Origin: Arsukibacterium perlucidum DSM 18276
Lineage (GTDB): Bacteria > Pseudomonadota > Gammaproteobacteria > Enterobacterales > Alteromonadaceae
Direction of reading: 5' to 3'
DNA length: 64,000 nucleotides
Assembly (NCBI RefSeq): GCF_000382165.1
Contig: NZ_KB907704.1
Location: forward strand, 62,001-126,000
Both the position numbers and the translations under genes were made by a program. The stretch's first letter is position 1. Each line of letters opens with the position of its first letter. The notes beneath the pieces were generated by a model that saw only the letters and a list, made by a program, of their open reading frames with translations, ran no database searches and was not told the origin of the DNA. Below are positions 1 through 64,000 of this stretch, in pieces.

Positions 1-113
1 TGAAGATGCAGGTAGGCGGCAAGTGAGAGAATCCCCATGAACATAGGTAAGCTATGTGATTGGGGTGAGTGAGTGCAGCCAACACCGCTGCAACTTCAAG
101 TGGGACGGGTATA
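1..113. repeat. ERIC-like (IRU) palindromic repeat, left end cut by the window
   Basis: The stretch resembles the enterobacterial repetitive intergenic consensus. It has AATCCCC at 31-36 facing GATTGGGGTGAG at 58-69, an inner hairpin ACATAG (41-46) against CTATGT (52-57), then GCAGCCAAC, CTTCAAGT and a terminal GGGTATA (107-113). The left part, TGAAGATGCAG, is the mirror of CTGCAACTTCA near 88-98. The outer left arm expected in a full element of about 127 bp would lie before position 1. Such elements are transcribed but non-coding and lie between genes, as here, upstream of the M13 peptidase gene. Confidence 0.7.
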
Positions 114-230
114 TATATTCTGTTACAACTTGTCGGTTGCAGATATTTGGTTTTGCTTGACGACAGCGCTAAGATAGCGCAGCCATAATTATTATAATCG
201 TATTTCATCCGCGTATTTCAGGAACATATT

Positions 231-2300
231 ATGAAAAAAATCAGTATTATTGCAGTCAGCGTTGCACTCGCTCTGGGTTTAACGGCATGCAGCGAACCTG
301 TTGCGAACAAAGCCAGTGAGCCGGTAGCTGCACAACAGCAGGCACCAAGGGTATCTGGTGTTGATAGCCAGTATTTTGACCCGGCAGTAAAATTCAGCGA
401 AGACTTCTTTTTAGCCGTCAACGGCAAATGGCTGGCAGAGACCGACATTCCTGCTGATAAAGCCTCTTATGGCTCCTTCCATATCCTTAACGACAACTCG
501 CAACAGGCGGTTAAAGCTATTATTGATGAAGTGGCTGCCCGCACCGATTTAAAAGAGGGGTCTGACGAGCAAAAATTAGGCCATTTCTTTAACAGTTTTA
601 TGGACGAAGCAACGATAGAAAAGCTGGGTTTAAGCCCGCTGCAACCGCAATTAGATGCTATTAGTTCGTTGGAAAACAAAGGCCAATTGCCGGCGTTATT
701 TGCCCGCTTGCAGCGTGATGGGATTGCCATTCCGTTTGGCTGGTTTATAAACAACGATGCAAAAAATTCTACCGAGTATGCGGTATACCTGAACCAGGGT
801 GGCTTAGGTCTGCCAGACCGGGACTATTATTTTAATGATGATGAAAAATCATTAAAGCTGATTGCCGATTACCAAGCCTATTTAACTGATATGTTCAGTA
901 TGGCAGGCAATGCCGATGCCGCCGCAGCCGCTGAGCGGGTTTTTGCTCTGGAAAAAGCCCTGGCCGAGCATCACTGGACCCGGTTGGATAACCGTAATGC
1001 TGATAAAACCTACAATAAAGTTGCTGTTACCGAGCTGAATAACAGTATGGGTAGTTTTGACTGGGCGGCTTTTGCCAGCGGGGTTAAGTTAGCAGAAGTG
1101 AACGACATTATTGTACGTCAGCCGAGCTATTTCGAAGGTTTTGCCAAGGTAGTTGAGGCAACTGATTTACAAAGCTGGCAGGATTACCTGAGTTTAAAAA
1201 CGATTCATGGTTATGCTGATAGATTGAGCAGCAAATTTGCCGACCGTCGCTTTGCTTTCTATGGCACCACCTTAAGCGGCACCGAGCAGCAGCAGCCACG
1301 CTGGAAGCGGGCGGTAGATGCGTCAGATCAGGTGTTGGGTGAGCTGACCGGTAAACTGTATGTCGAGCGTCATTTTAAACCTGAAGCCAAAGCGCGGATG
1401 GAAGAGTTGGTAGCCAATCTGATTAAGGCTTATGAAATCTCGATTAACGAGCTGGAGTGGATGACTGAAGATACCAAGGTTGCTGCCCAAGAAAAGCTTA
1501 GCAAGTTTACCCCGAAAATTGGTTATCCGGATAAGTGGAAAGATTACTCAGCATTAGAAATTAAAGCTGATGACTTAGTCGGTAATTTTGTCCGTGCCAG
1601 CCATTGGGGTTATGACCAGATGGTGGCTAAATTAGGCCAGCCAATCGATAAGAGCGAGTGGTTTATGACCCCGCAAACCGTTAACGCCTACTACAATCCG
1701 GTAAACAACGAGATCGTATTCCCGGCTGCTATTCTGCAACCGCCGTTCTTTAATATGGACGCGGATGATGCGGTTAACTATGGCGGTATTGGCGGTGTTA
1801 TCGGCCACGAAATCGGCCATGGTTTTGATGACCAGGGTGCCAAATATGATGGCGACGGTAATCTGCGCAACTGGTGGACTGAACAGGATAAAGGCCAGTT
1901 TCAGGCCCGTGGTGCTAAGTTAATTGGCCAGTACAACAAGTTTGAGCCACTGCCAGGTGTTAACGTTAACGGTGCGGTTGCACTGGGCGAAAACATTGGT
2001 GACTTAGGTGGCATGACGGTCGCACTGAAAGCCTACAACTTATCACTGGATGGCAAAGAAGCACCGGTTATGGATGGCTTTAGTGGTGAACAGCGGTTCT
2101 TTATCAGCTGGGCCCAGGTATGGCGCACTAAGTTCCGGGAAGAAGCGTTGCGTCGCCAGCTAAGCACCGGCCCGCACTCACCGGCTCATTACCGGGTTAT
2201 TGGTGTGTTGCCAAATATTCCTGAGTTTTACACTGCGTTTGATATTAAAGAAGGCGATCCGATGTATATCGCGCCAGAACAGCGCGTTAAGATCTGGTAA
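231..2300 (+). CDS. M13 family zinc metallopeptidase, lipoprotein (PepO/neprilysin type)
   Basis: This 689-residue protein is a neprilysin-like (M13) endopeptidase that should cleave peptides in the periplasm. A lipoprotein signal peptide ends at LTAC with Cys20 as the probable lipidation site. The zinc motif HEIGH lies at residues 526-530 and the third ligand sits in ENIGD (Glu587, with Asp591). Length and the long N-terminal helical half match full-length M13 enzymes of about 650-700 residues. The gene stands alone, with the ERIC-like repeat upstream and a strong terminator 41 bp downstream. The substrate cannot be read from sequence. The family call is firm; the periplasmic, lipid-anchored location is inferred from the lipobox. 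Confidence 0.95.
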   Translation: MKKISIIAVSVALALGLTACSEPVANKASEPVAAQQQAPRVSGVDSQYFDPAVKFSEDFFLAVNGKWLAETDIPADKASYGSFHILNDNSQQAVKAIIDEVAARTDLKEGSDEQKLGHFFNSFMDEATIEKLGLSPLQPQLDAISSLENKGQLPALFARLQRDGIAIPFGWFINNDAKNSTEYAVYLNQGGLGLPDRDYYFNDDEKSLKLIADYQAYLTDMFSMAGNADAAAAAERVFALEKALAEHHWTRLDNRNADKTYNKVAVTELNNSMGSFDWAAFASGVKLAEVNDIIVRQPSYFEGFAKVVEATDLQSWQDYLSLKTIHGYADRLSSKFADRRFAFYGTTLSGTEQQQPRWKRAVDASDQVLGELTGKLYVERHFKPEAKARMEELVANLIKAYEISINELEWMTEDTKVAAQEKLSKFTPKIGYPDKWKDYSALEIKADDLVGNFVRASHWGYDQMVAKLGQPIDKSEWFMTPQTVNAYYNPVNNEIVFPAAILQPPFFNMDADDAVNYGGIGGVIGHEIGHGFDDQGAKYDGDGNLRNWWTEQDKGQFQARGAKLIGQYNKFEPLPGVNVNGAVALGENIGDLGGMTVALKAYNLSLDGKEAPVMDGFSGEQRFFISWAQVWRTKFREEALRRQLSTGPHSPAHYRVIGVLPNIPEFYTAFDIKEGDPMYIAPEQRVKIW

Positions 2301-2341
2301 TGTGAAATCCATAGGGTAATATTTTTCTGTTATAATGCACA

Positions 2342-2371
2342 GGCTGAACACTTAGGTGTTCAGCCTTTTTT
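2342..2371 (+). terminator. Rho-independent terminator after the M13 peptidase gene
   Basis: A perfect 10-bp stem (2342-2351 with 2356-2365) closes a TTAG loop and is followed by six T residues. Confidence 0.9.
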
Positions 2372-2407
2372 GTATATGAGTGACCTATAGTTAAGTGATA
2401 TGCGGCC

Positions 2408-2500
2408 GGTTACAATTCCCGCCCTGGCTCGCCACAGCAACTCACAAATGCTCGCGCATTTGCTCAGACACTCTGTGGCGCCCAGATCGGGATTCTAACC
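2408..2500. repeat. 93-nt imperfect hairpin element upstream of acnB
   Basis: The 420-bp gap between the M13 gene and acnB holds a long dyad. Outer arms GGTTACAATTCCCG (2408-2421) and CGGGATTCTAACC (2488-2500) pair with one mismatch and one bulge. Middle arms CGCCACAG (2430-2437) and CTGTGGCG (2473-2480) pair perfectly. An inner hairpin AAATGC-TCGC-GCATTT sits at 2446-2461. No run of T follows, so it is not a simple terminator. A small palindromic mobile repeat or a structured leader are both possible; no second copy was noticed in the window. Confidence 0.5.
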
Positions 2501-2645
2501 TCTGCTGCAAGACTTGCTTAGCTAGCTCGCGAGGTCTGACCACTATAGCAAAGAATATATAACATCCGGTTTCGCATTCATGCCATTTATACCCACTATA
2601 AGCGGCGTGTTGCAGGGCCTGATGTCAATTTGGCCCGAATTTTTA

Positions 2646-2651
2646 TATAAT
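2646..2651 (+). promoter_or_regulatory. Candidate -10 element of the acnB promoter
   Basis: A consensus TATAAT lies 70 bp before the acnB start codon. No good -35 hexamer is visible at the usual spacing, so an activator or another sigma factor may be needed. This is a weak call based on the -10 alone. Confidence 0.4.
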
Positions 2652-2720
2652 CGCGCCCATTCATTCTAAGAATGACGCCGCAGTAGCAAGACTGCCGGCA
2701 ACGACCAAGAGGATCATACT

Positions 2721-5321
2721 GTGCTACAACAATATCGCGAACATGTGGCCGAGCGCGCTGCGCAAGGTATCCCGCCAAAACCGCTCAATGCAGAGCAGGT
2801 AGCCGCCTTAGTTGAACTGTTAAAAAATCCGCCAAAAGGCGAAGAAGAAACCTTAGTTGATCTGCTGGTTAACCGGGTACCACCGGGTGTAGATGAAGCC
2901 GCCTATGTTAAAGCCGGCTTTTTAGCTGCGCTGGCTAACGGTGAAGCTACCAGCAGCCTGATCAGTGCCGAATACGCCACTGAATTACTGGGCACCATGA
3001 TGGGTGGCTACAATATTCAGCCGTTAATCAGCCTGCTGGATAACGAAAAGTTAGCACCGATTGCTGCTAAAGCACTGTCGCACACCCTGCTTATTTTCGA
3101 TGCCTTTCACGATGTCACCGAAAAAGCCGACGCTGGTAATAAGTATGCCAAGCAAGTGGTGCAAAGCTGGGCTGATGCCGAGTGGTTTGAAAGCAAGCCG
3201 GCGCTGGCAGAAAAAATTACTGTTACTGTCTTTAAAGTATCAGGCGAAACCAATACCGATGACTTATCACCTGCACCGGATGCCTGGTCACGGCCGGATA
3301 TCCCACTGCATGCGTTAGCGATGCTGAAAAATGCCCGCGAAGGCATTAACCCGGATCAGCCAGGTACAGTTGGCCCGATTAAGCAGTTAGACGAGCTGGA
3401 CAAAAAAGGCTTCCCGCTGGCTTACGTTGGCGATGTGGTCGGTACCGGTTCATCACGTAAATCAGCGACTAACTCTGTGCTGTGGTTTATGGGTGACGAT
3501 ATCCCGTACGTGCCAAACAAGCGTGGTGGTGGTTTTGTACTGGGCGGTAAAATTGCGCCGATTTTCTTTAACACCATGGAAGACTCAGGCGCGCTGCCAA
3601 TTGAAGTTGATGTTTCCAAACTGGAAATGGGTGATGTGATCGACATTCTGCCGTTCGAAGGCAAAGTGGTTCGTCATGGCAGCGCTGAAGTACTGGCTGA
3701 GTTCAGCCTGGCAACAGATGTATTAATTGACGAAGTGCGCGCCGGTGGCCGTATTCCGCTGATTATCGGCCGTGGTTTAACTGACCGTGCCCGTGAATTT
3801 TTAGGCCATGGCCCATCGGATAAATTCCGCCGGCCGCAAGCTAAAGTGGATTCTGGCAAAGGCTTCACTCTGGCGCAGAAAATGGTAGGTAAAGCTTGTG
3901 GTGTGCAGGGTGTACGCCCGGGCACCTACTGCGAGCCGAAAATGACCACCGTCGGCTCACAGGATACTACCGGCCCGATGACCCGCGATGAGTTAAAAGA
4001 CTTGGCCTGTTTAGGTTTCTCGGCCGATTTAACCATGCAGTCATTCTGTCACACTGCGGCGTATCCCAAGCCGGTCGACGTAGACACCCACCACACTCTG
4101 CCAGACTTTATTATGAACCGTGGCGGCGTATCGCTGCGCCCGGGCGATGGTATTATCCACAGCTGGTTAAACCGGATGTTACTGCCTGATACCGTAGGTA
4201 CCGGTGGCGACTCGCACACCCGTTTCCCAATGGGTATTTCCTTCCCGGCCGGTTCTGGTTTAGTGGCGTTCGCTGCGGCTACCGGTGTAATGCCACTGGA
4301 TATGCCAGAGTCAGTATTAGTGCGCTTTAAAGGCGAAATGCAGCCGGGTATTACCCTGCGCGACTTAGTGCATGCTATTCCATACGTAGCTATTCAGAAA
4401 GGTTTGTTAACCGTTGATAAGAAAGGCAAGAAGAACATCTTCTCCGGCCGTATTCTGGAAATTGAAGGTTTACCCAGCAACTTAACAGTAGAGCAGGCGT
4501 TTGAATTATCAGATGCCTCTGCTGAGCGCTCTGCTGCTGGTTGTACCATTAAGCTGTCCGAAGAGGCTATTGCTGAGTATCTGGAATCGAACATCGTGAT
4601 GCTGAAATGGATGATTGCGGAAGGCTACGGCGATGTCCGTACCATCGAGCGTCGGATTCAGGCGATGCAGGCCTGGTTGAAAGATCCACAGCTGATGGCT
4701 GCCGATGCCGATGCGGAGTATAGCGAAATTATCGAAATCGATCTGGCTGACATTAAAGAGCCGGTACTGTGTGCACCAAATGATCCGGACGATGCGCGTT
4801 TACTGTCTGAAGTAGCTGGCGACAAAATCGACGAAGTGTTTATCGGTTCTTGTATGACCAACATTGGCCACTTCCGCGCGGCCGGTAAGCTGCTGGATAA
4901 ATACAAAGGCCAGTTGCCAACCCGGTTATGGATTGCCCCGCCAACCAAGATGGACCAGGCGCAGTTAACCGAAGAAGGTTACTACAGCATTTTCGGTAAA
5001 GTAGGTGCCCGCACCGAAATGCCAGGCTGTTCACTGTGTATGGGTAACCAGGCACGGGTAGCGGAAAACTCTACCGTAGTGTCTACTTCTACCCGGAACT
5101 TCCCGAACCGCTTAGGTCAGGGCGCTAACGTGTACTTAGCGTCAGCTGAGCTGGCGGCAGTAGCTTCTATTATCGGTAAGTTACCAACGGTAGCCGAGTA
5201 TCTGGAATACGCGAAGCAAATCGACGCTACTGCGGCCGATACATACCGTTATCTGAACTTCCATCAGATGCCACAGTACACCAAAAAAGCGGATAACGTG
5301 ATTATCCAGCAAGCGGTGTAA
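2721..5321 (+). CDS. acnB: Aconitate hydratase B
   Basis: AcnB interconverts citrate and isocitrate in the TCA cycle, in the cytoplasm, using a [4Fe-4S] cluster. The 866-residue product has the AcnB domain order: HEAT-like N-terminal domain, swivel domain, then the catalytic domains. The cluster cysteines are visible as GSC (Cys711) and GCSLC (Cys770 and Cys773), one residue offset from the E. coli enzyme. The start is GTG, preceded by AAGAGGA at a good distance, and the N-terminus aligns with E. coli AcnB. A terminator follows at once, and yacL lies downstream as in enterobacteria. Family AcnB proteins can also bind mRNA when the cluster is lost; that is family knowledge, not visible here. 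Confidence 0.98.
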
Positions 5322-5335
5322 ACGTCTATGCTATG

Positions 5336-5364
5336 CAAAAGGCCTGCAACTGCAGGCCTTTTTT
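5336..5364 (+). terminator. Rho-independent terminator after acnB
   Basis: An 8-bp perfect stem, GGCCTGCA (5341-5348) with TGCAGGCC (5351-5358), has a 2-base spacer that must open to form the loop. Six T residues follow. Confidence 0.9.
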
Positions 5365-5552
5365 ATGCTCGCTAAGGTATTACCAACAGCTACAATTTAA
5401 CAGACGCTGCATCGGCGGTCCTGGATGCTCTGTTGGGGCGACACAGGGTGTCTGAGCGCGGTAGGTGCGAGTTACTGTGGCGAGCCCGGCAGAGTATGCA
5501 GGCACCGGTGATATTACAAGTGGCAGAGTTGCTACGCTTTTGGAACTTTAAT

Positions 5553-5942
5553 ATGGAATACGACTTTATTTATGATCGTCACACTGGCCAGTTCAGCATC
5601 CGGCTGGCAGCGGAGCATGAAGTGTTAGGTCGCTTTTTGCTGGACGAATTTGGCCAGCAGGCCGGAGCCTATCTGCCGCTATTGCAGCAGCTTAGTGAAT
5701 TAAAACCCAGTCAGAGCATGCAATATCAGGGTAAGGAATTCTTGCTGGAGATAGAAAACGGTGAAGTGACCTTAAACCACAACACGCTGTTTTCCGAAAC
5801 TACTGAGCAGTTGACTGCACAGCAACAGCAAACGCTGGCTGACGATGACTTACAGCTGGACCAGCAAGGCATGACCAGCCAGTGCGGGCTGGAAGATTTA
5901 CAGAAACTGCTACGGGAATGGCAGCAGTTTCTGGCGGATTAA
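5553..5942 (+). CDS. yacL: YacL family protein (UPF0231)
   Basis: This is a small acidic cytoplasmic protein of 129 residues. It matches YacL in its N-terminal MEYDFIYD and in its C-terminal CGLEDLQKLL segment, and it lies directly after acnB as yacL does in E. coli. The reading frame is open further upstream, but ATG at 5553 gives the family length and start, preceded by a weak TTGGAA. The function of the family is not established. The last four bases overlap the end of the convergent sensor kinase gene on the other strand. Confidence 0.85.
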   Translation: MEYDFIYDRHTGQFSIRLAAEHEVLGRFLLDEFGQQAGAYLPLLQQLSELKPSQSMQYQGKEFLLEIENGEVTLNHNTLFSETTEQLTAQQQQTLADDDLQLDQQGMTSQCGLEDLQKLLREWQQFLAD

Positions 5943-8900
5943 GCTGGTTTTACCTGCAAAGGTAACAGTACAGTAAAGTGAGTTCCTGCACCCGGCGTGC
6001 TACTTACTTTAACGCTACCTCCCAGTTTCTGGGTAATAAGGTTGAACACGATATGTAAGCCCAAACCGGTACCGCCCTGATGGCGGTTAGTGGTGAAAAA
6101 AGGGTCAAATATCCGCTCAATATTTTCATTGCTGATGCCGGCACCATCGTCGGTAAAGACGATTTCAATCTGATCGCCCAGTTGGCGGCAAGTAATAGTA
6201 ATTTCGCCACTACTGCGATCTTTAAAGCCATGCAGAACAGCGTTCTGAGTAAAATTGGTTATAATCTGGCCAATCGTGCCCGGATAGCTGTCCATCACAA
6301 TGTTATCGGGACAGTTAACCGTTAAACTTATTTTACGGTTGCGCCACATCAATCTTAAACTGTCGAGCAATTCGTCTAAGTACTTTGCAAGATTAAATTG
6401 ACGCTGGTTGTCAGCAGTCAGGTCGACCGACACTTGTTTAAAGTTGGCTACTAACTGCGCGGCCCGCTGTAAATTATTGTCCAGCAACAGGCCAGCTTGT
6501 ACTAATTTGCTCAGATAGTTATCCAGTTCCTGACGACGAATATTGCCGCTGGCCAGTTTTTGTTGCAATAGCTGGCTTTCCTCTTTAACCACACTGTTGG
6601 CCGTTAACGCTATACCCAAAGGAGTATTTACTTCGTGCGCCACCCCGGCAACCAGCTGGCCCAGTGCCGCCATTTTTTCGGTTCTGACCAGCTCCTTTAC
6701 CGTCGACTCCAGTTGCACCAGTGCCTGCTCGGTTCTGCTTTTTGACTCTTGCAATGCTCTGGTTCGTTCATTTAATGCCTCGGTACGTTGTTCGACTAAC
6801 CAGGCCATTTCTTCCTGCTGTTTACGCAGATGTTTCAGTCGGAATAAATGTATGCCCAGCATCACGGTAAGCAACAAGCTAATCAGCGAAATCCTCGCCA
6901 GCCAGGTTTCCCACCACAACGGTAGTACCTTCACATTGAGGGAGGTTTCGTCGCTCCAGCCCGACTGGTCGAGCCCCGCACGTAACCGGAACTGGTAGTC
7001 GCCGGGTGGCAAGCGCTCAAAGTTGGCGCTACGCCCGGTAGCATCGCGGCTGATCCAGTCAGCTGAAACGGGATCTAGCCGGTACTGAAACTGCACCTGC
7101 GCAGTTTCAATAAATTCCCGGGTTGAATAGTTAACACTGAAACTACGGCTGCCACTGGCAGGAATAGTTAATTTAGCATCTGCCACAGCAGCCTTTTTGC
7201 CGTTAACCTCAATAGTCATAATAGCCGGTGTCGCGATAGGGCCGGCGGAATAAGCCAGCACCTGCTGCGGCTGAAACAAGGTAAAACCATCCATACCACC
7301 AAAAATGATAGTGTCGTTGGCCATGACATTAGCAGAGGCATTAATATAGTCCCGCCTGAGCGTGCCGTGCTGATAGCCAAAGTTACGAAAGCGGGTTGTT
7401 TCAGGATTAAACACCGAGATACCAAAAGCACTGCTTAACCAGATATTGCCTGCCTGATCAAGTTCCGCTGATTTAAGCTGGCCACTGGCTAATCCTGCGG
7501 CTTCAGCAAATTGTTTAAAATGAATGTCAGCAGGGACTATGCTTGGGCCTGGCATGATTAATTCAAATAAGCCGGTACCATTGGTTGCCAGCCAATGGCG
7601 GTTATCTGCAGTGATAACATAAGCCATTGGTGCTGAGGGCAGAGTCTGCGCCGGGGCTGTGCTATGGGTTGCCAGTTTATGTTCGAATATCAAGCTGCCA
7701 TCCGTTGCATCAAACCAGGACAATCCGCTGTAAGAGCCAACCAGCACGTGTTGCGGGCCTACAGGCTTAATAAAAGTAATGGCACGACTAAAAGGATATT
7801 GAGCACGAATACTGCCGGTTGCTTCGTCCAGAACTATAAGACCAAATTGATCAATCGCCAGCCAGAGATGGTTATCAGATGCCCAAAGCCGGCGCACCGG
7901 GCCTGGAGGTACTGACGGTGGTAGCTTAATTTGCCGGTAACTGTCATTTGCCGAATTAACAGCAACGATCCCCTGGCCGTGCCCGAACCATATTTCATCA
8001 GCCCGCTGCAACGAGCAATAGAATGTTAAGCCAATACTGCTGGTATCGGTCAGCTTGAAGTTTTCGTTGGCTAAATCCAGAGTAAACAGACCATCGGCAG
8101 TGCCGACCCATACCTTATTATCACTGCTTGCCAGACTGATGGTTGCCGGGTTTCTGGCCAGATCCATTAAGGTTAGTTCATGACTGATGCTGACAAACAG
8201 GTTGTTTGCCTGATTAAGGCGGGATACCCCTCCGTTCCATGTGCCAACCCAGATGCTGCCGTCCCTGTCCTGCAGCAGTGAAGCCACTTTACCACTACCC
8301 AGGCTGGCCGGATTATTTCGCTGGTGGTGGTATGACACCAGTTGCTGCCAGCGTCCGTCTTGCAGCACTAAGCGGTTTAACCCATGCTGGGTACCAATCC
8401 AGATATGGCCGTTGCTGTCCATGGTGATGCTACGAATTTCCTTACTGGTTAAGCCATTGTTGTAGCTGGCGATTTGAATCTGAGTCCAGCTTTCAGATCC
8501 AGGTTCCCGCATCAGCAAGCCTTCACGTTCCAGGCCTAGCCATAGCCTGTCTGCTTTATCATGGTATATAGCCATTACTGAGGCGTCGGCATATGGAAAG
8601 TTATGGTCCGGGATGTATTGCCGGTTTTTCTGGTCAAAACGCATCAAGCCGCGTGGCGTGCCGAGCCAAAGGTTGCCGCGGCTATCGGCCGATAAAGCGG
8701 TAATATTCAGCTCAAGGTTATCCTGCCATTGAACTTGCTGCGTGGCATTTTGCCATAATGCCAGGCCCTGATTGGTGCCAATCCATAGTTGCTGTTGTCT
8801 GTCCAGATGCAGTGCCAGTACCAGAGGCACTGTACTGTTATCTTTTTGTCTCAGATTGATATTTTTAAAAGTGCCTGCAACCGGATCGAAATGAGTCAGA

Positions 8901-9241
8901 CCATTCAGAGTACCGACCCAAAGCATGCCCTGTTTATCAACCAATAATGAAGTAACAAAGTTATCACTGAGTGATTGGCTGAGTTGTTCCTCTGGTCGGA
9001 ATGCCTCAATAGAAAAACCATCGTAACGATTCAAACCATTCTGGGTGCCAATCCAGATATTGCCGGCATGATCCTGTGCCAGAGACGTTACTGTGGCTTG
9101 CGACAAACCCTGTTCAATATCGATTCTGGCAAATCGCGAGGCTGTCGCAACCTCAACTACTGGTGATGAATAAAGTGGCAGTGACAGCACAGCCAGCAAA
9201 AAAAGTGTGAGTGCGCTACATAGTCGGAAGACCAAGTACAT
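5939..9241 (-). CDS. Beta-propeller sensor histidine kinase (two-component regulator propeller, Y_Y_Y, HisKA, HATPase)
   Basis: This 1100-residue membrane sensor kinase has a signal peptide at its N-terminus. Repeated propeller blades with the W-[IV]-G-T-x-x-G-L pattern fill roughly residues 30-650, the layout of the two 7-bladed propellers in hybrid two-component sensors. A Y_Y_Y domain follows (about 680-740), then one transmembrane helix, a coiled coil, a HisKA domain with the phospho-acceptor in VAHEVNTPLG (His869), and an HATPase with GGTGLGLH near the C-terminus. There is no receiver or HTH domain, unlike Bacteroides hybrid sensors. ATG at 9241 is chosen because AAGG precedes it and a clear signal peptide follows. 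No response regulator gene lies beside it, so its partner is unknown. The kinase call is firm; the ligand is unknown. Confidence 0.93.
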   Translation of the reverse strand: MYLVFRLCSALTLFLLAVLSLPLYSSPVVEVATASRFARIDIEQGLSQATVTSLAQDHAGNIWIGTQNGLNRYDGFSIEAFRPEEQLSQSLSDNFVTSLLVDKQGMLWVGTLNGLTHFDPVAGTFKNINLRQKDNSTVPLVLALHLDRQQQLWIGTNQGLALWQNATQQVQWQDNLELNITALSADSRGNLWLGTPRGLMRFDQKNRQYIPDHNFPYADASVMAIYHDKADRLWLGLEREGLLMREPGSESWTQIQIASYNNGLTSKEIRSITMDSNGHIWIGTQHGLNRLVLQDGRWQQLVSYHHQRNNPASLGSGKVASLLQDRDGSIWVGTWNGGVSRLNQANNLFVSISHELTLMDLARNPATISLASSDNKVWVGTADGLFTLDLANENFKLTDTSSIGLTFYCSLQRADEIWFGHGQGIVAVNSANDSYRQIKLPPSVPPGPVRRLWASDNHLWLAIDQFGLIVLDEATGSIRAQYPFSRAITFIKPVGPQHVLVGSYSGLSWFDATDGSLIFEHKLATHSTAPAQTLPSAPMAYVITADNRHWLATNGTGLFELIMPGPSIVPADIHFKQFAEAAGLASGQLKSAELDQAGNIWLSSAFGISVFNPETTRFRNFGYQHGTLRRDYINASANVMANDTIIFGGMDGFTLFQPQQVLAYSAGPIATPAIMTIEVNGKKAAVADAKLTIPASGSRSFSVNYSTREFIETAQVQFQYRLDPVSADWISRDATGRSANFERLPPGDYQFRLRAGLDQSGWSDETSLNVKVLPLWWETWLARISLISLLLTVMLGIHLFRLKHLRKQQEEMAWLVEQRTEALNERTRALQESKSRTEQALVQLESTVKELVRTEKMAALGQLVAGVAHEVNTPLGIALTANSVVKEESQLLQQKLASGNIRRQELDNYLSKLVQAGLLLDNNLQRAAQLVANFKQVSVDLTADNQRQFNLAKYLDELLDSLRLMWRNRKISLTVNCPDNIVMDSYPGTIGQIITNFTQNAVLHGFKDRSSGEITITCRQLGDQIEIVFTDDGAGISNENIERIFDPFFTTNRHQGGTGLGLHIVFNLITQKLGGSVKVSSTPGAGTHFTVLLPLQVKPA

Positions 9242-9364
9242 AATTAAACCTTGGATGCTGAGGTATCGAATAACGTTTTTATCTAATACTAAGCATAGTA
9301 GTAAATGTAATGGCTGCAATAGTACAGCAGCAGCAATTTATGCTGCACAGTCAACGGGAAATGC

Positions 9365-9381
9365 TGCCCCATTGTGGGGCA
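9365..9381 (+). promoter_or_regulatory. Candidate NtrC binding site upstream of glnK
   Basis: The 17-bp perfect palindrome TGCCCCATTGTGGGGCA has the length and outer bases of NtrC enhancer sites (TGC-N11-GCA). It lies 63 bp upstream of the sigma-54 -24 element, a usual place for an enhancer. Binding is inferred. Confidence 0.6.
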
Positions 9382-9444
9382 TTGCAACAATCAAAAAACA
9401 GGATGAATAACTTAACTTCATGTAATTAAGAATAAAAATAAAAG

Positions 9445-9460
9445 TGGCACAAGGTTTTCT
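9445..9460 (+). promoter_or_regulatory. Sigma-54 promoter of glnK-amtB
   Basis: TGGCACAAGGTTTTCT matches the -24/-12 consensus TGGCAC-N5-TTGC with a single mismatch, G to T in the -12 element. It lies 46 bp before the glnK start. Together with the palindrome upstream it points to nitrogen-limitation control through NtrC and RpoN. Confidence 0.7.
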
Positions 9461-9491
9461 TGTATTTGTTGCAATCGCAGAAGATTAGTAA

Positions 9492-9845
<354 letters not shown>

Positions 9846-9856
9846 GGAGCCCTGTC

Positions 9857-11128
9857 ATGCAAGAACAAATTTATCACTTACAATATGCCATGGACACCTT
9901 CTACTTCCTGATTTGCGGAGTACTGGTAATGTGGATGGCTGCTGGCTTTTCGATGCTGGAAGCCGGTTTGGTACGTTCAAAAAACACCACAGAAATTCTG
10001 ACAAAAAACGTCGCGCTGTATTCAATAGCCTGCATTATGTATCTGGTGTGCGGTTATGCATTTATGTATGGCGGTGATTTTTTCCTCAGTGGCATTAATG
10101 CGGTCGATGTAGACGCCACCCTGAACAGCTTCGCCGAGCGTGAAGACGGTTTCACCGGTGGTGCAGTTTACTCTGGCGCATCTGACTTCTTCTTTCAGGT
10201 TGTGTTTGTTGCTACTGCGATGTCGATTGTCTCCGGCGCAGTTGCAGAGCGAATGAAACTGTGGGCCTTCCTGGCGTTTGCTGTAGTTATGACTGGTTTT
10301 ATCTATCCGGTTCATGGCTCATGGACCTGGGGCGCAGAGGGCATGTTTGGGATTAATCTGGATGACCAATTTGGATTCTCAGACTTTGCTGGTTCAGGCA
10401 TCGTGCACATGGCCGGAGCGGCAGCGGCATTGGCTGGTGTTTTATTACTGGGTGCAAGGAAAGGCAAGTACAGCAAAGATGGCAAAATTAATGCTATTCC
10501 CGGTGCTAATATGCCATTAGCGACCCTGGGTACTCTGGTGCTGTGGATGGGATGGTTTGGTTTTAACGGCGGCTCTGTCCTCAAACTGGGCGATATCAGT
10601 AATGCCAATGCGGTAGCCGTAGTGTTCCTTAATACTAACGCTGCCGCCGCTGCAGGTGCAGTCGCTGCGTTAATCCTGTCAGTGGTACTGTTCCGTAAAG
10701 CGGATTTAACCATGGCGTTAAACGGTGCCCTGGCTGGCTTAGTTGCCATAACCGCTGAGCCTTCTACTCCAACACCATTACAGGCCACGTTATTTGGTGC
10801 TATAGGTGGTTTGCTGGTAGTAGCGTCGATTATCGGTTTGGATAAACTGAAAATTGATGATCCGGTAGGTGCCATTTCTGTGCATGGTGTAGTTGGTTTA
10901 TTCGGTCTGCTATTAGTGCCACTGACAAAAGAAGGAAGCACCTTTGTTGGCCAGCTGATTGGCGCTGCAGCGATATTCTTCTGGGTATTTATTACCAGTC
11001 TGGTGGTGTGGTATCTGTTGAAACTTGTGATGGGTATCCGGGTTAGCGAACAAGCTGAGTATGAAGGCGTGGATGCCTCAGAGTGTGGTATTGAAGCCTA
11101 CCCTGAGTTTGTCTCGTCGGTAAAGTAA
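9857..11128 (+). CDS. amtB: Ammonium transporter AmtB
   Basis: AmtB conducts ammonium across the inner membrane as a trimeric channel. The 423-residue protein has about eleven hydrophobic helices. The twin pore histidines are seen in PVHGSWTW and SVHGVVGLFG. The cytoplasmic tail ends in the conserved E-C-G-x-E-A-Y-P pattern used for GlnK contact. It begins directly with the first helix and has no long cleavable signal. It forms an operon with glnK (11-bp gap, ribosome site AAGGAGCC) and ends before a terminator at 11266. Confidence 0.97.
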   Translation: MQEQIYHLQYAMDTFYFLICGVLVMWMAAGFSMLEAGLVRSKNTTEILTKNVALYSIACIMYLVCGYAFMYGGDFFLSGINAVDVDATLNSFAEREDGFTGGAVYSGASDFFFQVVFVATAMSIVSGAVAERMKLWAFLAFAVVMTGFIYPVHGSWTWGAEGMFGINLDDQFGFSDFAGSGIVHMAGAAAALAGVLLLGARKGKYSKDGKINAIPGANMPLATLGTLVLWMGWFGFNGGSVLKLGDISNANAVAVVFLNTNAAAAAGAVAALILSVVLFRKADLTMALNGALAGLVAITAEPSTPTPLQATLFGAIGGLLVVASIIGLDKLKIDDPVGAISVHGVVGLFGLLLVPLTKEGSTFVGQLIGAAAIFFWVFITSLVVWYLLKLVMGIRVSEQAEYEGVDASECGIEAYPEFVSSVK

Positions 11129-11265
11129 GCAGCCTGGGGAGGGCCGGTGGGACTTCCCGGGAGCGGGTTGGCGATGTAATAGCTGTAATAACGGGTAGCG
11201 CATCAGCCAGCTGAACCAAAACCACCAATCGACGTCTATCCTTGTCCTTTGTCTTATATCTGACG

Positions 11266-11294
11266 CCCTGCGGTAATTGCCGCGGGGTTTTTTT
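11266..11294 (+). terminator. Rho-independent terminator of glnK-amtB
   Basis: CCCTGCGG (11266-11273) pairs with CCGCGGGG (11280-11287), including one T-G wobble, across a 6-base loop. Seven T residues follow. It lies 137 bp after the amtB stop. Confidence 0.85.
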
Positions 11295-11430
11295 ATACCC
11301 TTTGTCCTGGAAGCTGCAGCTTTGTTGACGTCGTTCGCTCGGCCCCATCGCATAGGATACCGTGCTCATGGGCTCTCACTCGCTTGTCGCCTCTCTGCAC
11401 CGTCAATTACTTTGGGTATATGATTTGTTG

Positions 11431-11451
11431 GTGACGGGTGACGGGTGACGG
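11431..11451. repeat. Three tandem copies of a 7-bp unit (GTGACGG)
   Basis: Three perfect head-to-tail copies lie just beyond the 3' end of the csrB terminator. No function is visible; copy number could vary by slippage. Confidence 0.8.
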
Positions 11452-11469
11452 GGGATTTTATATGGGCCA

Positions 11470-11838
11470 GAAAAGCGAAAGGCCGCAAACTTCGCGGCCA
11501 CTTTCGGTTCTGTTTCAGCTAATCCGTACTGTTACTCATCCTGAGTCAGTCTTCCCTGGCTCCATCCCGGAGTGTCCAACGGCTTCATGCCGGTTCCTGC
11601 TATCCTTAACTATTACTACCTTGTAATAGTGCACTCATCCTGAGTGGTCCTGCGGTCATCCCTGTACTTTGCGCTTGTGAAGCTAACAAATTGGCCGTCC
11701 TGGCGCTGCTTCCTGCAATATCATCCTGATATTTTCGGCTCATCCCAGAGCGTGTCCTTTAATCTTCCTTGTGCTATCCTAGCTTAGATTTACTTCCTGC
11801 AAATCTTACTGACTTCCTGTCAGTTGTCATCCGTTGAC
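11470..11838 (-). ncRNA. csrB: CsrB-type small RNA (CsrA-sequestering)
   Basis: On the minus strand the region between amtB and the DyP-like gene holds about 21 GGA motifs within 310 bases (11523-11832); about five would be expected by chance. Many sit in the loops of short perfect hairpins: CTGACAGGAAGTCAG near 11809-11823, CACTCAGGATGAGTG at 11632-11646, ACTCAGGATGAGT at 11534-11546 and CTCCGGGATGGAG at 11560-11572. This is the signature of CsrB/CsrC RNAs, which bind many CsrA dimers and relieve translational repression. A GC-rich terminator closes the 3' end. The transcript of about 370 nt is close to E. coli CsrB. Family knowledge predicts control by a BarA-UvrY (GacS-GacA) system, but no clear UvrY box was found. 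The 5' end is inferred from a candidate -10 at 11845-11850. Confidence 0.93.
11471..11506 (-). terminator. Terminator of the CsrB-type RNA
   Basis: Read on the minus strand, CGAAA plus a 2-base bulge and GGCCGC (11506-11494) pair with GCGGCC and TTTCG (11486-11476) around a 7-base loop. CTTTTCT follows. It forms the 3' end of the sRNA. Confidence 0.85.
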
Positions 11839-11844
11839 GTAGTT

Positions 11845-11850
11845 ATTATG
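11845..11850 (-). promoter_or_regulatory. Candidate -10 element of the csrB promoter
   Basis: CATAAT on the minus strand lies about 7 bases before the inferred start of the sRNA. The hexamer 17 bases further upstream (AACCCT) is a poor -35, which fits a promoter that depends on an activator. The AT-rich stretch 11880-11960 behind it could hold activator sites; none was assigned. Confidence 0.4.
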
Positions 11851-12007
11851 CAACGAAAGACGCTTGCAGGGTTGCCGGTTTTAGAAATAAACCCGCTGTA
11901 ATAATATTGTAAAATGCTAAACTTTAAAAATAATGCATATAAAACATGACCTTAATTCAAGATCTTTATTTGAGCTCTGCAGAAAATAGCGTTTAAACTT
12001 ACCTATT

Positions 12008-12025
12008 TGTGAGATATATCTCACA
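12008..12025. promoter_or_regulatory. 18-bp perfect palindrome upstream of the DyP-like gene
   Basis: TGTGAGATATATCTCACA is a perfect dyad 89 bp before the chosen start of the DyP-like gene. It has CRP-like half-sites (TGTGA/TCACA), but the spacer is 8 bases where CRP uses 6. It is best read as an operator for an unidentified dimeric regulator. Confidence 0.5.
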
Positions 12026-12113
12026 CAGCAATCAGGTTTTTGTCTCCGACTACAACCTCAGAGCAAAAAATTGCTATAGAATTTGTATCAGTAACCGGGA
12101 TTCAGGGAAGGTA

Positions 12114-13073
12114 ATGGCACGAGAACAACTAGGCATATGCGCTGAGGCTAATTTACATGCCAGCTATTTGCTGTTTAATGCGTTAGAAGGGCAGGAAGCC
12201 GCACTGCGACAGAAGCTGGCACGGGTACCGTTGTTGCTGGCCCGTCTGGCTGAACATTTTTCTGAGGCGCAACTAACCGGAGTGGTGGCTGTTGGCGCAA
12301 ATTACTGGGACAGCCTTTATCCGGGCGCCCGGCCACAAGGGTTACAAGCTTTTCCGTTTACCGGCAACGACAATCTGGCGTTAGCTGAAGTGTGGGCTGA
12401 TTTATTTATCGTTGTCCGTTCTGATCGGTTGGACGTAAATTATATTGCTTGTCAGCAAATACGTCAGCTATTAAAACCCAATGTCGATTTACTGGAGCAA
12501 TTACAGGGCTTCCGTTATCTTGATGGTCGTGATTTAACCGGCTTTATCGACTCGCCACAAAACCCAAAAGGTAGCCGCAAGCGCCAACTGGCCCTGGTTG
12601 ATCAAATGAGCCAGCCAGTATTTGCTGCTGGCAGTTATCTGCATTTGCAACGCTGGCATTACGATTTGCTACATTGGCAGCAGCTGGATATCAACCAGCA
12701 GGAAGAAATAATGGGGATCAACAAAATCGAGGGCTCGCTGCTGCAGGTACCGAGGTTGCACCCAAACAGCCATGCATTAACCAGCCGGTTAGGTGAAGCA
12801 GAAAACCTGCCATTGCTGGTGATGCAAAATATGCCGTTTGCTGAACATAACAGTCAGGGCCTGATCAGTATAAGTTATGCCAACGAGCCAGAGAGTTTCA
12901 GCCGGCAGTTTGGTTACCAGTTGGGCTACTCACCTGGCGGGCAAATTTGCGTTAGCCAGCCAGCTGAGCAATACGATCTTTTTTTCGACTATTGCCACGC
13001 TGATCTCTGTGCCGCTTTTTTTGCTCCCTCCCTAAGCTTTCTGGAGATGGCTTGCCGGCCCGTCACTAGTTAG
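12114..13073 (+). CDS. Dyp-type peroxidase-like protein with altered active site
   Basis: The 319-residue product aligns with the YfeX-like DyP peroxidases: ferredoxin-like halves, the GRDLTGF segment, and an HLQRW-x-D-L stretch. The proximal haem ligand is expected at His220 in NSHALTSRL, and the catalytic Asp146 is kept in GFID. Two changes stand out. The usual G-F-x-D-G-T-E-N motif reads GFIDSPQN. The distal arginine of the R-x-S-M-P-Y motif is replaced by Met237 (M-Q-N-M-P-F). Haem binding is therefore plausible, but normal peroxidase chemistry is doubtful. ATG at 12114, with AGGGAAGG before it, is preferred over a GTG at 12009, which falls inside a palindrome. It stands alone, convergent with argR, with only 4 bp between them. 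Confidence 0.85.
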   Translation: MAREQLGICAEANLHASYLLFNALEGQEAALRQKLARVPLLLARLAEHFSEAQLTGVVAVGANYWDSLYPGARPQGLQAFPFTGNDNLALAEVWADLFIVVRSDRLDVNYIACQQIRQLLKPNVDLLEQLQGFRYLDGRDLTGFIDSPQNPKGSRKRQLALVDQMSQPVFAAGSYLHLQRWHYDLLHWQQLDINQQEEIMGINKIEGSLLQVPRLHPNSHALTSRLGEAENLPLLVMQNMPFAEHNSQGLISISYANEPESFSRQFGYQLGYSPGGQICVSQPAEQYDLFFDYCHADLCAAFFAPSLSFLEMACRPVTS

Positions 13074-13077
13074 CCTG

Positions 13078-13545
13078 TTATACCTTTTCAAACAGCTCAG
13101 TCACTTTACCCAGGGTAAAATTGATATTTTTTACGCTGATGGGGGCGATAAAGATGGTGTCATCGCCGGCAATAGTGCCCAGTACCCCTTCAGCCTTACC
13201 CACCGAGTCAAGTAAACGGGCAATCAGCTGAGCGGCTCCAGGGCTGGTGCGGATGATAATCATCACATCGTTGTGTTCAATATCCAGTACCAGCTGGCGT
13301 AATGGACTTTTGGTGGTAGGCACACCCAGTTCAGGTGGCAGCGTATAGACCATTTCCTGGCGGGCATTGCGGGTACGAACAGCACCGTATTTACTGAGCA
13401 TACGGGATACTTTTGACTGGCTGACATTGTCAAAACCATCATTTTTCAGAGCGTCGACGATTTCACTTTGTGAGCCGAAACTTTCAGTTTTCAGTAATGC
13501 TTTGAATGCCTGAATTAAGGCTTCCTGCTTGGATTGTTTGGTCAT
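13078..13545 (-). CDS. argR: Arginine repressor ArgR
   Basis: ArgR is a hexameric, arginine-dependent regulator of arginine biosynthesis and catabolism genes. The 155-residue protein has an N-terminal winged helix ([16 protein letters not shown]) and a C-terminal oligomerisation domain with the arginine-binding [11 protein letters not shown] segment. ATG at 13545 gives the family length; an upstream ATG in frame would add 14 residues that do not look like ArgR. It is divergent from mdh, the same arrangement as in E. coli. No clear ARG box was found in the shared 187-bp region. Confidence 0.97.
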
Positions 13546-13675
13546 GATGGCTTTTTCTTGTTGTTGAACGCCAGCTAATAGTAACAAATTCAGCCAATCA
13601 GTACAGTTTGTCAGGTAAACAAGAAGAAAATTCGCTAAAATGCTTAGACTTTAGGCTTAAGCCGTTTGTAATTAC

Positions 13676-13701
13676 CGCGCCAGTTCAGTATTGTTGGCGC
13701 G
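13676..13701 (+). other. Stem-loop in the mdh leader
   Basis: CGCGCCA (13676-13682) and TGGCGCG (13695-13701) form a perfect 7-bp stem with a 12-base loop, 31 bp before the mdh start codon. It could be a 5' UTR structure or an operator; nothing in the sequence decides. Confidence 0.35.
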
Positions 13702-13732
13702 TTTAATCTTACCCTGACATATGGAGAAAATC

Positions 13733-14671
13733 ATGAAAGTAGCCGTATTAGGTGCTGCCGGCGGTATTGGCCAGGCATTGTCGTTATTATTGAAATTAGA
13801 TTTACCTGCGGGTACTGATCTTGCTTTATACGATCTGGCGCCTGTTACTCCTGGCGTAGCTGTGGATTTAAGCCATATCCCGACGGCAGTATCAGTAACA
13901 GGGTTTGGTAAGGAAGATTTAAACAAAGCATTAGCCGGCGCAGACATTGTAATGATTCCAGCGGGTATGCCACGTAAGCCGGGTATGGACCGTTCTGACT
14001 TATTTAACATTAATGCCGGTGTGGTAAAAAACCTGGCTGAAGCCATCGTGCAGCAATGCCCGAAAGCATTGGTAGGTATTATTACTAACCCGGTTAATAC
14101 CACAGTTGCAATTGCCGCTGATGTCTTTAAAAAGGCAGGCACTTACGATGCCCGTCGTTTATTTGGTGTCACTACGTTAGATGTAATCCGTGCTGAAACC
14201 TTTGTTGGTGAGTTAAAAGGTAAAAACCCGCAAGATGTAACAGTGCCGGTTATTGGCGGCCACAGCGGTACCACCATTTTACCTCTGCTGTCACAGGTTG
14301 CAGGCGTTAGCTTCAGCGATGAGGAAGTTGCATCACTGACTCACCGCATCCAGAATGCGGGTACTGAAGTAGTAGAGGCTAAAGCTGGCGGCGGATCGGC
14401 AACGCTATCGATGGGTCAGGCTGCTGCCCGGTTCTGTATCTCTTTAATCAAAGGGTTGCAGGGCGAGTCAGTAACTGAATATGCCTATGTTGAAGGTGAC
14501 GGCGAGCATGCCCGTTTCTTTGCCCAGCCATTGGTGCTTGGCAAAAATGGCGTAGAGAAGTTACTGCCAATTGGCCCGCTCAGCAGCTACGAGCAAAAAG
14601 CGATGAGTGATATGCTGGGCACTTTAAAAGCCGATATCACCCTTGGCGAAGAGTTTGTTAAAAATAACTAA
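13733..14671 (+). CDS. mdh: Malate dehydrogenase
   Basis: Mdh oxidises malate to oxaloacetate with NAD in the TCA cycle. The 312-residue product equals E. coli Mdh in length. It has the N-terminal nucleotide loop GAAGGIGQ, the substrate arginines in MPRKPGMDR, and the catalytic histidine in VIGGHSGTT. The in-frame ATG 12 bp upstream is rejected, because the GGAG ribosome site overlaps it and serves ATG 13733. A terminator follows the gene. Confidence 0.98.
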
Positions 14672-14687
14672 GTGTTATTGATACAGC

Positions 14688-14713
14688 AAAAAGGCGCATT
14701 CAGCGCCTTTTTT
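14688..14713. terminator. Bidirectional terminator between mdh and ispB
   Basis: GGCGC (14693-14697) and GCGCC (14703-14707) form the stem. A-runs before and T-runs after extend it, so it can stop transcription from both convergent genes. Confidence 0.85.
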
Positions 14714-14737
14714 ATTGATTCCAAAAAATCACAACAA

Positions 14738-15709
14738 TTAATGGCTGCGCGATACGGCCATATCAGCCAGCGCCAGCAAGGCGTCTTTATAAGCTGAAGG
14801 GGCTATCGGATCCAGCGCCCTGCGGGCTTTTTCTGCTTCCTGCTCGGCGATGGCCCGGGTGTAATTGAAAGCTTCAGTTTGCTCCATTGCTGCCAGGATT
14901 TCGTTCAGGTGTGCCATACCATTACCATCAATAATAGCGCTGCGAATCAGAGCCTGCTGGGCAGCGTTGCCATGTTTAAGCGCATGAATCAGCGGCAAGG
15001 TAGGTTTACCTTCAGCCAGATCATCACCGATATTCTTGCCCAGTTCAGCAGCGTCAGCCTGATAATCCAGGACATCGTCAATCAGTTGAAACGCAGTTCC
15101 AAGATGCATGCCGTATAGCTTCATACTGTTCACCACAGCTTCAGGTTGCCCGGCAATAATAGCGGCTAATTGAGTGGCGGCTTCAAACAGCTTGGCGGTT
15201 TTGCAGTAAATAACCTGCATGTAGTTTTGTTCACTGGTATCAGGGTCGTTGACGTTCATCAGCTGCAGAACTTCGCCCTCAGCAATGACGTTGGTCGCGT
15301 CAGCCAGGATTTGCATAATGCGCATATCATCCAGTGATACCATCATCTGGAATGAGCGGCTGTACAGGAAATCACCCACCAGCACGCTGGCCTGGTTGCC
15401 AAACACCGCATTAGCAGTTTGTTTACCACGACGCAGCGTCGATTCATCAACGACATCGTCATGCAGCAAGGTAGAGGTATGAATAAACTCTATAATAGCG
15501 GCGACGCTCAGGTGCTTATTGCCCTGATAACCGAGCGCTCTGGCGGCCAAAACCGCGAGTAGGGGGCGTAAACGTTTGCCGCCGCTATTTACGATATAGA
15601 TGCCCAGCTGGTTGATCAGCGCAACGTCTGACGTCAGTTGGGAAAAGATATGTTGGTTTACTGCTGCCATATCAGCGTCGCTGAGCTGGCGTATGTCGTC
15701 AAGCGTCAT
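14738..15709 (-). CDS. ispB: Octaprenyl diphosphate synthase
   Basis: IspB extends farnesyl diphosphate with isopentenyl diphosphate to make the ubiquinone/menaquinone side chain. The 323-residue protein carries both aspartate-rich motifs of trans-polyprenyl synthases, LLHDDVVD and QLIDDVLD, which bind the substrate diphosphates through magnesium. It is divergent from rplU-rpmA, the conserved neighbourhood in gammaproteobacteria, and this supports ispB over other polyprenyl synthases such as ispA. Confidence 0.96.
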   Translation of the reverse strand: MTLDDIRQLSDADMAAVNQHIFSQLTSDVALINQLGIYIVNSGGKRLRPLLAVLAARALGYQGNKHLSVAAIIEFIHTSTLLHDDVVDESTLRRGKQTANAVFGNQASVLVGDFLYSRSFQMMVSLDDMRIMQILADATNVIAEGEVLQLMNVNDPDTSEQNYMQVIYCKTAKLFEAATQLAAIIAGQPEAVVNSMKLYGMHLGTAFQLIDDVLDYQADAAELGKNIGDDLAEGKPTLPLIHALKHGNAAQQALIRSAIIDGNGMAHLNEILAAMEQTEAFNYTRAIAEQEAEKARRALDPIAPSAYKDALLALADMAVSRSH

Positions 15710-15823
15710 GAAAAAACAACTGCTAAACCCTTAGAATGGCGGCAATTCTACACTATAGAGGCGGCCAGCATAAAGAGAATCTCGATCCTTTTCACAACTC
15801 TGTGATCTTTTTTATAATTGTGC

Positions 15824-15852
15824 TTGCGGCTATTTGGTAAATTGCGTACAAT
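15824..15852 (+). promoter_or_regulatory. Sigma-70 promoter of rplU-rpmA
   Basis: TTGCGG (15824-15829) and TACAAT (15847-15852) are spaced by 17 bases and lie 86 bp before the rplU start codon. Confidence 0.65.
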
Positions 15853-15937
15853 TCGCGCCCTGTGATTTGAATTAAACACGCCCCTGATGCCTCAATAAAT
15901 AGTGCATAGCGTAGGCGTGGCTTGTACGGAGTTAATT

Positions 15938-16246
15938 ATGTACGCGGTTTTCCAAAGTGGTGGCAAACAACACCGTGTGACGGAAGGTCAAACGCTTCGT
16001 CTAGAAAAACTAGACTTAGAAACCGGCGCAACGATTGAATTTACCCCGCTGATGATCGCCAATGGCGAAGAGATCAGTATTGGTGCCCCTTTAGTTGAAG
16101 GTGGCAAGGTTGTAGCGGAAGTGGTCAATCATGGCCGTGGCGATAAGCTTAAAATCGTTAAATTCCGTCGTCGTAAACATTCACGTAAACAGATGGGTCA
16201 CCGTCAGTGGTTTACTGAAGTTAAAATTACCAGCATCAGCGCGTAA
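15938..16246 (+). CDS. rplU: 50S ribosomal protein L21
   Basis: L21 binds 23S rRNA in the large subunit. The 102-residue product starts [14 protein letters not shown], as in E. coli, and ends in the conserved [10 protein letters not shown] segment. The frame is open 36 bp further upstream, but only ATG 15938 has a ribosome site (CGGAG) and the family start. It forms an operon with rpmA 15 bp downstream. Confidence 0.98.
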
Positions 16247-16261
16247 CAGGAGTATCGACAC

Positions 16262-16519
16262 ATGGCAAGTAAAAAAGGTGTAGGTAGCACTCGTAACGGT
16301 CGCGATTCAGAGTCTAAGCGCTTAGGTGTTAAGCGTTTTGGTGGTGAGTCGGTATTAGCTGGTAGCATCATTGTACGTCAACGTGGCACCAAGTTCCACG
16401 CAGGCAGCAATGTAGGCATCGGTAAAGACCACACTTTATTCGCTTTAACCGAAGGTAAAGTGAAATTTGAAGTGAAAGGCGAGCACAACCGTAAATTCGT
16501 TAGTATCGTTAGCGAATAA
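16262..16519 (+). CDS. rpmA: 50S ribosomal protein L27
   Basis: L27 reaches towards the peptidyl transferase centre with its N-terminus. The 85-residue product begins [16 protein letters not shown] and contains the KRFGGE segment typical of L27. The N-terminus has no Firmicutes-type cleavable extension. It is second in the rplU operon and is followed by a terminator. Confidence 0.98.
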
Positions 16520-17812
<1,293 letters not shown>

Positions 17813-17820
17813 GGTGTAGC

Positions 17821-18309
17821 ATGAAAATTGCGATGATAGCTGCAATGGCGAAAAATCGGGTCATTGGAAAACAAAACCAGATGCCCTGGCATTTACCTGC
17901 CGATTTAAAGCATTTCAAAGCGATTACCATAGGCAAGCCGGTATTGATGGGTCGCAAGACTTTTCAGTCTATCGGCCGGCCGTTGCCTGGAAGGCGCAAT
18001 CTGGTAGTAAGCCGGACAACACCAGATGACAAACAAGGTGCAGAGTGGTTTGGCAGTGTTGAGCAAGCACTCGCTGCAGTTTCCAACATTGCCGAAATTA
18101 TGATCATTGGTGGTGGTGAGATTTACCGGCAATGCCTGCCACTGGCGGATACCTTATATTTAACTGAAATAGAGCTGGCAGTAGACGGCGATGCTTATTT
18201 CCCTGATTACCAGGCAGCTGGCAGCTGGCAGCTGGTGGCTGAACAACGCCATCCGGCCGATACAGTAAATCCCTACTCATGCCGGTTTATTACGTTGCAG
18301 CGCAATTAG
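17821..18309 (+). CDS. folA: Dihydrofolate reductase
   Basis: FolA reduces dihydrofolate to tetrahydrofolate with NADPH. The 162-residue product has the expected start MKIAMIAAMA, the substrate region PWHLPADLKHFK with Asp27-type catalytic acid, and the cofactor loops MGRKTFQSIGRPLPGR and IIGGGEIY. In enterobacteria folA lies beside apaH; here it follows obgE by 8 bp and is separated from apaH by 2.6 kb. Confidence 0.97.
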   Translation: MKIAMIAAMAKNRVIGKQNQMPWHLPADLKHFKAITIGKPVLMGRKTFQSIGRPLPGRRNLVVSRTTPDDKQGAEWFGSVEQALAAVSNIAEIMIIGGGEIYRQCLPLADTLYLTEIELAVDGDAYFPDYQAAGSWQLVAEQRHPADTVNPYSCRFITLQRN

Positions 18310-18383
18310 AAGTTGTGCGGCATTTGCACAGATTGTGACATGTTGCTAAGATGCTGGTTAACGATCCAGCTGAGGAGTAGTAA

Positions 18384-18764
18384 ATGAGATTGGTGCCCAC
18401 CTTATTATGCACAGCCGCGTTAACCGCCGCTGTTTTTATGTCGCCAGTAGCTGTTGCAGATCAGCAGTTAGCGGCCTCTATGTGCGATTATGTGGCGGCT
18501 AACGATAGAAACCGTTTACGCAAAGTACTCAGTGACTACCGTTTGCGTCTGCGTAATATCTATGATGGAGTTGTTTGCAATGGTGAACCGTTAATCCGGC
18601 ATGCTTTCAGAAGCAATGCTCCTGATGTAGGTGAGTTTATTGTCAGGCAATTACCAGGCTCCCAGGTAGCTGATTCAGGTGATATTGCCTGGGCCGAAAG
18701 CAATGGCTTTGCTGATTCACCATTATTGGCTGCATTAAAAGATCGCGCCGGTGCTGGAGACTAA
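18384..18764 (+). CDS. DUF3718-type secreted small protein
   Basis: This 126-residue protein has a signal peptide ending near VAVA-DQ. Its mature part has the features I associate with DUF3718: an LAASMCDYVAANDRNRLRK segment followed by a second cysteine in VVCNGEPLIR. The two cysteines could form a disulfide in the periplasm. Function is unknown. The gene has its own ribosome site (GAGGAG) and a terminator directly downstream. The DUF assignment is from memory of the motif and is moderately certain. Confidence 0.7.
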   Translation: MRLVPTLLCTAALTAAVFMSPVAVADQQLAASMCDYVAANDRNRLRKVLSDYRLRLRNIYDGVVCNGEPLIRHAFRSNAPDVGEFIVRQLPGSQVADSGDIAWAESNGFADSPLLAALKDRAGAGD

Positions 18765-18780
18765 CTTTATTGTGAATAAA

Positions 18781-18808
18781 AAAATCCGCTGATTAAGCGG
18801 ATTTTTTA
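18781..18808. terminator. Bidirectional terminator between the DUF3718 gene and the chemoreceptor
   Basis: AATCCGCT (18783-18790) pairs with AGCGGATT (18796-18803). A-runs and T-runs on either side allow it to act on both convergent genes. Confidence 0.9.
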
Positions 18809-18842
18809 TTTGTGCCCGTTATATTCAGTTAGTACCTGGTAG

Positions 18843-20855
18843 TTATACCCGGAACTGTTCTACCGATTGGCGCAATTCCTCTGCTAACCTTGCTACCTCA
18901 TGGCTGGAGTCTGAAGTTTGCTCAGCACCAGAGGCGGTTTCTTCGGCAATGGCAACAATAGATTCAAGTAGCTGACTGATTTCATTCGATACCTGATTCT
19001 GCTCTTTGGCAGCACTGGAAATCTGTTCACTCATATCGTGTGCCAGGTGCACTGCATGGGTAATCGAATCCAGCGCTGAGGTGGCAACTTCCGTTTGAGT
19101 TACACAGTTTTCCGCTTGTTTTTTACCTTTGTTCATCGCCTCAACCGCAGCCTGGGCTCCGCTTTGCAGAACCTGGATCATCGCTTGGATTTCCTGAGTA
19201 GAGGCCTGAGTTTTGCTGGCCAGTGACCTTACTTCATCAGCTACAACCGCGAACCCCCGACCTTGTTCACCGGCGCGGGCTGCTTCAATAGCGGCGTTCA
19301 GAGCCAGCAAGTTTGTTTGTTCAGCTATACCACGAATAACATCGAGGATGCTGCCGATAGAAGCGCTGTCTTTGTGCAGCTTATTGATCACTACAGACGC
19401 TTGTTCAACCTCTTTAGAAAGCTGGATAATGGTGCTCTTATTATCAAGTGAGATACCTTTAACCCGCTCTGCTTCTTTATCAGCGTTTTTAATTTCAGCA
19501 AGCGCATCATTCGAGCTTTGCAATACACCCTGCGAGGTGCTGCTCATTTCTGTTGTTGCAGTTGCGGCCTGGGTAACCTGTGACTTCTGCTCACGAATTG
19601 CCTGAGTTGTCTGGACTGTGATGGCAGATGTTTGCTCGGAAGCGGCTGCCAGCTGAGTAGAGCGGGAAATAATACCTTGGATCAGCTGCTGCAGATTGCT
19701 TACAACTTTATTGACGTTACGTGCCAGTTCACCAAACTCATCTTTTGCTGAAGCATCCAGTGTTTTGGTTAAATCGCCTGACGCAACTATACCGAGCATA
19801 CTGTTCACTTCTGCCAGTGGTTTCACAATACGTTTAACGGTAACAGTCGCAATAATTACAGAAAGTAATATAGAAATAATAACAACAACAAAAATCCAGG
19901 TAATGGCATTGTTTACGTCAGAGGTCGCATGTTGTTGAATTTCTTCAGCAGCATTTCTGGTAAGTATCAACAAGTTATCTAGCTTCTGCATACCCGTTTG
20001 AGTAAGTTTATTGGCGGTAGTCAACTGAGCTTCTGCATCTGCTACACCAGCCAATAGCTGAACTTTCAACGCCGGGATACCATCGCTGCCCTCTAAAAAG
20101 CCGGATATTTGCTGCACTTTATCTTCGATATCGGCGGTCATGCTGACTGCGCTACCTGCTTCATCCTGAATAATTGTAACTTGCTCCCGAAGCTCCTGTA
20201 AGCGGAAAGCGATTTCATTGCTAACGGTAGCAACCGTTGTATCTGTTTCAGTGCGGTTTAAATCAATAACGTTATTAATCAGGGTGTTTATACCGGTTTC
20301 AATCTGCGTTGCGGCCTGATAGGCGCGCGGAAAGCGGCGCTGAACATCACGTACATCAGTAAAATCGAGAATTAATGAGGCCATGTCATCTGAACTAAAC
20401 TCAAGATCCCCTAACTTGTTGGCAATAGTGGTTCGCAGTTGGATATTGCTGTCTAATCTGCGTTGCAGATTAGTACTGGCTTCTATGAAGTCGCGGTAAG
20501 TTTCATTTACCTGCTCTGAACCGTCTTTTAATTCCGGATGCTGTTCAATTGCCTGCCGTAATGCGTCAGCTGCTTTATCGTAAATGGCTTTTTCAGTATT
20601 AAACTGCTGATTCACTGTAGCTGTTTTTTCCAGCGTATCTGCATAAAAGCCCTGCAAGCTGGCGCGACTCATTGTCACAAACTCGGTTTTCATCGTGGCG
20701 CTGTTTTCCAGTGCCGGAATGGAGACTTCATTCACTTCAGTGGTGGCGTTACTGATATTATTTAAGCTGATATAGGCGGTAACACCGATAAACAGCAATA
20801 ACAGAGAAATGATGGCAAAGCCGCCCATTACCCGCAAAGCTACGGTTAACTTCAT
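18843..20855 (-). CDS. Methyl-accepting chemotaxis protein
   Basis: This 670-residue chemoreceptor has a first transmembrane helix at about residues 8-28, a large helical periplasmic sensor domain of about 280 residues, and a second transmembrane helix near residue 320. A HAMP domain follows, then the signalling domain with the hairpin tip [19 protein letters not shown]. The helical sensor domain is longer than a simple four-helix bundle, so a double-bundle (HBM-like) fold is possible. ATG 20855 has GGGAG at the right spacing; the GTG 12 bp upstream overlaps that site. No CheW/CheA gene is near, so it is an orphan receptor feeding a distant array. The ligand is unknown. Confidence 0.95.
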
Positions 20856-20956
20856 AATAACTCCCACTTTAAGTGTTTTCTTTAAGCACCTTAGCTTAAG
20901 ATTTCCTGCATAACAAGACTGGTTTCAGTAGTTTCGTTGTGCTGGCATCAAACCAT

Positions 20957-21760
20957 TTATACTGTGCCGGCAACACTATAACGTTGCTGGCGTTCGATAC
21001 AATAAGCAGTCAGGGAATTACCCCAGACACAGCCTGTATCCAGTGCATGAATATTCTGGATCGGGCTGTAACCATTTAACGCAGCCCAGTGGCCAAAAAA
21101 CAGCTCTGGGTGAGGCTTGGTCCGCCAGAATTCATACCAAGGTACCAGATTGTTCAGCTGTGTTGGATTGCCCTTCTCCTGCAAGCTAAGGGCACCATCA
21201 GGCTGACAAAAGCGCATTCTGGTACAGGCGTTAATAGTATAGCGCCATTGTTGCTGTTCCGTTTCTGCCTGTTGCCACATGCTTGGCGTATCGCCATACA
21301 TAATAGCAAAAATTTGTTCCGGTTGATGGATTAATTGATGGCTGACTGCCGATGTAGCCGCTTGGGCTTCATGCAGTGTCCACTCCGGAGACAAGCCGGC
21401 ATGAACCATCAACTGTTGTTTATCATTGCTCTGATGAATAAGTGGCAGTTGCAATAGCCAGTCTACCAACTCCGGCAGGTTTGGCGCTTGCTGCAATTGC
21501 TGAAGTTTATCATTTGGTTTGATATTGCTGAAGCCGAAATGGCAGGCAAGAAAATGTAAATCGTGATTGCCCAGCACGCATTGGGCACTGCCACCAAGAG
21601 ATTTCACAAAATTTAATGTCGCCAGAGAGTCAGGACCGCGGGCAATTAAATCACCACAAAACCAAAGTTTATCGCTGGCAGAGTTGAAGCTGATATGATC
21701 TAGCAGCCGTTGCAAGGCATCAAAGCATCCCTGCACGTCGCCTATAACATAAGTTGCCAT
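20957..21760 (-). CDS. apaH: Symmetrical bis(5'-nucleosyl)-tetraphosphatase
   Basis: ApaH splits Ap4A into two ADP and can remove Np4 caps from RNA. The 267-residue product opens with ATYVIGDVQGC and has the metal motifs GDLIARGPDS and GNHD of the calcineurin-like phosphoesterases, plus the VHAG motif. It is last in the minus-strand lptD-surA-pdxA-rsmA-apaG-apaH run. Its start codon overlaps the apaG stop (TGATG), so translation is probably coupled. Confidence 0.96.
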   Translation of the reverse strand: MATYVIGDVQGCFDALQRLLDHISFNSASDKLWFCGDLIARGPDSLATLNFVKSLGGSAQCVLGNHDLHFLACHFGFSNIKPNDKLQQLQQAPNLPELVDWLLQLPLIHQSNDKQQLMVHAGLSPEWTLHEAQAATSAVSHQLIHQPEQIFAIMYGDTPSMWQQAETEQQQWRYTINACTRMRFCQPDGALSLQEKGNPTQLNNLVPWYEFWRTKPHPELFFGHWAALNGYSPIQNIHALDTGCVWGNSLTAYCIERQQRYSVAGTV

Positions 21761-22137
21761 CAGTTAAGAATGTTAGGCATGGCCAGCCGGAATACCGGGA
21801 TAGCGGTATTAAACATTTGCTCGGTACTGCTTATCATTTCATAATGGCCCTGCATGGTTCCTACAGGCGTTTCCAGTACGGCGCCACTGGTATAACTGTA
21901 GCTGGTGCCAGGAGCAAGTTCCGGTTGTTCACCAACTACACCATCGCCGTATACCTCAGCTTGCTTGCCATTAGCATCGGTGATCAGCCAGTATCGCTTC
22001 AGCAATTTTACCTGCTGTGTGCTGTGATTTTCGATAGTAATGGTATAAGCAAACACGAAACGGTTTTCTGCGGGATCAGATTGTGCCCCTAAATAAAAAT
22101 TGTCTACTTTTACCTGAATATCGAACGGCTTACTCAT
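21760..22137 (-). CDS. apaG: ApaG domain protein
   Basis: ApaG is a small fibronectin-III-like beta protein linked by position to ApaH; its exact role is not settled. The 125-residue product has the family pattern [13 protein letters not shown] and ends with the [19 protein letters not shown] region. ATG 22137 is chosen because AGGA precedes it and it matches the family start MSKPFDI; the frame continues 84 bp upstream inside rsmA. It overlaps the end of rsmA by 8 bp and apaH by 1 bp. Confidence 0.95.
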
Positions 22138-22945
22138 GTTGATTTTCCTGCTCTGCCAACCACTGCGCAACTTTGATAAAACCGCTGACCGGTAATTGCT
22201 CCGGCCTGATGGTCGGGTCAATCCCCAATGCGCTTATCTGCTCTGCGGTTGCGAAATTACTAAAGCCATTGCGCAGTGTTTTACGACGCTGATTAAAAGC
22301 TTCTAAACATACTCTGTTTAACACAGCCGGATCAACTTTTGCACGTTCAGCAATCGGATAGGGCAGTAACCTTACTACGGCAGAGTCAACTTTTGGCGCA
22401 GGTTTAAATGCCCCCGGGCCTACTTCAACCACCGGAATTGCCTGACAGTAGTATTGGGTCATTACACTTAAGCGACCAAATGTTTTACTACCATGGCTGG
22501 CTGTCATGCGCTGCACGACTTCCTTTTGCAGCATAAAATGCATGTTATGGATATGGTCAGCAAACTCAAATAAATGAAATAACAAAGGTGTAGAGATATT
22601 GTAGGGCAGGTTACCAAAAATTTTTAATTTCTCACCAGGTTTCAGCAACGACGCAAAATCAAACTTCATCGCATCGGCCTGATAGACCGTTAACTTGTCA
22701 GCCAGGGTAGGATGTTGGGTTAAACGTTCAGCCAGGTCGCGATCCAGCTCCACTACGATCAGTTTACCGGCTTCCTCGGCTACAGGTTCGGTAAGAGCGC
22801 CCAGGCCTGGGCCAATTTCTACCAGTACATCAGTCGACTTGGGCGCGATAGCTTTTACTATCCGGCCAATAACGTGTGGGTCATGCAGGAAGTTCTGGCC
22901 AAATCGCTTACGGGCGCGATGGCCCTGATGAACATTGTCGGTCAT
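22130..22945 (-). CDS. rsmA: 16S rRNA (adenine1518/1519-N6)-dimethyltransferase
   Basis: RsmA (KsgA) dimethylates two adjacent adenines in the 3' hairpin of 16S rRNA late in 30S assembly. The 271-residue product has the start [12 protein letters not shown], the SAM-binding motif [11 protein letters not shown], and the catalytic NLPYNIS motif. It lies between pdxA (3-bp gap) and apaG (overlap) as in E. coli, which supports cotranscription. Confidence 0.97.
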
Positions 22946-22948
22946 AAA

Positions 22949-23932
22949 TTAATTCGCTTGTTGTGCCAGAGTAATGGCCTGATTTACCGCGTGAAATAAG
23001 CTGCCGGGATCTGCTTTGCCGCTGCCGGCAAGATCCAGAGCCGTACCATGATCTACAGAGGTTCGGATTAACGGTAAGCCCAGGCTGATGTTTACCGAAC
23101 GACCAAAGCCTTTATATTTAAGAACCGGCAAGCCCTGGTCATGGTACATCGCCAGCACGGCATCGGCATCTTCCAGATATTTGGGTTGAAACAAGGTGTC
23201 TGCGGGCAGTGGGCCAACTAAGTCAATGCCTTGTGCGCGCAGTTCATCCAGGGTTGGGCTGATAATGTCCAGCTCTTCCCGGCCCAGATGGCCATCCTCG
23301 CCGGCATGCGGGTTTAAGCCGCAAACATAAATTCGCGGCTTTTCAATAGCAAACTTGTGCTTTAAATCATGGTGCAGAATGGTGATAACTTTCAGCAGCC
23401 GATCACGGGTAATCGCTTTTGCTACATAAGCTAAAGGGATGTGGGTAGTGGCAAGAGCAACCCGCAAGCCTTCAGTGGCAAGCATCATCACCACATAAGG
23501 GGTGTTAGACTGATGAGCAAAAAACTCGGTATGGCCACTAAACGGAATACCGGCTTTATTAATAATCCCTTTATGCACCGGACCGGTAACAATGGCAGCA
23601 AAGCCACCACTAATAGCGTTTTCGCCGGCAAACTGCAGGGTATTGACAACATACTGGCCATTTGCGGCATTCAGCACACCTGGCTGCACCGGTTCTGCCA
23701 GGGCAAACTCAGCAATGGTAAGTGTTCCTGCGCGCTGAGCTTTAGCTGGTGCCTTACTGTTATAGGGTAATAACGTTAAATCAATACCCAGCGCAGCGGC
23801 ACGGTCGCTCAATAATTTTGCGTTGCAGCACACTACCAGTTCAACCGGCCAGTCCTGACGGGCCAGTGCTACTACCAGATCCGGGCCTATACCCCCTGGC
23901 TCACCGGGGGTTACAGCAATACGCAGGGTCAT
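22949..23932 (-). CDS. pdxA: 4-hydroxythreonine-4-phosphate dehydrogenase
   Basis: PdxA oxidises 4-phosphohydroxy-L-threonine in the DXP-dependent pathway to pyridoxal phosphate. The 327-residue product has the [12 protein letters not shown] start, the [20 protein letters not shown] segment with a metal ligand histidine, and the conserved [16 protein letters not shown] region. Its start codon follows the surA stop with no gap, so the two are translated from one message. Confidence 0.97.
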
Positions 23933-25222
23933 CTAACTCTCCGGTAATACATCGATAAAGGCTTCATCGCGAATTTCTTTCAGGAAGTTTGCCGACTCTT
24001 CATTGAAGCGACGGTTATAAATCATCCGGTAGACCTGCTCGCGTTTTTTGTCAGCTGTCGCATCGACTACTCTTTTATCCAGTACCTGAGCGATATGCCA
24101 GCCGTGCTCAGTGCGAAATGGCTCACTAATTTCATCAGGCGCTAACCGCAACAGGGTATCGCGGAATGCTGGAACAAAGACCTGTGGTTCACTCCAGCCC
24201 AGCTCGCCACCGTTCATTTTTGAACCAGGGTCTTCAGAATGGGCTTTGGCTAATTCGGCAAAGTCTGCCTCACCGGCGCGCAGTTTGGTCACAAAATCAT
24301 TCAGGGTGTTGCGGGCGCGTTCTTCACTCAGAATAATTGAGGGTTTAATTAAAATATGGCGAGATTTAACTTCTTGAATTTCGGCAACGTTTTCGCCTCT
24401 TATATCAAAAATAGTTAAAATATGAAAACCTGCGCCAGAGCGCATAGGTCCGATTAAATCGCCTTTTTTCTTGTCACGGATACTCTCTGAAAACAGGGTT
24501 GGCATCTCATTGATATTCATAAAACCAAGCTCACCACCCTCCAGTGCTTTACCTCCGGAAGACGAAGCGATGGCAATACGTCTGAAATCACTCCCGCTTT
24601 GCAGCAACTCCATCACTTTATCTGCCCGATCTTTGGCTGCGCTGATATCATCAGGCGTGGCCTGACTTGGAATTGCAATCAGGATATGGCCCAGATTATA
24701 TTCTTCACTGACTGCACCTTGCTCTTCCATTAATTTCAGCAGGCTGTCAACTTCCTGTGGGCTGATATAGATGCGGCGCTGCACACTACCGCGAATTACC
24801 TCATTGGTAATAATTTCTTCCCGGAGTTTTTCACGGAAGCGCTCATAATCGCCTTCTTCTGCCTCAACCTGACGCCGGAACGCTTCCAGACTGAGGTTTT
24901 CTCCCTGGGCTATATTGCGAATGGTGTCGTCAAGCTGAGCGTCGCTGATTTGCAGTCCCATCCGCTGTGCTAATTGCAATTGCAGACTGGTTAAAATTAA
25001 CCGTTCCATCGCCTGGGTACGCAGGGCCTGATCTGAAGGTAAGGTTTGGCCCTGGGCCTGGGCATTACGTTTAACCCGGTTAACGACATCATCAATATCG
25101 CTTTTCAGAACGACGCTATTATCAACAATAGCGGCGATCCGATCGATCTCCTTCTCGGCTGCGAGACTGGAAAAACTTAAACAGCCGATAAAAGCCAGAC
25201 AGATAACTTGCTGTAACTTCAT
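23933..25222 (-). CDS. surA: Periplasmic peptidyl-prolyl isomerase / chaperone SurA
   Basis: SurA escorts outer-membrane beta-barrel proteins, LptD among them, through the periplasm. The 429-residue protein has a signal peptide ending near SLAAEKE and an N-terminal chaperone domain. Two parvulin domains follow, recognisable from YNLGHILIA (about 177) and KSRHILIKP (about 285), then the C-terminal helix. It lies 11 bp after lptD and abuts pdxA, the standard order. Such genes often respond to sigma-E; no clear site was identified here. Confidence 0.97.
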   Translation of the reverse strand: MKLQQVICLAFIGCLSFSSLAAEKEIDRIAAIVDNSVVLKSDIDDVVNRVKRNAQAQGQTLPSDQALRTQAMERLILTSLQLQLAQRMGLQISDAQLDDTIRNIAQGENLSLEAFRRQVEAEEGDYERFREKLREEIITNEVIRGSVQRRIYISPQEVDSLLKLMEEQGAVSEEYNLGHILIAIPSQATPDDISAAKDRADKVMELLQSGSDFRRIAIASSSGGKALEGGELGFMNINEMPTLFSESIRDKKKGDLIGPMRSGAGFHILTIFDIRGENVAEIQEVKSRHILIKPSIILSEERARNTLNDFVTKLRAGEADFAELAKAHSEDPGSKMNGGELGWSEPQVFVPAFRDTLLRLAPDEISEPFRTEHGWHIAQVLDKRVVDATADKKREQVYRMIYNRRFNEESANFLKEIRDEAFIDVLPES

Positions 25223-25233
25223 AAATTCCTACA

Positions 25234-27492
25234 CTAATTAGTTAGTAAATATGGCCGGCGGTAGCCAAAAATGCCATTTGACAACATGTCAGATACGCCA
25301 AAACCGGCTTTGTCGCCGAAACCTTTTAAGACAAATTGCAGACTGAGCCCGCTGTCCAGCTCACCAAATTGCAAAGCATTGTCAATATTGGTATCGAGGT
25401 TTGCCACAATATGACGCCTTGCTACCAGTCGGACCGCCCAGCAGCATGACTCATATTGCACGCCAAAATTGGCGTCTATCATACGATGATTTGTGACATC
25501 ACGATAGTAACTGGCGACAAGCTGCCAGTTTTTAGCCAGAGGCACAGTGCCAAGCACACCCAGTTGCTGAATTTCTAAGCCTGAGACAGCGCGACTGTAT
25601 CGATGGTTCAATTGCAGCAAGGTATTCTCACTGCCGCGATAATCCAGACTGGCATTACTTTTTATGATTTGCTGGCCATCAATATCGTATTGGGTTGCCG
25701 CACTGAAATACCATTTACGGTACCAATGCCAGATCATTTCAGCGGCCAGTACAGAGTCGGTAGCGGTTTGGTTCTCAGTCAGGTTGTCGGCGGTTTCTAC
25801 CGGGTCTTGCAGAAAAAAGATTTGGCCCAGACTAAACCGGAATAGTTCGTTGTCGACGTTGTCGTAAAAGCGGGTAGTCCAGCCAACTGTTAACTGATTG
25901 GCTTCATTAATCCGGTCAATGCCAGAAAAACGGTTCTGCCGGAATAAACCGTAATAATCATCCTGCAACCGGGTTGTGTCATATAAACCAATGTTGTTTT
26001 GTTGCCGGTAAGGGATGTATAAATATTGAATTTGTGGTTCAAAAGTTTGTAGCGCTGGCTCTCCAAACCAATCATATTCACGTTCCAGATTTAACCTGCT
26101 GTATAACCTTAATTTCGGCAGCGTCCTGGTAACGCTGCGATCAATATCCGCTGTTTGCTGGTTACTGTCTTGCTGGTAGTAAGTGTAGAGCATGCTGGCT
26201 TCGGCGGTGAATTCCAGTGCCGGAGTAATAAAAGGTAAGCGCAGAGTCGGTTCCAGGTGCAGCCGGTTGGCAGTACTGAGCAGGGCAGTATCATTTTTAA
26301 AATGGGCATAGCTGGCCTGCCAAACTAGTTGTAGCGGTTTGAAAACCGGTAACGGCCTGGCAGAGCTTAGCTGTATTTCGGGCAGGGTTTTATAAGCGTC
26401 AGAAAAATTACCCAGTATTTCAAAACCCTGCAGCCTGATTTTACTGTTAATGTTTTCGCCATAATGAGCAAGGGTAGCTTCCCGGTACAGCTGGGTATCA
26501 CTTTGATTGGTGTAATCAGAGCCGAGCTCAGTTAAGTAGGCATCGTCACTGACATCGGTAAAGTCGATGTAACCACGCCAGTTGGCTGTAAAATCAGAAC
26601 GATGATTTAAATGACTAAGGTAACGGCTACCAAAACCTGCTGGTTTATCGTTATCTGCATTTAGATATTCAAGCTGCATAATGCCCTGATGAGCTGTGGT
26701 CAGGTAACGAAACTCTGATTTAAGCTGGGTGCCACGTTTGCTCATGTAGCGGGGAGTCAGGGTCAGATCGTAGTTTTCTGCCAGGTTAATATAGTAAGGC
26801 AGTTCTACATCAAGCCCTAATAACTGAGAGCTGCCAATTTTGGGTAATAGCAGGCCTGTTTTTCTTTGCTCATTCACAGGAAACGTCAGGTAGGGCAGAT
26901 AAAATACAGGGATGTCTTTAACTTTAAAAATAGCGTTGCTGGCGGACCCCCAACCTTCTCCTTTGTTGATTTTAATATCACTGGCATGCAACGCCCAGCT
27001 ATCGTCCTGCGTCGGGCAGGTAGTAAATAAAGCCTGGTCTAACCTTATTTGCTCAGGACTGGCTTGCAGGCGTTCGGCATAACCGCGGCCCGCCTGAGCA
27101 ATAAACTGATAATGAGCATCACTGATGACAGCTTCGTTATCCGCGGTATTAGCAATAAATGAACTGGCAGACACGTTTAAGCTGCTATCGAAATATTCTA
27201 TACCTCCGTCAGCAAAAATACGTCGTTCTGTGCGGCTGAAGCGAGCAGTGGGGGCGGTTAGCAAGGTATCACGATGAATAATTTCAACATTGCCGTTAAA
27301 AAACGCAGTCTGATTCCCACGCAGGTCGGCGTCATCGGAGTTGATCCGCACGGTGTTATCATCCGGGTCCAGATTACCTAACACGGCAGGCTGGGTGAGT
27401 GGCTGATAACACATAGGGATTACAGGTTCATTAGCTTGCAGCTGACTACAGAGCAAGCCTGTGATAGTTATTCCGGTGAACCATACTTTCAT
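25234..27492 (-). CDS. lptD: LPS assembly protein LptD
   Basis: LptD forms the outer-membrane beta-barrel that, plugged by LptE, inserts lipopolysaccharide into the outer leaflet. The 752-residue protein has a signal peptide, an N-terminal OstA-like jellyroll (about 40-190) and a large beta-barrel. The four disulfide cysteines are present: Cys28 near the mature N-terminus, one in LFTTCPTQDD (about 160), and the adjacent pair in YESCCWAVRL. This indicates that LptD maturation by disulfide exchange is conserved. It is first in the operon and divergent from djlA. Confidence 0.97.
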   Translation of the reverse strand: MKVWFTGITITGLLCSQLQANEPVIPMCYQPLTQPAVLGNLDPDDNTVRINSDDADLRGNQTAFFNGNVEIIHRDTLLTAPTARFSRTERRIFADGGIEYFDSSLNVSASSFIANTADNEAVISDAHYQFIAQAGRGYAERLQASPEQIRLDQALFTTCPTQDDSWALHASDIKINKGEGWGSASNAIFKVKDIPVFYLPYLTFPVNEQRKTGLLLPKIGSSQLLGLDVELPYYINLAENYDLTLTPRYMSKRGTQLKSEFRYLTTAHQGIMQLEYLNADNDKPAGFGSRYLSHLNHRSDFTANWRGYIDFTDVSDDAYLTELGSDYTNQSDTQLYREATLAHYGENINSKIRLQGFEILGNFSDAYKTLPEIQLSSARPLPVFKPLQLVWQASYAHFKNDTALLSTANRLHLEPTLRLPFITPALEFTAEASMLYTYYQQDSNQQTADIDRSVTRTLPKLRLYSRLNLEREYDWFGEPALQTFEPQIQYLYIPYRQQNNIGLYDTTRLQDDYYGLFRQNRFSGIDRINEANQLTVGWTTRFYDNVDNELFRFSLGQIFFLQDPVETADNLTENQTATDSVLAAEMIWHWYRKWYFSAATQYDIDGQQIIKSNASLDYRGSENTLLQLNHRYSRAVSGLEIQQLGVLGTVPLAKNWQLVASYYRDVTNHRMIDANFGVQYESCCWAVRLVARRHIVANLDTNIDNALQFGELDSGLSLQFVLKGFGDKAGFGVSDMLSNGIFGYRRPYLLTN

Positions 27493-27665
27493 CCAGTATT
27501 CTCTGCCCCAGATTTATGATGTTTTTGATATGATTAGCCCGCTATGATAAATCAATTTTAGATTTCCTGCTAATCCGATATAGTGCGGCTTTACTGCGGT
27601 CACTGTCCTGTTTCGCTATCTTAGAGCAGCAAATACTGCGTAGTTCATTTTAAGAGGAAAATACT

Positions 27666-28448
27666 TTGTGGGGTAAAATTCTCGGCGCCTTGTTTGGTCT
27701 GGCATTGCTCAGGCTACCCGGACTGTTTATCGGCCTGATTCTGGGGCACTGGTTCGATGTCAAAGTGGGCGCAAATCTTGCGAGGTTCAGAGGGATTTTT
27801 CACGAATCAGCTGAGCAGCAAGGTCTGTTTATGTATACGACTTTTGCCACCATGGGCCATATCGCTAAAGCAACAGGCCTGGTTACCCCGGCTCATATTC
27901 GTCAGGCCCGGCATTTTATGCAGCAATTGGGGCTGAATGAGGCGCAGCAACAAGAAGCGCAAGCGGCTTTTCGTGATGGCAAAGCAAGTAACTTCCCGTT
28001 GACAGCGCAGCTGCAAGCGTTTTATCAGCACTATGGCCGCCAGAGCGATGTAATCCAATACTTTATTGAAATTCAGCTTGGTATTGCCAATGCTGAGGGC
28101 CCGATGAGTCATGAACAGCAGCTACTGCTGCAACAGGTTGCGCTGCAACTGGATGTATCTCACATTCGGTTGGAACAGTTACTAGCGGCCTATCGGGCGC
28201 AGCAACGGTTTAATCAGCGTGACAGCAGGCGTCCTGCGGCCAATGCAGTGCAGGACGCGTATAAGGTGCTGGGTGTCAGTAGCGACTGCAGTGAAAAGGA
28301 ACTAAAACGCGCTTACCGGAAATTAATGGCGCAACACCACCCCGACAAATTAATGGCCAAAGGCGTACCCGCCGCCATGCTGGATGTTGCAAAACGGCGG
28401 ACTCAGGAAATTCAGGCTGCTTATGAACTGCTAAAGAATCGGCAATAG
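27666..28448 (+). CDS. djlA: Co-chaperone DjlA, membrane-anchored J protein
   Basis: DjlA is an inner-membrane DnaJ-type partner of DnaK. The 260-residue protein starts with a single glycine-rich transmembrane segment (GLFIGLILGHWFD), followed by a TerB-like helical domain (about 60-180) and a C-terminal J domain with the HPD motif in QHHPDKL (about 223-229). The start is a TTG at 27666 with AAGAGG upstream; no ATG or GTG lies in a suitable place, and the N-terminus then aligns with E. coli DjlA. It is divergent from lptD, as in enterobacteria. Confidence 0.95.
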   Translation: MWGKILGALFGLALLRLPGLFIGLILGHWFDVKVGANLARFRGIFHESAEQQGLFMYTTFATMGHIAKATGLVTPAHIRQARHFMQQLGLNEAQQQEAQAAFRDGKASNFPLTAQLQAFYQHYGRQSDVIQYFIEIQLGIANAEGPMSHEQQLLLQQVALQLDVSHIRLEQLLAAYRAQQRFNQRDSRRPAANAVQDAYKVLGVSSDCSEKELKRAYRKLMAQHHPDKLMAKGVPAAMLDVAKRRTQEIQAAYELLKNRQ

Positions 28449-28458
28449 CCAGCAGGGC

Positions 28459-29244
28459 TCACAGGCCCAGACTATGCAACCAACCTGTGATTTCTTTCAG
28501 GACCCAGGCATGGATATCCTCGTCGTAATATGTGCCTGTTAGCTGACGTTGCCGGTACTGTGCTTTCAGGTTACGTGCGACCAGTTGTTGTCTCAGTTTC
28601 AGATTAGCATTGGCAAAACGGTTATCACGCTGGTGGCTGATATCTAATGTTGGTACTGATTGTTCGGCAATATGACGGGCCAATTCTCTGTTTAAGTTGT
28701 GATCTGGTAAATAGGCGCCCAGCATGATAAATGCTGCTGGCCCGGTCAGCTGCTCTGTTGCGTATAACTGGTTTAACAATGCCGCGCTACTGCCTTTGGC
28801 AATAACTACGGTATTACCTTGTTGTTGTCCTGCCTGGCGCATTGCTGCCTGCAAGCGCTGAGCCAGTTGTTGGCGATATTCTTCTGCAGCAGAGGATAGT
28901 TCAAAAAGTGCTGTATCCGGCGGCATTATCGCCAGGGTATGCCAGCCATGCTCATTAAGTTGCTGACGAAGTGAGTCTATCTGATTTGGACTGGCGGCAT
29001 GTTCGCTTATATCCGGTACTAAAATGGCGGTACCTTTGGTATAGCTGGTTAACGCTTGTCGCTGCAGCACTAAAAAGTTACCGTTATCAGTAGTTAGCTC
29101 AGTGACTTCATCTGCCAGCAGTTGCCGTTGTAAATCTTGCTGCGATAACTGTTGAAGCGTTGGCATTTCCTGCGCTACTGCTGTTGTCAGTAGTGTTGCA
29201 GCAAATACCAGCCAAGCTCTGACCGCACCTTGCGTAGGGTTCAA
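28459..29244 (-). CDS. DUF3530 family secreted alpha/beta-hydrolase-like protein
   Basis: The 261-residue protein has a signal peptide ending around AVAQE. The rest resembles DUF3530 proteins, with LVPDISEHAASP and LNEHGWHTLAIMPPD in the first half and LGAYLPDHNLNRELA in the second. The fold is probably alpha/beta hydrolase-like, but the usual nucleophile elbow G-x-S-x-G is not evident; AKGSSAALL takes its place. Function is unknown. It follows a small secreted protein gene by 26 bp, so the two may be cotranscribed. Both are absent from this spot in enterobacteria. Confidence 0.8.
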   Translation of the reverse strand: MNPTQGAVRAWLVFAATLLTTAVAQEMPTLQQLSQQDLQRQLLADEVTELTTDNGNFLVLQRQALTSYTKGTAILVPDISEHAASPNQIDSLRQQLNEHGWHTLAIMPPDTALFELSSAAEEYRQQLAQRLQAAMRQAGQQQGNTVVIAKGSSAALLNQLYATEQLTGPAAFIMLGAYLPDHNLNRELARHIAEQSVPTLDISHQRDNRFANANLKLRQQLVARNLKAQYRQRQLTGTYYDEDIHAWVLKEITGWLHSLGL

Positions 29245-29270
29245 ATTTCACCTGCTTAACCTAACCTCAG

Positions 29271-29636
29271 TTATAGGTCGTTATCGGCAAAGCCCGCCAT
29301 AACATTAGCAGCATCGTCAGCATGAATATATTCAGGGAAGGTATACATCACTTTGCTGTCGTGACTGAACTTTACATAGGTTTCACCCTTTTCAAGTACC
29401 AGCACAGCTAATGAAGGCTGCATGATAAAGCAAAATGTAGTGGGTTTAAATTCTGCCAGTGCCTTGGCCATTTCCCGGAGTTGATCATTAATCGCCAGAC
29501 GTTGGGTTTCTCTTTCATCGGTACAAACATGAGCTGCCTGCACCAGGGTTGCTGGCTGCTCAGCCTGTAAATTGAAGGTAACACAGGCTAATACTGTGGC
29601 ACTAACACAGTAACGACTTATAGCTTGCATAAACAT
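29271..29636 (-). CDS. Small secreted protein of unknown function
   Basis: I do not recognise a family for this 121-residue protein. It has a signal peptide (hydrophobic stretch about 10-20, cleavage near LQA-EQ) and two further cysteines in the mature region, VCTDE and FCFIM, which could pair in the periplasm. AGGA precedes the ATG at a good distance, and codon use looks native, so the gene is probably real. It lies between the OmpA-like gene and the DUF3530 gene and may form an operon with the latter. Confidence 0.6.
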   Translation of the reverse strand: MFMQAISRYCVSATVLACVTFNLQAEQPATLVQAAHVCTDERETQRLAINDQLREMAKALAEFKPTTFCFIMQPSLAVLVLEKGETYVKFSHDSKVMYTFPEYIHADDAANVMAGFADNDL

Positions 29637-29698
29637 ATCGACTTCCTGAAACGGCTTTAAGTCGATTAAAACTAGCAGGAAGTCTTTAGTGCGGCAAT

Positions 29699-29728
29699 AA
29701 AAAAACCGCCAGAATTGGCGGTTTTTTG
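29699..29728. terminator. Terminator after the OmpA-like gene, near-symmetrical
   Basis: AACCGCC (29704-29710) pairs with GGCGGTT (29717-29723), with A-runs and T-runs outside. On the minus strand it ends the OmpA-like transcript. Confidence 0.85.
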
Positions 29729-29743
29729 TTAAGCGTAGGAAAA

Positions 29744-30832
29744 TTAACGCAATACTGGCTCTTTAACTTTCGCTGTCACTTTTGCTTCAATGCGCTGGTT
29801 AGCGGCATGAGCTTCCGGGGTATTTCCCTGAACCCGTAACCGGGTAACACCGTAACCGACAGCAGTAATACGTGAAGACTCTACGCCTTCGCCGGTCAGA
29901 ATGTCAGCGACCGATTGTGCGCGACGTTTCGACAACAGCATATTGTATGACGGATTACCGATGTTAGAAGCATGACCTTCAATAACCACTTCTGATTCCG
30001 GGAAGCGCTTCATAAAGGCCGCTAGCTGGATAACTTCTGAACGCTGGTCAGCAGATACTGACGCTGAGTCAAAGCCAAACTTAACTTCGATATCAACATC
30101 ACCAACCCGCTGCATTTCCTCAGTAAAGACCGTACAACCCTGTGGGTCGACCTGATGAGTTGCTGCAGTGTTAGGGCAGCGATCATTTGCATCTGTTACG
30201 CCGTCGTTATCGCTGTCTGCTGGCTTCGCAGGTTGTACCGGAGCCGGAGCTGGAGCTGGGGCCGGAGCAGGAGTTGGTGCAACTTTGGCTGCAGCAGACC
30301 CAAACAGATAAGTCATACCCAATTTAATTCCGGCGTCGGCATAGCTTTCGTCAATACCTTGGTAACGATTAGCTTCTGCAAATAAACCAAAATTCTGATT
30401 GAAGAAATGTTTGTAACCAACACCAATGTTAAAAGCTGTTGAACTTTGAACAGCATCCATGCGCTTCAAACCACCGACCACGTATGTTGAGGGCATGCTT
30501 GCCAAATGGTACATAACATCAATGCCTAAACGATTGCCATCGGAATCAGAGCCATCAAGTTTAGAACTCAGGTCAAGCTTCGCGAATTCAGCTCGAAGAG
30601 CCCAGCTTTCATTCAGATAATAGCCAATCTCAATGCCGTAACCCCAGTCCTTCTCCATGAAGTTCCAGTTGGCTGATTCTGTTTTATCAGTATCTGGCAT
30701 GTAATATTCACCAAAAACAGAACCAAATACTCTATTCTCCAAATCTGCGGCAGGAGTTGATTGTGCAAGGGTTTGTGTGCTGATAAACGGCAGGGCAGCC
30801 AGTACAGCAAGGGCGGTAATTTTAAGTTTCAT
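29744..30832 (-). CDS. OmpA family outer-membrane protein with TSP3 repeat
   Basis: The 362-residue protein anchors the outer membrane to peptidoglycan. It has a signal peptide, an N-terminal 8-strand barrel of OmpA type (about 30-185), and a proline-alanine linker at about 189-205. A calcium-binding thrombospondin type 3 repeat (DSDNDGVTDANDRCP) follows, then a C-terminal OmpA domain with the peptidoglycan-binding region VVIEGHASNIG and LSKRRAQSVADIL. It has its own AT-rich leader (30833-31040) and a terminator, so it is likely monocistronic and highly expressed. It interrupts the djlA-rluA neighbourhood of other gammaproteobacteria. Confidence 0.92.
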   Translation of the reverse strand: MKLKITALAVLAALPFISTQTLAQSTPAADLENRVFGSVFGEYYMPDTDKTESANWNFMEKDWGYGIEIGYYLNESWALRAEFAKLDLSSKLDGSDSDGNRLGIDVMYHLASMPSTYVVGGLKRMDAVQSSTAFNIGVGYKHFFNQNFGLFAEANRYQGIDESYADAGIKLGMTYLFGSAAAKVAPTPAPAPAPAPAPVQPAKPADSDNDGVTDANDRCPNTAATHQVDPQGCTVFTEEMQRVGDVDIEVKFGFDSASVSADQRSEVIQLAAFMKRFPESEVVIEGHASNIGNPSYNMLLSKRRAQSVADILTGEGVESSRITAVGYGVTRLRVQGNTPEAHAANQRIEAKVTAKVKEPVLR

Positions 30833-31040
30833 CCATTTCTCCTTAGATTAATCCAGCATTTCAGTAGTCAGTTTATTACGCCTGTTCACTACTCGTCTGC
30901 CATCTATATTACAAGTCGTTTTGTATTTAAAATTTATTCTTTATTTAAAAATAGTACAGTAATTTGTTATTTAACAACCTAACATGCTGAGTATGATAAG
31001 CCAGTAATCTGAATATGGGGTTAATATTTGTAAAAAGAAG

Positions 31041-31697
31041 TCAAAAAGAACAGTTTACTGAAAAAATAATTGTTTTTCCGCTGGAGGGATGTTGCAACGA
31101 TAATGTTTGAGCATGTAATTGTAAACGCTCTGCGGCCGCAAATGTTGCAGCGTCAGCATAAAATTTATCACCGAGAATTGCATGGCCAATCATTTGCATA
31201 TGCACCCGCAGCTGATGTGAGCGGCCGGTAACCGGAGTTAGCAATAGCCGGCTTACATTAGCTGTGCGTTCCAGTACCTTATAGTGGGTGACAGATGCTT
31301 TGCCCCTTTGGTAGCAAACCATTTGTCTGGGGCGGTTTGGCCAGTCACAGATTAACGGTAAGTTGATGGTGCCGGAGTCTGCAGTTACCAGGCCACTGAC
31401 TCTGGCAATGTATTGTTTATGGGTCTGGCGCAACTGAAACTGCCGGTTGAGCTCCCGCTGAGCGTCTGCATGCAATGCTAATACCATTACCCCGGAGGTC
31501 GCCATATCCAGCCGGTGAACTATCCGGGCAGTCGGTAGCACTAATTTAACCCGGTATTCCAGGCAGTCCCGGTGCTCAGCCGCCTTACCCGGAACTGATA
31601 ACAAGCCACTGGGTTTATTGACTACCAAAATATCGTCATCCTGATAAATGATATCAAGATAGGGACTCAGTGGCGGCTGATAATTAAATAAACTCAT
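31041..31697 (-). CDS. rluA: 23S rRNA/tRNA pseudouridine synthase RluA
   Basis: RluA makes pseudouridine 746 in 23S rRNA and 32 in some tRNAs. The 218-residue product has the catalytic motif HRLDMATSG, the VNKPSGLLSVPG start segment and the GRSHQLRVHM motif of the RluA family. There is no N-terminal S4 domain, which fits RluA rather than RluC or RluD. Its start lies one base after the rapA stop, the same gene order as in E. coli, which strengthens the assignment. Confidence 0.94.
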   Translation of the reverse strand: MSLFNYQPPLSPYLDIIYQDDDILVVNKPSGLLSVPGKAAEHRDCLEYRVKLVLPTARIVHRLDMATSGVMVLALHADAQRELNRQFQLRQTHKQYIARVSGLVTADSGTINLPLICDWPNRPRQMVCYQRGKASVTHYKVLERTANVSRLLLTPVTGRSHQLRVHMQMIGHAILGDKFYADAATFAAAERLQLHAQTLSLQHPSSGKTIIFSVNCSF

Positions 31698-31698
31698 G

Positions 31699-34608
31699 TT
31701 AATCGTGATTCACCACAATAAGCCGTATTGCATCCAGTTTTAAGCGCGCTTTGCTGATGTATTCAGTCAGTTGCTGTTGTTTGCTGCTCAGCATATCAAT
31801 TTCCTGCTGTCGGATAAGCGGATTAATTTGCTTTAACGCAGTTAACCGTTGTTGCTCAGCTTGCAAAGCCTGTTGCATTTTAGCCAAAGCTGTCTGCTGT
31901 AATGTCGCCAATTGCGCCATCGCGTTGACTTCACTGTTACTGAACAGTGGGTGGATCAAATTTTGTAAGGCATTTACCAGTTTGCTGGCGGTTTGCCTGC
32001 CAACGGGTTTCAACTGACGATTAAAATTATCAAAGGGTACTTTGGCTGCTAAGTCATTGCCGGTTTTGTCCAGCAGTAACCGGATTGGTGTACCCGGTAA
32101 ATAACGACCAATTTGCAGACTGACAGGTGCACTTGCTTCAACGACGTAAATAAGTTCGATAAAATAGCTGCCAACCGGCAGTGCTTTGTTTGGCAGAAGT
32201 GCCACAGCCGTATTGCCCAGATTGTCATTAAGTAGCAGGTCCAGGGTGCCGGTAACCATAGGATGATCCCAGCTTAAAAACTGGATATCTTCCTGCGCCA
32301 GCGCGGTATCACGGTCGAAGGTCACCGTTACGCCTTCATCTTCAAGCCCGGGGTAAGCACAGCGCAAATGTTCTGCAGGGGTCAGCACAATACTGGTGTC
32401 GGAGCGGTCTTCCTGATTAACACCCAATAAGTCCCAGGCCTGAAACATCAGCATTGGCAACTGAACATCCGCATCTGTTTTTGCAATATCTGCCGCCAAT
32501 TGTCTGGCCTTTTCTCCGCCTGCAGAGTTAAGTTCTAGTAGCTTATCACGGCCTTGTTCCAGCTGTTGCTGCAGTTGCTGATGCCGCTGCCGGCTGTGTG
32601 CTATTAATTGTTGTACATTGGTTGGGTCAGGCTGCATTGCTGCCAGCAGGTTTAACAGGGAAACAGCATCCTGCTCGTAGACTGTCCGGCCGGTCTGACA
32701 GGTTTTAACAAACGCATTCAGGCCTTGCTGATACCAGTCGAGCAGCACTTGCTGGGCAGTGTCTTTAAAGTATGGAATATGCAGCTGAATATCATGTTGC
32801 TGGCCTATCCGATCAAGCCGGCCAATCCGCTGCTCAAGTAAGTCAGGGTTGAGTGGTAAGTCAAACAACACCAGATGATGAGCAAACTGAAAGTTGCGTC
32901 CTTCACTGCCAATTTCCGAACATACCAGAACCTGAGCGCTGTAATCTTCCTGGGCAAAATAGGCTGCGGCTTTATCGCGTTCGACAATGGACATGCCTTC
33001 ATGAAACACTGCCGCCCGGATCCCTTCTTTCTGCCGTAATGCTTCTTCCACTGCCAGCGCCGTTTCGGCAGCCGCGCAAATTACCAGAAACTTGGCAGGT
33101 TTGTGTTGTTTCAGCAGTGTTGTCAGGTAGTCAATCCGGGGGTCAAATTGCCACCATTGACTGCTGCTACCTTCGAATGCCTGAAATACCTGCTCCGGAA
33201 ATAAATTAGCCTGGGCCATTTCTGCAGCCGGGCTGCTATTATTCAGGTTGTGATATACCTTAAGCGCGTTCTGGTATTGCTCTGGTAAATCCAGAGCGAC
33301 CGGCCGCTCTAGCCGGGCGGGAAAACCTTTAATACTGGCCCGGCTGTTGCGGAATAATATCCGGCCGGTACCATGCCGGTCGAGCAGTTTTGCCAGGATG
33401 TGCTGCCGGGCTTGCGCCACGGCTGGTGATTGTTCTGGCTGGCGTAATAACGCCAGCTGCGGGCTGATATCTTGCTCGTGGATAAGTTGTTGCAGCGAGT
33501 TAGCCAGCTCGTCACTGAGCGGACTGGTTTCAATAACCCCGGCTGCGGTTGCGGCAATTTGCTGATACTGCGTTTGCTCGTCAATAAAGGCCTGATAGTC
33601 ATAAAAGCGATCAGGGTCCAGCAACCGTAAACGGGCAAAGTGGCTTTGCTGGCCTAACTGGTCCGGGGTTGCAGTTAGCAGAATAACGCCGGCTGTGTCC
33701 TGTGCCAGGCTTTCAATGCAGCGGTATTCTTTACTGACATGTTCTGCCGACCAGGTTAAGTGGTGAGCTTCGTCTACTACCAGTAAATCCCAGTCGCTGC
33801 TTTGCGCCTGCTCCAGCCACTGCTTATTGCTACTGATAAATTCCAGGCTGCAAAGTACCAGCTGAGCAGTATCAAATGGGTTGCTGACATCCAGTTGCGA
33901 TTGCTGGCAGCGTTCTTCATCAAATATTGAGAAATGCAGATTAAACCGGCGCAGCATTTCGACCAGCCACTGATGCTGCAGTGATTCAGGCACCACTATC
34001 AGTACCCGCTGGGCCAGACCGGACAATAGCTGCTGATGGATAATCAGGCCTGCTTCAATTGTTTTGCCCAGGCCGACTTCATCGGCCAGCAGCACCCTTG
34101 GTGCATGCCGGCTGGCAACTTCCTCTGCGATATGCAGCTGGTGCGGAATAAGGTTCATCCGTCCGCCTTGCAAACCACGCAGCGGACTTTGTTGCAACCG
34201 GCTCTGCTGCTGCCAGGCCAGATAACGCAGGGTAAAGTTATCGAACCGATCAATCTGACCAGCAAATAAGCGGTCTTGCGGCTTATTAAAACTGATAAAG
34301 TGGTCAAGAAAGGTTTCTTTAAGTTCGGTTTTTTCGCCATTATCGGTACGGTTGCCACTATAAATCAGGGTGTTATGTGACTCATTTATTGCGGTAACAA
34401 GTAAACTGAAACCCTCAGCACTTTTTATTTCATCACCAACATTAAATACAACCCGGGTAAGTGGCGCCTCGGCCTGAGCATACTGCCGGGTTTCGCCTGA
34501 AGCTGGGAACAACAGCGTTAACATCCGACCCTCGATGCCGACCAGAGTACCTAAACCCAAATCAGATTCCGTATCGCTGATCCAGCGTTGTCCCAAAGCA
34601 AAATTCAT
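31699..34608 (-). CDS. rapA: RNA polymerase-associated ATPase RapA
   Basis: RapA (HepA) is a Swi2/Snf2 ATPase that recycles RNA polymerase. The 969-residue product starts MNFALGQRWISDTESDLG, matching E. coli RapA (968 residues). It has tandem Tudor-like N-terminal domains and helicase motif I ADEVGLGKTIEAG. The DEAH box VDEAHHL and the C-terminal helicase half with IGRLDRIGQ follow. The frame is open 60 bp further upstream, but ATG 34608 gives the family start. rluA follows directly. Confidence 0.97.
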   Translation of the reverse strand: MNFALGQRWISDTESDLGLGTLVGIEGRMLTLLFPASGETRQYAQAEAPLTRVVFNVGDEIKSAEGFSLLVTAINESHNTLIYSGNRTDNGEKTELKETFLDHFISFNKPQDRLFAGQIDRFDNFTLRYLAWQQQSRLQQSPLRGLQGGRMNLIPHQLHIAEEVASRHAPRVLLADEVGLGKTIEAGLIIHQQLLSGLAQRVLIVVPESLQHQWLVEMLRRFNLHFSIFDEERCQQSQLDVSNPFDTAQLVLCSLEFISSNKQWLEQAQSSDWDLLVVDEAHHLTWSAEHVSKEYRCIESLAQDTAGVILLTATPDQLGQQSHFARLRLLDPDRFYDYQAFIDEQTQYQQIAATAAGVIETSPLSDELANSLQQLIHEQDISPQLALLRQPEQSPAVAQARQHILAKLLDRHGTGRILFRNSRASIKGFPARLERPVALDLPEQYQNALKVYHNLNNSSPAAEMAQANLFPEQVFQAFEGSSSQWWQFDPRIDYLTTLLKQHKPAKFLVICAAAETALAVEEALRQKEGIRAAVFHEGMSIVERDKAAAYFAQEDYSAQVLVCSEIGSEGRNFQFAHHLVLFDLPLNPDLLEQRIGRLDRIGQQHDIQLHIPYFKDTAQQVLLDWYQQGLNAFVKTCQTGRTVYEQDAVSLLNLLAAMQPDPTNVQQLIAHSRQRHQQLQQQLEQGRDKLLELNSAGGEKARQLAADIAKTDADVQLPMLMFQAWDLLGVNQEDRSDTSIVLTPAEHLRCAYPGLEDEGVTVTFDRDTALAQEDIQFLSWDHPMVTGTLDLLLNDNLGNTAVALLPNKALPVGSYFIELIYVVEASAPVSLQIGRYLPGTPIRLLLDKTGNDLAAKVPFDNFNRQLKPVGRQTASKLVNALQNLIHPLFSNSEVNAMAQLATLQQTALAKMQQALQAEQQRLTALKQINPLIRQQEIDMLSSKQQQLTEYISKARLKLDAIRLIVVNHD

Positions 34609-34865
34609 ATCACAGTTACCATCATAAAATCGGGGCGCCATGGTACTAGTAAATTGATAAAACTGCATCTGTCACGCGGGCTTTATTTTGTGTTTGCGTA
34701 TTGTCATGCCTTTGTCACGATAGTGTCGCACAGTAATTTAACAGCAAATTACATATTTAATTCACGAATTCAGCGCCAGGCGGCGCAGTTGCACTATGCT
34801 TAATTAAGCTTGCATCAACATCCATAGATAACAGGTTAACTTAGTATCGTTTGAAGGAGCTGCGT

Positions 34866-36257
34866 ATGGCGCGAAAAAAAAGCAAAGAAAAGAAAATCTA
34901 TGTGTTAGACACCAATATTTTGCTGCATGAACCCTTCGCCTTTCTGAATTTTGAAGAACACGATGTCGTCATCCCGATGACGGTGCTTGAGGAACTGGAC
35001 CACATCAAAGACCGCAACAAAGATGTTAGCAGAGATGCCAGGGTAGCTATCCGGGCGCTGGAAGACGTGCTGCGGGATGCATCACCTGAGCAAATGCTGC
35101 AAGGGGTTGCATTGCCACGCCAAAACGAACATTTGGGCGGCGGGCATTTATTTATCATCAATGATCATCATATTAAAGACGAAATTCCCGGCTTGCCCGG
35201 TGGTGAAAATGACCATTTAATTATCAATACGGCGCTGTATCTGCAGCGTGAAAAGGGGCCGGTTAAAGTTATTCTGGTTACCAAAGATATTAATATGCGG
35301 CTGAAAGCGAAAGGAGCCGGGCTGAAGCAGGTTGAAGACTATCGGACTGACCAGTTAATTGACGATGTGCGTTTTCTTTATAAAGGCTATTTTAAATTCA
35401 GCGGTGAGTTCTGGAGCCAGGTTGGTGAGTGTCGCAGTGAAAATGAAGGGCGGGACACGGTACACTATGTTAGCCGCAAGCTATTACCCAACGCCTATAT
35501 TAATGAATATCTGATTGATGAAGCTGAAACCTTTGCCGGCCGGGTGCTGGCGATCACCGAGCAGGAAATCAAGATCCTGGATTTTGGGTATGAGCGCTTA
35601 ATGCATCGCCATGCCTGGGGCATTCACCCGAAAAATATTTATCAGGCGATGGCCATGCAAGCTTTGCTCGACCCGCAAATGGACCTGGTGATCCTGACCG
35701 GCCCTGCCGGCTGCGGTAAAACCCTGATAGCACTGGCTGCTGCACTGGAGCTGGTGATCGAAAGAGGCCAGTATGACAAAGTGATTGTTACCCGTAATAC
35801 CCCGGAAATTGCTGAGTCGATTGGTTTTTTACCTGGAACCGAAGAAGAAAAAATGGCGCCCTGGCTGGCTGCTATCACCGACTCATTAGAGGTGTTGCAC
35901 AAAACAGATGAACACCCTCATGCCAGTGTGAATTACATTATGGAGAAAGCAAATATTCAGTTTAAGTCAGTTAATTTTATGCGTGGCCGCAGTATTCAGA
36001 ATGCGATTGTGATCCTCGATGAATGTCAGAACCTAAGTGCGGCTCAGTTGAAAACCATTATTACCCGCTGCGGCGAAGGGACTAAACTGATTTGCTCTGG
36101 TAATTTGTCGCAAATTGACAGTAATTACCTGACTGCCGTAACCTCTGGTTTAACTTATATTGTTGAACGTTTTAAAAACTTTGAGGGAAGTACCACTATC
36201 AATCTTAATGGCGTGGTACGCAGCCGGTTGGCCTCTTTTGCAGAAGCTAATTTATAA
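34866..36257 (+). CDS. PIN-PhoH family ATPase (PhoH2/YlaK type)
   Basis: The 463-residue protein joins an N-terminal PIN ribonuclease-like domain (YVLDTNILLH, residues about 11-140) to a C-terminal PhoH ATPase domain with Walker A GPAGCGKT and Walker B VILDECQN. Family members of this PIN-PhoH layout act as ATP-dependent RNA helicase/nucleases in some bacteria; the role here is inferred. ATG 34866 has GGAG upstream; a TTG 15 bp earlier is less likely. It is divergent from rapA and followed by a GC-rich hairpin. Confidence 0.93.
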   Translation: MARKKSKEKKIYVLDTNILLHEPFAFLNFEEHDVVIPMTVLEELDHIKDRNKDVSRDARVAIRALEDVLRDASPEQMLQGVALPRQNEHLGGGHLFIINDHHIKDEIPGLPGGENDHLIINTALYLQREKGPVKVILVTKDINMRLKAKGAGLKQVEDYRTDQLIDDVRFLYKGYFKFSGEFWSQVGECRSENEGRDTVHYVSRKLLPNAYINEYLIDEAETFAGRVLAITEQEIKILDFGYERLMHRHAWGIHPKNIYQAMAMQALLDPQMDLVILTGPAGCGKTLIALAAALELVIERGQYDKVIVTRNTPEIAESIGFLPGTEEEKMAPWLAAITDSLEVLHKTDEHPHASVNYIMEKANIQFKSVNFMRGRSIQNAIVILDECQNLSAAQLKTIITRCGEGTKLICSGNLSQIDSNYLTAVTSGLTYIVERFKNFEGSTTINLNGVVRSRLASFAEANL

Positions 36258-36276
36258 TTCTACTTTTCATTTTACC

Positions 36277-36312
36277 GTGGCGGTGGACAAAAAAGCCACC
36301 GCCACTGTTTGC
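36277..36312 (+). terminator. Terminator-like hairpin after the PIN-PhoH gene
   Basis: GTGGCGGTGG (36277-36286) and CCACCGCCAC (36296-36305) form a perfect 10-bp stem. The following TGTTTGCTT is only modestly T-rich. Confidence 0.65.
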
Positions 36313-36375
36313 TTATGAGCCGAAATGGTCTAGGATTTGCAAAATTTTAAAAGTAGCAAAATGCAAAGGAGTTGC

Positions 36376-37440
36376 ATGTCCAGTCCCGCTTATGTTGTAT
36401 ACAACAGAACTGTCAGATTTTCCTTACTGATAATATTATTGCTCAGTTTTACTGCTGCTTTTGTCCAGTTTCTACTGCAATTCAACGCCAGCCTGAAACA
36501 TAACCAGCGCCAGTTGGAAATGTTTGCTCAGCAGATAGATGCTCAGGTTAACCCTGTATTGCAGTTTGCAGAAGCGGTTAAAACCCGCGCTCAGCTTGGT
36601 ATGCAGCTGGCAGATCCTGCGGCAGGGCAAATAGCGGTAATGTCGCTGACAACTACCGATGTGATGCTGCAGGAGCTGTCAGCCGATAGTGCGCCACATA
36701 ATCAGGAGCTGCAAATGTTGCTGCAGCTGCAACCCTATTTCGATATTGCCCCGGCCAGTATTGCCCCGTTGAAAAATCTGTACTATTTATCCGAACAGGG
36801 GTTTGCCTTCAACGGTCAGCGTAAATGGTCTGATTATATTGTCGAGCAGCTTATTGCCTGGTTGCAGCGCCATCAGCGTTCAGAAAATAATTACGACCGC
36901 AATCCGGTTTTTTATAAAGACTTTATTCTTGAGCAGGCCGCGATGAGCGTCCCTTTTTACGTCAACGAGCGTAAAATTGGTCGATTTGTCCTGGCGCTGG
37001 AATTGGCGCCATTGTTGGCAAACCTTGAAAAGCATAACCCTGACCGCTATTTTTTACTGCTCGACCAGGCGGGTAACGTTATTGCCAGTTCTAAATTTAT
37101 TAATAGTGATAACCTGGAGCAGTATCAATTACAAATACAACGTTTGGCAGGTTTGCCCTGGTCAGTGGCTCTGATTGATAAACGTAGTTCAGTGTTTAAT
37201 GCCGGCCTGGGAAGTTTTATGCTGTACTGGTTGAGTTATGCCGGCGTTTTACTGGCGTTGGCCTGGATACTTGCCAGGCGTTATAAACGAAAAATTATGG
37301 GGCCGTTACAGCGGTTATCGATTCATATTGACAGGCTGGCTAACGATCAGGCCGGGGTGCGACGTGTGCCGGATGGCTGGCAGGATTTATTTGAAAGAGT
37401 AAGTCAGCTTAAAACGGTCGATAAGAAAAAAACTGATTAA
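36376..37440 (+). CDS. Membrane protein with Cache-like periplasmic sensor and no output domain
   Basis: The 354-residue protein has a transmembrane helix at about residues 13-35 and a periplasmic region of about 240 residues. A second transmembrane helix near 285-305 and a short HAMP-like tail (about 45 residues) follow, and the protein ends there. The periplasmic part looks like the double Cache sensors of chemoreceptors and c-di-GMP enzymes, but no kinase, GGDEF, EAL or chemoreceptor domain follows. No frameshifted output domain is visible downstream before the minus-strand gene at 37566. AAGGAG sits 4 bases before ATG 36376, so the start is well supported. It could be a sensor that signals through a partner, or a truncated one. 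Confidence 0.7.
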   Translation: MSSPAYVVYNRTVRFSLLIILLLSFTAAFVQFLLQFNASLKHNQRQLEMFAQQIDAQVNPVLQFAEAVKTRAQLGMQLADPAAGQIAVMSLTTTDVMLQELSADSAPHNQELQMLLQLQPYFDIAPASIAPLKNLYYLSEQGFAFNGQRKWSDYIVEQLIAWLQRHQRSENNYDRNPVFYKDFILEQAAMSVPFYVNERKIGRFVLALELAPLLANLEKHNPDRYFLLLDQAGNVIASSKFINSDNLEQYQLQIQRLAGLPWSVALIDKRSSVFNAGLGSFMLYWLSYAGVLLALAWILARRYKRKIMGPLQRLSIHIDRLANDQAGVRRVPDGWQDLFERVSQLKTVDKKKTD

Positions 37441-37565
37441 CAATATACATTTCCAGTGACCTGGCTACCCCCCCCCGGGTGGCATTAGCTCAGCGTCTGC
37501 CGCCAGTAGTGATGATGCGGGGTAGGAATGAAGTACCTGAAAAAGTAAAAAAAACCTTTTCTCAA

Positions 37566-38198
37566 TCAATGTTGCTCCCGGCTCCTGAATAGCAACAAGC
37601 ATAACGCTATCAACATGGCGATGCCAGTAGAGCCGGCTGATACTTCAACGCTGCTGCTGGTTTGGATCTGATCGCGCTGATAATCCTCCAGGGTTAAGGC
37701 ATCCAACGCGCTCAGGTCATATCCAGATGCTTCAGCTAACAAATAGCCAGTGCTGGCATCGAAAATCCGGATGGTTAACAGATAAAAGTTAGTCGGATAC
37801 TGATGTTGCAAGTCAGTTTCTATTCCCAACCAGTCGTTGCTGTTTTGGCTCCTTAATTCAAACACGGAACTGGTATAGTAAACACGCTCATAACCATAAT
37901 CGGGCGTCAGGCTTAACTCTGCAAACACCTGGCGATAGGCGTAGTCGGTATCGGCATCAAATTCAACGTACAACTGATGGAAATAACCATTGTAATTGTT
38001 ATCCCGTGCCAGGCTGATATCAATGCTGTGAAACCAGACATCAGATTGATAACTCTGGTTAACGGCTGCACTGCGCACTTTAGCTGTCTGTATTACACTT
38101 TGTTGCTGGCTTCTCAGTTCAGTGCTGATACTGTCTGCCCAGCTTAGCAAAGGGATGAATAGTAGTATTGTGGCTGCTGTTTTCAGTAGGGTTTTCAT
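37566..38198 (-). CDS. Choice-of-anchor H-like secreted protein
   Basis: This 210-residue protein has an N-terminal signal peptide ending at SWADS. Its middle region is beta-rich, with IDISLARDNNYNGYFHQLYVEFDADTD-like strands (residues about 55-85) and repeated acidic loops. The C-terminus is a sorting-type tail: SAGSTG, a hydrophobic stretch and an arginine-rich end (RSREQH). This layout matches choice-of-anchor H proteins of Alteromonadales, whose tail is processed by rhombosortase or related enzymes; here GSTG replaces the usual GG. Function is unknown and the family name is from pattern memory. Confidence 0.6.
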   Translation of the reverse strand: MKTLLKTAATILLFIPLLSWADSISTELRSQQQSVIQTAKVRSAAVNQSYQSDVWFHSIDISLARDNNYNGYFHQLYVEFDADTDYAYRQVFAELSLTPDYGYERVYYTSSVFELRSQNSNDWLGIETDLQHQYPTNFYLLTIRIFDASTGYLLAEASGYDLSALDALTLEDYQRDQIQTSSSVEVSAGSTGIAMLIALCLLLFRSREQH

Positions 38199-38283
38199 AA
38201 GCAGTTCTCCTTGATATTTGTTACTATTAAAGTCTAAAGCGCTGAATTTCAGCTGAACTTGTAAGTAAAGGAATAGTAAAGTT

Positions 38284-39132
38284 ATGAAGCTGTCACGCCG
38301 GATAGAGGTTCAGGCTGCGGGTCAGGCAGTTGCCATTTTATCTGCCGCAATACCGGAACTGACTAAAGGCCGGCTGAAAGATGCTATGAACAAAGGCGCT
38401 GTGCAGCTGCTGAGCCGGCCGGTAAAGCGATTACGCCGGGCGCAATACGGGCTTAGTGCCGGCCAGGTGCTGCAACTGCATTACGATACTGATATTCTCA
38501 GCCGCAACTGCCCTGCAGCCATTTTGGTTGCTGACTACCGTGCCTACAGTATCTGGTTTAAACCGGCGGGAATGCTGTCTCAGGGCAATGAGTGGGGCGA
38601 CCATCTGAGCTTGCTGCGATTTGCAGAGCAACACTTTGGCAGCCGGCCGGTGTTTCTGCTGCACCGGCTGGATCGTGAAGCCAGTGGTCTGGTGCTGATT
38701 GCTCATACTAAAGCCGCGGCGGCTGCCTTTAGTAAACTGATTGCAGCTCATCAGCTAACCAAAACCTATCTGGTGCAAGTTAAAGGTAAGCTGGCCCCGG
38801 ATCTGCTTGCTGCCGCTGAGATAGCCATACCGTTGGATGGTAAAGCTTGTCTTACCCGGTTTAAGCTGTTGGCTCACGATCCGGAATCTGGGACGAGTTG
38901 GCTTGAAATTGACTTAATTAGTGGTCGTAAGCATCAAATTCGTCGCCATTTCGCAGAGGTTGGTCATCCGGTAATGGGCGACCCGCGATACGGCGACGAT
39001 AACAAGAATCAGAATGGGCTGGCGTTACAGGCTTGTGCTATCGCTTTTAAGTGTCCGCTGCAACATCATCCACGGGCGATTAGCTTGAACACTGAGTTAC
39101 TGCTGGCTGGTTTCTCCGGGGTCGGCAACTAG
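38284..39132 (+). CDS. RluA-family RNA pseudouridine synthase
   Basis: The 282-residue protein has an N-terminal region that looks like a reduced S4-type RNA-binding domain (ELTKGRLKDAMNKGAV). The RluA catalytic domain follows, with the nucleophile in HRLDREASGL and the SGRKHQIRRHF motif. It is a second RluA-family enzyme beside rluA at 31041. The RNA target is unknown; RluC/RluD/TruC-like targets are all possible. AGGA precedes the ATG. Its last 36 bases overlap the 3' end of the convergent TPR gene, an unusually long overlap. Confidence 0.9.
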   Translation: MKLSRRIEVQAAGQAVAILSAAIPELTKGRLKDAMNKGAVQLLSRPVKRLRRAQYGLSAGQVLQLHYDTDILSRNCPAAILVADYRAYSIWFKPAGMLSQGNEWGDHLSLLRFAEQHFGSRPVFLLHRLDREASGLVLIAHTKAAAAAFSKLIAAHQLTKTYLVQVKGKLAPDLLAAAEIAIPLDGKACLTRFKLLAHDPESGTSWLEIDLISGRKHQIRRHFAEVGHPVMGDPRYGDDNKNQNGLALQACAIAFKCPLQHHPRAISLNTELLLAGFSGVGN

Positions 39133-41196
39133 CGCCACACTTAAATCTGCAGCCAGGACTTGCTGATTTAAGGTCAGCTTCAGTGCGCCCAGCTGCAACG
39201 CATTAATCATATCGAGCCGGAGATTACTGCTATGCCACTCACAGGGCCGCGGTTGTTCAGCAGTCAGCTGTAATTGCCAGCAGCCAGAGGTATCGTCCAG
39301 CAAACTTGCCAGTTTCCAGCATAACCAGAATGCTTCACGCAATGCAGTGAGCTCCTGTGCCTGCCAGCGCGGCCCGAGTAACTGGGCCACATCCAGTTGT
39401 ATACTCACCAGCTGGCCCCGGTTAGCCGGGGCAGAAAGTGATGCTAATGCCTGCTGAATGTCATGTTCAAGTTGCCGGCAAAATTCTACAGCGTCTGCGG
39501 CACTGGCCCGGTAGCCAATCCACAATACATCACTGTTGATGCAGCAGCTACTTAACTGGACGTTGGACAGGTTTTGCAATATTGCCTGTACCGGCCGGCG
39601 CAATACCTCTTCCCCCAGATTCAGTTTTAGTTGCTGGCTATCTGGCATAGCAATAGCAAGCAATTGCAAGGGTTGTTTAGTACGACCGTCCTGCTGCAGC
39701 CGCTCACAGAAGCGGCTCCAGCTGTGTGACAATAAAAACGCCATCCGCACAGTTTGCAGCTGGTTATGGCGTGCTCGCTGCTGCCAGTATAAATAGCCTG
39801 CGCTGATAAATAGCAGTACCAATACCAGAGTAGCCATTTGCCAGCGGCTGAGCGTCTGGAGCATTTTATGCTGCTGTGTTTCCAGTGCTGCCTGATTATC
39901 ATGCCGGACGCTGCTCTGGCTCAGATGGCTTTTAAGTTCATTTAGCTTTTCTGCTGTTGTTGCCGTTAGCTCGGTGAAATGTAACTTGCTGGCCTGCTGA
40001 TTAAACAGATAAGCCTGCTGCCAGTCTTGCTGATGTTCTGCCAGTTGTGCACTAAGGCTGTAATAGCGCGCCTGCAGATAATTAGCCGCGTTTTCCATGG
40101 TAGGACTGAGTTCGGCTAAGATCTGCTGAGTTTGGGCAAATTGTTGTTGTAACATTGCTAGTTCTGCTAAGGCCAGTGAGCTCTCCTGCACATAAGTTTG
40201 GGCGCCAATCTGGCGGAACTGCTGTAACGCTGCGTTGTAATAACGGGCAGCCTGCTGAGCATTGCCCTGTAACTTGCTGACCCGTCCCAGGCTTTGTTTG
40301 ACGATAGCGGTGCGCATCACATTGTTAATTTGTTCACTGACGGCCAGAGCTTCAAGCAGGTATTGCTCGGCCTGAGCGATACCTTCTGGATTTTCAAGAT
40401 AACTCTCAGCTATGTAAACCAGCGCATAGCTATAGCCTGACAGGTTCTTCTGGCTCTGGTAAAGCCGGGCGGCCTGTTGCAGGTGTTCCAGCGCTGGTTC
40501 ATGTTCGTCTACTTTACGAAACGCCATACCCAGTCGAAAATGAATTGAGGCGCGGGCGTCTGCGTCCCCCAGTTTATCGGCCAACACCATGGCATGTTGC
40601 AGCTGCTGCTGAGCTTGCTCAAAGCGGTTGTTCTGCAGTGCCAGCCTGCCCAGCATAATCCTGGCCGCCAGCTCCTTTTCCGGATCTTCCAGGCTGAGCG
40701 CTAGCGCCAGGCTCTTGCTGGCATAGTCTCCGGCCAGGGTTAAATCACCAAGTTGGTTGTGAGCCTGGGCAAAGTTATTCAATACTTCACTGTGCAATTC
40801 TCGTTCTGCTGCCTTAGTACTTGCAGCCAGTAGCGTGTCGGCTTGCTGTAAATAGCTGATGGCATTATGGGTGTCCCGGAATAAAATGCCGTACACTTTT
40901 GCTCTTAGCAGAGCGACATAAGCGTGTTGCAGTTTGCTGGTGGCCAGCTTGCCGGCTTGCTGCAGTGCTTTCAGAGCGGCGTCTTTATTATTGGCTCCCA
41001 GGTAGGCCTGAGCTAATACCAGCCAGTCGGCATACTCGCGCGGCTGATCGCTGGCAAGTTGTTCGGTGATAACCTGTTCGTAGTTTTCTGCAGCCACACG
41101 CAAGCGATCTGCCAACTCGTTAGCTTCGGCAAGATGGCTAAATATCAGGCTACTGAGTAACAGGCCGCAGAGCATTATATTGCTGCGAATTTGCAT
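39097..41196 (-). CDS. TPR-repeat membrane protein with degenerate GGDEF-like C-terminus
   Basis: The 699-residue protein has a signal peptide (cleavage near LAEA-NE) and about ten tetratricopeptide repeats at 35-410. A coiled coil and a transmembrane helix near 450-470 follow. The cytoplasmic C-terminal 200 residues resemble a GGDEF domain in outline, with helix-strand order around LLAIAMPDSQQLKLNLGEEVL and then INSDVLWIGYRASAADA where GGDEF would sit. The active-site signature is gone, so any c-di-GMP role would be binding or scaffolding. The TPR-TM-GGDEF order is common among diguanylate cyclases of this group. The TPR call is firm; the degenerate GGDEF is inference. Confidence 0.8.
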   Translation of the reverse strand: MQIRSNIMLCGLLLSSLIFSHLAEANELADRLRVAAENYEQVITEQLASDQPREYADWLVLAQAYLGANNKDAALKALQQAGKLATSKLQHAYVALLRAKVYGILFRDTHNAISYLQQADTLLAASTKAAERELHSEVLNNFAQAHNQLGDLTLAGDYASKSLALALSLEDPEKELAARIMLGRLALQNNRFEQAQQQLQHAMVLADKLGDADARASIHFRLGMAFRKVDEHEPALEHLQQAARLYQSQKNLSGYSYALVYIAESYLENPEGIAQAEQYLLEALAVSEQINNVMRTAIVKQSLGRVSKLQGNAQQAARYYNAALQQFRQIGAQTYVQESSLALAELAMLQQQFAQTQQILAELSPTMENAANYLQARYYSLSAQLAEHQQDWQQAYLFNQQASKLHFTELTATTAEKLNELKSHLSQSSVRHDNQAALETQQHKMLQTLSRWQMATLVLVLLFISAGYLYWQQRARHNQLQTVRMAFLLSHSWSRFCERLQQDGRTKQPLQLLAIAMPDSQQLKLNLGEEVLRRPVQAILQNLSNVQLSSCCINSDVLWIGYRASAADAVEFCRQLEHDIQQALASLSAPANRGQLVSIQLDVAQLLGPRWQAQELTALREAFWLCWKLASLLDDTSGCWQLQLTAEQPRPCEWHSSNLRLDMINALQLGALKLTLNQQVLAADLSVALVADPGETSQQ

Positions 41197-41251
41197 AATT
41201 TAGTAAAGACTCATTTTTTTCTGCCAGTGTAGCCTGAATGTCAGAGCCAGG

Positions 41252-42199
41252 CTACACCTGCCGCAAGGGTGTACCTGCCAGAAAAGCGGTTATATTGTCG
41301 CTCAGCTGCAGCAGCATTCTGGCTCTGGCACTCGGGCTGGCCCAGCCGATGTGGGGGGTAAGCAGCAGGTTAGGCATTGGCTGCTGCAATAATATATGGC
41401 TGGCTGGTGGTGGCTCACTGCTTAACACATCCAATCCTGCGGCCAGCCGGCCCGCTTTAAGTTCAGTTAATAGTGCTGTCTCATCTATCAGGCCGCCGCG
41501 AGCTGTGTTGATAATAATGGCACCATCTGGCAACCATCTCATAGTTTCGCTGTTCAGTAACTGCTGAGTGTCAGCTGTCAACGGGCAATGTAGTGATAAT
41601 ACATCAGCCTGGCGTAATGCTTGCTCAAAGCTGACTCTGCCCTGACGGCAGTGCTGCCTGCCGGCATGTTCGCTAATGATTACCTGCATGCCAAAAGCAG
41701 CTGCCAGCCTGGCTGTCGCCTGGCCAAGGGCGCCGTAACCTACCACGACGAAATGCTTGCCAGCGAGTTCTGCTAAGGGATGGCTATGCAGGCAAAAATG
41801 CGGGCTTTGACTCCATTCACCCCTGGCCAGTGTTTGCTGATAATTGCTGATTTGATTGGTTAATCCCAACAATAATGCCATTGCGTGTTGCGGTACTGTG
41901 GTGTCGGCATAACCTCTGACATTACACACCGTGATACCGCGCTGTGCAGCCGCAGTCAGGTCAATATTATTAACCCCGGTTGCAGCGACACAAATGAGTT
42001 TAAGTTGGGGTAAAGTCTGCAGGGTTGCACTGCTCAGCTGCACCTTATTGACGATAGCGATATCAGCTTGCAATAAACGCTCTGTCACTAATTCCGGGCG
42101 GGTACTGGCAAAACACTGCAGCTGACAGCAGGGCAATTGCAGGGGCGTTAAATCGGTATCGCCCATCGAGCCGGCATCCAGAAATACGATTCGGGTCAT
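41252..42199 (-). CDS. D-2-hydroxyacid dehydrogenase (NAD-binding)
   Basis: The 315-residue enzyme belongs to the D-isomer-specific 2-hydroxyacid dehydrogenases. It has the Rossmann motif VVGYGALGQATARL, the substrate arginine in INTARGGLID, and the catalytic histidine in TPHIGWAS. The closest functional types are hydroxypyruvate/glyoxylate reductases, but the substrate cannot be read from sequence. GAGGA precedes the ATG. It is upstream of the TPR gene on the same strand with a 55-bp gap and may be transcribed with it. Confidence 0.9.
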   Translation of the reverse strand: MTRIVFLDAGSMGDTDLTPLQLPCCQLQCFASTRPELVTERLLQADIAIVNKVQLSSATLQTLPQLKLICVAATGVNNIDLTAAAQRGITVCNVRGYADTTVPQHAMALLLGLTNQISNYQQTLARGEWSQSPHFCLHSHPLAELAGKHFVVVGYGALGQATARLAAAFGMQVIISEHAGRQHCRQGRVSFEQALRQADVLSLHCPLTADTQQLLNSETMRWLPDGAIIINTARGGLIDETALLTELKAGRLAAGLDVLSSEPPPASHILLQQPMPNLLLTPHIGWASPSARARMLLQLSDNITAFLAGTPLRQV

Positions 42200-42250
42200 G
42201 CAATCCTCTGTTTATTTGGTTATGATAAGCGCCTGTTTTTTGGAGGCCAT

Positions 42251-42493
42251 ATGTTCCCTGCAAAGTTTCAAACTATTATTTTTGCTTTTATAATGTCAGG
42301 TTTTATGGCGTTTCTGATGTCGGCTATTCTGACATTTATAAATTTGGGTTGGTTTGACGGTTTTGTCGCGGCCTGGCTACGTGCTTATCTTTATGCCCAT
42401 GTCTGTGCTTTTCCACTGGTATTTGTATTTGCGCCACTGAGCCGGCGCCTGACCGCGAAGCTGGTAAAACCCGCAGAGCTTAGCGGTAACTGA
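42251..42493 (+). CDS. DUF2798 family small membrane protein
   Basis: The 80-residue protein has two transmembrane helices with the FQTIIFAFIMSGFMAFLMS and AHVCAFPLVFVFAPL segments typical of DUF2798. GGAGG precedes the ATG. Function is unknown. It is convergent with the truncated hemoglobin gene and overlaps its end by 14 bp. Confidence 0.85.
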   Translation: MFPAKFQTIIFAFIMSGFMAFLMSAILTFINLGWFDGFVAAWLRAYLYAHVCAFPLVFVFAPLSRRLTAKLVKPAELSGN

Positions 42494-42902
42494 TATCTTT
42501 ATACATCGGCGCCAGCAACGCCAGCAGGGCGTTTTGGTCAGTAATACTGATTTGTTGGCGTTGCATCACTTTTATTAAGCCTTCAACCAGTGCATCATAA
42601 TCGGCCAGAGTGATATTAAATCCGGTATGGCTTTGCTGCATGGTGCTGCCGCTATACTGACAAGGGCCGCCGGTCAGATCACACAATTGCTCGGTCAACA
42701 TCGCCCGGAAGCGGCCAATGTCGCTGTCGGCAAAATGATGGACAATCCGTTCATCATGTTCAATTTCAAACAGTAAGCCATCAACAATAGCATTAATACC
42801 CTCTTCAGCACCTAACCGCTGATACAAAACGGGCCCGGTTGCAGTACTGCAGCCAAGCAGCAGTGCCAGGCAGGCACCGATTAAACCACTGCGTTTTACC
42901 AT
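42480..42902 (-). CDS. Group 1 truncated hemoglobin, lipoprotein form
   Basis: The 140-residue product has a lipoprotein signal ending LLGC (Cys18), followed by a 2-on-2 globin of group 1: VLYQRLGAEEGINAIV, HHFADSD and GGPCQYSG. The proximal haem histidine is in QQSHTGFNIT (His92). Group 1 globins bind O2, NO or CO, and some detoxify NO. Lipid anchoring would place this one on the periplasmic face of a membrane, unlike most family members. It is last of four tightly coupled genes and its start overlaps the DUF3034 stop by 7 bp (ATGGTAA). Confidence 0.92.
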   Translation of the reverse strand: MVKRSGLIGACLALLLGCSTATGPVLYQRLGAEEGINAIVDGLLFEIEHDERIVHHFADSDIGRFRAMLTEQLCDLTGGPCQYSGSTMQQSHTGFNITLADYDALVEGLIKVMQRQQISITDQNALLALLAPMYKDISYR

Positions 42903-43726
42903 GTGGCCTCCAGCGCCAGATAATAACCCGTTTGCGAACCCTGACCGGCAATGTTGCCAAGATCAACGTAAGCGCCGGTTACACTGACATTTTTATTTAT
43001 AAACCAGGCAATAAAAATATCGCGCCAGTGCTGTTCAGCGGCAAAGGCCAGATTATCGGGCTTTTGCTTGTATTCAATGCCCAGCGCCAGGTTGTAATTT
43101 AACAGCACGGCTGCCGAGCCTTCAAACAGCAATTGGTAACTGTTGTCGTTGCTGCTGCCAAAGCCCAGCAAACCGGTCTGGTTTGCTTTGCTGGCCCGCA
43201 GTGTGCCATTGAGCAGCAAATTACGGCCCGCCACCTGATTAAACAGCAGCTTGCTGGCTGCCAGATAGAAATCGGTGCCATTGGCGCTGCGCGCGCCGAC
43301 CGCTTGGGGCAGTGCGAAGTCCAAGTTACGCTTATGCTGGATGCCAAGGCTGATCTGTGGCATGGCGGTATACAGCAGCTCACCAGCCAGATGGTATTTC
43401 ACCGAAAAAATATCCTGCGATAAGCTGCCACCAATTGATTCCAGCGCGAAACGCTGGCGGGCATAGGACAGCTCCCATGTATTGTCCAGGCTCAGGGCAA
43501 TGCCGGCACTGTTCAGGCTGAAATCATTAACGCCCACCCGGCCAGCAAAGGTTGTTACCGACCACTCGTCACTGCTGGCATAGCCGTTAATTACCGCCCA
43601 GGGCACAATGCCACCGCCGGCGTTACCTTCTACAGTTGTCGCGCCGCCGGTAGCAATAATTTTACTGCCGGCGCTGGCCAGTGTCGGCAGGCAAAAAAAG
43701 ATGATCAGCAGCAGCCGTAAATTCAT
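42896..43726 (-). CDS. DUF3034 family outer-membrane-type protein
   Basis: The 276-residue protein has a signal peptide ending at ASAGS and a run of alternating hydrophobic strands ending in a C-terminal aromatic residue (LALEATW). This suggests an outer-membrane beta-barrel. The GGATTVEGNAGGGIVPWAVINGYA start is characteristic of DUF3034. Function is unknown. Its start codon overlaps the stop of the upstream GGDEF-EAL gene (ATGA) and its stop overlaps the start of the hemoglobin gene, so the three are translationally coupled. Confidence 0.85.
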   Translation of the reverse strand: MNLRLLLIIFFCLPTLASAGSKIIATGGATTVEGNAGGGIVPWAVINGYASSDEWSVTTFAGRVGVNDFSLNSAGIALSLDNTWELSYARQRFALESIGGSLSQDIFSVKYHLAGELLYTAMPQISLGIQHKRNLDFALPQAVGARSANGTDFYLAASKLLFNQVAGRNLLLNGTLRASKANQTGLLGFGSSNDNSYQLLFEGSAAVLLNYNLALGIEYKQKPDNLAFAAEQHWRDIFIAWFINKNVSVTGAYVDLGNIAGQGSQTGYYLALEATW

Positions 43727-46038
43727 TCCGATACCTCTGCGGTCGGTGTTGTTGTCGCAGCAAAATTAGTAAGCCATTTGCTGAAATCATTAGCTGCCAA
43801 TGGCTTGCTGAAAAAATAACCTTGGACAGTGTCACAACCTGAAGCTTTTAGAAAGCTTAAGCCTGCCTGGTTTTCCAGGCCCTCTGCCGTCACTTTAAAA
43901 CCAAGACCATGGGCAAGTTTAACGGTCGCATTAACGATCAGCGCATCATTAGTATTAGTTTCTATGTCTTTAACAAAGGCCCGATCAATTTTAATTTCGT
44001 TAACCGGCAGTTGTTTTAAGTACGCCAGAGATGACTGACCGGTGCCAAAATCATCAATGGCCAGATTAATCGCCATCGCTTTTAAGGTGTTTAAGTTGGC
44101 AATAACTTTGCTGGTATCCTGCATTACTGCGCTTTCGGTTACTTCCAGCGCCAGCGCGGTAGCCGGAACCTGGTTTATATCAAGTAAGTTTTTAATTTGC
44201 TCAGGCAAATTCTGGTCCAGCAAATCGGCTGCTGACAAATTAACGGCAACGCGCAGGGTTGGGTAGTCATGCTGCCACGCAGCAAGTTGTTGAATAACCG
44301 TTCGTAACATCCATTGGGTGATCAGGCCAATATTGCCTGAGTGCTCGGCAGTGGCAATAAAATCGACCGGAGAAATAAAGCCCAGCTGGGGGTGCTGCCA
44401 GCGAATTAACGCTTCAGCGCTGTGGCATTGCTGTGACGCCAGTTCAACTTTAGGCTGATAAACCACGAACAGCTGGCCACTGTTCAGGGCGTTTGGCAAG
44501 TCGCGGATAATTGTCAGCTCACGCTGATGAGTTTCATCCTGGCCACTTTGATAAAAGGCAATACCACCGCCGGCCAGGCTGGCGTTCTCCTGCGCTAAAT
44601 CTACCCGGCGTAGCGCTTCACTGGTAGTGCCCTGTTCAGGTTCAAACGGGTAAATACCAATCGCAATTTTTAAATTAATTAACGAGTTTTGAATGTTGTA
44701 AGCCGGTTGCAGGCTGTTATATAAATCAACCAGCTGTTGTTCGCTCAGGCTCTGGTTAAACAACATTAAAAACTCATCACCGTTTAAGCGGGCGCAAAAA
44801 GCGGCGGCAGGCTGATGATGGCCCAACCGCTGTGCCAACAGTTGTAACAGGGTATCGCCATTAGCCAGGCCAAGGGTATCGTTTATATGTTTAAATTGAA
44901 TAATATTAAGTTGTAATAAAGTGCCGTGTTGTGTTTTTAAGATGCCGGGCAGCCTCAGCTCTACCGCATGCCGGTTTAACAGGCCGGTAAGAGCATCATG
45001 TTCGGCTTGCTGGCGCAATTGCTGTTCGCGCGCAGTAATACTTTGTTGCATGCTGACCAGGGTACTTGTCAGTAAACCAATTTCGTCATGGCTGATGGCC
45101 GGCGGTTCAGCGGCATTGCCCTGGCCAATAGCTTTGGCAAAATGACTGAGCTGGCTTAATGGCTTGCTGATACTGCGGGCAAACAAAAAGGCAGCCAGCA
45201 GCGCTAACACTAATCCAAAAGCAAAAATCTCTACCAACTGGTGCCGCAATTGCTGATAACTGGCTAGCCAGCGGTCATCGGGCATATGCAGTAATGCCCA
45301 CAACTGTTTTTCGTTATCGAGTGCTTTACCACGGGTAATATAATTAAAATCGGCGGCCAGATGAGTAGCACCAGGGGTAGCCAGGATGTCCCCGAGTTTA
45401 TTGACTAACCGTTGTTGGGTATCTGCTGGCAGGGTGCTGGTCAGTTGTTGGTTAGCGCGGCTATCCTGCTGGGTAAAACTGATATCCAGCCCGGTGATGC
45501 CTTTAATTTGCTCAGCCAGCGGCACATCTACTAAAAAGCCCATACCTACCCAGGCAATAATTACCGGAGCTCTTACCGGCACTAATACCAGCTGATAAGC
45601 CTGGCCATCAAGTAGCAGAATGTCAGTAACGGCACTGGAGCCCTGGGTGGCAGGAATTAATTGCCTGATGTCGCCGCTGTCTAACCGGGCGCTGCTGGCA
45701 AGCAGCTCCCCGTCAGGGGTTAACAATAACGCAAGCTGAGCGTTGATCCGGCTGCCGTGATTCTGCAACACCGATTCAATGGTGGCCTGTTCTGCGGTGG
45801 CAATAGCCTGGCGAAAGCCAAAGTCTGCTGCCAGCAGGCTGACACTATTCGTTAACTGGGCTGCCCTGCTATCCAGCGCTTGTTGAAAAACTTTGCTGGC
45901 AACGTCCAGTGATAACTCAGCCTGTTGCATCGAGTTAGCGCGCATCGACTTTAACGTAGCATAGCCTGTAAGCAGCATCAGCAGACTGAGTAATACAACT
46001 AATAAGCTAATCCATTTACTGCGCAGCGAATTCAACAT
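43723..46038 (-). CDS. GGDEF-EAL protein, probable c-di-GMP phosphodiesterase
   Basis: The 771-residue inner-membrane protein has a TM helix (about 11-31), a Cache-type periplasmic domain, a second TM (about 270-290), HAMP, GGDEF (about 345-500) and EAL (about 515-760). The GGDEF domain is degenerate: the motif reads NGDEF, and the metal-binding D-x-D has become LNIIQFK, so cyclase activity is unlikely. The EAL domain keeps its catalytic set: AEALIRW, VAVNLSAADL, EVTES, IDDFGTG, EIKID, AEGLEN and QGYFFSKPL. It should therefore hydrolyse c-di-GMP. It is second in the four-gene operon, 7 bp after the cupredoxin-like gene. The periplasmic sensor may read a signal handled by its co-encoded partners. 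Confidence 0.93.
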   Translation of the reverse strand: MLNSLRSKWISLLVVLLSLLMLLTGYATLKSMRANSMQQAELSLDVASKVFQQALDSRAAQLTNSVSLLAADFGFRQAIATAEQATIESVLQNHGSRINAQLALLLTPDGELLASSARLDSGDIRQLIPATQGSSAVTDILLLDGQAYQLVLVPVRAPVIIAWVGMGFLVDVPLAEQIKGITGLDISFTQQDSRANQQLTSTLPADTQQRLVNKLGDILATPGATHLAADFNYITRGKALDNEKQLWALLHMPDDRWLASYQQLRHQLVEIFAFGLVLALLAAFLFARSISKPLSQLSHFAKAIGQGNAAEPPAISHDEIGLLTSTLVSMQQSITAREQQLRQQAEHDALTGLLNRHAVELRLPGILKTQHGTLLQLNIIQFKHINDTLGLANGDTLLQLLAQRLGHHQPAAAFCARLNGDEFLMLFNQSLSEQQLVDLYNSLQPAYNIQNSLINLKIAIGIYPFEPEQGTTSEALRRVDLAQENASLAGGGIAFYQSGQDETHQRELTIIRDLPNALNSGQLFVVYQPKVELASQQCHSAEALIRWQHPQLGFISPVDFIATAEHSGNIGLITQWMLRTVIQQLAAWQHDYPTLRVAVNLSAADLLDQNLPEQIKNLLDINQVPATALALEVTESAVMQDTSKVIANLNTLKAMAINLAIDDFGTGQSSLAYLKQLPVNEIKIDRAFVKDIETNTNDALIVNATVKLAHGLGFKVTAEGLENQAGLSFLKASGCDTVQGYFFSKPLAANDFSKWLTNFAATTTPTAEVSE

Positions 46039-46045
46039 TCAGTGG

Positions 46046-46687
46046 TTACCTGTTGCCAAAACCACGTTGCGGGGCCTGTGGCTTTTGCTGTGATAAATCA
46101 ATTGCCAGACTAACAGCAGCCGTTTGCAGCGGCATAACCAGATCTAATGTAGTCACTTGCCATGGTTCAAGTTGCCAGGGATGCCAGACATGCAGCTGAT
46201 ACTGGCCGGGGGTAATGTCCGGCCATTTCAGCTGACCGGCTTCGTTGCTTACTGCAACCAGGTTGCTTTCACTGACATAGATATAGGCCTGCATATAATC
46301 ATGAATATTACAACCAAGCGCGACGATGCCTGGCGTGTCAAAAGTGATGGGAGCTTCAGGTTTATCAGCATACAGCTGAATTTCAAACTGCTTGGCCGGT
46401 GAGAATGAGTATACATGATGCCGGGTTTTATCCAGGTTGGGGAAATCGACCTCACTGCCCGCCGGCACTGCACTGACAAAAGGTACAAAGGTTAATTTTT
46501 GCTGCGCAACCTGAATGCGCTGCGGCTTAATATCCGACATGCTAAGCGAGCGAAGTTCCACTACAGCATCAGCCAGAGGTTGCTGCTGCTGATTGGTAAT
46601 ACTGATAGTTAAACTGGCAGCGCTAAGCTGGCTGGAGTGTAATATTAAAGCTAAAACAAGTCCGCCGGCGATTAAAGCTAACTTCAT
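46046..46687 (-). CDS. Cupredoxin-like periplasmic protein (methylamine utilization protein type)
   Basis: The 213-residue product has a signal peptide (about 1-24) and a cupredoxin-type beta-sandwich. Candidate copper ligands are visible: a His-His pair at 90-91 (TRHHVYSF), and Cys126, His129 and Met132 in GCNIHDYM, the C-x-x-H-x-x-M order of a type-1-like site. Proteins annotated as methylamine utilization proteins share this layout, but no methylamine dehydrogenase genes are here. ATG 46687 is chosen because the signal peptide begins there; the frame runs 114 bp further upstream without a better start. It leads the operon with the EAL, DUF3034 and hemoglobin genes. Confidence 0.8.
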   Translation of the reverse strand: MKLALIAGGLVLALILHSSQLSAASLTISITNQQQQPLADAVVELRSLSMSDIKPQRIQVAQQKLTFVPFVSAVPAGSEVDFPNLDKTRHHVYSFSPAKQFEIQLYADKPEAPITFDTPGIVALGCNIHDYMQAYIYVSESNLVAVSNEAGQLKWPDITPGQYQLHVWHPWQLEPWQVTTLDLVMPLQTAAVSLAIDLSQQKPQAPQRGFGNR

Positions 46688-46891
46688 AGTACCCGCAATT
46701 TTTCCAAGGATGTTGATAACCATAGCAAGGACTTGGTCCAGCCACAAATAGATTCTGCACTGCTGCCTGATATAGTCAAGCTGGTGATAAAACAGCAACA
46801 ACCGCCAACATATTTACTAACAATTTGCAGTTAGCCGGCGCAGAGCAACAGTGCTAATTTAGCCCCAGGATCATTAGGCAGTGAGCAAACT

Positions 46892-47821
46892 ATGCAATTA
46901 ATTGTTACCGCTATCAGTAAAGACTACGGCGATATTGCGGCGGTGCGTCAGGTCAGTTTTCAAATAAATTCGGGTGATATATTTGCGTTACTGGGGCCCA
47001 ATGGTGCGGGCAAGTCATCCATTATCCGGATGCTGGTTGGCATGACCAGACCCGACAGCGGCAGTATTCTGGTGAGTCATCAGCACGAACATTACGATCA
47101 TGTGCCGCGGCGGTTATTGGGCTATTTGCCGGAAGACCGCGGTTTGTATCCGGACAAGAGCATCGAAAAAAACCTGCTCTATCTGGCGCAGTTACATGGT
47201 TTGAGTAAGCAAAAAGCATTGCAGGAAATGGCGCACTGGCTGGAGGTGTTTGAACTGACAGACCGCCGCCAGGAGGATTTAAAACAGTTATCCAAAGGTA
47301 ATCAGCAAAAAGTCCAGCTCATTGCAGCTGTGTTGCATCAGCCGGCATTGGTTATTCTGGATGAGCCGTTCTCCGGGCTTGACCCGATTAATCAGGAAAA
47401 AGTGGTTGGGTTTCTTAAGGCATTAAAAGCCCGGGGTATGACGGTAATTTTAAGTGCCCATCAAATGGCGATGGTTGAGAAACTGGCCGATCACATGCTG
47501 TTGATGGCACAGGGTAAGGCGATCCTTGCGGGTACGCTGGCAGATATTCAGCAGCAAGCGGGGCCGCAGCGGCAGATGGTACTCAGCTGCGCCGGGCCCG
47601 TAACGGCTGAGCAGTTACAGCAGTGGTTGCCAGAGCTGGAGATTGAACTGCTGAATAGCAATCGCTTTGCGCTGAAACTGACTGCCACGCAAAGTGTGTC
47701 TGGCACGCTAAAACAGCTGGTAAATCAACTGGAGCTGACCCAGGTGGAAATGCAGACAGCCGATTTACATCAGCTTTATTTAATGGCCATGGCGCAGCAT
47801 CAGCTGAGGGAGCAAGCATGA
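46892..47821 (+). CDS. ABC transporter ATP-binding protein (NatA-like)
   Basis: The 309-residue ATPase has Walker A GPNGAGKSS, signature LSKGNQQKV, Walker B LVILDEPFSGLDP and the switch histidine in LSAHQM. The C-terminal extension of about 90 residues is usual for ABC-2 exporters of the NatA group. It overlaps the permease gene by 4 bp (ATGA), forming a two-gene exporter. The substrate is unknown; sodium extrusion is known for Bacillus NatAB only. Confidence 0.9.
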   Translation: MQLIVTAISKDYGDIAAVRQVSFQINSGDIFALLGPNGAGKSSIIRMLVGMTRPDSGSILVSHQHEHYDHVPRRLLGYLPEDRGLYPDKSIEKNLLYLAQLHGLSKQKALQEMAHWLEVFELTDRRQEDLKQLSKGNQQKVQLIAAVLHQPALVILDEPFSGLDPINQEKVVGFLKALKARGMTVILSAHQMAMVEKLADHMLLMAQGKAILAGTLADIQQQAGPQRQMVLSCAGPVTAEQLQQWLPELEIELLNSNRFALKLTATQSVSGTLKQLVNQLELTQVEMQTADLHQLYLMAMAQHQLREQA

Positions 47822-49014
47822 TTTCAAAGCAAAGCCTGATTGTAGCTAAATGGGAGTTTCTGCGCTTTTTTAAATGGAAACAGCAGCTTATTTCTTATTT
47901 GCTGATGATGGCAGTTATGGCAGCTGTCGCCTTGTGGAGCTATTTCACTGACGAAAGCCGCGAGGTTTACCGGATAGCCGTACCGGCAGAGTTCAGCATC
48001 AGTAACACTGAGCAGTTCCAGTTTCAGAGGCCTAGCATCGCCCTGAGCGAACAATTAGCCCAGTTGAAAGCCGGTGAAAGCTGGCATGGTGTAGTCACAC
48101 TCAGCACGGCAACTGCTGATAAGCAGACAGTGGTGCTCCATACTCTGGCCTCTAAAAAATGGCAACAGCAACTGGAGACGGAGCTGAATAGCTATTTCAG
48201 CCAGCAATATGCGGCCAAGCTGCAGTTAACGCCGGCCCAGCTGGCTGAGCTACAACAACCAATAACGCTTGAATTTTCCTACCTGGATGAAAATTTCAAA
48301 GGCAAAGATACCCCGGAGAAAATGATTGCGCTTGGCGTGCTGATTTTATTGTTTATCGGGTTGAGTACTGCCTTTGGCCAGGTATTGTTAAGTATTACCG
48401 GTGAGAAACAACAACGGGTAACTGAACAACTATACGCTATCGTTACCCCGCAACAATGGATGGACGGCAAAGTGCTGGGCCACAGCTTAAGTGCAATGAA
48501 GGCGATGATCACGTCAGCCTTGGTAATGTTATTGGTATTTATTGTAGTCAGTGTGGTGGTAAGAGATAACGGAGTAAACCTTAGCTGGGTAAATTGGGGT
48601 GTGCTGGCGTGGCTGGTGCCCTTCGCCTTACTGGGGGTGTTGTTAAGCGCCTGCTTTATGGGAGCGATTGCCGCATCAATAGACGACCCTAATACCAGTG
48701 GCAAAGGCGCGGTGATGATGATTACCTGGCTGCCAATGCTTTTCACTTATCTGGTGATTGACAGCCCGACCGGCACGGCGATGACAGTACTAAGCTGGCT
48801 GCCACTAACCTCTTTTGCTGCGATGCCGGTTAAAATGGCAATGGTAGAGCTTCCATGGTGGCAACCCTTGCTGTCACTCCTGCTATTGCTGGTGGCTGTG
48901 TGGTGGATGCGCCGGCTCGCGGGCCGGATCTTTCTGCGCGGCATGCAAATGTATGGCAAAGAGCCGAGTTGGGGCCAGATTGTCGGCTGGGCACTGAGTA
49001 ACAAGGCAGAGTAA
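47818..49014 (+). CDS. ABC-2 type permease (NatB-like)
   Basis: The 398-residue membrane protein has one N-terminal helix (about 25-42), then a periplasmic domain of about 140 residues. A cluster of five or six helices from about 165 follows, the ABC-2 permease layout. The GEKQQRVTEQLYAIVTPQQWMDGKVLG segment is the coupling region seen in NatB-like permeases. It is translated from the same message as the preceding ATPase. Confidence 0.9.
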   Translation: MISKQSLIVAKWEFLRFFKWKQQLISYLLMMAVMAAVALWSYFTDESREVYRIAVPAEFSISNTEQFQFQRPSIALSEQLAQLKAGESWHGVVTLSTATADKQTVVLHTLASKKWQQQLETELNSYFSQQYAAKLQLTPAQLAELQQPITLEFSYLDENFKGKDTPEKMIALGVLILLFIGLSTAFGQVLLSITGEKQQRVTEQLYAIVTPQQWMDGKVLGHSLSAMKAMITSALVMLLVFIVVSVVVRDNGVNLSWVNWGVLAWLVPFALLGVLLSACFMGAIAASIDDPNTSGKGAVMMITWLPMLFTYLVIDSPTGTAMTVLSWLPLTSFAAMPVKMAMVELPWWQPLLSLLLLLVAVWWMRRLAGRIFLRGMQMYGKEPSWGQIVGWALSNKAE

Positions 49015-49206
49015 CAACGCAGATTAGTTGTCACAGCGCCGCAACAACTGGCCAGGCATTGAACCAATCGGCTTAGTGCCTGCCTAAAGGCGCAGCTGTA
49101 CTGAAAGTTTGCAGGTTATTCGTTATTTATACTGCCGTTATCAGCGCTGCGGGCGACAGCCCGGGCTAATTGCTTTATCATGGTACCGGTTTTTCTTGGA
49201 GTGGTT

Positions 49207-49548
49207 ATGTTTAATTCTTCGTTTCGTCAGCAGGCTGCCGCCTGGCAGCAACAGTTTTCCCAGCGTCAGCGTGGCAATTTGCTGCAGCGCTTGCTGGCAT
49301 GGCTGGTTTTGGGTGTGATGCTGGTGATAGCGACTGCTATATTGTTATTTATGTTGCTGCTAAGCTGGCTGGTTATTCCATTCGTCATTTATCGTTACCG
49401 CAAAAAAATGCGGCGCTTTACTGAGGCAGCCAGGCAACACGCTGAGCAAGCTGAGCAGCAAGGGGGGCAGCAGAGCGCCTTTCGGCAACAGCAGGGCCGC
49501 GACAGTCGGGTAATTGAAGGAGAAGTCTTGCACAAGGACGAGCGCTAG
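49207..49548 (+). CDS. Small single-pass membrane protein
   Basis: The 113-residue protein has a long hydrophobic segment (about 29-63, one or two helices), a basic stretch RYRKKMRR just after it, and a glutamine-rich soluble tail. The tail ends in a VIEGEVLHKDE motif that recurs at the ends of small membrane proteins in gammaproteobacteria. No function is recognised. TTGGAG lies before ATG 49207, so the ATG 27 bp upstream is not used. Confidence 0.65.
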   Translation: MFNSSFRQQAAAWQQQFSQRQRGNLLQRLLAWLVLGVMLVIATAILLFMLLLSWLVIPFVIYRYRKKMRRFTEAARQHAEQAEQQGGQQSAFRQQQGRDSRVIEGEVLHKDER

Positions 49549-49578
49549 CCGCAGCAACTAATGATGCTTAATCAGCAG

Positions 49579-50052
49579 TTAGTTGGCTGGTTGGGCCGCT
49601 AACTTACTCTGGATATAATCGCCGTGGCGGATAAACAACAAATCGGCAATTTTCCTGAGCATCACTTCTTCATTAGGCTCCAGCTCACCATCAGCAAACG
49701 CTACTTTCCATAATTGGTCCAACAGTTCCAGCCGCTGTGGATAAGGCATGTCTTTAAGTTTACTGGTAAAACCATGCAGGCAGGTCGCATCGCCCGCCTG
49801 GGCCAGGGCCGCAGCAAAAACCGGTTCAGCGCGCGCCGCGGTTAACCGGAATTCGGTTTGCAGATATTGCAGCACGACATCATGTTCCTGTTGTTCAGAA
49901 CTAAAATCGGCATGTGACAACTGCAGCATTAGCACGACTGCCAGATACTGTTGTTCGGTCAGCCCGGCATCACGCCATTGCTGATGGGTATTGCCACTGC
50001 CTTGCCAGTCAGAATTTGATTTTTCCAGTAAATTTTTAAACAAGTTAAACAT
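49579..50052 (-). CDS. TerB family tellurite-resistance-like protein
   Basis: The 157-residue cytoplasmic protein is helical and matches the TerB family, with a central acidic metal-binding-type segment VAFADGELEPNEEVMLRKIADLL. No other ter genes are nearby, so tellurite resistance should not be assumed. The TerB fold also occurs in DjlA and in stress-related proteins. GGAG precedes the ATG. It is convergent with the small membrane protein gene at 49207 and divergent from mtfA. Confidence 0.85.
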   Translation of the reverse strand: MFNLFKNLLEKSNSDWQGSGNTHQQWRDAGLTEQQYLAVVLMLQLSHADFSSEQQEHDVVLQYLQTEFRLTAARAEPVFAAALAQAGDATCLHGFTSKLKDMPYPQRLELLDQLWKVAFADGELEPNEEVMLRKIADLLFIRHGDYIQSKLAAQPAN

Positions 50053-50179
50053 AGAGGCTCCACTTTTGCTTTATTCTGACGGCGCCCGGCGCCGCTTGAT
50101 TTGGGTAAGACGCAACCCCATTCAAACAGTTCAGTGATTCTGCATCGTTGCTGCATCAATAGCTTAAGGATACCAAAAT

Positions 50180-51001
50180 TTGCCCATCCTGATTGTGATA
50201 CTTGTCGGCGCCCTGATTATCGGCGTGGTGCTGGGACAAGCGCCCTGGCGTCGATACCGGCGTCGCCAAATCACTGCCAGGCCTTTTCCGGCCGGTTGGC
50301 GGACTATTCTGAAACAGCGGATGCCCTATTTCCGCGCCTTACCCACAGACTTACAACTGCAGCTAAAAAAACACATTCAGGTATTTATTGCCGAGAAAAA
50401 ATTTGTCGGTTGTGATGGTATTACGGTAACCGATGATATGCGGGTCACTATTGCCGCCCAGGCCTGTTTGCTACTGCTGAACCGGCCTGATTACTATTAC
50501 CCTAAGCTCGAGCAGATTTTAATTTACCCCTCAGCTTTTATTGTCCATGGCGCCTCGCCTGATGCCGCCGGGGTGGTATCTGAACAGCGGCGGGTGTTAA
50601 GTGGTGAGTCCTGGGGCCAGGGCAAGGTCGTGCTGAGCTGGCAGGATGCGCTGCAAGGCGCAGCAAAGCCGCATGATGGCCGTAATGTGGTGATCCATGA
50701 GTTTGCCCATCAACTGGATCAGGAGAAGGGCATGGCAACCGGTGCACCGCTGCTTAGCCGCAGCAGTGATTATCAGCAATGGTCAACGGTAATGCAGCAG
50801 GCTTTTGGCCAGCTGCAGCAGCAAACTGCTCAGGGTATCAGTGGCTTACTCGATGGATATGGGGCGACCAATCCGGCCGAGTTTTTTGCGGTTATTTCTG
50901 AAGTGTTTTTTGAACAACCAGAGCAATTACAGGCGCAATATCCGGCGTTGTACCAGCAATTAAGCCAGTTTTACCGCTTAAACCCGCTAAGTTGGAACTA
51001 G
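50180..51001 (+). CDS. mtfA: MtfA/M90 family zinc peptidase
   Basis: The 273-residue protein has an N-terminal transmembrane segment (about 2-20) and the M90 catalytic motif HEFAH at residues 173-177, with the downstream YGATNPAEFFAVISEVFFE segment carrying the further metal ligand. E. coli MtfA interacts with the repressor Mlc and tunes glucose PTS genes; the peptidase domain is the same here, but the membrane anchor differs. The start is a TTG with AAGGAT upstream. No mlc-like gene is nearby. Confidence 0.88.
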   Translation: MPILIVILVGALIIGVVLGQAPWRRYRRRQITARPFPAGWRTILKQRMPYFRALPTDLQLQLKKHIQVFIAEKKFVGCDGITVTDDMRVTIAAQACLLLLNRPDYYYPKLEQILIYPSAFIVHGASPDAAGVVSEQRRVLSGESWGQGKVVLSWQDALQGAAKPHDGRNVVIHEFAHQLDQEKGMATGAPLLSRSSDYQQWSTVMQQAFGQLQQQTAQGISGLLDGYGATNPAEFFAVISEVFFEQPEQLQAQYPALYQQLSQFYRLNPLSWN

Positions 51002-51017
51002 AGGAACAGGAAAGTCA

Positions 51018-51197
51018 TTACATAAAAAAATATTTAATTAGGTAAGCGCCCAGCATCACCGCCATCAGCGGGTAGATCCAGCGGGCCAGCTTGCCTAAAT
51101 CCTGCTCTTCGGTTTTTTTACCAAACTTTTCCAGTAAGGTTACCAGTACAAACAGGCTGATAAATAATATCACCAGAATGGTCAGTAAGTTACCCAT
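51018..51197 (-). CDS. 59-residue two-helix membrane protein
   Basis: The sequence encodes 59 residues with one hydrophobic helix at 4-22, a charged loop EKFGKKTEEQDLGK at 23-36, and a second helix at about 38-58. AAGGA lies 11 bases before the ATG. The charged loop fits a helical hairpin with a cytosolic turn. No family is recognised. It is convergent with mtfA and lies 16 bp from its end. Composition and the ribosome site favour a real gene. Confidence 0.7.
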   Translation of the reverse strand: MGNLLTILVILFISLFVLVTLLEKFGKKTEEQDLGKLARWIYPLMAVMLGAYLIKYFFM

Positions 51198-51351
51198 AAT
51201 ATTGATTCCTTGGAAGTGGGTGTGTGCTAAGGCTGCACTTTACCACCGGGCTTTGGCTCAGGCCAATAGCGGCTGCAAAAGTTCTGGCAACAGGCTACAG
51301 TAGGCGCCGGTATTTTTTTATTATTAACTGAGTTTTGCTAAAAGCAGCATT

Positions 51352-53643
51352 ATGGCCCAACCCGAACTCGACAGCGGTTATTACCTGCAGCACTTTAACG
51401 AGTTACTGCAGTTTGTCAGCGAGCATTATCAGCCGGTATTAACCAGTGACAGCCGCCTGTTTATCAACGATTTTAGCGCGCTAAATGAAAGCGCCCGGCA
51501 ATTGCTGGTGCGGATGCTCAACCGCAAAGGCCTGGTATTCAGTGACGCTGAGCTTAGCTACCTTGAAATTGGCCCGGCTGCGCCAGTGCTGGCCGAGCTA
51601 ACCGCCAGGGGTTTTACGGCGCCACTGACCAGCAGCGACTTAGCCGATTTCTGGCTACGGCTAACTAAAGACACCCTGTGGCAATTACTGCAACTGGCTA
51701 AAAATGAGTTTGCGCCGGCATATTGGGCCGCCCTTACCGCTAGCATGGCGATAAAAAAAAGCCAGACCAAGCCGTTATTGCTTGGCGCCGCGTTAAAGCT
51801 GCCGGTCGATTGGCTGACGCTTATCGATAAACTGCCACAGCGCTATGTCGCGCTGCAGCGCCAGGATGCCCTGAATTATTTATATTTTCTGTATTTTGGC
51901 CGGATTGAGGCCAACTTATCACTGTTTACCTTACGCGATTTAGGGATCCGGCAAAGCGGCCAGTTTAAACAGCAGTTTCAGCCACGCTTTACCGAGGCCC
52001 CACAGGCGCTGTTGGCCTACCAGCTGGCCAAAGCCAAACCGGCAATTATCGAGCTTAGCAAGCAGCTGAAAAAACAGCCGGAAAGTGCAGCGCAGGCGTT
52101 AAGCCAGTGGCTTAACGAGGTTAGTAGCTGGCCTGCTGCTGCGGATAACAGCAGCGAAGATCAAGCGCTGCAACTAAAGCGCAGCGAGCACTGTTATCTG
52201 CTGGGGAAACTGGCCGAGCAATATAAGCTTAATGATCTAGCCATTAGCTTCTACCAGCTTAGTAATGGCTTTCCGGCCAGTGAGCGGTTAGCGCGTCTTT
52301 ACTATTTACAGGAGCAGTCACAAGATCAGTTACAGGAGCAAGCGGGGCTCCAGAATGATCCCGGCCGTTGCCAGAGCTACTTGCAGCAACTGCTGGCCGA
52401 TCCCAGCTGTGATGAAGAGTGGCTGTTTGCCGAAGATTTCTACCGGCGCAAGTTTTACCCCAGCGGCGGCGTACAGCGCTCGCAACTTACCTGCTTATTG
52501 CACGACGCGCCGATTGTCGGGGTAGACGAGCTGTATCTGGGCCAGGCCGAGCAGGGCTTAATCGGCCATTACCAGGCCCAGGGTTATACGGTTTTTCACG
52601 GCGAAAATAACCTGTGGCTGGCACTATTTGGCCTCTGGTTCTGGCATGAGTTATTTGAGCATCAGCTAAGCGCCCTGCATAACCCGTTTGAACGCCGGCC
52701 CCGCAACCTGGCCAGCGGCGGCTTTTATCAGCAATTTGCTGAAGTGATTGAGCAGAAACTGCAACAGCTCACTGCCCCCAATGCTGCCAGTCAGCTACTG
52801 GCAGCTATTACTACCCACTATGGTAAAGCTAATAACTTGTTTTACTGGCATACCGAGTTAGCTGAGCAGTTAATGCCGCTATTAAGCTTTGCACCGCAAA
52901 ACGAAGACGGCAGCAGTGCACTCGCGCCAATCCTGCGTGCTATGGTGCAGGATTTTAAGCGCCACTCTAGCGGTTACCCCGATTTATTGCTGATTAAAGA
53001 CCAGCAGCTTCAGTTTATTGAAGTAAAAGCACCCGGCGATAAAATTCAGCGCCACCAGTTGGCCAGGCTACTGGCGCTTAACAACGCTGGCTTTAACGCC
53101 CGGATTGAAAAACTGCAGTGGATGGTCGACCCCAATCGCTTATATGTAGTGCTGGATGTCGAAACCACCGGTGGTAAGGCAGGCAGTGACAGGGTTATCG
53201 AAATTGGTGCGGTAAAAGTACAGGCCGGCGAGGTGCTAGATACCTTTAGCACCTTAATTAACCCGCAGCGCTATATTCCGTCGTTTATCACCCGCCTAAC
53301 TGGCATTAACAGCGCAATGGTTGCCAACGCGCCAACTTTTGCTGATATTGCCGCTAAGTTAAGTGAATTCCTGCAAGCTGCAGTATTTGTCGCTCATAAT
53401 AGCAAGTTCGATTACGGCTTTATCCGCGCCGAGTTCACCCGGCTGGATATACCGTTCGCCATGCCGCAGCTATGCACCGTAGTTAATATGCGCCGCTACT
53501 ACCCAGGGCTGGAGTCCTATAGTTTAGGCAAGCTCTGCCAGCACTTCGACATTAAACTCAGCAACCACCACCGCGCCCTGGATGATGCCACCGCCACAGT
53601 TGAGTTGCTGAAGATGATTAATGCCCGACGACAACTGAGCTAG
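51352..53643 (+). CDS. FAN1-type VRR-NUC nuclease fused to a DnaQ-like 3'-5' exonuclease
   Basis: The first 600 residues of this 763-residue protein match bacterial FAN1, a structure-specific nuclease of interstrand crosslink repair. They start with a winged-helix part (YYLQHFNELLQFV, LLVRMLNRKGLVF) and a TPR-like helical region. The nuclease part follows: FHGENNLWLALFGLWFW, then PDLLLI and FIEVKAPGD, with the VRR-NUC acidic residues and lysine present. The C-terminal 165 residues are a DEDDh exonuclease: DVETTG (about 600), AHNSKFD and HHRALDDA, all catalytic residues kept. Bacterial FAN1 alone is about 550-560 residues, so the exonuclease is an added domain in one frame. Both activities are predicted active; the joint role is inferred to be crosslink or flap processing. 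Confidence 0.9.
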   Translation: MAQPELDSGYYLQHFNELLQFVSEHYQPVLTSDSRLFINDFSALNESARQLLVRMLNRKGLVFSDAELSYLEIGPAAPVLAELTARGFTAPLTSSDLADFWLRLTKDTLWQLLQLAKNEFAPAYWAALTASMAIKKSQTKPLLLGAALKLPVDWLTLIDKLPQRYVALQRQDALNYLYFLYFGRIEANLSLFTLRDLGIRQSGQFKQQFQPRFTEAPQALLAYQLAKAKPAIIELSKQLKKQPESAAQALSQWLNEVSSWPAAADNSSEDQALQLKRSEHCYLLGKLAEQYKLNDLAISFYQLSNGFPASERLARLYYLQEQSQDQLQEQAGLQNDPGRCQSYLQQLLADPSCDEEWLFAEDFYRRKFYPSGGVQRSQLTCLLHDAPIVGVDELYLGQAEQGLIGHYQAQGYTVFHGENNLWLALFGLWFWHELFEHQLSALHNPFERRPRNLASGGFYQQFAEVIEQKLQQLTAPNAASQLLAAITTHYGKANNLFYWHTELAEQLMPLLSFAPQNEDGSSALAPILRAMVQDFKRHSSGYPDLLLIKDQQLQFIEVKAPGDKIQRHQLARLLALNNAGFNARIEKLQWMVDPNRLYVVLDVETTGGKAGSDRVIEIGAVKVQAGEVLDTFSTLINPQRYIPSFITRLTGINSAMVANAPTFADIAAKLSEFLQAAVFVAHNSKFDYGFIRAEFTRLDIPFAMPQLCTVVNMRRYYPGLESYSLGKLCQHFDIKLSNHHRALDDATATVELLKMINARRQLS

Positions 53644-53767
53644 TGCCAAAGCGTGTGCAAGAATCAGGGCAAACAATGCTAATATCGACGGCAAATGGGT
53701 TGTGCGACATGGTATTGTCGAACTAACTGACCGCAGCACAATTAGCAACAGAGCAAAAGGAGAGCGT

Positions 53768-54406
53768 GTGGACCCGGATTTCTGGCAGGAAAAGTGGCAA
53801 AAAAGAGAAATAGCCTTTCATCAGGCAGCGGCTAACCCATTACTGGTAAGCTGTTTCGATCAGCTGGCGATAGCGCCTGAAGCCCGGGTTTTTCTGCCAC
53901 TCTGTGGTAAAAGTGTGGACAGTCACTGGCTATTAGCGCGCGGTTATCGGGTAGTTGGCGCGGAATTAAGTGAAGTTGCGGTAACAGAGCTGTTTGCTGA
54001 GCTGGGGCTGACACCGACCGTTAGTACTGTGGGTAAATTACAGCATTACAGTGCTGATAAGCTTGAGGTATTTGTCGGTGATATTTTTGATTTGTCGCAA
54101 GTTAGCTTGGGCCCGGTTGCCGCCATATATGACCGGGCAGCGTTGGTAGCACTGCCAGACTCTATGCGCAAACGCTACGCAGAGCACCTGGTAACTATCA
54201 GCCAGGGCGCGCCGCAACTGGTTATTTGCTTTGAATATGATCAGGCGATGCTGGCCGGGCCGCCTTTTTCGGTTGATAGCGCAGAAATCGATACACTGTA
54301 CAGCGCTGTTTATCATCTTAACTGTCTGGCAGAACTTGAGGTACCGGGCGGCTTAAAGAAAAAGTGTCAGGCCACTGAACGCGCCTGGCTTTTAAGCAAG
54401 CAATAA
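53768..54406 (+). CDS. tpm: Thiopurine S-methyltransferase
   Basis: The 212-residue protein is a SAM-dependent methyltransferase of the TPMT family. It has DFWQEKWQKREIAFH near the start, the LPLCGKSVDSHWLL motif and the SAM-binding VVGAELSEVAV. Bacterial members act on thiopurines and on selenium or tellurium compounds. GTG 53768 is chosen because AGGAG lies 5 bases before it and the protein then starts like the family. It is followed by metY after 102 bp with its own promoter. Confidence 0.93.
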   Translation: MDPDFWQEKWQKREIAFHQAAANPLLVSCFDQLAIAPEARVFLPLCGKSVDSHWLLARGYRVVGAELSEVAVTELFAELGLTPTVSTVGKLQHYSADKLEVFVGDIFDLSQVSLGPVAAIYDRAALVALPDSMRKRYAEHLVTISQGAPQLVICFEYDQAMLAGPPFSVDSAEIDTLYSAVYHLNCLAELEVPGGLKKKCQATERAWLLSKQ

Positions 54407-54431
54407 CCTTTTCTGCAACTTTCTTTCATTT

Positions 54432-54455
54432 GGACGTCCAGATGTATAGATTGAC
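54432..54455 (+). promoter_or_regulatory. Candidate MetJ boxes upstream of metY
   Basis: GGACGTCC (54432-54439) and AGATGTAT (54440-54447) are adjacent 8-mers, each matching six of eight bases of the met box AGACGTCT. AGATTGAC follows as a weaker third. They overlap the -35 region of the metY promoter, so methionine repression by MetJ with SAM is likely. Confidence 0.65.
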
Positions 54456-54479
54456 ATGTTGTCAGGGCTATGCTTTGAT
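54451..54479 (+). promoter_or_regulatory. Sigma-70 promoter of metY
   Basis: TTGACA (54451-54456) and TTTGAT (54474-54479) are separated by 17 bases, 30 bp before the start codon. Confidence 0.6.
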
Positions 54480-54508
54480 AAAAGGCTATTTATTCCGGAG
54501 GATTGGCG

Positions 54509-55783
54509 ATGAAACGAGAAACCATAGCACTACATCATGGCTACCAGCCCGATAATCAGCATTCGGTGGCAGTACCTATTCACCAAACCAGTTCGTTTAG
54601 CTTTGACAGTGCCCAGCACGCGGCAGACTTGTTTGATTTAAAAGTGACCGGCAATATTTATTCCCGCATTATGAACCCTACTTGCGAGGTACTGGAGCAG
54701 CGCATAGCGGCTCTGGAAGGCGGTATTGGTGCACTGGCAGTGGCATCCGGCATGGCGGCTATTACCTATGCCATTCAAACTATTGCAGAAACCGGCGATA
54801 ATATTATTTCAATTAATGAGCTTTATGGTGGCACTTACAACTTATTCGCTCATACATTTCCTCGCCAGGGCATTGAGGTGCGCTTTGCCAATAAAGACGA
54901 CTACCATGCTATAGAACAGCTGATTGATGCGCGCACCAGAGCCGTATACTGCGAAAGCATTGGTAACCCCTCTGGCAGTCTTGTTGATATTGAAAAACTG
55001 GCGGAACTGGCACACCGCCATGGTTTGCCTTTAATTGTTGATAACACTGTTGCTACGCCATTTTTGTGGCGGCCTATTGAACATGGGGCCGACATAGTGG
55101 TGCATTCGGCGACCAAATACATTGGCGGCCATGGTACTACTATAGGTGGCCTGATTGTCGACTCCGGTAAGTTTCCCTGGGCACAGCATGCCAAACGTTT
55201 TCCGTTATTAAACGAGCCGGATATTTCTTACCATGGTGTTAGTTACACCCGCGATGTTGGCGATGCTGCCTTTATTGCCCGCGCCCGGGTAGTGCCGCTG
55301 CGCAATATGGGAGCGGCGTTAAGTGCGCAGGCTGCCTGGAACTTATTGCAGGGTCTGGAAACACTGGCTTTGCGTATTGAGCGCGTTAATCAAAACACTC
55401 TGGCGGTGGCCAGCTGGCTTGAGCAGCAACCCCAAATTGGCTGGGTGAAATATGCTGCTTTGCCGCAGCATAAAGACCATGCTTTAGCCCAAAAATACAT
55501 GCAGGGGCAGGCATCGGGTATTCTTAGTTTTGGCATTAATGGCGGTCGGGAAGCAGCAGCCCGCTTTTACGATGCATTGCAGCTTATCCTGCGGCTGGTC
55601 AATATTGGTGATGCTAAAAGTTGTGCTGCTATTCCTGCTGCAACAACCCATCGCCAGCTAAACGATACAGAATTGGCTGCGGCAGGGGTATCGGCCGATA
55701 TGGTGCGTTTATCCATTGGCATTGAGCATATTGATGACTTACTGGCTGATTTACAGCAAGCGTTAATTGCTGTATCTGCCTGA
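54509..55783 (+). CDS. metY: O-acetylhomoserine (thiol)-lyase type PLP enzyme
   Basis: The 424-residue enzyme belongs to the Cys/Met metabolism PLP family and should form homocysteine from O-acetylhomoserine and sulfide. Seen in sequence are the YSRIMNPT cofactor-phosphate region, ALAVASGMAA, the conserved DNTVATPFLWRPIEHGAD stretch, and the PLP lysine in SATKYIGGHGT. The length is typical of MetY and longer than MetB/MetC (about 380-400). GGAGG precedes ATG 54509; a TTG 6 bp earlier is not preferred. MetJ-like boxes upstream support a role in methionine synthesis. A MetZ-like activity cannot be ruled out. Confidence 0.9.
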   Translation: MKRETIALHHGYQPDNQHSVAVPIHQTSSFSFDSAQHAADLFDLKVTGNIYSRIMNPTCEVLEQRIAALEGGIGALAVASGMAAITYAIQTIAETGDNIISINELYGGTYNLFAHTFPRQGIEVRFANKDDYHAIEQLIDARTRAVYCESIGNPSGSLVDIEKLAELAHRHGLPLIVDNTVATPFLWRPIEHGADIVVHSATKYIGGHGTTIGGLIVDSGKFPWAQHAKRFPLLNEPDISYHGVSYTRDVGDAAFIARARVVPLRNMGAALSAQAAWNLLQGLETLALRIERVNQNTLAVASWLEQQPQIGWVKYAALPQHKDHALAQKYMQGQASGILSFGINGGREAAARFYDALQLILRLVNIGDAKSCAAIPAATTHRQLNDTELAAAGVSADMVRLSIGIEHIDDLLADLQQALIAVSA

Positions 55784-56082
55784 TAACGCCAGTTGAAGTG
55801 GTAACTTGTTTTGCCACTGCCCTTGAGTTGTTAATGCCAGGCCCATGTAACCGCGACGCCCTTAATTTAACGCCCTACCTGCGCCAGCGAGTAGAGTAGG
55901 TTGAACGGCAAAAGCAACAACTCGGGGCTGGCTATCTCAACCCTATTCTGAATTAAAACCTGCAGCTAATTTACCCATTACTATTCCCTTTAGAAAATAA
56001 CCCCTCGTTAGAGTTGCGGGTTGCGCAACTTGCTATTACTATAGACGGATATCCGACAAACAGTCGCATAAGGAGGTGACTA
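55784..56082. other. Gene-free stretch of about 300 bp
   Basis: No convincing reading frame, RNA or terminator is seen. The only structure noticed is a pair of 8-bp inverted repeats, GAGTTGTT (55825-55832) and AACAACTC (55916-55923), 83 bp apart. The end carries the ribosome site of the next gene. Confidence 0.5.
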
Positions 56083-56361
56083 TTGCTGGTGACGTTAAAG
56101 CCGGGCACGGAGGCCAGCACCCAAGCGGCGTTGGCTGAGCTGTCAGCAATAGCCAGAGACGAAGTGTCAGATGTTATTCAGGTGCTGGAAATGGCCGAAT
56201 CACTGCAGGAAGCCAAGCAAGCTTTAGTGGACGACATGCTGATTGATGGCAGCTGTTTCAGTGTATCTATTCGGGAGAATTTTCAGTTTGTTGTCGCTGG
56301 TGTGCTCGGACAAAGTGCTGACGATGAAGTACTGATGATAGAGGTAAAGCTGTACCTGTAG
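56083..56361 (+). CDS. Small protein paired with a HigA-type regulator, possible RelE/HigB-like toxin
   Basis: The 92-residue acidic protein starts at TTG with a very strong ribosome site (AAGGAGGTGA). No family is certain. The C-terminal half, SCFSVSIRENFQFVVAG...EVLMIEVKLYL, follows the beta-strand pattern of HigB/RelE toxins (SIR-x-N-x-Q-x-R...EI-x-D-Y-H), but the catalytic basic residues are absent. The next gene, 73 bp downstream, is a HigA-like XRE protein, the usual toxin-antitoxin order for higBA. It could be an inactive or divergent toxin, or an unrelated partner. Confidence 0.5.
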   Translation: MLVTLKPGTEASTQAALAELSAIARDEVSDVIQVLEMAESLQEAKQALVDDMLIDGSCFSVSIRENFQFVVAGVLGQSADDEVLMIEVKLYL

Positions 56362-56434
56362 TTTTTAGCAAATTCAGCGTACAAAATTGAGTAAAGAAGT
56401 AAGCCAAGAGGTTATTAACCTGGGAAGATATACA

Positions 56435-56749
56435 ATGAAAAACACAACTGAATTAATGACCACCGAAGAGCTGCGTTCAGCTGGCCTTATTGGTGCGCCT
56501 AAAGCTGCCGGTGCCCATGTTAAACGATTTTTGCAGCGCAAAGGTCTTACAGCAGCCGATGCTGCGCGGGATTTAAATGTGGCTAAGTCTACTGTTACCC
56601 GGTTAATTAACGGCGAAAGTGAACTGAGTATTGAGCTGGCTACCAAAATGAAGCGGGTTTACAACGCACCGGTTGAGCTGTTCTTTCGTATAGATGCCCA
56701 ATATAAAGCCTATTTAGTAGCGCAAAATCTAAGCAAGTCTGTAGCCTGA
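56435..56749 (+). CDS. HigA-type XRE family DNA-binding protein
   Basis: The 104-residue protein has a helix-turn-helix of the XRE type: KGLTAADAARDLNVAKSTVTRLINGESELSIELATKM. The flanking pattern, with a C-terminal NAPVELFFRIDAQYKAYLVAQ segment, is typical of HigA antitoxins. ATG 56435 is preferred, with GGGAAG upstream, over a frame extension of 48 bp. It probably represses its own operon with the small gene before it. Antitoxin function is inferred from the family and the pairing. Confidence 0.85.
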   Translation: MKNTTELMTTEELRSAGLIGAPKAAGAHVKRFLQRKGLTAADAARDLNVAKSTVTRLINGESELSIELATKMKRVYNAPVELFFRIDAQYKAYLVAQNLSKSVA

Positions 56750-56900
56750 GTTTAGCAGTGTACTGAGTAAATAGGTTGCAACCGCAGCTTAAGCTTAGCC
56801 ACAAACTTTGCCAAACTGCGCCGGTTTTACATGCTTTTGAAGTAAGGACGACCTCACCGCGCTATTTACATAGAGAGCTCTATCGGGGACGGCCCCAACA

Positions 56901-57101
56901 TCAGATAGGTAGGTCTATATACGGGTTACTGTTACTTATCGCTGGCGGCTGCCTGCTCTGCGGCAAGTCCAGGCCGACCCACAGGTAATGGCCAAGTATG
57001 ATCAATGCTATTCCCAGCAGCATAATTAGTTTAAGCCAGAGTAATCTGGGTGGTTTCATTGTGCTGTTGTCAGCAGCCTGCGGTTCAGGGGGGGATGTCA
57101 T
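56901..57101 (-). CDS. Possible small membrane protein, 66 residues
   Basis: The reading frame encodes a short polar N-terminus, one hydrophobic helix (about 20-46) and a proline-rich tail. No ribosome site is clear before the first ATG, and a second ATG at residue 15 has no better one. A perfect palindrome lies just upstream. It could be a real single-pass protein or chance coding. Confidence 0.3.
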   Translation of the reverse strand: MTSPPEPQAADNSTMKPPRLLWLKLIMLLGIALIILGHYLWVGLDLPQSRQPPAISNSNPYIDLPI

Positions 57102-57105
57102 CAGT

Positions 57106-57119
57106 ATTTACCGGTAAAT
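57106..57119. promoter_or_regulatory. 14-bp perfect palindrome
   Basis: ATTTACCGGTAAAT is a perfect dyad, extended imperfectly by CAG/CTG outside it. It sits just upstream of the possible gene at 57101 and about 270 bp before the propeller-cyclase gene. It is a candidate operator only. Confidence 0.35.
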
Positions 57120-57386
57120 GCTGCCTGTCAGCAGATTAATAGTAAAACTGTAGAGCATTCATTAAACACACTTTTGATCTGCAACAAACATCTGGATAGT
57201 TTACGTGCAGGGAAACAACGAGAGCCTAAATAAGCAGGTTGTAAGTTACTAAAACATCATTAAATTATAATTTATAAACAATAACTTAACCTGGCATGGT
57301 TGTTTCAGGAAATTTTCAGTGCTTTTTTGAATATCCTGATACTCTTTGCTAAGGTAAATCAATCTGAAGGCTGGCGTGAAGCCGTA

Positions 57387-60239
57387 ATGAAAATACCTGT
57401 AGCGTTGCTGATCATTGGTCTGTTGTGTTTTGATGCCATGGCTGCAAGCTATCAGTTGGCAGCCGATGAATTGCATGTGCGGCGCTTGACGGTGCGTGAT
57501 GGTCTGCCATCTGCGTATATAAATAAGGTACTACAACGTCAGGATGGTTTTATCTGGCTTGGCAGTAAAGGCGGTTTAAGCCGCTTTGATGGCGCAAACT
57601 TCAGTAATTTTCAGATTAGCACCGATAGCGGCATGATTAGCAACGATGTAATTAGCTTGCTGGAAGATCAGCAGCAACGGCTGTGGGTTGGTACCGCCCG
57701 CGGCCTGTTCTTATTTAATGACGACACAAAGCAATTCCGGCATATACCGCTCAGCGAGCGACCTCCTACTATCTTAAGTTTATTTCAGGACCCGTTGCAG
57801 CAGCTTTGGGTGGGCACTGATCAGGGGGCGTTTAAGTTGTCAGCAGATGGCCAGGATATCGTGCAATATGCGCCTGAGCTGGAAGTGAAAGTGATGTTTG
57901 GCCATCAGGGCCATTTGTGGCTGGGCAGCAAGCAGGGCCTGTTTAAGGTTGATGAGACGGCTGCTGCTGTTAGCGAAATGTCACTGCGGGGTAATCCTGA
58001 GATTGATATTCGTGATCAGCGGATATTTGATGCAATAGTAATTGAAAATAAGTTTTATCTGGCTACTGACCGCGACGGCTTACTGTTGTTTGACCCTGAC
58101 ACTCGTCAGGTTGTCCGGCAGTGGTTGCAGGCTGACCAACTGAGTAGCAACAGTCTGTGGTCGTTAGTTAAACAAGCTGACCAGCTATGGCTGGGCTATT
58201 TTTATGATGGCATCAGCAGCTTATCGCTTGAAGATGGCAAGATTGCCCATTATCGATACCATCCGCAGATCCAGTATAGTCTGCCGCACGATAACATCAG
58301 CCAGTTATATGTTGATCAGCAGCAACAGCTTTGGATAGCGACCACCAATGGCCTGGCAGTTACCAATCTGGCTGATCAGGCTATCCGCCATCTTGGCGAA
58401 TACCAGCAAATTACTAATAAGCATATCTGGTCGCTGGCTCTGGATGAGGATCAACTGTGGTTTGGCAGTGAGGATGGGCTTAATCGCTATGATTTGCAGC
58501 AACATCAGCTAACAGTGTACCCCAGTGGTGATGCTACCGGGCAATTGCCGCGCACGGTAATTTGGGGCATGCAGCCGCTGGCAGATGAGTTGCTGCTGGC
58601 TACTAATCTTGGTTTGCTGGCTTTTGCGCCCACGACGGGTAAGGTGCGCAGCTGGCCAGTGCCACCCTGGCAGCAGCCTGGCAGAGTAACTGAAGTGTAC
58701 AGTCTGCGGCTGCATCAGCAGCTACTGTTGTTAGGGTATTATCGCGGCCATTTTGCGGTTTACGATGTAGTTGGCGAACAGTATATATCGCACACTCAGA
58801 TTACAGCTGCCGGCTATATTACTGACATGTTGCCACAACCCCAAGGCTATTTGCTGGCAACGGATAACGGTTTGTTTCAGCTTATCGACCAACAGCTAAC
58901 GCCGCTTGCAGAGTTAATACCCGCACTGGCAACCCAAACATTGCACATTACCAGCTTATTGCAGGTGGGTAAGCAGGTGTGGGCCAGTACTCAGGACCAT
59001 GGTTTGTTAATTCTGGAATTGCAGCAGGGGCAGTGGCAGTTGAATCGGCAACTGCGGCAGGAGGATGGTCTGGCAGAAAATCAATTACGGGCCTTAGCCC
59101 TGGCATCCGACGGCCAGGTTTGGTTAACCGGAATGAAAACGCTGAGCCAGATAAACCCTGCCACCCTGACTGTCAGACGTTTATCCCGTTACTTACACTG
59201 GTTGGATATGGAGTTTCATGCTAATGCCAGTCTGAGACAAGCGGGCAGTATTCAGGCTTTTGGCGGTAATCAGGGGTTAGTGTTTTTTAAAGATGACGCG
59301 CTGCCCGAGCATACCGATTTTCCCGCATTGCATTTAACCGAAGTGCAGCTGATGACTGAGCAGGTTAATGTTAACAAAGCACGGCTGACGGTGCCGCCAG
59401 ATGCCAGCTATTACGCGTTTCAGTTTGCTGCGCTGGATTATTTCAGTCCCGAGCGTATCAAGTATCAATATCAGCTGCAGCCAATACTAAACAACTGGCA
59501 GCCCATGCTGAATAATCAGCTCAGCCTGAGCGGTTTACCTTATGGTGATTACCAGCTAAAAGTGCGGTCGAGTAATGCCGAGGGTATGTGGAATGAGCAA
59601 AGTACAGATATCACGCTACTGCTGACCGCGCCATGGTATCTGAGTACCACAGCCAAATGGCTGTATGCATTTGGCAGTTTGCTGCTATTGTTGCTGGTGC
59701 TGGCCTGGTTACTGGCACGCTTCAGCAATCTGAAGAAGGTTGCAAACCATGATGCCTTAACCGGCTTGCCCAATCGACGCTATTTCAAACACGAATTACA
59801 GCAGCGGTTGCAGCAATGTCGCAACGGCCAACAGCAACTGGCGCTACTGTTCTTCGATCTGAACCATTTTAAGCAACTAAACGATAATTGCGGCCATGAG
59901 GCGGGTGACCAGTTGCTGATTCAGGTAGCGGCAAGATTAACTCAGGCCATTCGCAATACAGACTTTGCCGCACGCCTGGCTGGTGATGAGTTTGTGGTTA
60001 TTTTATCGCATATCCAACATCAGCAAGAGCTGGAAAACACGGTTCAGCGCATTAGCAGCAGCCTGTGTCAACAATACCAATTGGGACAACTGACTGATCT
60101 TAGCCTTAGTTGCAGTATTGGTATCACTGTGTTTAATAGTCAGAATCAGGTTAATGCCGATTTGCTGTTGCAGCAGGCAGACCAGGCTATGTATCGCAGT
60201 AAACAGCAACAGCTTGCCTGGTGCTACCATCAGGCCTGA
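57387..60239 (+). CDS. Beta-propeller sensor diguanylate cyclase
   Basis: The 950-residue protein has a signal peptide (cleavage near AMA-ASYQ) and periplasmic regulator-propeller blades with repeated LWVGT and IWLGS patterns (about 40-630). A Y_Y_Y domain (about 690-760), one transmembrane helix (about 765-790) and a cytoplasmic GGDEF domain follow. The GGDEF domain starts at DALTGLPNRRYF, keeps FFDLNHFKQLND, and has AGDEF as its signature, a form known to be active. An inhibitory I-site RNTD stands five residues before it. It should make c-di-GMP in response to an unknown ligand and be feedback-inhibited. ATG 57387 gives a clean signal peptide, though its ribosome site is weak. Confidence 0.92.
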   Translation: MKIPVALLIIGLLCFDAMAASYQLAADELHVRRLTVRDGLPSAYINKVLQRQDGFIWLGSKGGLSRFDGANFSNFQISTDSGMISNDVISLLEDQQQRLWVGTARGLFLFNDDTKQFRHIPLSERPPTILSLFQDPLQQLWVGTDQGAFKLSADGQDIVQYAPELEVKVMFGHQGHLWLGSKQGLFKVDETAAAVSEMSLRGNPEIDIRDQRIFDAIVIENKFYLATDRDGLLLFDPDTRQVVRQWLQADQLSSNSLWSLVKQADQLWLGYFYDGISSLSLEDGKIAHYRYHPQIQYSLPHDNISQLYVDQQQQLWIATTNGLAVTNLADQAIRHLGEYQQITNKHIWSLALDEDQLWFGSEDGLNRYDLQQHQLTVYPSGDATGQLPRTVIWGMQPLADELLLATNLGLLAFAPTTGKVRSWPVPPWQQPGRVTEVYSLRLHQQLLLLGYYRGHFAVYDVVGEQYISHTQITAAGYITDMLPQPQGYLLATDNGLFQLIDQQLTPLAELIPALATQTLHITSLLQVGKQVWASTQDHGLLILELQQGQWQLNRQLRQEDGLAENQLRALALASDGQVWLTGMKTLSQINPATLTVRRLSRYLHWLDMEFHANASLRQAGSIQAFGGNQGLVFFKDDALPEHTDFPALHLTEVQLMTEQVNVNKARLTVPPDASYYAFQFAALDYFSPERIKYQYQLQPILNNWQPMLNNQLSLSGLPYGDYQLKVRSSNAEGMWNEQSTDITLLLTAPWYLSTTAKWLYAFGSLLLLLLVLAWLLARFSNLKKVANHDALTGLPNRRYFKHELQQRLQQCRNGQQQLALLFFDLNHFKQLNDNCGHEAGDQLLIQVAARLTQAIRNTDFAARLAGDEFVVILSHIQHQQELENTVQRISSSLCQQYQLGQLTDLSLSCSIGITVFNSQNQVNADLLLQQADQAMYRSKQQQLAWCYHQA

Positions 60240-60268
60240 GCTGAATTATTGCCACTATGCCCTGGTGG

Positions 60269-61195
60269 TCAGGGCAGTAGCGGCTTTCCAGGTAACTTTG
60301 GTTTAAGCAACAATACTTTTATTTTAGCAAAGGGCGTTAATACCAGCGCATTTCCGGCCAGCACCAGCGCAAAACCGGCGAAGGTATAACCGGTCCAGAC
60401 AAAATCTTCAAACAAGGTGCTTAGCACTACCGCCACCAACGGGAACAATACTATTACGTAGCTGGCTTTTTCCGGGCCCATTCGTTTCAGTAGCGCAAAG
60501 TAGCTGGCAAAGGCGATAACCGAGCCAAATACTGCTAAATATAGCAAAGACAGTATAAAAGATGGCGATGTGCTAAAGCTAAAAGGCTTACCGCTTAACC
60601 AGACCAGCAGCGCCAGAGCAATACTGCCATACAGCATACCCCAGGCGTTTACCTGCATAATCGGCAGGCCGGCCCGCGAGTTGCGCACACTGACCATATT
60701 GCCCAGGGAGGCACTTAGCGCACTGCCCAGTACCAGCAATAAACCCAGCAGGCTGGCGTTAGTCAGGTCAAGCCCGTCTAAGTCGGGGTAAAACAATACC
60801 ACAATGCCGGCAATGCCCATCAAAGCACCAAAGTAGATACGCTTGGCAACCGGTTTGCCGAAAAACAGCCGGGTGTTAATAATGTTCATCAGCAGCATAG
60901 TGGTAAAGGCAATGGCGGCCATTGCCGAGGTCAGATGCTGTTGCGCCTGATAAATCAGCAGATAATTCAGAGCAAAATTAAGAATCGCCAGTAAGGCGAT
61001 AAAACCGTGATCGGTCGGACTAAAGCGCATTGGTAAGCGGCGCCACCAGCAAAACAACCACATCAATACTGCCGACAAAGCAAAGCGATAAAACAGCGAT
61101 GCCTCTATCGCAACGTCACCAAGCTGAAACTCGATAGCAATCCAGGTGGAGCCCCAGATCAGCACAGTAACAAGATAAAGCAGGGTGTTTTGCAT
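60269..61195 (-). CDS. EamA family (DMT superfamily) transporter
   Basis: The 308-residue protein has about ten hydrophobic helices in two EamA halves. WGSTWIAIEFQLGDVAIE near the start and FGSVIAFASYFALLKRMGPEKAS in the second half are typical of the RhaT/EamA exporters. The substrate is unknown; amino acids or other metabolites are usual. A hairpin at 60251-60284 covers its stop codon and may act as a terminator for the convergent cyclase gene. Confidence 0.9.
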   Translation of the reverse strand: MQNTLLYLVTVLIWGSTWIAIEFQLGDVAIEASLFYRFALSAVLMWLFCWWRRLPMRFSPTDHGFIALLAILNFALNYLLIYQAQQHLTSAMAAIAFTTMLLMNIINTRLFFGKPVAKRIYFGALMGIAGIVVLFYPDLDGLDLTNASLLGLLLVLGSALSASLGNMVSVRNSRAGLPIMQVNAWGMLYGSIALALLVWLSGKPFSFSTSPSFILSLLYLAVFGSVIAFASYFALLKRMGPEKASYVIVLFPLVAVVLSTLFEDFVWTGYTFAGFALVLAGNALVLTPFAKIKVLLLKPKLPGKPLLP

Positions 61196-61375
61196 AGCAG
61201 CATCGGTAACCTAATTTGGATGGCAGATGATACGGCGAACCCACTATTTCAGCCAGTGGCAAATGCTAACATTTGCTGTTTTTGCGACTAATGTCACAAT
61301 CGCGGGACCGGCTGCGGCGGCTGCGCCTGTTACACTAAAATCGCCGTTTAAGCACCTTGCTGCTTTAGCAACGAT

Positions 61376-61390
61376 CAGCCAGAATAGCGC
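61376..61390. repeat. 15-bp direct repeat, partner at 62952-62966
   Basis: CAGCCAGAATAGCGC occurs here and again at 62952-62966, on the same strand. The pair brackets lysE, the SRPBCC remnant and vapBC. This could mark a recombination or insertion footprint, or be chance. Confidence 0.4.
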
Positions 61391-61411
61391 CAGCTTGCAG
61401 TAGAGGTTGCT

Positions 61412-62035
61412 ATGGTTAATCTGGCCCTGATGGGTGCGTTTATTCCGACATTTTTATTTGTCTCGGTTACCCCGGGCATGTGTATGACCCTGGCAATGAC
61501 GTTAGGCATGAGCCAGGGTGTACGTCGCACCTTCTGGATGATGTGGGGCGAAATGCTGGGAGTGGCACTGGTTGCAATGCTGGCGGTGTTGGGTGTGGCG
61601 GCGATAATGCTGCAGTTTCCCAGCGTGTTTCAATGGTTTAAAATTTTAGGTGCCGGTTATCTGGCATTTATTGGCCTGCAAATGTGGCGCGCTAAAGGCA
61701 AGCTGGCCATCCCGGCGGCGGGCTTGTTGCCGCAGTTACTGCCAAGGCGTACCCTGTTTAGCCAGGGCTTTATTACCGCGGTATCTAACCCGAAAGGCTG
61801 GGCCTTTCATATGGCGCTGTTACCGCCTTTTATCGACAGCCAGCTGGCCTTCTGGCCGCAGTTAGTTATCTTAATCAGCATTATTTTACTTTTAGAGTTT
61901 TTGTCGATGCTGCTGTATGCCAGCGGCGGCAAAGCGCTGGCATTATTTTTAACCCGCTCTAACCGGGTGCAGTATTTAAACCGCATCGGCGCCAGCCTGA
62001 TGTTTGGCGTAGCGCTATGGATGGTGCTGGGGTAA
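61412..62035 (+). CDS. LysE family translocator
   Basis: The 207-residue membrane protein belongs to the LysE/RhtB exporters of amino acids and related compounds. It has six hydrophobic helices, the start FLFVSVTPGMCMTLAMTLGMSQGVRR and the central FITAVSNPKGWAFHMALLPPFI motif. AGAGG precedes the ATG. The specific substrate is not evident. It lies on the right side of a 15-bp direct repeat. Confidence 0.92.
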   Translation: MVNLALMGAFIPTFLFVSVTPGMCMTLAMTLGMSQGVRRTFWMMWGEMLGVALVAMLAVLGVAAIMLQFPSVFQWFKILGAGYLAFIGLQMWRAKGKLAIPAAGLLPQLLPRRTLFSQGFITAVSNPKGWAFHMALLPPFIDSQLAFWPQLVILISIILLLEFLSMLLYASGGKALALFLTRSNRVQYLNRIGASLMFGVALWMVLG

Positions 62036-62040
62036 AACCA

Positions 62041-62139
62041 CTACTTCACCAGCGCCTCGGGCTCTGAAAAGGCCCGATACACCCGCTCTGGCGTGGCTTC
62101 GAAAGGAGCAAGGGAATTTTTTATGGCAATATTTTGCAT
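62041..62139 (-). pseudogene. Truncated SRPBCC (AHSA1-type) gene remnant
   Basis: The minus strand encodes 32 residues from an ATG at 62139 to a TAG at 62041. They read like the beginning of an SRPBCC/AHSA1 protein: APFEATPERVYRAFSEPEAL, a segment normally followed by a tryptophan and about 120 more residues. Downstream of the stop the sequence runs into the 3' end of lysE, so the rest of the gene is missing. It is most likely a deletion remnant left when the neighbouring genes arrived. Confidence 0.55.
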
Positions 62140-62143
62140 TTGA

Positions 62144-62171
62144 TATAAGTGCAATTATACTTGCACTTATA
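62144..62171. promoter_or_regulatory. Palindromic operator of the VapBC operon
   Basis: TATAAGTGCAA (62144-62154) and TTGCACTTATA (62161-62171) are perfect inverted repeats 6 bases apart, 19 bp before the vapB start. This is where VapBC complexes usually bind to repress their own transcription. Confidence 0.65.
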
Positions 62172-62190
62172 CGCTTGGGTGGAGGTGGTT

Positions 62191-62421
62191 ATGGCACAAA
62201 TTACTATTTATCTTGATGACGAGCTAATCCAGCAGGTAAAGCAATCTGCGGCACAAGCGAAGGTATCGCAAAGCCAGTGGATCGCTGACCTTATCCGCCA
62301 GAATTTTCATAATGACTGGCCATTAGCTGTGCGAGAAATGGCTGGCAGCTGGCAGGTATTTCCGCAGCAGGCGGAAATCCGTGTCGAACAGGGTAAAGAC
62401 ATCCCGCGAGAGCCGCTATGA
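62191..62421 (+). CDS. vapB: VapB-type antitoxin (ribbon-helix-helix)
   Basis: The 76-residue protein has an N-terminal ribbon-helix-helix fold: ITIYLDDELIQQVKQSAAQAKVSQSQWIADLIRQ. The C-terminal acidic and aromatic tail would wrap the toxin. GGAGGTGG precedes ATG 62191, so the frame extension of 42 bp upstream is not used. Its stop overlaps the vapC start (ATGA). A palindrome upstream is the likely operator. Confidence 0.88.
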   Translation: MAQITIYLDDELIQQVKQSAAQAKVSQSQWIADLIRQNFHNDWPLAVREMAGSWQVFPQQAEIRVEQGKDIPREPL

Positions 62422-62816
62422 AATATGCGCTTGATACCAACACCCTGATTTATTTTTTTAAAGGTATGGGTAGTGTGGAGCAAAAGCTGTTAGCAAAAAT
62501 ACCAGGTGATATTTTATTACCAGCGGTGGTGTTGTACGAGCTGGAAACAGGTATTGCTAAATCGCAGGCTCCGGCTAAAAGGCGTGATCAGCTCAATGAG
62601 CTATTGAAGGTTATTCAGGTTATTCCATTTGATGCCAAAGCCGTACGTATTGCCGCAGATGTCCGGGCCGATCTGGAGCAACAAGGCCTTATGATTGGCC
62701 CATTGGATAACCTTATAGCGGCCAGTGCTAAAGCAGCTGGGGCCATACTGGTAACCCGTAATGTCAGTGAGTTTTCCAGAATTGCTGGGTTGAACGTAGA
62801 AAATTGGTTTGAATAA
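62418..62816 (+). CDS. vapC: VapC-type PIN domain toxin
   Basis: The 132-residue PIN ribonuclease has the acidic site Asp6 (YALDTNTLIYFF), Glu41 (LYELETG) and Asp97 (GPLDNLIAA), with TRNVSEF at 113-119 near the fourth position. VapC toxins cleave tRNA or rRNA when VapB is degraded. It overlaps vapB by 4 bp. All main catalytic residues are present, so the toxin should be functional. Confidence 0.93.
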   Translation: MKYALDTNTLIYFFKGMGSVEQKLLAKIPGDILLPAVVLYELETGIAKSQAPAKRRDQLNELLKVIQVIPFDAKAVRIAADVRADLEQQGLMIGPLDNLIAASAKAAGAILVTRNVSEFSRIAGLNVENWFE

Positions 62817-63060
62817 GAGCTATATACCCACCGGCATTTCAATTGCGCATGCAATAAAGACAAGAATGGGGACTGATTACTTCGGATTATTCCCGCCTTA
62901 TTTCGGTTTGCTCCTAACTTAGGTAATGCTTATTTCTGGCATTGTTACAACCAGCCAGAATAGCGCTATAACTGCAAAAAAAGGGCTTGACCCTGACGTG
63001 GCGTAATAGCGCAGGCTGGTGCTCGCGGGTTTAGCTTAACAATATAAGGCAGGTATCAGG

Positions 63061-63900
63061 GTGGCAACACACAACACTTTCTCGGTTAGTCAGGTAAGTC
63101 AGATGGCTGGTGTCAGTATCCGTACTTTACATCATTACGACAATATCGGTTTGCTGTCACCAATACGACGGCAAGATAACGGTTATCGTGAATACACGGA
63201 GCAGCATCTTGCCAGATTGCATCAGATTTTGGTGTACAAGCAACTGGAATTCAGTCTGGATAAAATAAGAGACGTGATGTGCAGTCAGCATTTTGATGCC
63301 TACAGCGCACTGGCAGAGCAGCGCGATGTACTGTTACGCAAACTCGACAAAACTCAGTTAATTATCAACCATATCGAGGTGGCTATGAGCATTGCGCAAG
63401 GTGAAAAAAATCTGGACATACTGTTTACTGGGTTACCAGCGGAAAAAACGGCACGCTGGAAAAGCCAGTTTGCCGAAATGGCGTCAGACCAAAGTGACTA
63501 CAAAGATGTAATGCAGTCGTTGGGTAATTTAACGCAGCAGGAGTCTGAACAATTTCAGCAGGTGCTGGAGCATTGGCTGCAGGAGTACTTGCAGGTTCTG
63601 TCGCTACCGGTTCATGCGGAAGACGTACAGCAATTGGTGTTAGAGCATTTAAAACTGCAAAATCGGTTTTTGCGTCAAATGTGTAAAGGTGAAGAATTTT
63701 CGGGTATTGGTTATCAGGGCTATCTGACGTTGGCCGATGCTATAATTCAAGAACCGTTAGCTTATGAATTGTTTGCGCACTATGCACCGTCACTGCCGGA
63801 GCATCTGCATGAAGCAATGATGTATTTTGCCGAGCATAAGTTTAAAGGTAATATTGATAAGTACCGGCAAGTGGCTGTTGGCTCTTTATCTTCTGAGTAA
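63061..63900 (+). CDS. MerR family regulator with TipAS-type ligand domain
   Basis: The 279-residue protein has an N-terminal MerR winged helix (FSVSQVSQMAGVSIRTLHHYDNIGLLSP) and a coiled dimerisation helix. A C-terminal TipAS-like domain of about 150 residues follows, rich in QF-x-H-L acidic helices, which in TipA-type regulators binds thiopeptide antibiotics. The start is GTG 63061. A possible promoter lies at TTGACC (62987-62992), with ACGTGGCGT dyad symmetry behind it that may be the operator, but no good -10 was identified. The ligand is unknown. Confidence 0.9.
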   Translation: MATHNTFSVSQVSQMAGVSIRTLHHYDNIGLLSPIRRQDNGYREYTEQHLARLHQILVYKQLEFSLDKIRDVMCSQHFDAYSALAEQRDVLLRKLDKTQLIINHIEVAMSIAQGEKNLDILFTGLPAEKTARWKSQFAEMASDQSDYKDVMQSLGNLTQQESEQFQQVLEHWLQEYLQVLSLPVHAEDVQQLVLEHLKLQNRFLRQMCKGEEFSGIGYQGYLTLADAIIQEPLAYELFAHYAPSLPEHLHEAMMYFAEHKFKGNIDKYRQVAVGSLSSE

Positions 63901-63924
63901 TACCTCAGGGCCGGTCGGCGTTCT

Positions 63925-63953
63925 AGCCTCGGTGAGTAGCATCGGGGCTTTTC
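63925..63953 (+). terminator. Rho-independent terminator after the MerR-type gene
   Basis: AGCCTCGGTG (63925-63934) pairs with CATCGGGGCT (63940-63949), including G-T wobbles, around a 5-base loop and is followed by TTT. Confidence 0.7.
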
Positions 63954-64000
63954 GCTTTCTGGCGACGTAAATTTTATTGTTCAACGATACTGCGCCAGCT

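Follow-up and report, generated by a model that had tools for sequence, protein, structure and literature searches.

The window analysed here, a 64,000-nucleotide stretch of the Arsukibacterium perlucidum DSM 18276 genome, contains four closely packed genes on the minus strand (Table 1). They are read in the order cupredoxin-like protein, dCache_3-HAMP-GGDEF-EAL protein, DUF3034 protein and truncated haemoglobin. Starts and stops were re-read, and the three junctions are exactly those given by a first-pass annotation of this DNA: a 7-bp gap, a 4-bp ATGA overlap and a 7-bp overlap. Signal peptides of the operon proteins were assessed by eye. The closest relatives of the DUF3034 protein are found in Arsukibacterium (84-89% identity). 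At the other end of the operon, a DUF2798 gene (42251-42493, plus strand) converges on the globin gene, and the 3' ends of the two overlap by 14 bp. The conserved block upstream of the operon could belong to either of two divergent genes. Promoter-like sites numbered 9, compared with a mean of 5.7 (s.d. 2.1) in shuffled sequence, and were given no weight as evidence.

Table 1. Features of the four-gene operon, in positions of the window.
Feature	Position	Strand	Residues, basis or remark
Cupredoxin-like exported protein, 213 aa	46046..46687	-	ATG at 46687; type-1 Cu ligands H90, C126, H129, M132
dCache_3-HAMP-GGDEF(degenerate)-EAL protein, 771 aa, predicted c-di-GMP phosphodiesterase	43723..46038	-	Pfam and residues
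DUF3034 protein, 276 aa, signal peptide, predicted 12-strand outer-membrane barrel	42896..43726	-	PF11231, AlphaFold2, Foldseek
Group-1 truncated haemoglobin, 140 aa	42480..42902	-	Lipobox C18, H92, C74, C81, L44, F65, L69; PF01152, alignment
20-bp block 5' of the operon	46808..46827	-	Identical across 7 aligned loci (window and six Arsukibacterium)

The second gene product matched the Pfam models EAL (2.6e-73), GGDEF (2.5e-21), dCache_3 (1.2e-17) and HAMP (7.9e-7). It had been described as combining an EAL domain that carries all its catalytic residues with a GGDEF domain that has lost its metal-binding aspartates, and the first statement holds across the homologues, the second for most of them. 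The eight catalytic positions of the EAL domain (PF00563) were invariant in all 52 aligned proteins, an alignment that leaves out L086 (40-bit EAL match), and they were equally complete in 13 of 13 cupredoxin-associated enzymes found away from DUF3034. The metal Asp of the first GGDEF motif (PF00990) is replaced by Ile in the window; it was lost in 40 of the 52 proteins and kept in 12. Judging from these residues, the output of the enzyme is expected to be c-di-GMP hydrolysis.

The first gene product matched no Pfam or NCBIfam model above cut-off. A profile built from 30 of its homologues and compared with solved structures matched a copper nitrite reductase (2.5e-6) and a type-1 copper protein (8.4e-4), and weakly amicyanin (0.019) and pseudoazurin (0.027); Cupredoxin_1 matched seven of the 30 homologues with E-values up to 0.01, and 22 of the 30 carry a C-terminal domain resembling CarboxypepD_reg. 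The copper-like Cys-x2-His-x2-Met site noticed in the window, together with an upstream His, was invariant in all 46 proteins encoded at DUF3034 loci and in all 25 encoded elsewhere.

The same annotation had proposed that the gene order be searched for in other genomes. PF11231, the Pfam model for DUF3034, was found in 39 of 398 sampled genomes of the phylum, which represent 28 of 213 genera, and in none of 14 control genomes. Stretches of 9.5 to 16.5 kb were fetched around the 38 other matches and their open frames searched with models built from the loci; once these longer stretches had been fetched, L019 (a fragment at a contig end) was dropped, as were the short loci L001 and L020-L049. 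In all 39 sampled loci a gene for an exported group-1 truncated haemoglobin adjoins the DUF3034 gene. The two are likewise paired in all 21 additional loci, which come from named genomes and plasmids, giving 60 of 60. Conversely, a globin profile, itself derived from cluster members and used to score the best 10 candidates per genome, gave 42 matches of at least 140 bits among those listed for the same 398 genomes, the next scoring 94 bits; of the 42, 39 adjoin an intact DUF3034 gene, one adjoins a broken second copy and two are without DUF3034.

Several of these loci deserve separate mention. L173 and L174 encode high-scoring globins with the Cys pair described below, in genomes without any DUF3034 match. 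L176 (contig C3 of G078) is a second DUF3034-globin copy interrupted by internal stop codons, in a genome that also has an intact pair. In the genus of the window DUF3034 is patchy (17 of 31 genomes), which suggests frequent loss or transfer.

The four genes occur together in 31 of the 39 sampled loci in variable order, a count that includes one weaker EAL case. The order seen in the window was found in 23 loci. In six, an EAL-cupredoxin pair is divergent from DUF3034-globin; in one, the order is DUF3034-globin-cupredoxin-EAL; and in one, a cupredoxin-DUF3034-globin set has an EAL match of lower score (549 bits) 1.7 kb away on the opposite strand. One locus is without cupredoxin, two have the cupredoxin but no EAL gene, and five consist of the DUF3034-globin pair alone. 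Among the plasmids, two from Caballeronia have the order DUF3034-globin-cupredoxin-EAL and one from Novosphingobium has the divergent order, the annotated product names being DUF3034 family protein, group 1 truncated hemoglobin, methylamine utilization or carboxypeptidase regulatory-like protein, and EAL protein; another Novosphingobium plasmid, L053, carries just DUF3034 and globin. When the 60 DUF3034 proteins were placed on a maximum-likelihood tree, well-supported branches separated from the rest both the divergent set and the DUF3034-globin-cupredoxin-EAL set, and two changes suffice to account for the three main arrangements. The grouping exceeds chance because it is conserved across genomes. 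The rare co-location that the annotation had named as grounds for refuting its proposal is not what is seen. Recurrence in 28 of the 213 genera sampled, and persistence through rearrangement, support a single functional system with a phosphodiesterase output.

The cupredoxin and EAL genes act as a second unit, apart from DUF3034-globin. Of the five sampled genomes whose cluster is limited to the pair, four have a cupredoxin-EAL unit at another site (L154, L155, L156, L157); the fifth, G078, gave no cupredoxin match among the best seven candidates scored per genome. The cupredoxin is absent from the cluster in eight loci, all from nearer relatives of the window, and for these a cupredoxin homologue was found elsewhere in six of the seven named genomes tested and also in G126. 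It could be argued from this structure that DUF3034-globin and cupredoxin-EAL are two independent units that are often neighbours and have no common function, since the pair stands alone in six of 60 loci and cupredoxin-EAL is present in genomes without DUF3034. We consider this very unlikely. Cupredoxin matches of at least 167 bits occurred in 38 of the 39 DUF3034 genomes, compared with 12 of the 359 others (best seven candidates per genome, scored with a profile derived from the cluster members themselves), and the two units have been joined in several distinct arrangements.

The third gene product is a clear member of its family (PF11231, 4.8e-104; 347.9 bits against a cut-off of 25), to which Pfam assigns no function; two open-access papers mention DUF3034, once each. 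An AlphaFold2 model made with 18 close sequences has 12 strands (mean pLDDT 63.6, pTM 0.64). Among solved structures, Foldseek matched it best to the outer-membrane barrels FapF, general porins, a COG4313 channel, OmpG and NanC, with TM-scores of about 0.3-0.5, about 10% identity and a best E-value of 9.9e-7. On the basis of this model we predict with moderate confidence that DUF3034 proteins are outer-membrane barrels; the conserved residues 36-66, which are poorly modelled, could form a plug. Several of the Foldseek matches (NanC, the COG4313 channel and the general porins) are substrate channels. The cluster might therefore serve uptake or trafficking, the barrel importing a metal, haem or a metallophore, the globin and the cupredoxin acting as periplasmic carriers, and the phosphodiesterase reporting how far the carriers are loaded; the two loci in which DUF3034, globin and cupredoxin lack an EAL neighbour would fit such a role. 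We judge it unlikely, as no transporter gene recurs among the modelled genes and an EAL gene lies alongside in 32 of 39 loci, more often than a side reporter would need.

The fourth gene product matched PF01152 (4.5e-12; 46.7 bits against a Pfam cut-off of 21) and is, by sequence and predicted fold, a group-1 truncated haemoglobin. It had been annotated as a truncated haemoglobin with a lipobox and a proximal histidine. The second feature proved general, the proximal His F8 and the Phe at CD1 each being present in all 60 cluster globins; the first did not, as the lipobox position is Cys in 43 of 60 and the residue is missing from the four named Caballeronia and Novosphingobium globins. In seven globins of the divergent arrangement (L051, L068, L074, L085, L087, L088 and L090), a VDPYxxSxxNAGA-like motif lies N-terminal to the globin domain. 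Two cysteines, C74 and C81, were invariant in the 60 cluster globins, whereas the corresponding columns hold Cys in 5 and 3 of 20 control globins, which were hand-picked from weaker profile matches and not random; a C74-C81 disulphide in the periplasm is plausible. No published role for exported globins of this type came to light in the open-access literature; PMC12093952 contains the phrase 'periplasmic truncated hemoglobin'.

The haem pocket was read from an alignment with the Tetrahymena truncated haemoglobin, with Y25, Q46 and Q50, taken from its solved mutants, as position markers. It places L44 at B10, F65 at E7 and L69 at E11. Position E11 is Leu or Phe and E7 is apolar in all 60 cluster globins, and B10 is apolar in 57 (the others being two Tyr and one Asn). 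Tyr at B10 and Gln at E11 form the O2-holding pair of trHbN, where they are tied to O2-dependent NO dioxygenation. In the cluster globins Tyr B10 was found in two of 60 and Gln E11 in none, while the 20 controls have them in 10 and nine, respectively. Apolarity alone is not specific to the cluster, since about half of the 20 controls are apolar at single positions. A wholly apolar pocket should be poor at holding O2, and may favour NO or act as a redox site.

These residues bear on the view that the cluster serves detoxification or redox protection, in which the globin and the cupredoxin would be periplasmic enzymes or electron carriers directed against NO or oxidants, and the phosphodiesterase would only be co-regulated. 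Such roles are known elsewhere for group-1 truncated haemoglobins and for cupredoxins, and some cupredoxin-barrel pairs come without an EAL gene. The near-absence of the trHbN-type residues (no Tyr B10 in 58 of 60 globins, no Gln E11 in any) argues against this view, as does the tight gene overlap with a phosphodiesterase whose catalytic set is invariant, and we regard it as decidedly unlikely.

We favour a reading, with a probability of about 55%, in which the products of the four genes form an envelope-spanning signalling module that governs c-di-GMP hydrolysis. The receptor would be the DUF3034 outer-membrane barrel with its partner, the exported haem globin. The relay would be the type-1 copper protein in the periplasm. 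As output the scheme has the membrane-bound enzyme: its dCache_3 domain would be exposed to the periplasm, its EAL domain would hydrolyse c-di-GMP and its degenerate GGDEF domain would play a regulatory part. Ligand binding at the haem or copper, or a shift in the redox state of either site, would make the exported proteins act differently on dCache_3 and so alter c-di-GMP. Against this reading count the eight loci whose clusters lack the cupredoxin, the two without an EAL gene, the absence of a cupredoxin match in G078, the apolar residues of some control globins and the NnrS result given below. The analysis itself shows that the genes are conserved, that they fall into two units, that metal ligands and catalytic residues are invariant and which folds are predicted; the contacts among the proteins, the direction of the signal and its ligand are the parts of this scheme that we infer. 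The most likely class of signal, as far as residues can indicate it, is NO, another diatomic molecule or a redox state; O2 storage and NO dioxygenation are disfavoured because B10, E7 and E11 are apolar. It had been suggested that surface copper and haem proteins might detect O2, NO or a redox signal that the phosphodiesterase converts into a c-di-GMP change. The idea of one system with a phosphodiesterase output is supported; among the proposed signals O2 becomes the least likely, the polar pocket residues being missing. A possible link to NO through co-occurrence with NnrS, a weak test, revealed no association among the 31 genomes of the genus (13 of 17 with DUF3034, compared with 10 of 14 without).

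Away from DUF3034, the cupredoxins often adjoin a protein of about 410 aa. Thirteen such proteins are mutually homologous (phmmer, 2.5e-45 or better to L163) and a fourteenth, L155, was recognized through their model; the family occurs in none of the 60 DUF3034 loci. In seven of 13 loci of this type an EAL gene also adjoins the cupredoxin. The C-terminal residue is aromatic in nine of the 13 proteins, and of four scanned, two gave weak Porin_4 matches below cut-off and two gave none. A profile comparison with DUF3034 produced a match that was short and uncertain (64%). The family is probably composed of barrels. In the window's own genome, a second cupredoxin gene, with no EAL gene as its immediate neighbour, is divergent from a gene for a 412-aa protein of this family (L152, contig C22, 4918-6867).

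A wider proposal, which we put forward tentatively, is that such clusters are modular sensors running from the outer membrane to the cytoplasmic c-di-GMP pool, with a constant cupredoxin or cupredoxin-phosphodiesterase core and swappable outer-membrane receptors. The receptor would be either DUF3034 with an exported, Cys-paired, apolar-pocket globin reading NO or redox state, or the barrel of about 410 aa, and the copper protein would link the receptor to dCache_3 by carrying the signal, which might be an electron. The swap of barrel-like partners suggests a general design.

Although the individual domains are known, the four-gene set and the globin subfamily appear undescribed. No description of the four-gene cluster was found in the open-access literature, covered mostly at the level of listings. 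Iron oxidizers have several truncated haemoglobin genes and many GGDEF/EAL genes, and the available text of the paper reporting this does not describe the four-gene cluster (PMC3770913). BCAL1069/CdpA of Burkholderia cenocepacia, which its source places in an operon, was for that reason considered as a characterized relative; it was rejected, being described in that source as a PAS protein without membrane segments (PMC5835511). That distant bacteria keep copper, haem, barrel and c-di-GMP-destroying genes together suggests an unstudied route for reporting from the envelope to the cell interior. For many periplasmic c-di-GMP enzymes no signal has, to our knowledge, been assigned, and the conserved set joins DUF3034, an exported globin and a periplasmic c-di-GMP enzyme in one testable operon.

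Compared with known proteins, the globin shares fold and family with trHbN of Mycobacterium tuberculosis, and it is the trHbN mutant TyrB10Phe/GlnE11Val that was its first Foldseek match and its second profile match (89.7 bits, compared with 89.9 for the best and 87.9 for the wild type). Unlike trHbN, the cluster globin is exported, has an invariant Cys pair and is naturally apolar at B10, E7 and E11. The cupredoxin shares the copper ligand pattern and the C-x2-H-x2-M spacing with amicyanin and pseudoazurin, but is longer and has an extra C-terminal domain resembling CarboxypepD_reg. H-NOX proteins have a different, cytoplasmic fold, whereas the cluster globin is exported. As the accessible part of one report indicates, H-NOX NO sensors act on c-di-GMP enzymes, so that a haem protein is tied to biofilm behaviour (PMC8738867).

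At the level of whole systems, the architecture proposed here has two partial parallels in Pseudomonas aeruginosa. In YfiBNR, outer-membrane and periplasmic partners govern a membrane c-di-GMP enzyme, which is a cyclase, whereas the output here is a predicted phosphodiesterase accompanied by haem and copper proteins. The two resemble each other in outline (YfiBNR is the subject of PMC3375315). The CHASE4 c-di-GMP enzymes PA14_53310 and PA14_37690 have periplasmic sensor domains that bind haem or copper, according to the available text of PMC13277305; the cofactor there resides in the enzyme's own domain, whereas the present cluster encodes separate exported haem and copper proteins.
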